Source of the DNA: Caldimicrobium sp.
GTDB lineage: Bacteria; Desulfobacterota; Thermodesulfobacteria; Thermodesulfobacteriales; Thermodesulfobacteriaceae
Reading direction: 5' to 3'
Length of the DNA: 41,878 nucleotides
Assembly (NCBI GenBank): GCA_025059715.1
Contig: JANXCE010000019.1
Location: 1 to 41,878, forward strand
In this document: piece by piece, positions 1 to 41,878 of the stretch
How positions within the stretch are numbered: position 1 is the first letter of the stretch
Layout: the number at the start of each line of letters is the position of its first letter
The notes under the pieces: generated by a model
Database searches by the model: none
What the model saw: only the letters and a program-made list of their open reading frames with translations
What the model was told of the DNA's origin: nothing
Made by a program: the position numbers and the translations under genes

Positions 1-1387
1 CTCTAAAGGATATGTTATTTCTTGGTATGGAACAAGGATTTTATTTCTTTTCACAGCAATATTTCTCTCTGGAGCTCTAATCTACTACTTTCAAATGGTC
101 TTCCTCAAAAAAATCAAGAACTCCTTGGAAAGGATAACTAAAGAGATAACCTCTAAAATGCGTCCATCTCCAGTAGGGTTTTACGAAATTGATCTCCTTA
201 TTGATAACATCAACCAAGCCTTAGAAAGAGAAAGGGATCATGCGGAAAGAATGGCTACTCAGCAAAAGAAAGCTGCCCTGGGAACCTTAGCTGGAGGCTA
301 TGCCCACGAATTTAACAATCTTCTTCAAATCCTTTCCTCTAATCTTGAGCTCATAGAATACTATGTTCAAAAAAAGGAATGTGGAAATCTTTTGCCCCTT
401 TTGATAAAAAGTAGAGAAACTATACTTCGTGGACAAAATTTAGCCAGAAGGATCCTATACTTTACTAAGATTACCGAAACTGAAAAGACCAATTTATCTC
501 AATTCTTAAGAGAAAACTTTGAAACCCTTCGGATCTTTGTTCCCAGAGCTATAAATTTGGAATTAGAACTTCCTTCAACAGATCTTCTGATTCCTCTCTC
601 TGAGGAGAGCTTTAAAGAGGTCCTGATAAATCTTGTTAAAAATGCCTTTGAAGCCATTGAAGAGAGAGAAAAACTGGATAAGGACTTTGAGAAAAAGATA
701 TCTATAAGAGCAAGAAAGGAGCAAGAATTTACAGTCTTGGAAATTTCTGACACGGGTATTGGGATGTCAGAGGAGGTAAAGAGTCGACTCTTTGAGCCTT
801 TTTTTACAACAAAAGGAATAGGAAGAGGCACTGGTCTTGGCCTCTACATGGTTCATAACATAATTCACAATGCCCAAGGTAATATAGAGGTTGAATCAGA
901 ATACTTAAGAGGCACTACCTTTAAGCTCTACTTACCATTAGTTAAAGAAGAGACTCTAACACCAGCCCCAGAAAGTCTTCCCTTAAAATCAAGATCCCCT
1001 ACAGAGCAAAGATTTAAAAAGGTCTTAATTGTAGATGACGAGCCAGATATTAGAGAAGCCCTACGAGATTTTATAAAGGACTTGGTTGAAGAGGTTATAA
1101 CTGCAGAGAATGCCCTTGAAGCCTGGAAGATCTTAGAAAAACAACCCTTCGATCTTTGTTTTGTTGATCTGTTTATGCCAGAAAAGGGGGGAGATTGGCT
1201 ACTTAAAAAGGTGAAAACCATGAAGGAAAAGTCCCCCAAAATTGTTATCATGACTGGCTATTCTGGAGAGATGGAAGATTCTATTCAAGAAGCCCTTAAA
1301 GAGGGCTTGGTAATAAAAATTTTGCGAAAACCCTTTTCGCTGCAAGAAATAGTCAAAATTTTGACACAAAAAGAGGGAGAAGTATGA
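1..1387 (+). CDS. Hybrid sensor histidine kinase with C-terminal receiver domain (5'-partial)
   Basis: The reading frame is open to the left edge, so the N-terminus, probably a sensor region, is missing. Bases 2-94 encode a hydrophobic segment (TRILFLFTAIFLSGALIYYF), so the ATG at 95 is internal rather than the start. Counting from that Met: a linker to about residue 60, a phosphoacceptor H-box (GGYAHEFNNLL, His71), N-box (NLVKNAFEAI), G1 (ISDTGIGMS), F-box (LFEPFFTTK) and G2 (GRGTGLGLYMV). A receiver domain follows from about residue 308 (VLIVDDEPD, acceptor Asp358 in FVDLFMP, Lys in LRKPFS). It should be an inner-membrane kinase that autophosphorylates and passes phosphate to its own receiver. 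No DNA-binding domain is seen. The stop overlaps the start of the TonB receptor gene (ATGA), so the two are translationally coupled. The signal is unknown. Confidence 0.92.
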   Translation, partial: SKGYVISWYGTRILFLFTAIFLSGALIYYFQMVFLKKIKNSLERITKEITSKMRPSPVGFYEIDLLIDNINQALERERDHAERMATQQKKAALGTLAGGYAHEFNNLLQILSSNLELIEYYVQKKECGNLLPLLIKSRETILRGQNLARRILYFTKITETEKTNLSQFLRENFETLRIFVPRAINLELELPSTDLLIPLSEESFKEVLINLVKNAFEAIEEREKLDKDFEKKISIRARKEQEFTVLEISDTGIGMSEEVKSRLFEPFFTTKGIGRGTGLGLYMVHNIIHNAQGNIEVESEYLRGTTFKLYLPLVKEETLTPAPESLPLKSRSPTEQRFKKVLIVDDEPDIREALRDFIKDLVEEVITAENALEAWKILEKQPFDLCFVDLFMPEKGGDWLLKKVKTMKEKSPKIVIMTGYSGEMEDSIQEALKEGLVIKILRKPFSLQEIVKILTQKEGEV

Positions 1388-3288
1388 AAATAATAGTAAA
1401 ATTGTTAATAATAATAAAATTGTTATTTTTAATATTTACTGAAAAAGCTTCTGCTCAAGTTCTCGTCCTCGAAGAACTTGCTAAAGAGGAACTTCTCTTT
1501 ATAAGAGGAGCAACCCTTTATGAGGTCCCTCTTGCGGAAAGTCCTGCTCCTTCTATGGTTTATTCGGGAGATATCCTTAAAAGATTTGGCTTTCTAAATA
1601 TTAGAGACTTTTTAGAATATTTACCTTCCTTCTATCTCCTGCAAGATGTTAACGAGCGAGTAATTGCCTGGCGCGGTTATTATGCTACCGTATCTAATAC
1701 CTTTTTATTTTTAGAAGAGGGAGTAAGACTTGATATCCCAGCCTTTGGAAACTTTATCCTTGATGCCAGCTATCCTTTGAAGGATCTCTCCAAAATAGAG
1801 GTTATTTCAGGGCCTACCTCCAGCATCTATGGGACCAATGCCTTCTCTGGTGTGCTCAATGTTGAAAGAACTCCCAATTCCACCTTCTCCCTTTATGGAA
1901 CCCTTGGAACCCAGGATAAAACCTTAGGAGGTATTAGCCTAAATTATAAAGACCTCTACGGGCTTATTCACTACGCGGATCTACCAGGAGATGAAAAAGC
2001 GGGAGCACAGGTGCATCCTCGCTCTGATAATTGGGGTTTCCTTCTTAAAGGAAGGCTCTCAGAACATGCCTTTAATCTCTTTTATTTTAAAAACCAATAC
2101 GATACCCCTCGCTCTCAAAGAGGGCTTCTTATAGGTTCCATAGATAAACAACCCTATGGTTCCTTTGAGAGAGCTGACCTCTTTGTAGCTAACTTTAAGG
2201 GTAAGTGGAAGATTGGGGATCTAAAGCTTACTTTCACACCCAGCTATACATTCTTTAAGGTTCATACACCACAGATAAGATCACCCCATAGTACCTCATC
2301 TTTTACTGCCTTAGACGTCTTTCTAAAAAACGAACGACTCTCCGCCCTCTTTTACGGAGAAAGACCTCTCCTTGGCGGAGACCTACTCCTTGGCCTTGAG
2401 GGTATTCAAATTAATCACCTCCAGTATAAAAGCAAGATTTTTAATGGGACAGAATTGGTAAGCACCCTTCCCAAGGAGAGAGAGTTTAATTATGGAATTT
2501 TTGGACAATATGTGAAAACATGGAATAGATTTCTTTTAAACTTTGGAGCAAGGTTTGATCACTATGAATTATGGGGAAGTAGGCTATCTCCCAGAGTTGC
2601 TCTAAATTACTTTTGGAGCCCATCACTAACCCTTCAAGTAAATTACTCAGAGGCCTTCAATGCTCCCCCTTACTTTTACTCAAAGGCCAATCCAGCCCTT
2701 GGTTACGGAACAGCAACCAACCTTAAGCCTGAAGTTCTTAAAAACTACTCAATAAATCTATCCTATCACCAGCCGCAGATCTTAGGAAGAGTAACCCTCT
2801 ATTTAAATACCTTTGAAGATAAAATAGCTTATGACCCAGTTAAAAGGATCTATGTAAATCTTCCTTATTTGAAAACAGCGGGGCTTGAGACCTCAGCAAT
2901 CTATAGAAGTTCCTCTCTGCTTGCCTTTATCAATTACACCTTGACCTCAGTGCTTGAGGGGAAAAATGTGCCCATCGTGAGAGGCAATGAATATATTATG
3001 GCAATTCCAAAGTGGATGCTCAAAGGGGGACTTAGCTATGAACTTCCTCTGTTAAAGGGACTTTTCCTTTCTCCCAGTTTTAGATGGTATGGCAAGAGTT
3101 ATTATGGCAATCAAAAAATGGGTAGCTACACACTTTGGGATTTAAACCTCCTCTTTGAGCGAGGAAGGCACAAAATCAATCTAAAGATTGAAAATCTCTT
3201 TGATAAAACTTACTATCGGGCAGGTAGTTTCCCGCCCATTCCCTGGGAAGGAAGAAATATCTATTTGGGATGGGAAGTTAACTTCTGA
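1384..3288 (+). CDS. TonB-dependent outer-membrane receptor
   Basis: 634 residues. The N-terminus is a Sec signal peptide (hydrophobic core LLIIIKLLFLIF, likely cleavage after ASA). A plug domain follows: LVLEELAKEELLF near the mature N-terminus, then the PAPSMVYSGDILKRFGF and VISGPTSSIYGTNAFSGVLNV stretches typical of TonB-receptor plugs. The rest is a 22-stranded-type beta-barrel rich in alternating aromatics, with the closing IENLFDKTYYRAG motif and a terminal Phe (GWEVNF). It would import a ligand across the outer membrane using TonB/ExbBD energy. The ligand cannot be read from sequence. The gene overlaps the stop of the kinase by 4 nt and ends 3 nt before the next ORF, so the three form one operon. 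No exb/ton genes are nearby. Confidence 0.9.
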   Translation: MKIIVKLLIIIKLLFLIFTEKASAQVLVLEELAKEELLFIRGATLYEVPLAESPAPSMVYSGDILKRFGFLNIRDFLEYLPSFYLLQDVNERVIAWRGYYATVSNTFLFLEEGVRLDIPAFGNFILDASYPLKDLSKIEVISGPTSSIYGTNAFSGVLNVERTPNSTFSLYGTLGTQDKTLGGISLNYKDLYGLIHYADLPGDEKAGAQVHPRSDNWGFLLKGRLSEHAFNLFYFKNQYDTPRSQRGLLIGSIDKQPYGSFERADLFVANFKGKWKIGDLKLTFTPSYTFFKVHTPQIRSPHSTSSFTALDVFLKNERLSALFYGERPLLGGDLLLGLEGIQINHLQYKSKIFNGTELVSTLPKEREFNYGIFGQYVKTWNRFLLNFGARFDHYELWGSRLSPRVALNYFWSPSLTLQVNYSEAFNAPPYFYSKANPALGYGTATNLKPEVLKNYSINLSYHQPQILGRVTLYLNTFEDKIAYDPVKRIYVNLPYLKTAGLETSAIYRSSSLLAFINYTLTSVLEGKNVPIVRGNEYIMAIPKWMLKGGLSYELPLLKGLFLSPSFRWYGKSYYGNQKMGSYTLWDLNLLFERGRHKINLKIENLFDKTYYRAGSFPPIPWEGRNIYLGWEVNF

Positions 3289-3291
3289 GCT

Positions 3292-3984
3292 ATGTTTTTT
3301 AAGTTTTTGGTTTTATCAATGTTAATAGGGGTTTTCTGTGTCTCCAGTCTCAAGGCTCAGGGCGTGCCTATTTTTTCTCTAAAGGAGATCCCGAATTTAC
3401 CCTCAGACTTTCACTATTTTAGAGACAGCGCAAGCCTGTGCAAGTATCCACGGGTGGTAATCTACGGAGCAGATGCCTACGAGAAGGCACAGAAAGTCAA
3501 ATGCCCTGGTCAAGAACGCATAGTAACAGGTATATTATATGTCTCCCACTTTTGGAATCCCAGTTATTGTTATCTTTCACCGCTTCCCTCACCAAAATTC
3601 TTAAAATCCTATGGCACATCCTTTGTGGTGCTAACCTCCGGGACCTTTGAGTTTTACCTAAAAGACTTAGAAAAAAGGGGCTTTCGCTTGGAATATGTTT
3701 ACATAAAAAACTGGTTCGAAATAGAGCAAGCCTTAGTTGAGGCTCTGTCCTATAATCTTCCTCTCCTATTGCTTCCCGATCCACCCTTGATGGATCAAAG
3801 AGTCCGCCCCATTCTCCGAGAAAGACTTAAACAATTTACTCAGAGAATAATCAATTTACAGGGTGTTCCCCTGAAAATAGAAAGAGAGGTCCTTTATCGA
3901 CCTAACCTTGAAAGCTTATATTCAGCCTTAAGAACGCTATTCTTCCAGCCCTTCGTAAAAGGTTCTATTCACTATCTCGACTAA
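3292..3984 (+). CDS. Putative periplasmic protein, ABC substrate-binding-like
   Basis: 230 residues with a Sec signal peptide (MFFKFLVLSMLIGVFCVSSLKAQ). I do not recognise it confidently. The middle and C-terminal half (VVLTSGTFEFYLKDLEKRGF, then an EIEQALVEAL helix and NLPLLLLPDPPL) has the alternating beta/alpha layout of one lobe of a periplasmic binding protein and faintly recalls the ABC_sub_bind/TrpX-like family. It is shorter than a full two-lobe protein (about 300 residues). Three Cys lie in the N-terminal half (CKYP, VKCPG, SYCYL). It starts 3 nt after the TonB receptor stop and no ABC permease or ATPase is adjacent. I infer it works with the upstream receptor and kinase, perhaps as a ligand-presenting protein. 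The family assignment is tentative. Confidence 0.6.
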   Translation: MFFKFLVLSMLIGVFCVSSLKAQGVPIFSLKEIPNLPSDFHYFRDSASLCKYPRVVIYGADAYEKAQKVKCPGQERIVTGILYVSHFWNPSYCYLSPLPSPKFLKSYGTSFVVLTSGTFEFYLKDLEKRGFRLEYVYIKNWFEIEQALVEALSYNLPLLLLPDPPLMDQRVRPILRERLKQFTQRIINLQGVPLKIEREVLYRPNLESLYSALRTLFFQPFVKGSIHYLD

Positions 3985-4002
3985 ATCTCAGAAGAGATTT
4001 AG
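3981..4002 (+). terminator. Stem-loop overlapping the stop codon, probable terminator
   Basis: CTAAATCTC (3981-3989) and GAGATTTAG (3994-4002) form a perfect 9-bp stem with an AGAA loop. The stop codon of the preceding gene lies inside the 5' arm. A short T-run follows about 10 nt later (around 4012-4016), so termination may be weak. It closes the kinase/TonB/periplasmic operon. Confidence 0.5.
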
Positions 4003-4086
4003 TGATCCCTAATTTTTAGTAAGACCTTTTAAAGATTATTTTTATATTTAAAAACTTTATTTAATGAATTATTTTATTTTTTGTTC

Positions 4087-4114
4087 TTGACTTTCATAAT
4101 AATTTGATTATTAT
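4087..4114 (+). promoter_or_regulatory. Sigma70-type promoter with PerR/Fur-like dyad for cytochrome c peroxidase
   Basis: TTGACT (4087-4092) and TATTAT (4109-4114) are separated by 16 bp. Between and overlapping them is a perfect inverted repeat, ATAATAAT (4096-4103) - TTG - ATTATTAT (4107-4114). The AT-rich dyad resembles Fur/PerR-family operators, though the spacing is 8-3-8 instead of 7-1-7. Its position would block RNA polymerase. The regulator is inferred, not seen in the window. Confidence 0.5.
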
Positions 4115-4144
4115 TTAAAAAAAACTTAAAAAAGGAGGGTGCCT

Positions 4145-5206
4145 ATGAAGTTTAGAGTTTTTAAATGGTTATCGCTCTCCTTAGGAGTAGCGTTATCAGT
4201 GAGTTATCTTAATGCTAAGACTCCTGATGATGAACTGTTGAAGAGGGCTAGGGAACTTTTTAAACCTATTCCAGAAAAACTTGACAGGATTCCCTACAAA
4301 GAGGTGAAGCTCACAAAGGAGCTTGTGGAATTGGGTAAATATCTTTATTTTGAGCCCAGGCTTTCTGCTTCTCACTTAATTAGTTGCAACAGCTGTCATA
4401 ATGTAATGCTTGGAGGCACGGACAACGTGGAGACTTCAATTGGACATGGTTGGCAGAAAGGGCCAAGGAATGCTCCTACGGTGTTTAATGCGGTTTATCA
4501 TACTGCTCAATTTTGGGATGGCAGAGCCAAAGATTTAATGGAACAAGCAAAGGGTCCCATTCAGGCCTCGGTAGAAATGAATAATACTCCTGAGAGAGTA
4601 ATTGCCACCTTAAAGAGTATTCCCAAGTATGTAGAAATGTTTAAAAAGGCCTTTCCCAAAGAAAAGGATCCCATAACCTTTGATAATGTTGCTAAGGCCA
4701 TTGAGGCCTTTGAGGCCACACTTTTAACACCTAACTCCAGATTTGACAAATTCCTAAAGGGAGACACTAAGGCTTTAAATAGAGAGGAAAAAGAAGGGTT
4801 AAAGCTCTTTATAGAGAAGGGGTGTGCCTCTTGCCACAGCGGTATCACTCTTGGAGGTCACATGTATGCACCCTTTGGCTTAGCACAAAAACCAAGCCCA
4901 GATTTAGCTGCGGGTGATAGAGGTAGATATGAAGTAACAAAGAGCCCAGCAGATGACTATGTGTTTAAGGTCCCTTCTTTGAGAAACATTGAACTTACCT
5001 ATCCCTACTTCCATTCCGGAAAAGTGTGGAATTTAGAGGATGCCATCGCAGTCATGGGGACCTTACAGTATGGTATTAAACTAAGTGATGACGAAATAAA
5101 GAAAATAGCCTCTTTCTTGAAAACCCTAACCGGCGAAAGACCAAGGATAGAGGTACCCCAATTACCTCCAAGCACTGATAAGACTCCCAAACCAATCACC
5201 AAGTAA
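4145..5206 (+). CDS. Di-heme cytochrome c peroxidase
   Basis: 353 residues from the chosen ATG. The frame also allows a GTG at 4139, but that codon overlaps the ribosome-binding site AAAGGAGGG (4131-4139), while the ATG at 4145 has 5 nt spacing. It has a Sec signal peptide (FKWLSLSLGVALSVSYLNA). Two haem-c sites are visible, CNSCH (Cys81/Cys84/His85) and CASCH (Cys227/Cys230/His231), plus the family landmarks RNAPTVFNA, FWDGRA and VPSLRNIELTYPYFHSG. This is the bacterial CcpA/MauG-like periplasmic enzyme that reduces hydrogen peroxide to water using electrons from small cytochromes or quinol. It appears monocistronic, with its own promoter and a downstream stem-loop. Peroxide detoxification or peroxide-linked respiration is the expected role in an anaerobe. 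Confidence 0.93.
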   Translation: MKFRVFKWLSLSLGVALSVSYLNAKTPDDELLKRARELFKPIPEKLDRIPYKEVKLTKELVELGKYLYFEPRLSASHLISCNSCHNVMLGGTDNVETSIGHGWQKGPRNAPTVFNAVYHTAQFWDGRAKDLMEQAKGPIQASVEMNNTPERVIATLKSIPKYVEMFKKAFPKEKDPITFDNVAKAIEAFEATLLTPNSRFDKFLKGDTKALNREEKEGLKLFIEKGCASCHSGITLGGHMYAPFGLAQKPSPDLAAGDRGRYEVTKSPADDYVFKVPSLRNIELTYPYFHSGKVWNLEDAIAVMGTLQYGIKLSDDEIKKIASFLKTLTGERPRIEVPQLPPSTDKTPKPITK

Positions 5207-5221
5207 CCCCCTCCTAAAACT

Positions 5222-5248
5222 CAAGGGGGAGTTCCCGCTCCCCCCTTG
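5222..5248 (+). terminator. GC-rich stem-loop after cytochrome c peroxidase
   Basis: CAAGGGGGAG (5222-5231) pairs with CTCCCCCCTTG (5238-5248), with one bulged C and a 6-nt loop. The stem is strong. The following sequence (TTCAAAACCC) lacks an immediate T-run, so it may act as a weak terminator or 3'-end stabiliser. Confidence 0.5.
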
Positions 5249-5303
5249 TTCAAAACCCTTGTTCAAACTACTCTTATATTATATTTTTCTTTAAAGCTAT
5301 AGC

Positions 5304-6584
5304 ATGAAGGCTTTAGTATTCTATTATAAAAGGGAAAATAGATATAGTCTTAATGCCCTCTTAGGGGCTATTGAGGATCTACCTTACGAAGATTATCAAA
5401 CTTCCCTATACTTTTTTTCTAATCCCGAAGAGCTTTTAAAGGGACTTTCCGCCCTTTTAGAGAATTATGACAGAGTTCTTTTATTGGTATCCTTTCTTAC
5501 GCCTCAATATTGGGAGATAAAATCTTTGCTAAATAAAGTTAAGACCTTAGACTTAAAATCTAAGCTCATTATCCTTGGAGGTGGCCCACATGCTACCGCA
5601 CTTCCAAGGGAAACCTTAGCCTTAGGTTTTGACTACATCTTTTTAGGTGAGGCAGAAGAGACACTAAGGACCTTTCTTGAAGAATACATCGGTAAAGATA
5701 ATCAGTATCCTACCATAAAGGGTATCTATTATCTTAAAGACCGGGACTCTTGTGCCCCTGTTAAGGCGGATCCTGTAGACATCAACGAGTGGGCTCCCCT
5801 TTCTCTTAAATTTAACAAAATTGGTCCCCTTGAGATTACAAGAGGCTGCCCCTTTCTGTGTAAGTATTGTCAAACCCCCAGGCTTTTTGGCAGAAAAGTG
5901 CGCCATCGCTCCATAGAAAAAATACTTTCCTATGCCCAAGCTTTATTGGAGAGGGGTATAAAGGATCTACGATTTATTACCCCCAATGCCTTTTCTTATG
6001 GCTCAAAGGATGGAAAGACCGTAAACATTGAGGAATTGAGGCTACTTCTTAAGGACCTTCACACCTTAGTCCGCTACTTTGGAGGAAGGATCTTCTTTGG
6101 CACTTTTCCTTCAGAGGTAAGGCCAGAACATGTCTCTGAGGAGACAGTGGCACTTATCAAAACATACTGTCATAATGACAATCTGGTTATTGGGGCTCAA
6201 ACGGGAAGTGAGAGAATGCTTACCTCCATTCAGAGAGGGCATACCCTTGAAGAGGTCAGAAGGGCAGTTAAACTTACCATAAAAGCTGGCTTAAAGGCCA
6301 AAGTAGATTTTATATTTGGACTTCCTGGGGAAACAGAGGAGGATATCAGGGCAACTGTTGCCTTTATGGAAGAGCTTGTAAGGCTGGGAGCAATAATTCA
6401 TGCCCATAGCTTTATGCCCCTTCCTCAAACTCCTTTCAAGAAAGCACCCGCAGGCAAAATTAAACCGGAAGTCCTACAATTTATAAAAAAATTTTTACCT
6501 AAAGGACAGGTCTTTGGTGTCTGGGAACAACAAGCAAAATTAGCAGAACGCATTGAGAAAGAGATACTTAAAGGTATCTCTTGA
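5304..6584 (+). CDS. B12-binding domain / radical SAM protein (MJ_1487-like family)
   Basis: 426 residues. The N-terminal half is a Rossmann-like cobalamin-binding domain (LIILGGGPHATALPRETLALGFDYIFLGEAEE in pieces, lacking an obvious DxHxxG). The radical SAM domain starts with ITRGCPFLCKYC: Cys182, Cys186 and Cys189 form the CxxxCxxC motif for the 4Fe-4S cluster. IGAQTGSERML and DFIFGLPGETEEDI are standard radical SAM strands. It resembles the TIGR04013-type B12/radical SAM family found in archaea and thermophilic bacteria, whose substrate is unknown. It stands alone, and the promoter of the downstream efflux operon overlaps its stop codon. Some related proteins are methyltransferases or methylthiotransferases; nothing here decides the reaction. 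Confidence 0.85.
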   Translation: MKALVFYYKRENRYSLNALLGAIEDLPYEDYQTSLYFFSNPEELLKGLSALLENYDRVLLLVSFLTPQYWEIKSLLNKVKTLDLKSKLIILGGGPHATALPRETLALGFDYIFLGEAEETLRTFLEEYIGKDNQYPTIKGIYYLKDRDSCAPVKADPVDINEWAPLSLKFNKIGPLEITRGCPFLCKYCQTPRLFGRKVRHRSIEKILSYAQALLERGIKDLRFITPNAFSYGSKDGKTVNIEELRLLLKDLHTLVRYFGGRIFFGTFPSEVRPEHVSEETVALIKTYCHNDNLVIGAQTGSERMLTSIQRGHTLEEVRRAVKLTIKAGLKAKVDFIFGLPGETEEDIRATVAFMEELVRLGAIIHAHSFMPLPQTPFKKAPAGKIKPEVLQFIKKFLPKGQVFGVWEQQAKLAERIEKEILKGIS

Positions 6585-6623
6585 CATAACTTAAGAAAAG
6601 TTTATACTTTGTAAAACTTAAGT
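6581..6623 (+). promoter_or_regulatory. Strong promoter with operator-like repeats before the efflux operon
   Basis: TTGACA (6581-6586) and TATACT (6603-6608) with a 16-bp spacer make a near-consensus promoter; the -35 overlaps the previous gene's TGA. ACTTAAG occurs at 6589-6595 and 6616-6622, flanking the -10, and AAAGT-TTAT-ACTTT (6597-6610) is a dyad over the -10. This looks like the operator of a local or distant repressor (MarR/TetR style), but no regulator gene is adjacent. Confidence 0.55.
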
Positions 6624-6641
6624 ATACACTTACATTAAATT

Positions 6642-7772
6642 ATGAATAAGAAAAAATTAGGTTTACTTTTAGTTCTTTGCATGACTTTACTATTATGTGG
6701 CATTTTTGGTTATTTTCTTTGGCACAGATATCATTATGCGGTAAGTAATGCTGTTTTTGTGCAAGCGGATAGAGTAGTTTATCTAAGTTTTTCAAAGGTT
6801 TCGGGAAGGATAATAAAACTCTACAAGAGTGAAGGGGAGAAGGTGAAGGAAGGGGAGGTATTAGCTATTATTGCCAAGGAGGATTATCTTTCAAAGGTAA
6901 ATCAGCTAAAGGAGAGTCTTAATAGAGTCATTTCGGAGAGGGAGGCCCTAGAGATTACCAAGAACAAGATAGAGAGAGAAATAGAGCTTAAGATACAACA
7001 AGTTAGCAAACAACTGCAGGCCTTAAAAGAGAGAAGGCAGGCCAGGATTTTTCAACATGAATCCCTTCAGGCAAGATTAGATCTTGTAAGAAAGGATAGA
7101 GTTAGACTGGAGAATCTTTTTAAAGATGGGCTAATATCCCGTAGAGATCTTGAAGTGAAGGAAACTGAAGAGAGGGAACTGATTAACCAGGGAGAGGGTA
7201 TAAAGGCAGAAATTAAGGCTCTTGATGAGGAAATTAAAGCCCTTGAGGGCAATCTCAATCTCCTTCAAAATGAGAGAAAGACTTTGCAGAGCCTTAGTTA
7301 TCAGATAAAGGCACTTAATTATCAAGAAAGAGAGATTAAACAACGAAAAGATGAAGCTAACTTTTATTTGGAAGAGACTATTTTAAAAAGTTCCCTTTCG
7401 GGAATAGTAGCTAAAAAGTTTCACGCTGAGGGTGATGTGATAGCTCCTGGTGAGCCCCTGTATGCGGTAGTGGACCCAGAGAGTTTTTATATCCTGGTGC
7501 TTCTTGAGGAGACAAAGTTAAGAGGAGTGGCCAAGGGGGCTAAGGCAAGAATTAGACTTGATGCCTTTCCTGATAAGCATTTTGAAGGAGAGGTTGAGGA
7601 GGTATTACCTGCTTCTGCTGCTACCTTTGCCCTTGTGCCCAGAGACATTTCTGCGGGAGAGTTCACCAAACTTGCTCAAAGAATCCCTGTGCGAATTAAA
7701 ATCCTTAGGGGAGACCGTTCCCTTCTAAGGGTAGGCTTAAGTGGTGAAGTAGAGATCAAAAGACTTCGCTAA
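6642..7772 (+). CDS. HlyD/EmrA-type periplasmic adaptor of a multidrug efflux pump
   Basis: 376 residues. It has a single N-terminal membrane anchor (LGLLLVLCMTLLLCGIFGYFLW) followed by a split biotinyl-lipoyl domain (VSGRIIKLYKSEGEKVKEGE and, after the hairpin, LSGIVAKKFHAEGDVIAPGE). Between them is a long charged coiled coil (about residues 80-245, full of KQLQALKERR-like heptads). The C-terminal part is the beta-barrel domain (LRGVAKGAKARIRLDAFPDKHFEGEVEEV). This is the membrane-fusion subunit that links the inner-membrane transporter to an outer-membrane channel. The MFS partner starts 8 nt downstream. No TolC-like gene is in the window, so the channel must be encoded elsewhere. Confidence 0.9.
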   Translation: MNKKKLGLLLVLCMTLLLCGIFGYFLWHRYHYAVSNAVFVQADRVVYLSFSKVSGRIIKLYKSEGEKVKEGEVLAIIAKEDYLSKVNQLKESLNRVISEREALEITKNKIEREIELKIQQVSKQLQALKERRQARIFQHESLQARLDLVRKDRVRLENLFKDGLISRRDLEVKETEERELINQGEGIKAEIKALDEEIKALEGNLNLLQNERKTLQSLSYQIKALNYQEREIKQRKDEANFYLEETILKSSLSGIVAKKFHAEGDVIAPGEPLYAVVDPESFYILVLLEETKLRGVAKGAKARIRLDAFPDKHFEGEVEEVLPASAATFALVPRDISAGEFTKLAQRIPVRIKILRGDRSLLRVGLSGEVEIKRLR

Positions 7773-7780
7773 TTTTTTCT

Positions 7781-9322
7781 ATGGCAATTACCCATTACTA
7801 TCTCCAAGTGACTACACAAGAGCGAATCTTAATTACCGCTGTGGTTATGATCGGTTTTTTTATGGCCATTCTTGATACGACAATAGTGGATATCGTTGTT
7901 CCTAAGATGATGGCTCCTTTAGCTACAGATCTATATGGGATTCAGTGGGTGATTACCAGTTATATGATGTCAGCAGCAACCGCCCTTCTTTTTACCGAGA
8001 ATTTTGCAAGATACATAGGTTATTCCTGGACCTTTCTAACGGGTATGTGTCTCTTTACTATATCTAGTTTATTTTGTGGGTTAGCTCAAAATTTAGGGCA
8101 AATGATTCTTTTTAGAGTACTTCAGGGAACAGGGGAGGCATTTATTGCTGCCTCCGCACAGACAATATTAGTTTCTGTCTATCCTCCTGAAAAGAGGGGC
8201 TTAGCTATGGGGATCTTTGGTTTGGGCGTGAGTTTTGCTCCCGCTCTTGGACTAACTCTTGGAGGCCTGATAACAGAATACCTGGATTGGCGCTGGATTT
8301 TCTTCGTAAACATACCCATTGGTATTATAAACCTTATAACGGGATTAATTTTCTTACCCAAAGATTTAGGCAGAGAAAGGATCTTTCACTTTAACTTCAT
8401 TAGCTACTTTTTTATAGCCTTGGCTACCATATCCCTTCTGATCATGCTGTCAAAGGGCCAACAGTTAGGTTGGTTTCAATCAGATCTTATTCTCTGGCTT
8501 CTCTTCATAAGTCTCGTTTCCTTTGTTTTTTACATCCTGGTAGATCTATTTTCTAAAAAGCCTTTAATCAATCTATCCATATATAAAATTCCAGAATTTG
8601 GTTTTCCAATGGGAATGCACTTCTTCGTGTTAGGGTTTGGTATGTATCAGATTTTTTATCTATTGCCTCTTTATTATGAGAATCTTAAGGGCTTAACCAC
8701 CTTTCAAGCAGGGCTTCACATATTAGTATTTGCTATCTTTATAGGAATTTTCAGTATTATATCCGGATATCTTTCTGACCGTCTCTCTCCCAAGCTTATC
8801 TTACTTTTTAGTTCCCTCTTATTTCTGTTGACTTCTTATGTGCTCATTCCTCAATTAAATTATTATACTCCTTCGTGGAAAGCTTCTTTCCTAACTATAC
8901 CACTCGGAATATCTATGGGCACTTTTTTTGCTCCCTTAACTACGCTGTCTTTAAAGAGACTTGGTCCATTAACGGGCCTTGGGGTTGTGCTTATGCACTA
9001 TCAGCGTTTTGTAGGTGGCTCCTTTGGCACTGCTTTAGCTACCAACCATCTGGAATTTAACATTGAAAAACACTTTCTGAAAATAACAGAGCTACAAAAT
9101 CCTACGGTTGTTAACTATTTTTTGGACTACCTGACCTTAATAGCAGAAAAATTTTGGCCTTCTGCCTTAGCGGAAAAGAAAGTTGAAGCCCTTTTATATC
9201 ATGCGCAATACGTGCAAGCACTAAGTTGGGCCTTTCAGGATACCTTTAGAGGGGTTGCCTTCTGGGGTTTAATTGGCATATGTTTCCTGTTAGTGCTTTT
9301 TATCTATAGACCAAAAAGTTAA
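7781..9322 (+). CDS. EmrB/QacA-type MFS drug:H+ antiporter (DHA2 family)
   Basis: 513 residues with about 14 predicted transmembrane helices, the topology of the DHA2 drug-export family. The helix 1 signature is FFMAILDTTIVDIVVP, with the conserved Asp of motif D1. The helix 4-5 region has RVLQGTGEAFIAA and the antiporter motif C-like GLGVSFAPALGLTLGGLITEYLDWRWIFFVNIPIG. It should use the proton gradient to export amphiphilic toxic compounds, working with the HlyD protein encoded 8 nt upstream. No clear ribosome-binding site precedes the ATG, so translation may be coupled to the upstream gene. Converges with thiC 26 bp downstream. Substrate unknown. Confidence 0.92.
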   Translation: MAITHYYLQVTTQERILITAVVMIGFFMAILDTTIVDIVVPKMMAPLATDLYGIQWVITSYMMSAATALLFTENFARYIGYSWTFLTGMCLFTISSLFCGLAQNLGQMILFRVLQGTGEAFIAASAQTILVSVYPPEKRGLAMGIFGLGVSFAPALGLTLGGLITEYLDWRWIFFVNIPIGIINLITGLIFLPKDLGRERIFHFNFISYFFIALATISLLIMLSKGQQLGWFQSDLILWLLFISLVSFVFYILVDLFSKKPLINLSIYKIPEFGFPMGMHFFVLGFGMYQIFYLLPLYYENLKGLTTFQAGLHILVFAIFIGIFSIISGYLSDRLSPKLILLFSSLLFLLTSYVLIPQLNYYTPSWKASFLTIPLGISMGTFFAPLTTLSLKRLGPLTGLGVVLMHYQRFVGGSFGTALATNHLEFNIEKHFLKITELQNPTVVNYFLDYLTLIAEKFWPSALAEKKVEALLYHAQYVQALSWAFQDTFRGVAFWGLIGICFLLVLFIYRPKS

Positions 9323-9348
9323 ATGTAGTGAGAGTGTGTAGTTTGATC

Positions 9349-10656
9349 TCAACGGGCTCCCTTCAAAAATTTGTGAGCGTGTTCATAAATCTTAATTGCA
9401 CAATATTCACCACACATAGTGCAAGCTTTACTGCGGGAGACTCCTCCTTCAAGTCTATACTTACGAGCCTTTTCAGGATCGATAGCAAGTTCTATTTGTC
9501 TTTCCCAATCAAGTTGGGCTCTTGCTTTAGCCATCTCCAAATCCCACTCCCAGGCACCTTTCACACCCTTTACCAGGTCCGCAATATGGGCCGCAATTTT
9601 AGAGGCAATAAGTCCCTCTTTAACATCCTCCAAGGTAGGAAGTCTCAGATGTTCTGCAGGGGTCAGGTAACAAAGGAAGTCTGCTCCAGCTGAGGCAGCG
9701 ATTGCTCCACCAATGGCACCAACTATGTGATCATAGCCAGGCGCAATATCCGTAGGTAGTGGACCTAACACATAAAAGGGCGCATTATGGCAAAGACGCT
9801 TTTGAAGCTTGATATTAGCCTCAATTTGATCGAGGGGCACATGGCCCGGACCTTCAATCATGACTTGCACTCCTTTATCCCAAGCTCGAAGCGTAAGCTC
9901 ACCAAGAATTATCAGTTCCTGTATTTGAGGCCCATCAGTTGCATCCGCAATACAACCAGGTCTTATCCCATCACCAAGCGATAGGGTCACATCATAGGTA
10001 TGGGCAATTTCCAGGAGTTCATCGTAATACTCATAAAGGGGATTTTCCCTATTGTTATACACCATCCACTCCACGATGAAGGAACCTCCCCTGGAAACTA
10101 CCCCTAAAACCCTATCCTTATTTTTTAATCTCTCTAAAGTATGCTTAGTAATGCCACAATGCACAGTCATGAAATCCACGCCATCCTCAGCCTGTCTCCT
10201 AATAACATCAAAGATTTCAGAGACAGTCATTTCCACAATAGATTTATGATGTTTTTCCACAGCCTCAAGGGCAGCTTGATAAATAGGCACAGTTCCCAAG
10301 GGAACCGGACAGTTCTCTCTTATTATTCTTCGGATATCATCAACAGGTCCACCAGTTGAGAGATCCATTACAGTATCAGTGCCGTACTTAAGAGCAATTT
10401 CTAATTTTTTGAGTTCCTCTTCGATGAAAGGACGATCTTTGGATGTTCCAATATTCACATTTACCTTAGTTTTCAGACCTTTTCCTATGGCACAGGGCTT
10501 CGTTACCTTGTTTTTCTTGTTTTTACAGATAACTATTTCTCCTTTAGCTATCCCCTGAACTATATAATCTGGCGATACGCCCTCTTTTAAGGCGCATACC
10601 TCTATCTCTTCGGTAATAATGTTCTTTTCCGCAGCTCTTTTTATTGTGTCATACAT
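9349..10656 (-). CDS. thiC: Phosphomethylpyrimidine synthase ThiC
   Basis: 435 residues, the short (anaerobe/archaeal-type) form without the N-terminal extension seen in Escherichia coli. It is a radical SAM enzyme converting 5-aminoimidazole ribotide to HMP phosphate for thiamine synthesis. Landmarks: VNVNIGTSKD, MDLSTGG, FMTVHCGIT, SRGGSF, SLGDGIRPGCIADATD, MIEGPGHVPLDQI, LGPLPTDIAPGYDHI, and a C-terminal cluster motif CTMCGEYCAIKI. The last is CxxCxxxC by my reading, one residue shorter than the usual CxxCxxxxC, as I recall from the short ThiC group. It starts with ATG behind a weak GGGG ribosome-binding site. No TPP riboswitch is visible in the 200 nt upstream. It is monocistronic here; no other thi genes are adjacent. 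Confidence 0.95.
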   Translation of the reverse strand: MYDTIKRAAEKNIITEEIEVCALKEGVSPDYIVQGIAKGEIVICKNKKNKVTKPCAIGKGLKTKVNVNIGTSKDRPFIEEELKKLEIALKYGTDTVMDLSTGGPVDDIRRIIRENCPVPLGTVPIYQAALEAVEKHHKSIVEMTVSEIFDVIRRQAEDGVDFMTVHCGITKHTLERLKNKDRVLGVVSRGGSFIVEWMVYNNRENPLYEYYDELLEIAHTYDVTLSLGDGIRPGCIADATDGPQIQELIILGELTLRAWDKGVQVMIEGPGHVPLDQIEANIKLQKRLCHNAPFYVLGPLPTDIAPGYDHIVGAIGGAIAASAGADFLCYLTPAEHLRLPTLEDVKEGLIASKIAAHIADLVKGVKGAWEWDLEMAKARAQLDWERQIELAIDPEKARKYRLEGGVSRSKACTMCGEYCAIKIYEHAHKFLKGAR

Positions 10657-10954
10657 AGCTAAACCCCTACTTTTTATTCTAAATATAAATCTTAAAAAAA
10701 TTAGGCCTTACATTTTGAGAATTTTAGCACAAAATCTATATCCTGTTATTTAAATCTTACTCTTTGGTCCTAAAAATTGATACCCTAAAAATCCAATTCA
10801 TGAATTTTTCATTATTTTATCGAAAAATCTAAAAGCAAGGCTTTTTTATATTAGAGTTCCTCTAAGGACTTTTAGTTTAGACTTTTCGTTTGGCCTTTTC
10901 TTTTCCCTAAATTTAGCATGTATTCCCATGAGAGGTGCAAAAAGCTTTGAGAGC

Positions 10955-10984
10955 CTTTAATTGAAAGAACTCTTTAATTGAAAG
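10955..10984. repeat. Short tandem repeat, two copies of a 13-mer
   Basis: CTTTAATTGAAAG occurs at 10955-10967 and again at 10972-10984, a 17-bp period. There are only two copies and no spacer-sized intervals, so it is not a CRISPR array, although the ATTGAAAG end recalls thermophile repeats. It may be a tandem binding site. Confidence 0.45.
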
Positions 10985-11301
10985 CATAGTTAGGTAAGAA
11001 AATGAACAGCCCCCTTGCCTTCTGCTTAGGTGTTATTACAGGGTCCTTTGGTGTTTCCATTTCTACTTCATTCCCAATTAAATCCCTTAACTCCATTTAT
11101 TTGCTCTGACTTAGAGCTTCCACTCCATTCATTTTTGCGCCCTCAAATGAGTCTTAACTGATAAGTATATTAGCCTTTCATGCAAGGATAAGCCTAATCC
11201 GTAGGCATGTCAATTTTGACTCAAGGGAGTAGGAGAGGAAACAGATAGGAAGGAAAAGAACAAAATACGTCACTTCTGTTTAATGTGAGCTTCCTTTGGC
11301 T

Positions 11302-11324
11302 ATTCATAAAAACTTTTTGTGAAT
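11302..11324. repeat. 23-bp near-perfect palindrome
   Basis: ATTCATAAAAA (11302-11312), one central C, and TTTTTGTGAAT (11314-11324) are inverted repeats with a single mismatch. The one-base centre makes it look like a DNA operator dyad rather than an RNA hairpin. No gene start is close. Confidence 0.45.
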
Positions 11325-12308
11325 GCCTTTGTAAACAATTCTTAAGAACAGGTGTTGATCTGTTTCCAGAAGTCGCAATTTTCCTTAGGGGCACGGCGTG
11401 TTGCTTTTTTCATGCAATCCCCTTTGAAGCGGGAAAGCTTGCAACCCTAACCCCATATAAGCTTAATCAATCAAACCTTGTGAATGTTTAGAACAAAATA
11501 TATTTTACAAATTGACCCTCTGAAAGCCTCTATCCGTCAGATACCTCCGAACCAGCCTCTCTACCCCCCCATCCCCTAAGAGTTCCCGCCACCTGCAAAC
11601 AGATGCTTTTAAACAAAAGGAAGCCTCTTTGATGTACGTTAACTCTTTTAGACTGCAATTCTTGAAGATTTCACATTTAACTTAGACAGGTTATCCCTTT
11701 CTTAGATCCCCATAAAGGATAGAACTAATAGAAAGGTGGAGAATTTTTGGTAACCTTAAAGACTCCATAGGGTTTTTTCCATGCCTCAGAAATGAAGTTC
11801 TCCTATTGAGAAGACCTCTAAGAGCCCCACTAAGAACTTTTGGATATTAAAAACCCGAAATTTGAGGAAAGGCTTGTGGTAATAGGTTGCATAGCCAACA
11901 CTAGAATAAAAACTTAAGGCTCTCAAACAATCATCAACCAGTAAAAAAGTTTCTTTGGCAAGCTATGACTCCATGAGAAGGCCTTTCGTATCCCTTGGCA
12001 TCCTATCCTTTAACAGGAGGTCTCTTTAACGAGCTTAAAAATCGCGCTACATCCCCAAAGATGGGAATTCCTTCTAATCAGGGAGAGGCAACTGATTTTT
12101 TTATTTTGAGGAGGGATTAATTTTGAAGAAGGATTATTTAGAGAGGGGGATACGCAGTCCATGGAGGAACTTCTGGAGAAGAGGAGATGAGCAGAGTGCA
12201 AAAAAAAGTGGGGAATTTCAAAGACCTTAGGGCCAAAAAGAGTTGGTCTGACTTAGAGATGCGCCTTTAGTGGGTTGATAGATAGGGGAGTTGCCTTAAA
12301 ATAGTAGC

Positions 12309-13271
12309 ATGGCTAAAGTTATTGTGGGGTGTGGGGCTCTAAATTGGGACATCTTTTATCTTGTTGAGGATCTCTCAAAGGTTTTCTTTGAGGGGCTTTA
12401 CTTTGAGCCAGGTAAGGAATATGTATTAGATAGGGAGAGCTTTCTCAATTTACTGTCAAAACTAAAGAAAGAGGGCACTTTAGTTTTTGAGGGTGGAGGA
12501 GGTTCTTCCGCCAATACTATTTATGCCTTGGCTAAGCTCAGCTTTAAAACCGCTTTTTTAGGAGCAGTGGGAGAGGATCCTTTTGGAGCAAGAGCCTTAC
12601 GGGAATTAGAAAGTATAGGCGTCTGTACTAAGAGGGTTAGAAGGCAGGGAGAGACGAGTTTAGCCCTGATTATGCTTGACAGTAAAAGGGATAGAACAAT
12701 CGTGGTAAGCCCTGGCACTGCGGAGAGTGCCCTGTTCTTTGAAAGGGAGGATCTCTTTTCTTCCAGTCTATATCACTTCTCTTCTTTTGCAAGCCCTGAG
12801 GGAGTACTCTTTCAAAGGGAACTTCTTTTAAATCTGAAAAGCAAAATATCTATAGATCCTGGAGAGATTTATTCTAAGCAGGGCAAATCCTTTCTAAAGC
12901 CCTTTTTAGAAAAGACGCAAATTTTATTTATAACTGAAAGGGAATTTAGATTAGGGATGCTTTCTGTTGAAGAGATTTGGTCTTGGGGAGTGAGATATCT
13001 CTTTATAAAAAGGGGAAAAGAGGGAGCCTTAGGAGCAACAAATAGACTTTTCATCAGAAGTTCCGTTTATCCGGTGAAACACGTGGTGGACAATACTGGG
13101 GCAGGAGATTACTTTAACGCAGGAGTTCTGGCTGGATTGTCCCTTAATCTTCCAATGGACAAAGTGGTGGAGTTAGGGCTTTACTCCGCAAGCTTGAGCC
13201 TCAGAAACTATGGAAGAAGTGGGATCATGACTCCTCAAGAGTTTGAAAAATTCCTAAGTAGATTAAAATAA
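12309..13271 (+). CDS. PfkB-family carbohydrate/nucleoside kinase
   Basis: 320 residues with the ribokinase fold. The N-terminal substrate region has the Gly-rich GGGGSSANTIYALAKL, which matches PfkB signature 1. The C-terminal signature DNTGAGDYFNAGVLAGL (from Asp261) contains the anion hole and the catalytic base Asp267. It transfers ATP phosphate to a sugar or nucleoside hydroxyl. The substrate is undetermined: the loops are closer to the adenosine-kinase/ribokinase-like group than to 6-phosphofructokinase, but this is only an impression. It is the first gene of a + strand run, ending 5 nt before tldD. Its ATG lacks a strong ribosome-binding site. Confidence 0.88.
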   Translation: MAKVIVGCGALNWDIFYLVEDLSKVFFEGLYFEPGKEYVLDRESFLNLLSKLKKEGTLVFEGGGGSSANTIYALAKLSFKTAFLGAVGEDPFGARALRELESIGVCTKRVRRQGETSLALIMLDSKRDRTIVVSPGTAESALFFEREDLFSSSLYHFSSFASPEGVLFQRELLLNLKSKISIDPGEIYSKQGKSFLKPFLEKTQILFITEREFRLGMLSVEEIWSWGVRYLFIKRGKEGALGATNRLFIRSSVYPVKHVVDNTGAGDYFNAGVLAGLSLNLPMDKVVELGLYSASLSLRNYGRSGIMTPQEFEKFLSRLK

Positions 13272-13276
13272 AGTAT

Positions 13277-14593
13277 ATGACCAAGGCTTTATATGGGGAT
13301 CTCTTTTTTGAAAAAGCGGAATTCTTTAGATTAGTGCTTGAGCCGGACAAGGTAGATGAACTTGTTAGTGGAGTTGACTCTGGGCTTGCCTTCCGCAGTA
13401 TTACTCCAGAGTTTGAAAATAAACTCACTTATGCTACCGAAAATTTTTCTTCCCTTCTAAGGGAAGAAAGGCTAAACCTGTTCCCTAAGGAACTTCTTAC
13501 TGAATTTAGCACTTTGGTGGAAAAGGCTTCTCTCCAAACTTTTTCCTTTGATTTAAAAAAAAGTCTCGAACTCTTGGAACTTATAAAAAAGAGAATTTCC
13601 CATAACTCCGCTATTAAGCACTTTCGTCTCAGTCTTTGGCAAACCATGGAGACTAAAATTGTGCTTAACTCTGAAGGTAACTTGAGGTATCAAGTAAGAC
13701 CTTACTTTAAGATCTCAGCGGTAGTAGTTGCGGAAAGGGATGGGAGATTAGAGAAGGGCTATGAGGTAAAAGGCTACAGCCTTTCTTTAGAGGAGGCATT
13801 AAGATTTGATCCTGAAATAGAGTTAATTGGTAAGCGAGCGGAAGCCTTGGCATTGCTTTTGCTCTCCGCAAGGAGGGCCCCTGCTGGAGTGATGCCTGTA
13901 GTTTTGGCTGGTTCCGCAGGTGGAACCATGATTCACGAAGCGGTAGGGCATGGATTGGAGGCAGATCACGCAGAAGAGGGCCTCTCTATCTACTCGGGAA
14001 AATTAGGGGAAAGGGTGGCAAGCCCTTTAATAACAGTCATTGACGATCCCACCATTCCCAATCTGTATGGCTCCTATCTGGTAGATGATGAGGGAGTTGA
14101 AGCGAGAAAAACCCTTCTTATTGAAAATGGGATCTTGAGGGACTTTCTATACGATCAATACACAGCCCTGAAGTATGGAAAAAGATCCAATGGCCATGGC
14201 AGAAGGCAAAGCTTTAGGAATTTACCTCTTCCTCGTATGAGTAATACTTATATTGCTCCTGGAACTACTAAGACTGAAGATATCTTGAAGAGTATAGAAA
14301 AGGGGCTGTTAGTGAGAAAAATGGGAGGTGGTGAGGTAAATCCTCTAACAGGAGACTTCGTCTTTGAAGTAAGGGAGGGTTACTATATTGAGAAAGGAGA
14401 GATTGCCTATCCGGTAAAGGGAGCAACCTTGGTGGGAAATGGACCTAAGGTCTTAGAGATAATTGATGGAGTATCGGAGGATTTGCACTTTGAAGCGGGA
14501 ACCTGTGGAAAAGATAATCAGGGAGTGCCTGTATCTGACGGGCAACCCACATTAAGGATACCAGAGATAGTGGTTGGTGGTGTCTTGGAGTAA
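13277..14593 (+). CDS. tldD: TldD-family metallopeptidase
   Basis: 438 residues. It carries the TldD zinc motif HEAVGH (His220, Glu221, His225; HExxxH) followed by GLEADHAEEG, and the conserved C-terminal stretches NGHGRRQSF, PLPRMSNTYI and GGGEVNPLTGDFVFEV. TldD normally forms a heterodimer with the catalytically inert TldE/PmbA and degrades unfolded or modified peptides, sometimes maturing ribosomal peptides. No pmbA is in this window. The gene starts 5 nt after the kinase and ends 11 nt before the purF ATG, so it sits in one operon with them. Slightly shorter than the E. coli protein (481). Confidence 0.92.
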   Translation: MTKALYGDLFFEKAEFFRLVLEPDKVDELVSGVDSGLAFRSITPEFENKLTYATENFSSLLREERLNLFPKELLTEFSTLVEKASLQTFSFDLKKSLELLELIKKRISHNSAIKHFRLSLWQTMETKIVLNSEGNLRYQVRPYFKISAVVVAERDGRLEKGYEVKGYSLSLEEALRFDPEIELIGKRAEALALLLLSARRAPAGVMPVVLAGSAGGTMIHEAVGHGLEADHAEEGLSIYSGKLGERVASPLITVIDDPTIPNLYGSYLVDDEGVEARKTLLIENGILRDFLYDQYTALKYGKRSNGHGRRQSFRNLPLPRMSNTYIAPGTTKTEDILKSIEKGLLVRKMGGGEVNPLTGDFVFEVREGYYIEKGEIAYPVKGATLVGNGPKVLEIIDGVSEDLHFEAGTCGKDNQGVPVSDGQPTLRIPEIVVGGVLE

Positions 14594-14604
14594 GGGGGAC
14601 GGTG

Positions 14605-15981
14605 ATGTGTGGTTTAGTAGGTATTTACGGTGTTCCAGAGGCAGCTAAATATACCTACTTTGGTCTTTTTGCTCTACAACACAGAGGACAAGAAGGGGCA
14701 GGAATTGCAGTCTTTAACGGAAAACGGATTGTGGAATATAAAAATCTGGGCCTGGTTAGTGAGGCCTTTAACGAAAAGATTTTACAAGAGCTCGCCGGAG
14801 ACATAGCCGTCGGTCATGTGCGGTATTCCACAACAGGTGCCTCTGTCTTACAAAATGTTCAACCCTTTTGCGTAAAGTATTCAAAGAAAACCTTAGCTTT
14901 AGCTCACAACGGAAATTTGGTTAACGCCTATGCCTTGAGATGTGAACTTGAGGAAGAGGGACACATCTTTCAAACTACTCTTGACAGTGAAGTCATCATT
15001 CATTTGATAGTCAAGTATCTCAAGGAGGGCTTAGTCTACGCGATTGCCAAGACAATGAAAAGAATAAAGGGGGCCTATTCGGTGCTTTTACTCTGTGATG
15101 ATTTATTGGTTGCCTTCCGAGATCCCTGGGGCTTTAGACCTCTTGCTCTTGGCATTTTAAATGGAGGCTATGCCTTAGCCTCTGAAACCTGCGCCTTTGA
15201 CCTTTTAGGAGCGGAATATCTCAGAGATGTCGCACCTGGTGAAATCTTAGTAATAGATTCTAACGGTCCTAAATCCTTCCTTCCCTTTGAAGAGGACCCT
15301 CAACCTCTAAGTCATTGTATCTTTGAGTTTGTTTATTTTGCAAGACCAGATAGTTTCGTATTTCAAAAGAATGTTTACTTAGTTAGAAAAAATCTTGGAT
15401 ACAACCTTTTCAAGGAGTGCCCATTGAGTGCCGACTTTGTGATGCCCCTTCCAGATTCTGGCACTTATGCTGCTCTCGGCTACTCTCAAGCAAGTGGTTT
15501 ACCTCTCGAGTTTGGCGTCATAAGAAATCATTACATTGGACGCACCTTTATTCAACCCTCAGAAAAATTAAGGGATCTTTCAGTAAAAATGAAGTTAAAT
15601 CCTGTGAAAGAATTTATCCGAGGAAAAGAAGTTATCGTTGTTGACGATTCCTTAGTGAGAGGAACCACAAGTAAAAACCGAATAAGAAGTATAAGGCTTG
15701 CCGGAGCAAAAAAGATACATTTTCTCATCTCTTGTCCACCTCTGAGATATCCCTGTTTTTTTGGCATTGACTTTCCTCAGGCAAGGGAACTTATCGCCTC
15801 TAAACACTCAGTAGAGGAAATTCGAAAATTTTTAGACATTGACACCCTGTATTACCTGAGCTTAGAGGGGCTTTTAGACTCGGTAGGGGAGCTAAGAGAT
15901 AAAGTTTGCCTTGCCTGTTTTACTGGAAATTATCCGCTGGAAGTAGATTTCTCCTTTAGAAAGGATATAACTGAGATATAA
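14605..15981 (+). CDS. purF: Amidophosphoribosyltransferase PurF
   Basis: 458 residues. The frame also offers a GTG at 14602, but the ATG at 14605 places Cys directly after Met (MCGLVGIYG), which is required because the processed N-terminal Cys is the glutaminase nucleophile; AAGGGGG lies 6 nt upstream. The N-terminal Ntn glutaminase domain (HRGQEGAGI, GHVRYSTTG, LAHNGNLVN) is followed by a phosphoribosyltransferase domain with the PRPP loop VIVVDDSLVRGTTS. Cys in SHCIFEF, LISCPPL and VCLACF match the Fe-S ligands of the Bacillus-type enzyme, so a 4Fe-4S cluster is likely. It commits PRPP plus glutamine to purine synthesis. No other pur genes are adjacent. Confidence 0.96.
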   Translation: MCGLVGIYGVPEAAKYTYFGLFALQHRGQEGAGIAVFNGKRIVEYKNLGLVSEAFNEKILQELAGDIAVGHVRYSTTGASVLQNVQPFCVKYSKKTLALAHNGNLVNAYALRCELEEEGHIFQTTLDSEVIIHLIVKYLKEGLVYAIAKTMKRIKGAYSVLLLCDDLLVAFRDPWGFRPLALGILNGGYALASETCAFDLLGAEYLRDVAPGEILVIDSNGPKSFLPFEEDPQPLSHCIFEFVYFARPDSFVFQKNVYLVRKNLGYNLFKECPLSADFVMPLPDSGTYAALGYSQASGLPLEFGVIRNHYIGRTFIQPSEKLRDLSVKMKLNPVKEFIRGKEVIVVDDSLVRGTTSKNRIRSIRLAGAKKIHFLISCPPLRYPCFFGIDFPQARELIASKHSVEEIRKFLDIDTLYYLSLEGLLDSVGELRDKVCLACFTGNYPLEVDFSFRKDITEI

Positions 15982-16048
15982 CCTTAGGAAGATCGCTAAA
16001 AATTAAAGGGGCAAGTGAGAGGCTTATGAAAGGTTTGAGAGGAGTAAG

Positions 16049-17530
16049 ATGGTTAGAACACCGAGGGATCTACAGGAGTTTTTAGCGTTATTAAGTAAAG
16101 AGGGAGAACTACTCAAAGTCAAAGAAGAGGTTTCACCAGAACTTGAGATTACAGAGATTACCGATAGAGTGGTTAAGCGAAAGGGGCCAGCCCTATTATT
16201 TGAGAGGGTAAAGGGACACAAGATTCCCGTAGTTACTAATCTCTTTGGCTCATTTAAAAGAATTGCTGTTGCTCTCGGAGTAAGGGATATAGAGGAGTTA
16301 AGCGACAAGATTGCAAATCTTTTAGAGTTAAAAGCGGTGGAGGGAGTTTTAGGTAAATTAAAGATTATTCCAAAGCTCTGGGAGATGAAAAATCTTCTTC
16401 CAAAGATGGTGGATAGGGCTCCATGTCAAGAGATAGTTTTAACAGGTAGGGAGGTAGATCTTTTTAAACTTCCTATCTTAAAGTGTTGGCCAGAGGATGG
16501 AGGTTATTATATAACTTTGCCTTGTGTAATAACTAAGGATCCGGAAACGGGTGTTCGCAATGTGGGTATGTATCGGATGCAGGTTTATGACAGTCAGACA
16601 ACGGGGATGCACTGGCAGATACACAAAGTAGGGGCTAAGCATTATAGAAAGGCAGAGGCCCTTGGGCAGAGGCTTCCTGTGGCAGTTGCCATAGGGCCAG
16701 AACCAGCGGTTATATATTCCGCTACCGCGCCTCTTCCTGAAGATATGGACGAGTTTATGTTGGCAGGCTTTTTAAAGGGCTCCCCTGTGGAATTGGTAAA
16801 ATGCCTAACTGTGCCTTTAGAGGTTCCCTCCCAATCTCAAATTGTTCTCGAGGGGTATGTTGAACCCTATGAAAGACGAATAGAAGGTCCCTTTGGGGAC
16901 CACACAGGCTTTTACACGCCTCCAGAACCCTATCCAGTCTTTCATGTGCAGTGTATCACGATGCGCAAAGATGCCCTATATCCCGCAACCATCGTTGGAA
17001 AACCTCCTCAGGAAGATTGCTATCTTGGAAAGGTCACGGAACGACTATTTCTACCCTTGATAAAAAAGGTCCTTCCAGAAGTAGTGGATATCAATTTGCC
17101 CTGGGAAGGGGTCTTTCATAACTTAGTTTTTATATCAATAGATAAAAGATATCCAGGCCACGCCTTTAAAGTGGCCTCTGCCATATGGGGACTGGGACAA
17201 CTTATGTTTAGTAAGATTGTAGTTATCTTTGATAAAGAGGTAGATGTGCAAAACTTAAGAGAGGCTATCTTTTATATGTGTGCTAATGTGGATCCTGCAA
17301 GGGACATTATGATTGTTAAGGGACCTGTGGATGTGCTTGATCATGCTAGTCCCGAAGTAGGCTTTGGCTCAAAGATGTGTATTGATGCAACTAAAAAGTG
17401 GAAAGAAGAGGGCTATCATAGAAACTGGCCCAAAGAGGCAGTTATGGATAAAGAAACAAAGAAAAAAATAGATCTACTTTGGAAAAAACTTAAAATGGAT
17501 GAACTGCTTAATCAAAGGCATCGCAAATGA
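16049..17530 (+). CDS. UbiD-family prenyl-FMN-dependent decarboxylase
   Basis: 493 residues, ATG preceded by GAGAGGAG. Family landmarks are NLFGSFKRIAVALGV near the N-terminus, GTNVGMYRMQ-like RNVGMYRMQVYD, HWQIHKVGAKHYRKAEA and the active-site stretch EGPFGDHTGFYTPPEPYPVF, which carries the acidic residues of the UbiD Glu-Arg-Glu site; Arg is in YMYRM/RRIEGPF context. The family decarboxylates aromatic or unsaturated acids using prenylated FMN made by UbiX. In an anaerobe the likely role is quinone (menaquinone, possibly futalosine-route) synthesis. No ubiX or mqn gene is in the window, so the substrate is inferred. It follows purF by 67 nt. Confidence 0.9.
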   Translation: MVRTPRDLQEFLALLSKEGELLKVKEEVSPELEITEITDRVVKRKGPALLFERVKGHKIPVVTNLFGSFKRIAVALGVRDIEELSDKIANLLELKAVEGVLGKLKIIPKLWEMKNLLPKMVDRAPCQEIVLTGREVDLFKLPILKCWPEDGGYYITLPCVITKDPETGVRNVGMYRMQVYDSQTTGMHWQIHKVGAKHYRKAEALGQRLPVAVAIGPEPAVIYSATAPLPEDMDEFMLAGFLKGSPVELVKCLTVPLEVPSQSQIVLEGYVEPYERRIEGPFGDHTGFYTPPEPYPVFHVQCITMRKDALYPATIVGKPPQEDCYLGKVTERLFLPLIKKVLPEVVDINLPWEGVFHNLVFISIDKRYPGHAFKVASAIWGLGQLMFSKIVVIFDKEVDVQNLREAIFYMCANVDPARDIMIVKGPVDVLDHASPEVGFGSKMCIDATKKWKEEGYHRNWPKEAVMDKETKKKIDLLWKKLKMDELLNQRHRK

Positions 17531-17537
17531 GTGCCCC

Positions 17538-17565
17538 TTGGCAGGGATGTTACTTTATTTGTAAT
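17538..17565 (+). promoter_or_regulatory. Probable promoter for the yfcE-like/proS genes
   Basis: TTGGCA (17538-17543) and TGTAAT (17560-17565) have a 16-bp spacer, each one mismatch from consensus. The expected start is near 17572, about 22 nt before the ATG at 17594. Confidence 0.4.
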
Positions 17566-17593
17566 AAAATTGTTTAAATAAGGGGTATAGGTC

Positions 17594-18085
17594 ATGAAGG
17601 TAGCTATTGTGAGTGATTCCCACGATAGAATTGATCACTTAGAGTGGGCTATTGAAATTGCCCACAAGGAGGGGGCGGAAAGACTCTTTCATTGTGGAGA
17701 CCTAATATCGCCTTTTATGGTGTTAAGTTTGGCTAAATTTAAGGGAGAAGTGGATTTAATTTTTGGCAATAACCGAGGGGATATTCTTCTGCTGTGTAGG
17801 TTATTGAAGGATTACCCAAAGATCACTCTCCATGGAGAGGATGCCTTTTTGGAGATTGAAGGGTTCAAAATTGCCTTAGTCCATTATCCTAAGATAGCGG
17901 AAAAACTTGCCAAGGCAGGAGAATTTGATTATATCTTTTGTGGACATACCCATAAATTTAAGATCTGGGAGGTAGGTAAAACTTTGATTATTAATCCTGG
18001 GGAACTTATGGGTAAGGAAGGGCCTCCAAGTTTCGTGATACTTGATTTGGGGAGTAGAGAGTGGATAAAAATTGATAAGGAATAG
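17594..18085 (+). CDS. YfcE/MJ0936-family metallophosphodiesterase
   Basis: 163 residues, the usual length for this minimal calcineurin-like family. The metal-binding motifs are in order: SDSHDR (Asp, His), HCGDLIS (Asp), FGNNRGD (Asn), VHYPK (His) and CGHTHKFK (His x2). It would be a cytoplasmic Mn2+-dependent phosphodiesterase; characterised relatives hydrolyse model bis-phosphodiesters and their natural substrate is unclear. The proS ATG lies 10 nt after its stop, so the two are co-transcribed. Confidence 0.88.
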   Translation: MKVAIVSDSHDRIDHLEWAIEIAHKEGAERLFHCGDLISPFMVLSLAKFKGEVDLIFGNNRGDILLLCRLLKDYPKITLHGEDAFLEIEGFKIALVHYPKIAEKLAKAGEFDYIFCGHTHKFKIWEVGKTLIINPGELMGKEGPPSFVILDLGSREWIKIDKE

Positions 18086-18095
18086 GAGCGTCCTT

Positions 18096-19802
18096 ATGAA
18101 AATGACCAAATTTTTCCTGCCCACATTAAGAGAGGATCCCTCTGAAGCAGAAACTATAAGTCACAAGTTATTATTGAGAGGGGGGTTCATCAGAAGGGTA
18201 GCTTCAGGTATTTACAATTTTCTTCCCATGGGACTTAGGGTTCTTCAAAAGGTAGAAAATATAGTAAGAGTGGAGATGAATAGAGCTGGGGCTTTAGAGA
18301 TATTGATGCCTATGGTTCAACCTGCTGAACTTTGGAAGGAGACGGGGCGTTGGGACGCCTATGGAAAGGAACTGCTACGCTTTAAAGATAGAAAGGAACA
18401 TGAATTTTGTTTGGGACCAACTCACGAAGAGGTTATTACCGCCTTAGTTAGAGGCGAAGTGAGATCCTATCGGGATTTACCACTTATATTGTATCAGATT
18501 GCTCCTAAGTTTAGAGATGAGATGAGGCCCCGTTTTGGTCTCATGCGAGCAAGGGAGTTCATTATGAAGGACGCCTATTCCTTTGATGCAGATGAAGAAG
18601 GTTTAGACAAAAGCTATCAACTGATGTATGAAACCTATCACAAAATTTTTAAAGCCTGCGGTTTGCGCTTTAAAGCGGTTGAGGCGCACACTGGGGCCAT
18701 TGGAGGAGAGGTCTCCCATGAATTCATGGTCCTTGCAGAAACTGGGGAGGACACCTTAGGCAGTTGCGAAAATTGTGGTTATGCCTCCAATGTTGAGTTA
18801 ACCCCAGCTATCTCCAGTGAAAAATACCCCTCTGAACCCTCCAAACCCTTGGAGAAGGTCTACACACCTAATGTTAGAACCGCTAAAGATGTAGCGGATT
18901 TTCTCGGCTTACCCTTAAAAAAAATAACTAAAACCCTTATCTACATCATAGAAGAAAAGGAACCTATAGCGGTAGTTCTCCGAGGAGATCACGAAGTAAA
19001 TGAGGTAAAACTGGAAAGAGCTCTTGGAGGAAGAGCCTTTCGCTTAGCAACCGATGAAGAGATTTTAAAAATCACTGGAGCTCATCCTGGTTTTCTTGGC
19101 CCTCTTGGTCTCTCTATTAGAGTTATAGCGGATAAGTCCTTAGAAAACTTTCCCAATTTTGTCATTGGAGCAAATGAGGATAATTATCACTTTTTAAATG
19201 CTAATCTTGGTGAAACCTTTAAAGCTGATTTAGTTTTAGACTTACGTAAAGCTAAAGAGGGCGATCTTTGTCCCAAGTGCGGAATACCCCTTAACTTTAT
19301 AAAGGGTATCGAAGTGGGACATATCTTTAAACTTGGTACTAAGTATAGTTCTGCCATGGGAGCTACCTTTTTAACTAAAGAGGGTAAAGAGAAACCTCTC
19401 GTAATGGGCTGTTATGGTATAGGGGTAAGTAGAGTGATTTCAGCCTCAATCGAGCAAAATCACGATAATGAAGGTATTATCTTTCCTTGGCAAATTGCTC
19501 CCTTTCAAATAGCCTTAATTTCCCTTGTGAGGGATAAGCTTTCCTTAGTAGAGGAGCTCTACAGAGCTTTAGAGGAAAACTGGGAAATTCTCTGGGATGA
19601 CCGGGAAGAAAGACCAGGAGTAAAATTTAAGGATATGGACTTGGTTGGAATCCCCATACAGATTATCTTAGGGAAAACCTTTCAAGAAAAGGAAGAGGTA
19701 GAGCTTAAGGTGAGAAAAACTGGAGAGCGTTACTATGTAAAAAGGGAGAACCTCATACCCTTTATAAAAAAACTCGCTGAAGAACTCTCATCAGCCCAAT
19801 GA
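18096..19802 (+). CDS. proS: Prolyl-tRNA synthetase, bacterial type with editing domain
   Basis: 568 residues from the ATG at 18096, which has GGAG 7 nt upstream. The longer TTG start at 18072 would overlap the preceding gene and lacks a ribosome-binding site. Class II motifs are present: motif 1 around FIRRVASGIYNFLPMGLRVL, motif 2 RFGLMRAREFIMKDAYSF, and motif 3 GCYGIGVSRVISASIEQ. The inserted YbaK-like editing domain lies between motifs 2 and 3 (about residues 220-390, LPLKKITKTLIY to NFVIGANEDNYH), so mischarged Ala-tRNA(Pro) should be cleared. A C-terminal anticodon-binding domain follows. A typical full-length enzyme. Confidence 0.97.
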   Translation: MKMTKFFLPTLREDPSEAETISHKLLLRGGFIRRVASGIYNFLPMGLRVLQKVENIVRVEMNRAGALEILMPMVQPAELWKETGRWDAYGKELLRFKDRKEHEFCLGPTHEEVITALVRGEVRSYRDLPLILYQIAPKFRDEMRPRFGLMRAREFIMKDAYSFDADEEGLDKSYQLMYETYHKIFKACGLRFKAVEAHTGAIGGEVSHEFMVLAETGEDTLGSCENCGYASNVELTPAISSEKYPSEPSKPLEKVYTPNVRTAKDVADFLGLPLKKITKTLIYIIEEKEPIAVVLRGDHEVNEVKLERALGGRAFRLATDEEILKITGAHPGFLGPLGLSIRVIADKSLENFPNFVIGANEDNYHFLNANLGETFKADLVLDLRKAKEGDLCPKCGIPLNFIKGIEVGHIFKLGTKYSSAMGATFLTKEGKEKPLVMGCYGIGVSRVISASIEQNHDNEGIIFPWQIAPFQIALISLVRDKLSLVEELYRALEENWEILWDDREERPGVKFKDMDLVGIPIQIILGKTFQEKEEVELKVRKTGERYYVKRENLIPFIKKLAEELSSAQ

Positions 19803-19946
19803 GACCTAATGCTTTCCCTTACAAGCTCACAAGGGCAACTTCTGTGACCTACCTTACAATCCATCAAGCAGATCTTAATTTTGAAGGCAGTGCTCTATCC
19901 CCTTTTTCTGATGTAACCCAAGATGATAAAAGAGGGCTAATTGCCT

Positions 19947-20990
19947 ATGACTCACTATAGGTTATCAGAAATTGCAGAAATTATCGGAGCCCAATTGTGG
20001 GGTGAGGATGGAGAGGTTAGAGGTATAAACGCGCTTCCTTTAGCAAAGGAAGATGAGCTTTCCTTTGTGGACAGTCTAAAGAGACTACCTCAAGCTCAAA
20101 CTACTAAGGCCAAAGCCCTTATAGCACCGATGGGCTTTAGGCAACACTTATCGGGTAAAACCCTTCTTGAAACAAGGGATGTGCGGGTTGCTTTGGCTAA
20201 GGTAACTCGTCTTTTTGCAAGGGAGTATCTTACCTTTCAGGGTATAAGTCCTCAGGCTTACGTGGACCCTTCCGCAAAGATTGAGGAGGATGTTACTATT
20301 TTTCCCTTTGTTTATGTTGGAAAAGATGTGTTCCTCGGCAGAGGTGTCATCATTTATCCCTTTTGCTTTATAGGAGATTACTGCGAAATTGGGGAGGGAA
20401 CTATTCTGTATCCCCATGTAGTTCTTTATCCAAGAACGATTGTAGGAAAGAGGTGTATTTTACACGGTGGTGTAGTGCTTGGTGCGGACGGTTTTGGCTT
20501 TGCCCAAGAGGCAAAATCAGAGGGGTATAAAAATTTAAAAATATATCACTTTGGACTAACAAGGATTGAAGATGAAGTAGAAATAGGTGCTAACTCTACC
20601 ATTGATAGAGCAACCTTTGGGGAAACTTTAATCGGAGCAGGCACTAAAATCGATAACCTTGTCCAAGTAGGACACAATGTAAATATAGGTAAGGAATGTC
20701 TCTTAGTTTCCCATACCGCCATAGGCGGGAGTGTCACTCTTGAGGATTATGTTATGCTTGGGGGACAGGTTGGTGTAGCACCAGGGAGTGTATTAAGAAG
20801 AGGATGTAGGGTTGCGGCAAAATCTGGTGTGGTAGGAGAAGTTCCAGAAGGAGCTGAAGTTGCAGGCATTCCAGCTATTAGTGCAAGCGTATGGCGTAGA
20901 GCAGTAAAAATCTTCGAAAAATTGCCAGAAATTCTAAAGGATATACGCCAGATTAAAGATCTTTACTCTAAAATTGCAGACAAACTATAA
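19947..20990 (+). CDS. lpxD: UDP-3-O-(3-hydroxyacyl)glucosamine N-acyltransferase LpxD
   Basis: 347 residues from ATG 19947; a TTG at 19941 is the alternative and the ribosome-binding site (AGAGGG, 19931-19936) does not decide clearly between them. An N-terminal uridine-binding domain (LSEIAEIIGAQLWG) is followed by the left-handed beta-helix of hexapeptide repeats (from about residue 100, VDPSAKIEEDVTIFP). The catalytic His is in VQVGHNVNIG. The C-terminal helices end in QIKDLYSKIADKL. It adds the N-linked hydroxyacyl chain in lipid A synthesis, at the inner face of the cytoplasmic membrane. It is 144 nt after proS and not next to fabZ or lpxA, as is usual elsewhere. The deacetylase lpxC is 10 kb away on the other strand. 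Confidence 0.95.
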   Translation: MTHYRLSEIAEIIGAQLWGEDGEVRGINALPLAKEDELSFVDSLKRLPQAQTTKAKALIAPMGFRQHLSGKTLLETRDVRVALAKVTRLFAREYLTFQGISPQAYVDPSAKIEEDVTIFPFVYVGKDVFLGRGVIIYPFCFIGDYCEIGEGTILYPHVVLYPRTIVGKRCILHGGVVLGADGFGFAQEAKSEGYKNLKIYHFGLTRIEDEVEIGANSTIDRATFGETLIGAGTKIDNLVQVGHNVNIGKECLLVSHTAIGGSVTLEDYVMLGGQVGVAPGSVLRRGCRVAAKSGVVGEVPEGAEVAGIPAISASVWRRAVKIFEKLPEILKDIRQIKDLYSKIADKL

Positions 20991-21117
20991 GACTCCCATG
21001 TAGGTATTTAACTTTCATCCCGAGGCTTTAAGAAAAACATTACTACTAAGACTGCTTTACTCTAAAAGACTACTTTCTCTCTACAAAGTATCTTCATGAT
21101 GGCCTTTACAAATGAAT

Positions 21118-22668
21118 TTAAGCTACGTGCAATTCTAAATGCCTCATCCACTCTTCTGGAGTTATGGCTATCGCATATTTGCTCCTGTATTCCTCTTCAG
21201 TCATCTTTGGATTTTCAAATTTTATATTGAGATAGTCACACATAACTTTAAAAAGATATGTATTATCAATTCTACCAGCTATTCTTATTGGACTGGAACT
21301 TCTGATTATATAAAGTTGATCTTCAGCCGTATGGTTAGTGCTGGTAAAATAAACATTACCCCTTCTTAGTTTGGTTTCCATCTTACCACCCTCTTTCCCT
21401 TGATAAATACTCTTAGAGAGTATCCTTCCAAGGGTAGCCTCGGGTTCATACCAAAAATCATTTACCAGAAGATCAGTTTTTGTGTTAAGTTTATTGTGAA
21501 CCTCTTGAGCCTCCTCAATGGTAATATCACTAAAACCGGTATAATTAACCAAAATTTCTTTTATTTCAGCTGGAGTTTTTCCTTTCATTAGATTTTTTAG
21601 GTATTCAAAGGATGCCTTGACATTTCTGTACTTTAAAAGTGCCTCTGTGGAGTGATTGTATTCGGGCCCTGTTCCATTAATTCCATACATAGCATTACCG
21701 TGATCAGAGGTAACGATTAGCAAAACATGGGGGTTCCTTTCTATAAAGGAAAGAATTACTCCTAAGGTCATATCCATCTCATAGCAGTCATATAATCCTG
21801 CTGCCATATCGTTATTGTGCATAGCATGATCAATTCTTCCTGCTTCAACTTGCAAGAGAAAACCTTTGGGATTTCTTGCTAAAATAGAAAGTGCCACTGC
21901 AGTCATTTCGGGAAGCGTTGGTTGAGTTTTCCCAAGATGAGTATCATTTGCTCTATCTATGTAATAACTCAAATGTGAAGAGGCAAAAATTCCTAAAAGA
22001 GGTTTCTTTAGGGAGGCCTGCCTTAATTGATCCCTATTCAAAACTACCTCATAACCAGCATTGGCAAACTCAACAAAAAGGTTTCTTCCATCTTTTCTCC
22101 CTTCAAAATGTCTACGTCCGCCTCCTAAGGCGACCTCGGGTCTAAAGTTCAAAAGTTCCACTGCAATATCATCCTCCGCATCCCTGTTAAGGTGATGGGA
22201 ATACCATCCGGCAGGAGTAGCATGAGTTATTCTGGTGGTGGTAACGAATCCCACGCTAAGCCCCCTTTCTTTTGCAAGCTCTGCGATAGTTTTCAATTTT
22301 CTTCCATCAGGTAGCACCGCTAACACCCTATTTGCGGTTTTAGAACCTGTTCCCCAGGCAACACTGGCGGGAGCTGAGTCTGTGACCACAGAGGAGAGAG
22401 AATTAGTACTAACAATTCCAGTAACCGAGCGAGGATCATTAAAGAGTTTTGTCAAGTTAGGCTCAATGTTGAACACCCTCTTAGCATATTCCAGATAAGC
22501 CTTCATAACCCCAAGGGGCCAACCATCTCCAACAAGAAAGATTATACCTCTTCTCACCTTGGGAAATCTCTTGGTCAATTTTAAAATTTCCTCCGCCTGT
22601 GGAGAGAGAGTTAAAAAACCTGACAAAGAGGCAATCCTTAAGAATTCTCTCCTGCTAAGTTCCCCCAT
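21118..22668 (-). CDS. Alkaline phosphatase (PhoA family), Tat-exported
   Basis: 516 residues. The ATG at 22668 has AGGAGG 8 nt upstream; the longer GTG at 22677 overlaps that site. A twin-arginine signal, LSRREFLRIASLSGFLTL, starts at residue 4, implying folding with metals before export. The active-site Ser is in TDSAPASVAWG; metal ligands are in FLVGDGW, HAT..YSHH, EAGRIDHAMHNND and TSDHGNAM, with the late NHTAED His. It releases phosphate from monoesters in the periplasm. It diverges from a secreted phosphoesterase gene, and the two share a 100-bp promoter region, suggesting joint phosphate-scavenging control. No Pho box was identified by eye. Confidence 0.92.
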   Translation of the reverse strand: MGELSRREFLRIASLSGFLTLSPQAEEILKLTKRFPKVRRGIIFLVGDGWPLGVMKAYLEYAKRVFNIEPNLTKLFNDPRSVTGIVSTNSLSSVVTDSAPASVAWGTGSKTANRVLAVLPDGRKLKTIAELAKERGLSVGFVTTTRITHATPAGWYSHHLNRDAEDDIAVELLNFRPEVALGGGRRHFEGRKDGRNLFVEFANAGYEVVLNRDQLRQASLKKPLLGIFASSHLSYYIDRANDTHLGKTQPTLPEMTAVALSILARNPKGFLLQVEAGRIDHAMHNNDMAAGLYDCYEMDMTLGVILSFIERNPHVLLIVTSDHGNAMYGINGTGPEYNHSTEALLKYRNVKASFEYLKNLMKGKTPAEIKEILVNYTGFSDITIEEAQEVHNKLNTKTDLLVNDFWYEPEATLGRILSKSIYQGKEGGKMETKLRRGNVYFTSTNHTAEDQLYIIRSSSPIRIAGRIDNTYLFKVMCDYLNIKFENPKMTEEEYRSKYAIAITPEEWMRHLELHVA

Positions 22669-22694
22669 TTTTTTCACCTCCTAAATAAATCTTC

Positions 22695-22724
22695 TTTAAC
22701 CACAAATTAACTATAGCGTATAAT
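22695..22724 (+). promoter_or_regulatory. Possible promoter in the divergent phosphatase intergenic region
   Basis: A consensus TATAAT (22719-22724) lies 48 nt before the + strand gene, with a weak TTTAAC -35 (22695-22700, 18-bp spacer). The - strand promoter for the alkaline phosphatase was not clear. Confidence 0.3.
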
Positions 22725-22771
22725 TATTAAAGAAATATGAAAATCCCTATTGCTGGGAGGTGTGAAATTTT

Positions 22772-24550
22772 ATGTTCCAGTTGTTTTTAACTATCTTCAT
22801 TTACATTCTTCTCCACAAAGGAGCATTTTGTTCCTCTGAGATAATCTCTAAAGAGTTTGTAGAAGGTTATGTTTTCTGGGATTTAAACAAAAATGGAAGA
22901 AGAGACCCTGGAGAGAGGGGCATATTCGGAGCTCTTGTGTCAAATGGAAAAGAAGTGGTAGTAACAGATAAAACAGGGAGATATAGACTTCCTGCCTATG
23001 ACCCTATGATAGTCTTTGTGGTGCCTCCTAAGAACTTTATACCACCTCTTAATGATAAAAACCAACCGCAGTTCTACTACATTCATGACTCACAGGGCTC
23101 TCCACCCTTTATAAAAGACCCTATTGAACCTACTGGACCACTCCCAAAAAATTTGGATTTTCCCATGTATAAGGTCAATTCAAAAAAGTCTTGGTCTGTC
23201 AGTGAGAAAGGACAATGTTCAACAAGAAAGCCTGATTTCTCAGTCGTTATTATTGGTGACGCTCAGGTTTACAACGAGAAGGAGATAGCCTTCTTGAGGG
23301 ACTCTCTTGTAAAGGAAGTCTCCTTACAGGAGGCTGATTTTGCTCTACTTATGGGAGACAATGTAGGAGGCGGCAATGTGTTTTTATATCCACGTCTTCT
23401 CAGTGTATTGAGTGGAATGGGAATTCCCTATTATCTCATACCTGGAAATCATGATATGAATTACGAGGCTCCAAGTAATTCAAGAGCCTTTGACACCTAT
23501 AAAAAATACAATGGTCCAACCTATTATGCGATAAGAAGAGGTAAAGTGCACTTTATCATGTTAAATAGTGTTTACTACTTAGGTGGAAAGGATAAAAGAA
23601 ACTATAGGGGAGAGATTGAAGAGCAACAACTTGAGTGGTTATCAAATTACTTAAAGTTCGTTCCCAAGGACAATCTTATTGTATTGAGTATGCACATCCC
23701 CCTTGTCTCCTTTCAGGATAGAAAATCCCCTCAGCATATGGTGAGAAATAGACACAGGATTTACGAACTCTTGAAGGGAAGAAAAGTAATAGTTTTAAGT
23801 GGTCACATCCATACGATAGAACAGTTTTTACCAGGGGAAGAGGTGGAGGGCTGGGGTCATCCCACTCCCTTTCATCAAGTGTTAGTAGGAGCCGCCTCTG
23901 GCTCTTGGTGGACTGGAGATTTTGATTTCGAGGGAATTCCCTATGCAATTACTCGTTGTGGCTCTCCCAGGGGCTTTTTAAAGATAGAGTTCTTTGGAAC
24001 CAATTATCGAATCCATTTCTTCCCTATCGGACTACCAAAAGACAAACAGATGGCACTTTCTTTTTTAACTCCCTCTTTTCAAGAATGGTATAATACTCTC
24101 AAGGGATGGCTCTCTTATCCACAAGGGAATCCACCTAAAACAATAAATGATTTGCCAGATCAAGGAGTTCTGAAAGTTTCAGAGGTAAAAACAGGTGTTC
24201 CCCTGGTAATTAATGTTTGGAATGGTAGGAGTGATACAAAGGTTCGATGCATTTTTAATGAAAATCAAATCGTTTCCGCTGTAAGAGATACAAACCTTGT
24301 GGATCCCTTTGCTCTTCGTCATCAACTATCAATGCTAAGATGGTCCATCGGGTTTTCCGCCTTTGATCAGAACTTTGGACCAGCTCCACCTCAGCCCCTG
24401 CCCACTTGGCTACATACAACTCAATCACCTCATTTGTGGAAATGTGAAGTTCCCAAAGACCTCAATCCTGGAACCCACAAAGTTTTAGTAGAAGCAGAAA
24501 TAGAGGGAGTCAAATACAAAGAGTATAAAGTCTTTGAAATACTTCCCTAA
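22772..24550 (+). CDS. Secreted calcineurin-like phosphoesterase with N- and C-terminal accessory domains
   Basis: 592 residues, ATG preceded by GGGAGGTG. It has a Sec signal peptide (FLTIFIYILLHKGAFC). A beta-sandwich MetallophosN-type domain follows (VEGYVFWDLNKNGRRDPGERG, like carboxypeptidase-regulatory folds). The catalytic domain runs from about 165 to 375: IGDAQVYNE, MGDNVGGG, PGNHDMNYE, SMHIPLV and SGHIHTIEQ carry all the metal ligands. The C-terminal about 170 residues (QGVLKVSEVKTGVPLVINVWN onward) match the MetallophosC beta-sandwich in character. It is probably a periplasmic or outer-membrane-associated phosphodiesterase releasing phosphate from phosphoesters. It faces the alkaline phosphatase gene. 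Substrate unknown. Confidence 0.88.
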   Translation: MFQLFLTIFIYILLHKGAFCSSEIISKEFVEGYVFWDLNKNGRRDPGERGIFGALVSNGKEVVVTDKTGRYRLPAYDPMIVFVVPPKNFIPPLNDKNQPQFYYIHDSQGSPPFIKDPIEPTGPLPKNLDFPMYKVNSKKSWSVSEKGQCSTRKPDFSVVIIGDAQVYNEKEIAFLRDSLVKEVSLQEADFALLMGDNVGGGNVFLYPRLLSVLSGMGIPYYLIPGNHDMNYEAPSNSRAFDTYKKYNGPTYYAIRRGKVHFIMLNSVYYLGGKDKRNYRGEIEEQQLEWLSNYLKFVPKDNLIVLSMHIPLVSFQDRKSPQHMVRNRHRIYELLKGRKVIVLSGHIHTIEQFLPGEEVEGWGHPTPFHQVLVGAASGSWWTGDFDFEGIPYAITRCGSPRGFLKIEFFGTNYRIHFFPIGLPKDKQMALSFLTPSFQEWYNTLKGWLSYPQGNPPKTINDLPDQGVLKVSEVKTGVPLVINVWNGRSDTKVRCIFNENQIVSAVRDTNLVDPFALRHQLSMLRWSIGFSAFDQNFGPAPPQPLPTWLHTTQSPHLWKCEVPKDLNPGTHKVLVEAEIEGVKYKEYKVFEILP

Positions 24551-24588
24551 TGTTTTACTCGTTTGCTAACACCAGGATCTCAATAGGA

Positions 24589-25509
24589 TCATAATAGAGG
24601 TAGCCCCAGTTTTCGTAGCTGGGACTCCCTCTCCCGCCAACCCTCAAGAGTCTTGACCCAAAGATCCAAATAGATTTTTCTCTTTAAAAGGAATTCCAGC
24701 TCTTCCCGAGCCAGAGTTCCTATTTTCTTTAGCATTTTTCCACCCTTTCCAATTATAATTCCCTTTTGAGAGTCTCTTTCTACAAAAATTGTCGCCTGAA
24801 TATGGAGAATATTTTTTTCTGGAATCTCTTGTATTGATTCCACCCTTACCGCAATAGAATAGGGCACTTCCTGAAAGGTATTCATAAAAATCTTTTCTCT
24901 TATAATCTCCGCAACATGTAACTTAAGAGGTAAATCCGTAACAACTTCGGGATCGTAATAGAAAGGTCCTTCGGGAAGGATTTTTTCCAATTCCTTTAAA
25001 ATCAAGTCAAGCCCATCTCTCTCTAAGGCTGATACAGGAATTATAGCCTGGAAGGGGTAAAGTTTAGAAAAATGCTCGATAATCGGTAAAAGTTCCCTTT
25101 TATCCCTAACCAAATCTATTTTGTTTAGAACGAGAATAGTTGGCTTAGAGGCTCTTTGAATAAGCTCAAGGATCCCTTCTTCCTCTGGACTCCTTTTTAC
25201 CACATCTAAAACCCAAAGGATGGCATCAACCTCTTCCAGAGCTTGAAGAGCTGATTTCACCATGAGCTGATTAAAAAGGGATTTAGCTTCGTGGATACCA
25301 GGGGTGTCCACAAACACTATTTGTAAATCCTCCTTAGTATATACGCCTCTTATGTTAAACCGTGTGGTCTGAGGCTTTGGACTAACAATTGAAACCTTGG
25401 TTCCAAGGATATTATTCAAAAGGGTAGACTTCCCTACATTAGGAAGCCCAATTAGGGCAACCACACCTGATTTCGTGGTAAAGCCCCTATTCTCTTTTAT
25501 TAAAACCAT
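24589..25509 (-). CDS. era: Ribosome-assembly GTPase Era
   Basis: 306 residues from ATG 25509, which has GGAG 6 nt upstream; a TTG at 25521 overlaps that site and was not used. GTPase motifs: G1 GLPNVGKST, G2 PQTTR, G3 DTPGIHEAKS, G4 LNKIDL, G5 PVSALERDG. The C-terminal KH domain contains GIIIGKGGKMLKKIG. Era binds 16S rRNA near its 3' end and assists 30S maturation. It stands 148 nt after the EamA gene with a terminator between, so it may be separately transcribed. Confidence 0.96.
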   Translation of the reverse strand: MVLIKENRGFTTKSGVVALIGLPNVGKSTLLNNILGTKVSIVSPKPQTTRFNIRGVYTKEDLQIVFVDTPGIHEAKSLFNQLMVKSALQALEEVDAILWVLDVVKRSPEEEGILELIQRASKPTILVLNKIDLVRDKRELLPIIEHFSKLYPFQAIIPVSALERDGLDLILKELEKILPEGPFYYDPEVVTDLPLKLHVAEIIREKIFMNTFQEVPYSIAVRVESIQEIPEKNILHIQATIFVERDSQKGIIIGKGGKMLKKIGTLAREELEFLLKRKIYLDLWVKTLEGWRERESQLRKLGLPLL

Positions 25510-25572
25510 TCCTCTCTCCAAGCACCAAGATAATCCCTCATCAAATAGCTCACTTAAAGATCTAATTTACTG

Positions 25573-25592
25573 AAAAGAGGGCTCCCCCCTCT
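25573..25592 (-). terminator. Rho-independent-type terminator after the EamA transporter gene
   Basis: Read on the - strand, AGAGGG and CCCTCT form a 6-bp GC-rich stem with a 5-nt loop, followed directly by TTTT. It lies between the transporter gene and era. Confidence 0.5.
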
Positions 25593-25657
25593 CATTAAAA
25601 AATCCACTTCTACTAAACCTCTTAAAATTCCCAACGGTAATATTTTTATTTAAAAGT

Positions 25658-26545
25658 TTATTTAAAAAAGGCTATTAAGAGTATTCCAAGAAACATTAGT
25701 AAACTTGCTGGGATTCGAAAGTGCATATATTTTTCTTTAAATATAAACCAACCCAATACCACTGCAAAGAGGATACTCGATCTTTTTAGAGCAATCATAT
25801 AAGCGGTTTCCACAAGGCTTAACGCCAACATATGGAAGAGGCACATCAAACTTTGAGTAAAACCTACTAAAAGTGTTCCTACCAGATCCTCTTCTAAAAG
25901 ACTTCGCCCACCAACCGAAGGGAACATAATCCCTAACACAATAGGTGTAACTACTGCTAAAAGGGTAAAATAAAAACTGGCAAAAAATAGAGGATCTGTT
26001 AGGAGGACTCCCCTTTTACCAAGCACTGAAGTAATACCGTAGATAAGAGCTGTGGCAAGAAGAAAGAGGCTTCCTTTTTCTTTCCATATGGCTTTAACTG
26101 GTCCTGTTAGGCTTCCTGCTCCTTGAGGAAGATGAAGGAGATAGGCCCCAAAAACAATGAGAAGAATCCCCAAAAGGCCGCCAATAGTTATCCTCTCCCC
26201 CAAGAAGAAAAAACCCGTAAAGATAACAAAAACAGGAGTAAAGGATAAAAAGGGAATTGAAGCGGAGAGAGGTGAAATCTCGATGCCCTTCATGTAAAAG
26301 AGAGTGGCTATAATTTCTAAGGTAAGAAGAATAATAAGATTTAGGAAGAACTCAAAGGTAAAGTAAGAAGCTACCTCCCTTTTCCAGAGCAGAAAAAGGA
26401 GCATTGGTAAAAGGAAAGGAAGAGTCCCTAAGGTGCGGGCAAGGGCCATTTTAATGTATCCCTTCTGTCCAAGATATTTCTTGTTTAGGGCATCACTTAG
26501 GGCAACAAAAAAACCAGCCAGAATTGAAAAAATTATCCACCACAT
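25658..26545 (-). CDS. EamA/DMT-superfamily transporter
   Basis: 295 residues with about ten hydrophobic helices arranged as two EamA repeats. Each repeat ends in the typical ...PFLSFTPVFVIFTGFFFLGERIT and ...LKRSSILFAVVLGWFIFKEKYM pattern, where the acidic residue in GE/KE marks the end of helix 4 and 9. These inner-membrane proteins export or import small metabolites; the substrate is unknown. It begins 14 nt after the glycosylase gene, in the same - strand operon as the cysteine synthase fusion. Export of cysteine or other amino acids is a context-based guess only. Confidence 0.88.
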   Translation of the reverse strand: MWWIIFSILAGFFVALSDALNKKYLGQKGYIKMALARTLGTLPFLLPMLLFLLWKREVASYFTFEFFLNLIILLTLEIIATLFYMKGIEISPLSASIPFLSFTPVFVIFTGFFFLGERITIGGLLGILLIVFGAYLLHLPQGAGSLTGPVKAIWKEKGSLFLLATALIYGITSVLGKRGVLLTDPLFFASFYFTLLAVVTPIVLGIMFPSVGGRSLLEEDLVGTLLVGFTQSLMCLFHMLALSLVETAYMIALKRSSILFAVVLGWFIFKEKYMHFRIPASLLMFLGILLIAFFK

Positions 26546-26559
26546 AATTCTTTGAATAT

Positions 26560-27216
26560 CTAAAATTCCTGATCAAAATTATTAAGTGGACAAAGGGGGC
26601 ATTGGGGATTTTGTTTCTTACAATAGGTCTTACCACAGGCAACTAAAAGGGCGTGATATTCCTGGAATAAATTAAGATCTCTTTCTAAATTACTATGAAA
26701 AAATTCCTGTAATTCCTGATAACTAATAATTTCTGGCACTAATCCATGACGATACATTATTCTATGAGTGTAAGCATCAACTACAAACACAGGAATTTCC
26801 AAGGCGTATAATAAAATTGAATCTACTGTTTCTGGACCTAACCCTTTGATTGAAAGTAATCTTTCTCTGAGTCTTGAAGGCTCTTCCTTTTTGAGGTTTT
26901 CCAAGGCACCCTGATATCCCTCTACTATAAAACTTACAAAATTCTTCACTCTCTTTGCCTTAATATTGTAATATCCACAGGGACGAATTAACCTTGCTAA
27001 GTCCTCTAATGGACAATGATATAGAGCCAAGGGAGATAGGAGTCCCTCTCTCTTAAGATTTTGTATCGCCTTTTCTACATTTTGCCAATTGGTATTTTGA
27101 GTCAAAATCGCTCCTATACAGATCTCAAAGGGACTTTCCGCAGGCCACCAACCCTGAGGGCCAAAGTGCTTAAAAAGCCTTTCATAAATTCCATGCAAAA
27201 GGTCTCTACTACTCAC
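26560..27216 (-). CDS. HhH-GPD DNA glycosylase, endonuclease III-related, lacking the catalytic Lys
   Basis: 218 residues from a GTG start that overlaps the fusion gene's stop by 8 nt. The fold is clear: FEICIGAILTQNTNWQNVEKAI, a helix-hairpin-helix IKGLGPETVDSILLYAL, and the catalytic Asp in FVVDAYTHRI. In endonuclease III the HhH reads GVGRKTA, where Lys is the Schiff-base nucleophile; here the position is Glu (GPET), as in the COG2231/MagIII-like branch. It is therefore probably a monofunctional glycosylase, possibly for alkylated bases. Four C-terminal Cys (C-x4-C-x6-C-x2-C in ACGKTYCKKQNPQCPLC) could hold an Fe-S cluster, but the spacing differs from the usual C-x6-C-x2-C-x5-C. Confidence 0.85.
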   Translation of the reverse strand: MSSRDLLHGIYERLFKHFGPQGWWPAESPFEICIGAILTQNTNWQNVEKAIQNLKREGLLSPLALYHCPLEDLARLIRPCGYYNIKAKRVKNFVSFIVEGYQGALENLKKEEPSRLRERLLSIKGLGPETVDSILLYALEIPVFVVDAYTHRIMYRHGLVPEIISYQELQEFFHSNLERDLNLFQEYHALLVACGKTYCKKQNPQCPLCPLNNFDQEF

Positions 27217-29533
27217 AAATAAACCTAAGAACCTTCGTTCCCTTTGCAGTATCGTATACCCTAAAACCCTTAGCTATCAGTATCTCTCTTATACGGTCCG
27301 CTTCTTCAAAATCTCCCCTCTCCTTTGCATTATCTCGTATTTTGGCAAGTTCCAAGATCTCCCTTTCCTTTGGTTCAATAGGTAGGGCTAAGATTTTAAA
27401 GACCTCGTCAAATTTTCGTAATCTTTCCCACAGCGCATCTTTAAATCCAGGTGGAAAGCCCCCTTCGCTCTTGCGATAGAGGCTCTTTAGGCAGTTAAAG
27501 AGTTGAGATAAGGCTGAGGGAGTGTTAAGGTCTTCCTCCAAAGCAGACAACCATCCAGTTTCAAATCCTTCTAATATGCCCCAAAGTTCTTCCCTTTCCC
27601 ACTCACTTAAAGCTCTTTCATCTGCAAAATATATATAAGCCAAATAGGTTTCAAGTTTATCAATAAGTTTCTTTATACCCTCCATAGCCTTCCAAGTAAA
27701 ATTAAAGGGGCTACTGTAATGACTTTGAAGCATATATAACCTTAAAACCCTTCCTTCATAACCTTTCCTTTTCACATCTTCAATGGTCACCCTATTTTCT
27801 GAGGAAATTTTCTTACCCTCATAATAGGTAAGATCCGTGTGAAGCCAGTAATTAGCTAACTCCTTTCCCGTTAAAGCCTTAGAGATAACCCGTGTATTTT
27901 CATGATGGGGAAATAGCAGATCCTTACCACTGGTGAATAAATCAAAATTATCACCAAGGTATTTAAGCGCAATAGAGGCACAATGAATATGCCAAGTTGG
28001 CCTAACCCTTCCAATAGGTGTCTCCAGAAAATATCCTGCCTTCATCTCTAAAATATGAACCCTCTTTAGTAAAGCAAAGTCATAGGGTTCCTCCTTTTCA
28101 TATTCCTCTTGATCCACCCTAAGCCCTTGCTTTAGAGTTTTGAAATCTACTTTGGCAAGTCTTCCATAGTCTGGAAACCTTGAAACATCAAAATAAAGGG
28201 AAGAAAACTTCTCATAGGCTCTGTTTTGCTCATAGAGTTTAAAGGCAATCTCTTGCATCTCCTTTAGGTGATCACTCACTCTTGGATACGCCTTTGCTTT
28301 ATCAATCTTAAGAAACTCAAGATCTTCATAAAATTCACTTTCCACTTTTGAAGTGAGCTCCTTGAGAGAGACTCCGAGTTCTAAAGCAGACCTGATTGTT
28401 TTATCATCAAAGTCCGTAAGATTAACAATATGAATAGGGTCATAGCCCTTTAGTTTTAGATATCTTTTAAGTATATCCACAGTGAGTAATCTTCTATAGA
28501 GCCCCAGATGAGGTCTCATATTTAAAGTAGGGCCACAGGTGTATATTTTCACTAAAGGAGGCTCCTTGGGCAGAAAAACTTCTTTTTTTTGGGTCAGGGT
28601 ATTGAATAGAATTAATTCTCTTTTTTGTTCTACCCTCTCAAAACACCATAGAGAAGTTGAGAGATATCGTTCGCCACTGTCAGGAAATATCACTACCACA
28701 AAACCCTCTTCTAATTCCTCTGCAAGTTTCAGAGCTCCGGCCAAAGCAGCCCCTGAACTCATTCCTACAAAAATCCCTTCCTCTTTAGCAAGACGCCTTG
28801 CCATCTCAAAGGCCTCATCATCATGAACATTTATCACTTTATAAAGGAGTTTTCTTTCAAAAATTCCCGGAGGGAAAGACTCTTTCATATTTTTCAAACC
28901 CTGTATTTTGTGACCTGGATAGGGCTCTACTCCCACTACTTTAAAGGGTAGCCCCTTCTCTAACACAAAACGGGCAATGCCCATAGCAGTGCCCGTGGTT
29001 CCTAAACCACAAACAACATGGGTTACCTGACCCTCGCTTTGTGACCATATCTCCGGTGCTGTGGTGCGATAATGCATCTGCCAATTGGCAGGATTGTTAA
29101 ATTGATCTGGACAAAAATACCTCTCAGGCTCTGCCCTTACTAAATCATACACAAACTCTATAGCACCATCAGTCCCTTTAGAGGCTGGAGTAAGGATAAT
29201 TTCTGCACCAAAAGCCTGCATTATCTTTCTTCTCTCCACAGAGGCAGACTCAGGCATAGCAATGACACATTTGTATCCCTTTGAGGCACAAACCATAGCA
29301 AGTCCTATTCCCGTATTACCACTAGAGGCTTCGATTACGATTTTTTGGGGAGTAAGTAACCCCCTTTTCTCAGCATCCTCGATCATTGAGAGGGCAATTC
29401 TATCTTTTATCGAACCACCTGGATTTTGCCCCTCAAGTTTACCCCAAATCTCTATGGAACTCTTGACTTTAATCTTATTTAGCTTAACAATAGGAGTATT
29501 GCCAATCTTAGCTAATATATTATGAAAGCGCAT
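27209..29533 (-). CDS. Fusion of cysteine synthase and cysteinyl-tRNA synthetase-like domain
   Basis: 774 residues in one uninterrupted frame; ATG with AGGAGG 8 nt upstream. Residues 1-300 are a PLP cysteine synthase: PLP-binding Lys43 in GGSIKDR, SSGNTGIG (70-77), GLGTTGTAMG and SSGAALAG. Residues about 306-774 are a full-length CysRS-like domain with YTCGPT (zinc ligand Cys333), WHIHC (Cys518), PHHEN (His543) and a C-terminal DALR/RIREIL..GF tail. Departures by eye from canonical CysRS: HIGH reads HLGL (342-345), KMSKS reads KISSE (575-579), and the fourth zinc ligand (E. coli Glu238) is Thr547. It may make cysteine and activate it, but normal tRNA charging is doubtful. It heads an operon with the glycosylase and transporter genes. 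The ATG overlaps head-to-head with the L,D-transpeptidase start. Confidence 0.93.
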   Translation of the reverse strand: MRFHNILAKIGNTPIVKLNKIKVKSSIEIWGKLEGQNPGGSIKDRIALSMIEDAEKRGLLTPQKIVIEASSGNTGIGLAMVCASKGYKCVIAMPESASVERRKIMQAFGAEIILTPASKGTDGAIEFVYDLVRAEPERYFCPDQFNNPANWQMHYRTTAPEIWSQSEGQVTHVVCGLGTTGTAMGIARFVLEKGLPFKVVGVEPYPGHKIQGLKNMKESFPPGIFERKLLYKVINVHDDEAFEMARRLAKEEGIFVGMSSGAALAGALKLAEELEEGFVVVIFPDSGERYLSTSLWCFERVEQKRELILFNTLTQKKEVFLPKEPPLVKIYTCGPTLNMRPHLGLYRRLLTVDILKRYLKLKGYDPIHIVNLTDFDDKTIRSALELGVSLKELTSKVESEFYEDLEFLKIDKAKAYPRVSDHLKEMQEIAFKLYEQNRAYEKFSSLYFDVSRFPDYGRLAKVDFKTLKQGLRVDQEEYEKEEPYDFALLKRVHILEMKAGYFLETPIGRVRPTWHIHCASIALKYLGDNFDLFTSGKDLLFPHHENTRVISKALTGKELANYWLHTDLTYYEGKKISSENRVTIEDVKRKGYEGRVLRLYMLQSHYSSPFNFTWKAMEGIKKLIDKLETYLAYIYFADERALSEWEREELWGILEGFETGWLSALEEDLNTPSALSQLFNCLKSLYRKSEGGFPPGFKDALWERLRKFDEVFKILALPIEPKEREILELAKIRDNAKERGDFEEADRIREILIAKGFRVYDTAKGTKVLRFICE

Positions 29534-30433
29534 AGAAGTTGCCTCCTTTTCTACCTTGTCCTATTGTATCTTACTTTATCCTTCTCACAAGGGTTGTGCT
29601 TTACACCCCTTCTTCCCAAAAAAGCTATTTACTTTCAAAACGCGATATATAAAATCAAGGAAAAGGAAACTTTAGTTGATCTTGCAGTCTCCTTTAGATT
29701 AGGCTACAATGCCCTTATTTTAGCAAATCGAGAATATGATCCCTGGATCCCCCCTACAGGGGCAGAAATTATTCTACCCTTTCAAATCTTAATTCCTCCT
29801 AATTTTATCCTTCCATTAAAGCGATATATTCTGATAAATCTTCCTGAGATGCGTCTTTATTACTTCCAGGAAAATAAGTTTTTGGTTTTTCCCATTGGAA
29901 TTGGTGACGAAGGAAAACTACCACCCCCGGGCTTCTACTACATAAAAGACAAAAGGGTTAATCCCTTCTGGTATCCTCCAGAGTCTATCCGAGCTGAGGA
30001 CCCAACCTTACCTAAGGTTGTGCCTCCGGGACCAGATAACCCCCTTGGTGAATATGCCCTTTATTTAAATAAAGGCTTATATGCTATCCACGGCACCAAT
30101 AAACCTCACAGCATTGGTAGACGCACCACTCACGGTTGTTTTAGACTTTATCCCGAACACATCGAACTTCTCTATCATTTAACCCCACTCAAAACCCCAG
30201 TTTATATAATTTCCGAACCCTACAAATTAGCTATCGAAAAAGACATAATATACTTACAAGCCTTCCCAGATCTTGAAAAAAGACAAAACAACCCTTTAAG
30301 CCATATCATCCGAACGCTTGATGCCCTAACCGTAAAAGAGGGTTTAAACTATCAAATCAATCTATTAAAGCTTGAACAGATTTTAGAAAACCCAGATGGA
30401 TTAGTGCACAAAATTGGAGTCCTTAAGAGATAG
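29522..30433 (+). CDS. L,D-transpeptidase (YkuD) with LysM-like domain
   Basis: 303 residues. A signal peptide (CLLFYLVLLYLTLSFSQG) is followed by a LysM-like segment (YKIKEKETLVDLAVSFRLGYNALILANRE in parts, about residues 42-75) and the YkuD domain: IHGTNKPHSIGRRTTHGCFRL with His190, His204 and catalytic Cys206 (the THGC form of SHGC). It would form 3-3 peptidoglycan cross-links or attach proteins to peptidoglycan in the periplasm (ErfK/YbiS type). The ATG at 29522 has no ribosome-binding site, and the fusion gene's start on the other strand overlaps it by 12 nt. No better in-frame start keeps the signal peptide. The 3' end overlaps lpxC by 11 nt, convergent. Confidence 0.9.
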   Translation: MKAHRSCLLFYLVLLYLTLSFSQGLCFTPLLPKKAIYFQNAIYKIKEKETLVDLAVSFRLGYNALILANREYDPWIPPTGAEIILPFQILIPPNFILPLKRYILINLPEMRLYYFQENKFLVFPIGIGDEGKLPPPGFYYIKDKRVNPFWYPPESIRAEDPTLPKVVPPGPDNPLGEYALYLNKGLYAIHGTNKPHSIGRRTTHGCFRLYPEHIELLYHLTPLKTPVYIISEPYKLAIEKDIIYLQAFPDLEKRQNNPLSHIIRTLDALTVKEGLNYQINLLKLEQILENPDGLVHKIGVLKR

Positions 30434-31322
30434 ATCTTTTTCTTTTAGAGATCCACAAAAAAGCCAAAGCCCTTGTTTCTACTTCTTCAAAATATCCCGC
30501 CTTAAACATATTTTTGAGAGCTTCAATGTGAAGCTTATGCCCTGTAGAACAAGCTTTTACCTCGGCCAGAAGAGGAAGCCCCAATGTAAAGAGATCTCCC
30601 AGGATATCCAAAATCTTATGGCGCACAAATTCATCCCTACTTCTTAACCCCTCTTCATTCAGGATTCCCTCTTTATCGATGACTATGGCATTAGAAAGGG
30701 TTCCCCCTTTAAGAATCCCCTGTTTCTTCCTCTCTTCTAATATCTCTTTGAAGCCAAAGGTCCGAGCAAAGGATATCTCTCTTATGTAATTCCAGGGGGA
30801 AGATATAAATTCAAAGCTCTGCTCTCCAATTAGTGGATGATCAAAATGTATGGAGGCAAAGATCTTTAGCCTGGAGGCAGGACTGAGGGAAATCTTACCT
30901 ATTCCGTTTACCATCTCAAAGGGTCTTTTTAGAATCAATCTTTTTCTTGGGGCTGGAAGAAAAAGATAGCCCTTCTCTTGAATCTTACGCACTATTTTAA
31001 AGGTTGATCCATCTAAAAGGGGAATCTCGCTACCAAAAACCTTAACCAGCACATTATCTATCTCAAGCCCATGTAAAGCAGAAAGTAGATGCTCTATGAG
31101 AGTTATCTCCCACTTGCCGTCAGTAATTAGAACTGCCCCATCTAAGGCAACAACCTTATCTAAGGAGAGTTTAATTCTAGGTCTGTGGGCAAGATCCGCT
31201 CTCTCAAAAATTATTCCTTCATTCTCTCTTAAAGGATGGAGCTCAACCCTAATCTCTTTTCCCGAATAAATTCCCTCACCTTCAAAAAAAACAATGCCAG
31301 CAACTGTTTTTTGATATTCCAT
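30423..31322 (-). CDS. lpxC: UDP-3-O-acyl-N-acetylglucosamine deacetylase LpxC
   Basis: 299 residues, the usual length. Zinc ligands and active-site motifs are all present: HLLSALHGLEIDNV (His), VRHKILDILGDL (His and Asp), GHKLHIEAL (catalytic His), plus DGST and the ARTFGF loop. It performs the committed, zinc-dependent deacetylation step of lipid A synthesis, so this organism makes lipopolysaccharide. It is not grouped with ftsZ or other lpx genes. 222 nt of AT-rich sequence lie upstream. Confidence 0.96.
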   Translation of the reverse strand: MEYQKTVAGIVFFEGEGIYSGKEIRVELHPLRENEGIIFERADLAHRPRIKLSLDKVVALDGAVLITDGKWEITLIEHLLSALHGLEIDNVLVKVFGSEIPLLDGSTFKIVRKIQEKGYLFLPAPRKRLILKRPFEMVNGIGKISLSPASRLKIFASIHFDHPLIGEQSFEFISSPWNYIREISFARTFGFKEILEERKKQGILKGGTLSNAIVIDKEGILNEEGLRSRDEFVRHKILDILGDLFTLGLPLLAEVKACSTGHKLHIEALKNMFKAGYFEEVETRALAFLWISKRKRSIS

Positions 31323-31544
31323 AGAATCTTACACCCTAATTAAAAATTGTTTATAGCTTGGCCCCTGTTTTTGCTTTTTATATATTTAATATACAAACTT
31401 CATGCCTCAAATTTTATCATAATCTTATGAGAAAAGGATCCTTTGGAAAATAAGGGATTCCTTCCTTAATGTATTAAGTTAATACCTTCTTTAAAGTGTT
31501 ATTTTTACCACAATGTGTAGCTTTTATACCACACTGGATAAAGC

Positions 31545-32156
31545 TTACCTAACAAAAAAGGGATAAAGGGGAAACCGAGAGATAAGTTTTCTTGAGGATA
31601 CAATAATTTTATGGGGCAGAGCCTTGGGAGGATACAATTTCCTTAAACGAAGCACAAAGTCAAGGTCCTCTAAAAGGGGCATTTCTTTAAAACCTCCCAA
31701 TTGAAAATAGATTTCCCTTTCTATAAATAAACCCTGATCGCCATAGGGCAGGGAAAAAAGGCTTGCTCTCAGATTTATCAACCTTTCCAATATAACTAAG
31801 GAGAACCCTGGTTTATAATCAAAACATAATTCAAAGAATCCAGCTTTGAATCCCTTGAAGTAGTATCTTCGGAGATCAATCCTTTCCTCAAAAAAAGTAT
31901 CCCCATGTAAAAAAAGCAAAAGCTCTCCCCGTGAAGCTTCCGCTCCCTTTCTTAACTGATAACCTCTGCCTTTCTCCGATAGAATAACCTTTGCTCCTTC
32001 CCTTAGGGCTATGGAGGTAGTTCTATCCTGACTTCCTCCATCAACTACAATAACTTCGTCGGGCTCAATAAAAGAAAGGCTCCTAAGTAGCCTTTTAAGA
32101 TTCTTTTCCTCATTATAAGAGGGAATTATCACAGAGAGGGGAATCATTATTCTCAT
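31545..32156 (-). CDS. Family 2 glycosyltransferase (TIGR04283-like)
   Basis: 203 residues. GT-A fold motifs: SVIIPSYNEEKNL, VIVVDGGSQDRT, GRGYQLRKGAEASRGELLLFLHGDT, then YGDQGLFIER and GGFKEMPLLEDLDFVLRLRKL. The GRGxQxxxGA..LHxDT and PLxEDxDF pattern matches the TIGR04283 group, sometimes called arsenosugar-linked. It would transfer a sugar from a nucleotide donor; the acceptor is unknown. It ends about 20-25 residues earlier than I would expect for the group, at SRFPLYPFFVR. A second ATG at 32147 is possible. It is isolated, with its 5' end 99 bp from the divergent barrel gene. Confidence 0.85.
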   Translation of the reverse strand: MRIMIPLSVIIPSYNEEKNLKRLLRSLSFIEPDEVIVVDGGSQDRTTSIALREGAKVILSEKGRGYQLRKGAEASRGELLLFLHGDTFFEERIDLRRYYFKGFKAGFFELCFDYKPGFSLVILERLINLRASLFSLPYGDQGLFIEREIYFQLGGFKEMPLLEDLDFVLRLRKLYPPKALPHKIIVSSRKLISRFPLYPFFVR

Positions 32157-32255
32157 TTTAGTATACTTAGAATTGACTTTTTTTAAATCTCTGTTAAAAA
32201 GAACATTTAATAAATTTGAAACAGATCTTGGGACAAAAGGTTGTGGAGGTGTTCC

Positions 32256-33665
32256 ATGAAAAGAATTTTCCTTTACACTCTTTTATCCATGGGTGTTGTT
32301 GCAACTACTTCCCTTTCCCATAGTATGGAGCACAAGGTAGGTGCTCAAATTAGATTTAGATATGAAAACTGGGATAACCTCATTACATTGGGAACCAACT
32401 CAACGAGAAATGCCTTTAAAGACCGTGCATTCTTTCGGCTAAGAGTATTACTTTGGGATGACATAAAATTCAATAATCAAACAAGTCTAAGAGTGAGACT
32501 AAATACAGAGCCTAAATATCAAATGGGGCCCCATTACTTTATGCTCAAAGATCCTGAGAGGAGGAAATTTGATCAAGATGAGATAGTCATAGATAATCTT
32601 TATTTGGATATACAAAGACCTGGTGGATTACCCCTAAATTTGAGAATAGGTAGACAGGATTTTCTGGGACCAGACACCTATGGAGAGGGATTTCTTATTC
32701 TTGACGGCACACCAGGAGACGGCTCTAGAACCTTCTATTTCAACGCAATCAAAGCCCAACTTTTACTGCATCCCAGGCATACTTTAGATTTAGTGGTTGT
32801 AAAACAAAAAGAAAGAGACGTCTTTTTACCAAGCCTACATCCCGCTTACGATGACGGAAGAGGAGTTGGTTTTATTCAACATAAAAAAAGGTTAACTGCC
32901 TCTAATGAATTTGCCCTTTGGGCTTACGGTAGATCAAGGATAACACCTCAACTTACCCTTGAACCCTATTACCTCTACAAAAAGGAAGAAAACTCAAATA
33001 CTGATCGAACTATCCCTGGCGGAATTTCCGCTCAACACTTACATAACCTTGGATTAAGAGGAGTTTATTCTATCTCTAAGGATTTTAAACTTCGAGCGGA
33101 GTTGGTGCATCAATTTGGGGAATATTCTAAAACTAATAGAGACCGCAGGGCGTGGGGGGGATATGCCTTTTTAGAAAAGGCCTTTCCCAATTGTTTTGCA
33201 AAACCCGTCTTAGAGCTTGGTTACATCTATCTCTCGGGAGATGACCCAAAATCTAAGAAGGATGAAGCCTTTAACCCTCTTTTTTCCAGAAATCCCAACT
33301 GGAATGAGCTAATCATTTATACCTATCTCTTGGAGACAAATAGTAGGGGAGGAAACATACCAGGATATTGGACCAATCTTAAAATGCCCCTCCTTCGAGT
33401 AAAACTAACCCCTCTTAAGGATTTAAACCTCACCCTCAGTTATCAAAAACTCTATGCGGATGAGAGAACCCAAGGGTTACCTTCATTTATGTTTTCTAAT
33501 AAAGGGAAAGAGCGCGGAGATCTCTTTGTAGCAATGGCCAATTATAAGTTTACCAAATCCGTTGACGGCCTCCTTCAGTATGAAATCTTTGATCCCGATG
33601 ACTTTTATGCCAAAGGAGCTAAGACCGCCCATTTCCTTAGAGCCCAAATCCAACTTAGATACTAA
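32256..33665 (+). CDS. Outer-membrane beta-barrel protein, alginate-export/porin-like
   Basis: 469 residues from the ATG at 32256, which has GGAGGTG 4-5 nt upstream; a TTG at 32241 overlaps nothing useful and lies before that site. It has a signal peptide (FLYTLLSMGVVATTSLSHS). The body is a beta-barrel with alternating polar and aromatic strands, including VGAQIRFRYENWDN, LRIGRQDFLGPDTYGEGFLILDGTPGDGS and a C-terminal strand ending FLRAQIQLRY. The RxGRQ.L..GD..D pattern matches the alginate_exp (PF13372) type found in many anaerobes as a general porin or sugar export channel. Monocistronic; transported compound unknown. Confidence 0.85.
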   Translation: MKRIFLYTLLSMGVVATTSLSHSMEHKVGAQIRFRYENWDNLITLGTNSTRNAFKDRAFFRLRVLLWDDIKFNNQTSLRVRLNTEPKYQMGPHYFMLKDPERRKFDQDEIVIDNLYLDIQRPGGLPLNLRIGRQDFLGPDTYGEGFLILDGTPGDGSRTFYFNAIKAQLLLHPRHTLDLVVVKQKERDVFLPSLHPAYDDGRGVGFIQHKKRLTASNEFALWAYGRSRITPQLTLEPYYLYKKEENSNTDRTIPGGISAQHLHNLGLRGVYSISKDFKLRAELVHQFGEYSKTNRDRRAWGGYAFLEKAFPNCFAKPVLELGYIYLSGDDPKSKKDEAFNPLFSRNPNWNELIIYTYLLETNSRGGNIPGYWTNLKMPLLRVKLTPLKDLNLTLSYQKLYADERTQGLPSFMFSNKGKERGDLFVAMANYKFTKSVDGLLQYEIFDPDDFYAKGAKTAHFLRAQIQLRY

Positions 33666-33956
33666 CCTACATATTACCCGAAAATCTACTTGTAGACATG
33701 GTAAGCTAACACCTCATATGGGATAAAGGGCATTTTACTAAAACCATAGGGTGGATGGAGAAAATCCTTGAATGGGAGATCCTTTAAGGTGAATTAATAG
33801 ATCCTTGGCCTTAGCATTGAAGGCCTTCAGAGGTATCTATTTGCATTAAGAAATACATATCCCTTAATTCTTTGAAAAATTATTTATTGTGGATGGGAAT
33901 TCTTAAAATTAAAGGTAAAATTATTTACAAATGGGGTCAATTTAAGGAGGGGTAAT
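33666..33956 (+). other. Intergenic region before cutA
   Basis: About 290 nt with no ORF. A small stem-loop, GGCCTT (33807-33812) and AAGGCC (33820-33825), lies in the middle. No clear -35/-10 pair. The cutA ribosome-binding site AAGGAGGGG ends the region. Confidence 0.5.
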
Positions 33957-34283
33957 ATGTCCGAGGAAAGGATTGTTTTTCTTTATGTTACCACATCTTC
34001 CTTAGAGGAGGCTCAAAAAATTGGAAGGATACTATTAGAGAGGCGTCTTTGTGCCTGTGTAAACATCTATAATGGAGTTCAATCTATGTATTGGTGGCAG
34101 GGGAAATTAGAGTCCTCCCAAGAAGCTATAATGATCGTAAAGACAAGAGAGGGGCTTGTAGAGGAAGCGGAGAGAGCTATAAGGGATAATCATAGCTATA
34201 CCTGTCCCTGTATTGCTAAAATCCCTGTAGAGATCCCCTTTAAGGCCTTTGAAGAGTGGTTGATTAGAGAAACTCAGGGCTAA
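33957..34283 (+). CDS. cutA: Divalent-cation tolerance protein CutA
   Basis: 108 residues, the normal length. Landmarks are [27 protein letters not shown], the [19 protein letters not shown] core and a closing [14 protein letters not shown]. CutA forms very stable trimers and resembles PII signalling proteins; a role in copper tolerance was proposed but its true function is unsettled. It has a very strong ribosome-binding site (AAGGAGG). hisF follows after 5 nt. Confidence 0.95.
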
Positions 34284-34288
34284 AACCA

Positions 34289-35068
34289 ATGCTCAGTAAA
34301 CGCATTGTAGTATGTCTTGATGTGAGAGATGGCAAAACTACTAAGGGAATCAAATTTAAGGATAACATTGAGGTAGGCGACCCAGTTGAGATGGCGGAAA
34401 AGTATTATCTTGAGGGAGCAGATGAAATTGTCTTTTACGATATTACCGCCAGTGCGGAACATCGCTCCATTATGATAGAGGTAGTTAGAAAAACCGCAGA
34501 GCGTATCTTTATTCCCTTCTCGGTGGGAGGGGGTATACGCACAGTTGAGGATATGCGAGAAGTTTTACTTGCTGGTGCGGAAAAGGTCTCAGTGAATACT
34601 GCAGCGGTGTTAAACCCAAAAATTATCTATGAAGGAGCTAAAGCCTTTGGCTCCCAATGTATCGTTCTGGGAATGGATGTTAAGAGGGTAGAGAAATCAA
34701 GCAAAATCCCCTCAGGTTATGAGGTTTGGATAAAGGGCGGAAGACAACCTATGGGAATTGATGCGGTTGCCTGGGCTAAGGAGGCGGAAAATCTCGGAGC
34801 TGGAGAAATAGTCTTAAATTCCATTGATGCCGATGGAACAAAGCAGGGTTATGAGTTAACGATTACCCAAATGATAGCGGAGAAAGTTAATATTCCAGTA
34901 GTTGCCTCAGGTGGAGGAGGTCATCCAGAGCATCTCTACGAAGTCCTAACCAAGGCTAAGGCTGATGCAGCACTTATTGCCTCCATGGTTCACTTTGGAA
35001 TGTATACCATCAAGGAGATAAAAGAATACTTAGCTCAAAGGGGCGTTAAAGTTAGGCTTAAGTGGTAG
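34289..35068 (+). CDS. hisF: Imidazole glycerol phosphate synthase cyclase subunit HisF
   Basis: 259 residues, a TIM barrel. It has the family start [19 protein letters not shown] (catalytic Asp11), [37 protein letters not shown], the second catalytic Asp in [19 protein letters not shown] and VVASGGGG. It closes the imidazole ring in histidine synthesis, using ammonia from HisH. hisH and other his genes are not adjacent, so the pathway is dispersed. It follows cutA by 5 nt and overlaps the VTT-domain gene by 11 nt at its 3' end (convergent). Confidence 0.96.
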
Positions 35069-35657
35069 AGTTAAAGTAGTTTTCAAGTCTTTTTCTTACC
35101 AATAAAAAAATTATAAAGGCTCCCGCAAAGGCTGTAGTTACTAAGATTATCCTTAGGGGATGGCCTCCATAAACTACATCCCCTTGAATGGCTAAGGCTA
35201 AGGTGCCTGGGGCTCTACCCAGAGTAGATACAATGATAAAAGACCTGAAGGTTATAGGCATAAAGCCTACAAAATAATTCAGAATATCCTTGGGAAACCC
35301 AGGAATTAAATAGAGTATAAACACACCTGGTAATCCATATCTTTTGAAGATTCTCTTTATTTTTATATAAGTTGGATGAAGTTCGTATTTTCGAAGAAAG
35401 TGCCTTCGGAAACTTCTAACGATTAGAAAGGCAATTGTAGAGCCAATTAATATACCAGTAGTGCTAAGTAAGAACCCTAAGGGAGCTCCAAAGAGAAATC
35501 CAGCCATAAAGCCAGTAACCTCACCCGGAAGCGGTGCAACTACTACCTGAATGGCTTGTAAGATCACAAAAAGAAGAGCACCCCAAAGAGGATTTTTCTG
35601 AATAAGATCTCTCAATAAGGCCCTATCCTCCCAGAGGGATGAAAGGTTCTCCCACAT
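35058..35657 (-). CDS. VTT-domain (TVP38/TMEM64, DedA-like) membrane protein
   Basis: 199 residues with about five membrane segments. The VTT core has [43 protein letters not shown] in parts and the re-entrant [17 protein letters not shown] motif (F/YxxR then PGxPxD). The family includes lipid scramblases and undecaprenyl-phosphate flippases; the exact role is unknown. It is the last gene of the - strand operon headed by fsa, 3 nt after radA, next to a GT39 and a PAP2 gene that also act on lipid carriers. Confidence 0.88.
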
Positions 35658-35660
35658 AGG

Positions 35661-36980
35661 TTATAGTTCAAATACCTCCTTTATGACCTCATGTAATCTC
35701 CTGAAACTTAAAAGTTCCAGCTGGAAGTCCTTCTCTTTCACAAGAGAACCCTGGGGAATATAGGCCCTTGAGAATCCTCTTTTTTCAGCCTCTTTGAGCC
35801 TTAGGGTTAAATCTCTAACGGGACGAATTTCTCCTGCTAAGCCAATCTCTCCAAGGAAGAGCGCCCCTTTAGGTAACTCTCTCTCCAAGTAACTGCTTAT
35901 TAAAGCCATAGCTACCGCAAGATCACCACTGGGATCTTTAACCCTAAACCCCCCAGCGACTTTAATATAAATATCCCTATCTGCTAAATTTAGACCTAAT
36001 TTTTTTTCTAAGATTGCACTTAAAAGACTTAATCTTATGGGATCATAGCCTACGGCTTGTCTACGGGGAAGAGCAAGATAACTCTTAGCTACCAGAGCTT
36101 GAACTTCCATGAGTAAGGGCCTTGTGCCCTCAATCACACAAAAGACCGCTCCTTCCCCAGAGATAAAGAGCTCCTCATATTGTGTCTGACTTAGCAGACC
36201 CATCTCGGTCATTACAAATACTCCTACTTCATTTACCGCCCCAAAGCGATTTTTGATAGCTCTGAGAAGCCTAAAATCAGTCTCCCTTTCACCTTCTAAA
36301 TATAAAACCACATCCACTAAGTGTTCCAGAACCTTTGGTCCCGCGATTAGCCCCTCTTTGGTAATATGCCCCACTAAAAAAATGGCTATGTCTCTTTGTT
36401 TAGCAAGTCTTAAAAGAAAATTAGCACATTCTCTAACTTGCGACACACTACCCGGTGAGGAGTCAAGCTCAGGCAAATAGACCGTCTGAATGGAGTCTAC
36501 AATAATCACCTCGGGCCTCAAATCCTCACAAAGTTCTGCAAGTAAACTAAGGTCCGTGTCTGCAACAAAATAAAAATCTTCTGAAACCTTAAGTCTTTCC
36601 ACTCTCATTTTCACTTGCTCCGCAGATTCTTCCGCGGAAAAGTAGAGCACCCTTTTACCCTCTTTAGCCAAAAAGGAAGCAGTTTGAGTTAAAAGAGTAG
36701 ATTTACCAATACCTGGATCTCCTCCAATAAGAACAATCGAAGCAGGAACTATTCCTCCCCCTAAAACTAAATCAAACTCACTTAGCCCCGTGCTAATCCT
36801 TTGTCTGCTAACATAAGCTATCTCTTTTAGCTTTAAAGCCTGAACCTTCTGCCGGTTAGGTCTACTTTTCGATTTTTCCTCTAAAGGAACTTCTACAAAG
36901 ACATTCCACCCCCCACACTCAGGACATCTACCTAACCATTTCAAACTTTTATATCCACAGGTCTGACACTGAAAACTCAT
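35661..36980 (-). CDS. radA: DNA repair protein RadA
   Basis: 439 residues. The N-terminal zinc finger CQTCGYKSLKWLGRCPECGGW is followed by the RecA-like ATPase with Walker A GGDPGIGKST, Walker B VIIVDSIQTV, the RadA-specific KNRFG motif, and a C-terminal Lon-protease-like domain (DLAVAMALISSYL, LGEIGLAGEIRPV). It is a DnaB-type branch-migration helicase in recombination repair. Its ATG overlaps the stop of the GT39 gene (ATGA). Confidence 0.97.
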   Translation of the reverse strand: MSFQCQTCGYKSLKWLGRCPECGGWNVFVEVPLEEKSKSRPNRQKVQALKLKEIAYVSRQRISTGLSEFDLVLGGGIVPASIVLIGGDPGIGKSTLLTQTASFLAKEGKRVLYFSAEESAEQVKMRVERLKVSEDFYFVADTDLSLLAELCEDLRPEVIIVDSIQTVYLPELDSSPGSVSQVRECANFLLRLAKQRDIAIFLVGHITKEGLIAGPKVLEHLVDVVLYLEGERETDFRLLRAIKNRFGAVNEVGVFVMTEMGLLSQTQYEELFISGEGAVFCVIEGTRPLLMEVQALVAKSYLALPRRQAVGYDPIRLSLLSAILEKKLGLNLADRDIYIKVAGGFRVKDPSGDLAVAMALISSYLERELPKGALFLGEIGLAGEIRPVRDLTLRLKEAEKRGFSRAYIPQGSLVKEKDFQLELLSFRRLHEVIKEVFEL

Positions 36981-38506
36981 AACTTTTTATCCTCTAAATG
37001 GATATTTCCTTTGAAAAATATCCCCCTCCAGATAGAATAGATCTTTTTTTTGTTTCCCACTTCAATTACAACCTCTCCAAGCTTTTGAGGTTTCACAATA
37101 TACGAAGGTATATCTGAACCCTTTTTAACGAGCAAAACCTCCCTCCCGATAAGTTCTTCATCCCTTCTCCATAAATGATATTGATTGTTAATTTGGTTTT
37201 CAAGATTTAGCACATAGGGATGGGGATGCTCTGAAAGATAAAAAGCAAGAGAACTTGCAATTTCTCGATGAGATACAAGAAGAGGTAGTGAAGAATCATA
37301 CACCTTGGAAACCTCTTTCGCTAATTCCTTCCAACCTACGAATTTGTAAAATGTTTGAGCAAGAATCTTCCCTCCCTCCCCTGGAAATATATAAGGTTTC
37401 TTGGCAACAGCTATTACTAAGAGGGATAAAAATATACCTATAAGAAGATTCAAATATAGAAGAAGCTTACGAAATTTATGTCCCATAGCCAAATAACTTA
37501 CCCAAATATAAGCGGTTATAAAAAAAGGCATAATCCAGTTATGATTGAATTTCTTGAAAAGCGATAGAACCAAGATAAAAAACAGAGGAGGAAAGGAAAA
37601 TATATAACTACAAAAAAGAACCTTTAGAATAGTTCCCTCCTCTCTTTCCTTTAATTCTCTGAGGGCACCTTTTAAATAGAGCCTGATCAATTTGAAAAAT
37701 CTAAATCCTAATTCAAAAAAAAGAGGCACAAAAAAGACTCCAAAAAGTATCAACAGCCCACCAAAATAGAGTAAGTAATAATCCATAGAAAAGGCAGATC
37801 TACTGAAATGAGCTTTAGTATGCTCCCAAAGAAGAAAATCTCTTTTTACATTCCAAAGAAAATTAGGAAGATAAACTAAAAGGGATAGAGTTGGAATTAA
37901 TAGTGTCTCTCTTTTCTTAAGGAGTTCCCGTTCAAAGAGCCAACAATAGAGAAAACCCAATGGCAGGAAAAGAAACATAGTTTGTTTAGTGAGCAATCCA
38001 AGACCGATAGCAAGGCCTGTTAAAAGTGCCCATAAACTATTTGGTTTTTGTATGTATCGGACAAACCAGTAAAAAGAGAGGGTCCAGAAAAAAAGTAGAG
38101 GAGGATCAATGGTCATTACGAAACTATATATCCAGAATATTGGGGTAAAGGCAAGGGTAAAGAGAAAGATTCTACCAGTGGAGAAACCTAAGAATCTACT
38201 TGTCATCACATATCCCAGGGCAAGAGTAAAAGTATTAAAAAGAAGAGCAGGTAATCTTACCGCCCACTCTGTGCTTCCCAAAAGATTACTGGACACATAT
38301 ATTACCCAAGCTACCATAGGAGGTTTGCTATAATAACCCCAATCTAAATGCCGAGACCAATCCCAATAATAGGACTCATCGTATGAGAGTTCCAAAGGAA
38401 GTTCTTTAAGAAAGTAAAATTTTCCTATGAAGAGAACCAATAAAAAAAGCCCTCCTCCGCTCAAAAGATAATCTACAAAATATTTTCTCTCAAAAATCTT
38501 AGACAT
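36977..38506 (-). CDS. GT39-family (ArnT-like) membrane glycosyltransferase
   Basis: 509 residues with ten or more hydrophobic helices. The first periplasmic loop carries the GT-C catalytic motif, YDESYYWDWSRHLDWGYYSKPP, with the DE pair expected for PMT/ArnT-type enzymes. The C-terminal portion is a soluble domain (about 390 on). These transfer a sugar from undecaprenyl or dolichyl phosphate to lipid A, protein or other acceptors outside the membrane. It overlaps the PAP2 phosphatase gene by 8 nt and radA by 4 nt. The pairing with PAP2 suggests lipid A or carrier-lipid modification. Confidence 0.9.
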   Translation of the reverse strand: MSKIFERKYFVDYLLSGGGLFLLVLFIGKFYFLKELPLELSYDESYYWDWSRHLDWGYYSKPPMVAWVIYVSSNLLGSTEWAVRLPALLFNTFTLALGYVMTSRFLGFSTGRIFLFTLAFTPIFWIYSFVMTIDPPLLFFWTLSFYWFVRYIQKPNSLWALLTGLAIGLGLLTKQTMFLFLPLGFLYCWLFERELLKKRETLLIPTLSLLVYLPNFLWNVKRDFLLWEHTKAHFSRSAFSMDYYLLYFGGLLILFGVFFVPLFFELGFRFFKLIRLYLKGALRELKEREEGTILKVLFCSYIFSFPPLFFILVLSLFKKFNHNWIMPFFITAYIWVSYLAMGHKFRKLLLYLNLLIGIFLSLLVIAVAKKPYIFPGEGGKILAQTFYKFVGWKELAKEVSKVYDSSLPLLVSHREIASSLAFYLSEHPHPYVLNLENQINNQYHLWRRDEELIGREVLLVKKGSDIPSYIVKPQKLGEVVIEVGNKKKIYSIWRGIFFKGNIHLEDKKL

Positions 38507-39104
38507 AGCCTTTACTTAATATCCATCTATAGGCAAAAAAGGTTGTTAAGGCCAAACTAATTCCGATAAGCATACCTCCTAAGACATCCCCAGGAAAGTG
38601 ATGCCCCAAATACACTCGGGAAAATCCTACTAAAAGGGCAAGACTTAAAAAAATAGGACTGCCCTTGGGAAAAGATAAAGAATAAAAGGTGCTAACAAAA
38701 GTGGCATTAGCCACATGACAAGAGGGAAAGCCGTAGTTTTTTTTATCCGCCCGAGGGCTCTCTAAATAGATAAATTTTCCCTCAGAATAATAATAAACTC
38801 CTTTTAGTTGCCCACAAGGTCTATCTCTTGCAACGAGAGGTTTGATTATCTTTCCACAAGTAAAATCGCTAATTCCATAGCCAAGTCCCAACAGAGTAAA
38901 AATTATTATAAAATTTGGTCCCAATCTTTTTACTAATTTTTTTCTCCAAGCCATGAAAAATAGCATACCCAGTAGGGACAAGTAGGAAACTATAAGAAAG
39001 GTCTCTTTACTGAATAGAGGTATAAACCTGTCTAAAAGAGGATTTCTTAGGCCATTTATCAGATAGAATAACTCGATATCTAAGGCTAAAAGTTTCTCAA
39101 TCAA
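38499..39104 (-). CDS. PAP2-family membrane phosphatase
   Basis: 201 residues from a TTG at 39104 whose TTGA overlaps the fsa stop. The longer ATG form (39236) would run 132 nt inside fsa in another frame and produces a non-membrane Cys-rich N-terminus, so it was not used. The three PAP2 signatures are present: [12 protein letters not shown] (KxxxxxxRP), [10 protein letters not shown] (PSxH) and [12 protein letters not shown] (SRxxxxxHxxxD). It has about five or six membrane helices and should dephosphorylate a lipid phosphate or pyrophosphate at the periplasmic face (undecaprenyl pyrophosphate, or lipid A as in LpxE). Confidence 0.88.
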
Positions 39105-39757
39105 AGAATTTGTATACCTGCCTTTTGGGCATCCTCGATAAATTTGGCAAGCCCTATATCGGTCAGCGGATGTTTGAGCATCTGTTCCAAGACCTTGAAG
39201 GGTATCGTAGCAATAGCTACTCCTAAATGGGCACACCTGCGAACATGGTCTACATGTCTTATAGAGGCTGCAATTATTTGGGTTTCTATGCCATAATTTT
39301 CATAAATATGAATAATCTCTTCGAGCACAAGCATTCCATCATGTCCGATATCATCAAGCCTTCCAAGAAAGGGAGACACATAGGTAGCCCCAAGCTTTCC
39401 CGCAACCAGAGCTTGAAGAGGAGAAAAAATAAGGGTTACATTAGTCTTTATGCCTTCCTGAGAAAGAACCCTTATAGCCTTTAAACCTTCTTGGGTAAAG
39501 GGGATTTTGATAACTACATTATCACCCATCTTAGCAAGCTCACGAGCCTCTCTAATCATGCCCTCCCAAGTAGTATCAATAACTTCTAAAGAGATTGGTT
39601 TATCCGGGACTTCCTTTATGATCTCTAAAACCGCCTCCTTCCAAGGTTTTCCCGTTTGGGCTAACAAGGTGGGATTGGTAGTAATTCCATCTAATAATCC
39701 CCATTCTTTGGCCCTACGAATTTCCTCTATCTTTGCGGTATCAAGAAAAATCTTCAT
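39101..39757 (-). CDS. fsa: Transaldolase / fructose-6-phosphate aldolase family
   Basis: 218 residues, the short TalC/MipB form. The Schiff-base Lys84 is in [12 protein letters not shown]; other landmarks are [53 protein letters not shown] and the C-terminal [17 protein letters not shown]. It acts in the non-oxidative pentose phosphate pathway (transaldolase) or as an aldolase; sequence alone does not separate these. GGAGGAG lies 5 nt before the ATG. First gene of the operon with PAP2, GT39, radA and the VTT gene. Confidence 0.93.
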
Positions 39758-39846
39758 ATAACTCCTCCTAGAGGATTAATTTTTAGATTTAATTCCCCAT
39801 TTTACCATTAATCATGAAATATTAAACTCTTAAAGGAAGGAGTTTG

Positions 39847-39880
39847 TATGCTAAAGGGATCACAGGTATCTCTTAGCATA
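39847..39880 (+). repeat. Inverted repeat containing a start codon
   Basis: TATGCTAA (39847-39854) pairs with TTAGCATA (39873-39880), and the stem continues inward (AGGGAT against ATCTC with a G-U pair and a bulge). The ATG of the 17-codon ORF is inside the 5' arm, so folding would hide it. Confidence 0.5.
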
Positions 39881-39901
39881 GACTTTTATTCCAAGCCTTG
39901 A
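39848..39901 (+). CDS. Possible 17-residue leader peptide ORF
   Basis: ATG preceded by AAGGAAGGAG with 5 nt spacing; encodes MLKGSQVSLSIDFYSKP and stops at TGA 39899-39901. Too short for any homology argument. It is included because the ribosome-binding site is good and it precedes two hairpins and a T-run, the order seen in attenuated leaders. It may be chance. Confidence 0.2.
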   Translation: MLKGSQVSLSIDFYSKP

Positions 39902-39924
39902 GTTTTGAAAGTGTGGTGGGCCAT

Positions 39925-39989
39925 CCCTAAGGTCAAGCCCTGTGCTTGACCACTAAGGCACTCATACCACTTGCTATTTAGGGTTTTTT
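39925..39989 (+). terminator. Nested stem-loop followed by six T's
   Basis: GGTCAAGC (39931-39938) and GCTTGACC (39944-39951) form a perfect 8-bp stem with loop CCTGT. An outer pair CCCTAA (39925-39930) and TTAGGG (39978-39983) encloses it and is followed at once by TTTTTT (39984-39989). It looks like a structured RNA element or + strand terminator. Confidence 0.4.
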
Positions 39990-40086
39990 AAAAATTAATA
40001 TCTAATTTTCTCTATCTAAATAGTAAAGTTTTGCTTTGCGCAATATAAAACCATTAGCCGGCTTACACGCTCAAGGAGGTCTCTAT

Positions 40087-40182
40087 ATGAAATGCCCTCA
40101 GGGCTTAACTTTTTGCTTTTTAATTTTTTTCACTTTCCTACTCCTAATAAGAGGCAGAACCAATGCCTTATTTGGATTATAA
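40087..40182 (+). CDS. Small hydrophobic protein, 31 residues, unknown
   Basis: ATG preceded by AAGGAGG with 7 nt spacing, as good as any in the window. The product starts MKCPQG, has a hydrophobic stretch LTFCFLIFFTFLLLI (residues 7-21), then a basic RGR and ends TNALFGL. It looks like a single membrane-spanning small protein with a cytoplasm-side positive charge. There are two Cys (3 and 10). It ends 16 nt before the convergent argG stop. No family is recognised; comparative conservation would decide whether it is real. Confidence 0.4.
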   Translation: MKCPQGLTFCFLIFFTFLLLIRGRTNALFGL

Positions 40183-40198
40183 TAACTGATAGAAAGAT

Positions 40199-41389
40199 TC
40201 AAATACTGTAATAGGTCTTTAACCTTAACCCTTGAAGTCTAATAAAACCCTCTGCATCCTTTGGATTATATCCCTCTCCCTCCTCAAAGCTTGCAAGCTC
40301 TCTCTTGTATAAACTAAAGGGACTTTTTCTACCGACAACTATTATGTTACCTTTGTAAAGTTTTACTCGGACAGTGCCTGTTACTCGCTCTTGGGTAGTC
40401 TCAACTAAACTCTTTAAAGCCTGGAATTCTGGACTAAACCAATAGCCATAATATATAAGCTCTGCAATCTTAGGCATTAGAGAATCTTTAAGTCTCATTA
40501 TCTCCCTATCTAAGGTAATCTGTTCTAAGGCTCTATGGGCGTAGTGTAAGATTGTTCCCCCGGGTGTTTCGTAAACCCCTCTACTTTTAATACCCACATA
40601 GCGATTTTCCACGACATCTATTCTTCCCACGCCGTGAAGTCCTCCTAAGTAATTTAGCCTTTGGAGGAGCTCTACTGGTCCAAGAGCTTCGCCATTTATG
40701 GCCACAGGCTCACCCTTATCAAAGTAGAGATCTAAATAAATAGGCTCTTCAGGGGCCTTTTCCGGAGCTTGCGTCATCAAAAACATGTCTTCTGGAGGTT
40801 CCTGCCAGAGATCCTCAAGAATTCCGCCCTCATAACTTATATGAAAGATATTGGCATCTATACTATAAGGTTTTTCTGGAGTTACTGGAACAGGAATGCC
40901 CCTTTCCTTCGCATAAGCAATGAGATCTGATCTTCCCCTAAACTCCCACTCTCTCCAAGGTGCAATTATTTTTAAGTGGGGGGCTAAGGCCTGATAGGTC
41001 AACTCAAAACGAACCTGGTCATTTCCTTTACCTGTGGCTCCATGCGCTACCGCATCCGCACCCTCTTTTAAAGCTATTTCAACCTGGGCCTTTGCTATAA
41101 CTGGCCTTGCTAAGGATGTTCCCATTAAATACCAATCTTCATACCGAGCATTTGCTTTAATAGCAAAAAAACAATACTCCCTTACAAACTCTTCCTTAAG
41201 ATCTTGAATAATAACCTTTTCCGCTCCGCAATTAAGGCCCTTTCTTCTTATCTCTTCCCAGTCTTCCTCTTGACCTAAATCCGCACAAAAGGCTATAACA
41301 GGACATTGATACCTCTCTACTAACCACTTTAAAATCACCGAAGTATCCAGTCCCCCTGAGTAGGCAAGGACTATCTTGTTAGGCCTCAA
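40199..41389 (-). CDS. argG: Argininosuccinate synthase
   Basis: 396 residues, normal length. It starts at TTG: no ATG is available near the conserved beginning, and GGGAGG lies 5 nt upstream. Landmarks: the ATP-pyrophosphatase P-loop [10 protein letters not shown] (residues 8-17), [42 protein letters not shown], and [24 protein letters not shown]. It joins citrulline and aspartate with ATP in arginine synthesis. Downstream of a thiamine-binding-family gene by 24 nt on the - strand; argH and argF are not here. Confidence 0.96.
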
Positions 41390-41413
41390 GTTGCCCTCCC
41401 TGAATTTAAAGTT

Positions 41414-41722
41414 TTAGAAAGAGGAACTCAGCTTCTCTTCAACAGACTTAATTTTACGCACTATCCTTCCCGAAGATCCCTTACGATAATCAATCTTCAT
41501 ATTACAAATAATCCTATTACAATCAGGTTCTAAAGCCTGAAAACATTTCCTTATAAGCTCTAAGATTTCCTCTAAAGTCTCCGCCTCAACGGTTGTCTCC
41601 ATAGGAGAAAAATGATAGGGTAATCCAGACTCTTTAATTACCTTAAGGGCTCTTGCCACATAGGGACTTAAACTCTCACCTTTATCTAAAGGAAAAATAC
41701 TTATAGATAATAAAACACTCAT
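41414..41722 (-). CDS. MTH1187/YkoF-like thiamine-binding family protein (DUF77)
   Basis: 102 residues from ATG 41722; a TTG two codons earlier is possible. The family pattern is SVLLSISIFPLDKGESLSPYVARALKVIKESGLPYHFSPMETTVEAE in parts, with ITxxI-like core strands and the LEPDCNRIICNMKIDYRKG segment. Relatives form small ferredoxin-like tetramers; some bind thiamine or related ligands, but most are uncharacterised. No ribosome-binding site precedes the ATG, and a TATAAT ends 8 nt before it, so the mRNA is likely nearly leaderless. First gene of the operon with argG. Confidence 0.88.
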   Translation of the reverse strand: MSVLLSISIFPLDKGESLSPYVARALKVIKESGLPYHFSPMETTVEAETLEEILELIRKCFQALEPDCNRIICNMKIDYRKGSSGRIVRKIKSVEEKLSSSF

Positions 41723-41730
41723 AAACAAAT

Positions 41731-41758
41731 ATTATATCTCAAAAAAATTTTCTCACAA
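41731..41758 (-). promoter_or_regulatory. Promoter for the thiamine-binding protein/argG operon
   Basis: Read on the - strand: TTGTGA (41758-41753), 16-bp spacer, TATAAT (41736-41731). The predicted start lies 2-4 nt before the ATG at 41722, giving an almost leaderless transcript. Confidence 0.5.
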
Positions 41759-41826
41759 TGACTAAAAATCACCCCGATTTGTCAGTGGAAAGATAAAGAA
41801 TAGTCTAAAGGTCCTGTCTTTCCTTG

Positions 41827-41856
41827 ATTCCCCAATATTCCCTAATTTCACCCAAT
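41827..41856. repeat. Three tandem 10-bp repeats
   Basis: ATTCCCCAAT (41827-41836), ATTCCCTAAT (41837-41846) and TTCACCCAAT (41847-41856) follow each other with no gap, about 70-100 bp upstream of the promoter above. The third unit overlaps an inverted repeat ATTTCAC/GTGAAAT (41845-41865). The 10-bp period puts all copies on one DNA face. Confidence 0.45.
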
Positions 41857-41878
41857 TTGTGAAATGAAAACTTTTAAA

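Follow-up and report, generated by a model that had tools for sequence, protein, structure and literature searches.

Why would an enzyme that makes cysteine be built into one polypeptide with a cysteinyl-tRNA synthetase (CysRS)-like domain? The question is raised by a gene in the window, a 41,878-nucleotide stretch of DNA from an assembly of 1.84 Mb with close affinity to Caldimicrobium, of the Thermodesulfobacteria. The gene (product P0001) runs uninterrupted from an ATG at 29533 to a stop at 27209 on the minus strand, and the linker between its halves is almost nil, with the synthase ending in GERYLSTSLW and the CysRS-like half starting a few residues on. Because the same fusion recurs in 156 of 395 sampled Desulfobacterota genomes (99 of 245 genera), the fused frame is attributable neither to chance nor to misassembly. 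For the family comparison, 86 distinct fused proteins were extracted. E. coli CysRS numbering follows a reference sequence whose motifs fall where they should and which is consistent with the 1li5 alignment. The features discussed are as follows.

27209..29533, minus strand: fused gene, 774 codons; open frame, with homologous fused frames in 156/395 genomes of the phylum
29542..29547, minus strand: ribosome-binding site AGGAGG, about 8 nt upstream of the fused-gene ATG; read directly
28646..29533, minus strand: cysteine synthase half, CysM-type, residues 1–296, catalytic residues intact; PF00291, TIGR01136 and residue invariance in 86/86
28892..28894, minus strand: Lys214, at the presumed position of M. 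tuberculosis CysM Arg220; Lys in 86/86 fusions
27224..28621, minus strand: CysRS-like half, residues 305–770, including the anticodon-binding domain; TIGR00435 and AF2 model against 1u0b
28535..28537, minus strand: Cys333 (E. coli Cys28), zinc ligand by alignment; retained in 72/86
28499..28510, minus strand: degenerate HIGH motif, HLGL, residues 342–345, by alignment; second His in 4/86
27980..27982, minus strand: Cys518 (E. coli Cys209), zinc ligand by alignment; retained in 76/86
27905..27907, minus strand: His543 (E. coli His234), zinc ligand by alignment; retained in 86/86
27893..27895, minus strand: Thr547, replacing the fourth zinc ligand Glu238, by alignment; Glu in 49/86
27797..27811, minus strand: degenerate KMSKS motif, KISSE, residues 575–579, by alignment; E. 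coli Lys269 position retained in 2/86
27296..27337, minus strand: anticodon-reading stretch R733, K737, F742, D746 (E. coli R423, R427, W432, D436); conserved in kind in 86/86

Pfam and NCBIfam profiles place the N-terminal half among the cysteine synthases: PALP (PF00291) matches residues 8–285 (E 1.7e-77), the TIGR01136 match exceeds the family cut-off, and the nearest solved structures are those of enterobacterial CysM. The PLP lysine (K43), the SGNTG loop and the GT.GT phosphate cup that mark CysK/CysM enzymes are all present in the fused protein and invariant in 86/86 fusions; mean pairwise identity of this half across the family is 0.64. Its catalytic residues are shared with M. tuberculosis CysM, an O-phosphoserine sulfhydrylase, as is a basic residue at the Arg220 position, the differences being Lys for Arg220 and the presence of the CysRS-like domain. 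Arg220 is reported to bind O-phosphoserine (Agren et al. 2008); by comparison with the CysM sequence, we take Lys214 to be its counterpart.

The C-terminal half is CysRS-like over its full length. The TIGR00435 cysS profile is covered from position 1 to 465 of 466, at 321 bits against a cut-off of 340, and tRNA-synt_1e (PF01406) matches residues 324–619 (E 4.1e-75), with a weak DALR_2 match. An AF2 model of the window protein contains both folds (mean pLDDT 81.6, pTM 0.60), with the anticodon domain at pLDDT about 90–93, and aligns with the E. coli CysRS–tRNA complex 1u0b over residues 306–771 (Z 39.7). No coupling path was seen between the halves, since at this pTM their relative orientation is unreliable. 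The domain thus shares fold, length, anticodon domain and most zinc ligands with canonical bacterial CysRS (TIGR00435), but has eroded ATP motifs, an attached synthase, a clade of its own and a coexisting canonical copy. In place of HIGH and KMSKS, the window protein has HLGL and KISSE, and across the family the H40 and K269 positions are kept in only 4/86 and 2/86. The KMSKS loop is fully replaced in several members (EKNI in L165, KDAWPEKI in L141), and the HGGG glycines are mostly gone (G225 retained in 1% and G226 in 9% of fusions).

The zinc site has decayed less evenly. All four canonical ligands (C, C, H, E) occur together in 46/86 fusions, the window protein not among them, and C, C and H together in 72/86; both cysteines are absent in 10/86. 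The window protein also has Phe for His224 and is, by alignment, one of the more eroded fusions. At the other end, HxG and K..K/R are still present in 18/86, for example as KMSRS in L127 and L137, least-derived members that also carry the zinc ligands; on these motifs, weak cysteine activation might persist in the 18. The second His of HIGH is also missing from certain class I synthetases that are active. Residues invariant specifically among fusions (P335, R348, R491, with K498 in 98%) suggest, from the alignment, a reshaped pocket. W205 and H206 are nearly or fully invariant. In a subgroup comprising L015 and L175–L180, both zinc cysteines are gone and so is the KMSKS loop, but the anticodon-reading residues are still there; judged by these positions, its members are the clearest pseudo-synthetases in the family. 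The AF2 model of the zinc-less L015 is weak (mean pLDDT 72.8).

These results bear out the first-pass annotation in its description of the gene: a single 774-codon frame (the strand is added here) holding a complete PLP cysteine synthase and a full-length CysRS-like domain, with HLGL, KISSE and Thr547 at the eroded positions and Cys333, Cys518 and His543 still present. Its caution that such motif variants might be common in ordinary CysRS can be dismissed for this phylum, where the canonical copies have C, C, H, E, H..H and K..K in 19 of 19 aligned sequences (a twentieth extraction, in the wrong frame, was left out). It had also proposed looking for a separate cysS, and one is present in the window's genome: a gene on contig C66, scoring 438 bits, that encodes HLGH, KMSKS and the complete set of four zinc ligands. 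The fused domain is therefore free for another role.

What has been kept points to that role. E. coli CysRS contacts G34 of tRNA-Cys through R423, R427, W432 and D436 (PMC12684709). The corresponding positions are R, R/K, an aromatic residue and D in 86/86 fusions, including those without both zinc cysteines, so that by the presence of an anticodon-binding domain with G34 readers every fusion resembles canonical CysRS. R439 is likewise invariant and D451 is found in 85/86; near the C-terminus W458 (45%) and T456 (44%) are less conserved, and overall the C-terminal region has drifted, with a mean pairwise identity of 0.29–0.42. For close pairs, dN/dS of the CysRS-like half is 0.05–0.10, with 0.22 for one diverged pair, and it is 0.077 for L141/L159, in which KMSKS is gone. 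These codon comparisons show the CysRS-like half to be under purifying selection; taken with the motif loss, they mean that it is constrained, but not on its catalytic signature. In E. coli CysRS, functional coupling of the anticodon site with the catalytic site has been reported (PMC9976931).

We therefore favor, at a probability of roughly 0.5, the reading of the C-terminal half as a tRNA-Cys-binding pseudo-CysRS through which the synthase is regulated, since this reading best fits the retention of tRNA reading, the loss of activation, the intact synthase and the canonical cysS elsewhere. The PLP half would combine sulfide with an activated serine, probably O-phosphoserine, to give cysteine. 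Judged from sequence, the CysRS-like half descended once from a CysRS and then lost its ATP-activation chemistry and, in some lineages, its zinc site as well, while its GCA-anticodon-reading residues were retained. We infer that tRNA-Cys, perhaps when uncharged, repositions the domain on binding and moves synthase activity up or down, so that cysteine supply would follow translational demand; in members with a zinc pocket, cysteine itself may add end-product feedback. The fusion is unlikely to charge tRNA, with the least-derived members as possible exceptions, and the anticodon domain might instead recognize a different RNA or be retained for folding. The fuller proposal, that the pseudo-CysRS senses tRNA-Cys, and perhaps whether it is charged, and gates the making of cysteine as an ancient, phylum-wide device replacing CysE control, we put at somewhat short of even odds.

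A partial parallel is provided by HisZ, a HisRS paralogue and the regulatory protein of the ATP phosphoribosyltransferase HisGS (PMC9734150). The likeness lies in a synthetase paralogue attached to the biosynthetic enzyme for its own amino acid and proposed as its controller, and in both cases synthetase motifs have been lost beside a canonical copy. HisZ is a class II paralogue and a separate subunit with histidine as effector, and tRNA binding lies outside its known mechanism. The fused domain, in contrast, is class I, covalently joined and predicted to take tRNA as its likely input; by analogy, then, the fusion is HisZ-like in spirit, yet outside the HisZ family.

The HisZ parallel can also be turned toward a cysteine sensor that needs no tRNA, in which the pocket binds free cysteine as a zinc thiolate and feeds back on the synthase, the anticodon residues serving the fold. 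The C, C, H set in 72/86 fusions, H234 in all and the near invariance of W205 and H206 fit such a sensor, as does the HisZ precedent (PMC9734150), with its histidine feedback on HisG. We nevertheless regard it as unlikely, because the 10/86 members without both zinc cysteines still have the G34-reading set, and because folding alone should not fix charged and aromatic G34 readers amid so much C-terminal drift. The same 10 members undo, family-wide, the idea that the function retained is to bind zinc and a thiol. Universal anticodon reading would equally suit a supply unit, in which the domain charges tRNA-Cys, or holds it for the free CysRS, and so channels cysteine to translation; the zinc ligands and KMSRS of L127 and L137 lend this some color. 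Yet Lys269 is lost in 84/86, the loop is replaced in many, a canonical cysS is present, and the window copy combines HLGL, KISSE, Thr547 and the Phe substitution, which together leave the supply unit a rather poor prospect.

MshC, which like the fused domain is a CysRS-derived paralogue, was named in the first-pass annotation as a possible parallel, with tRNA as the other candidate acceptor: an MshC-like domain would activate cysteine with ATP and join it to a small molecule or protein. Similarity of fold to MshC (3c8z, Z 37.4) and the presence of three of the four zinc ligands in most members speak for such a ligase. However, MshC retains KMSKS and HIGH (PMC9736012) and is without an anticodon domain, the reverse of the fused domain, in which the motifs are eroded, the KMSKS lysine survives in 2/86 and the anticodon is read in 86/86. 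The structural alignment with 3c8z stops at residue 716, before the anticodon domain, the TIGR03447 score is 142 bits against a cut-off of 485, and there is no biosynthetic gene cluster, neighbor families being shared by at most 11 of 60 loci. An MshC-like ligase is thus improbable, and of the earlier interpretation the real fusion, the eroded ATP motifs and the second cysS are supported, but not the MshC-like activation and handover of cysteine.

Two further readings, both highly improbable, give tRNA-Cys a different part. The PLP half might convert a serine derivative on tRNA-Cys itself, in the manner of SepCysS, as the fusion of a PLP enzyme to a likely tRNA-Cys-binding domain and the frequent lack of cysE might suggest; but the SGNTG loop, which in CysK/M enzymes binds the free carboxylate of the substrate, is invariant in 86/86, and no SepRS scored above the cut-off in 30 genomes, which gave weak matches only. 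Alternatively, the domain could be the dedicated partner of a selC*-type tRNA-Cys, like CysRS* of Desulfobacterales, which, according to Mukai et al. 2017 as reviewed in PMC7609411, is without an anticodon domain, active on selC* tRNA-Cys and encoded beside selC*/selB*. CysRS* is, as the fusion is, a second CysRS-like gene in the same phylum, and selC*-like tRNA-Cys (GCA) occurs in two fusion genomes. The fusion, however, has the anticodon domain that CysRS* is without, is nearly universal in its order and does not sit beside selC*/selB*; no tRNA-Cys lies close to it at 60 loci, and the subset of tRNA-Sec-like matches checked in the window's genome were tRNA-Ser and tRNA-Leu. On the features tested, the fused domain is outside canonical CysRS, MshC and CysRS*. 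The two selC*-like genes, L220 in G030 and L225 in G057, have a GCA anticodon and score both as tRNA-Cys and as tRNA-Sec, and L213 in G010 is similar in sequence and uncalled by ARAGORN. A strict tRNA-Cys pattern, itself too strict, gave no match in the window's genome.

The metabolic setting bears on why the pseudo-CysRS regulator would have been added. Cells hold cysteine, a toxic metabolite, under tight control, and the classical route is feedback on CysE. No cysE was detected in the window's genome at E 1e-3, and a second CysK-like gene (C6:35936) is 46% identical. In a phylum-wide sample of 54 fusion genomes surveyed for cysE and CysK/M at cut-offs of E 1e-25 and 1e-40, 27 combine cysE with a single additional CysK/M protein, 26 lack both, and the remaining genome shows just a weak cysE-like match; the fusion is accordingly the only CysK/M protein found in about half, and there it operates with no enzyme for making O-acetylserine in sight. 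Comparison of fusion with non-fusion genomes for cysE gives a Fisher p of 0.05, a weak value that ignores kinship. Three Caldimicrobium-group genomes, the window's own (G000), G001 and G005, have the extra CysK-like gene and no cysE, and are exceptions to the both-or-neither pattern. The frequent lack of cysE, together with the single lysine Lys214, is why O-phosphoserine is proposed as the probable substrate. It is more heat-stable than O-acetylserine, which suits hot environments. Its producer is SerC (PMC9855970).

Where CysE is absent, the classical point of cysteine feedback is absent too, which offers a reason for the added domain. With many fusion-bearing bacteria lacking CysE, the fusion is a direct candidate for limiting cysteine in sulfide-rich anaerobes. 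If the regulator reading is right, a biosynthetic enzyme controlled by direct binding of its tRNA would tie metabolism to translation in an unusual way. The family also offers a natural record of synthetases in decay, with tRNA reading outlasting catalysis, and it carries a warning for annotation, as fusions labelled cysteine--tRNA ligase are probably not synthetases.

When 43 fused domains are placed in one tree with 20 canonical CysRS, the fusions form a single clade with support of 100, set apart by a long stem of 1.14 changes per site, and the data therefore fit a single origin followed by long vertical retention. Among 60 relatives, the fusion is present, whole or in part at contig ends, in every genome of the window's order but one, a 70%-complete assembly. 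Farther afield it occurs in 3/193 genomes of the phylum that contains Myxococcales, and searches of 246 genomes from the phylum of a Nitrospirota assembly and of 33 assorted others returned none; run without a positive control, these two bound the spread only loosely. No paper on the fusion was found in the open-access literature (a catalogue entry may exist), and a review of synthetase duplication gives CysRS* and MshC as the only CysRS paralogues (PMC9437257).

Operon context was considered as a pointer to a partner and rejected: no neighbor family is common to more than 11 of the 60 fusion loci compared, and the context yields no partner because the housekeeping neighbors differ by lineage. 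No tRNA genes lie in the window. A YkuD-type transpeptidase gene (29522–30433, plus strand) diverges from the fused gene and overlaps its start by 12 nt, and a gene of this family adjoins the fusion in the opposite direction at 9/60 loci. On the other side, a HhH-GPD base-excision glycosylase gene (26560–27216, minus strand) overlaps its end by 8 nt, and the same family adjoins the fusion on the same strand at 8/60. In one single-contig genome (G054) the fused frame of L109 breaks near residue 590 and resumes in another frame, through either a real frameshift or a sequencing error.
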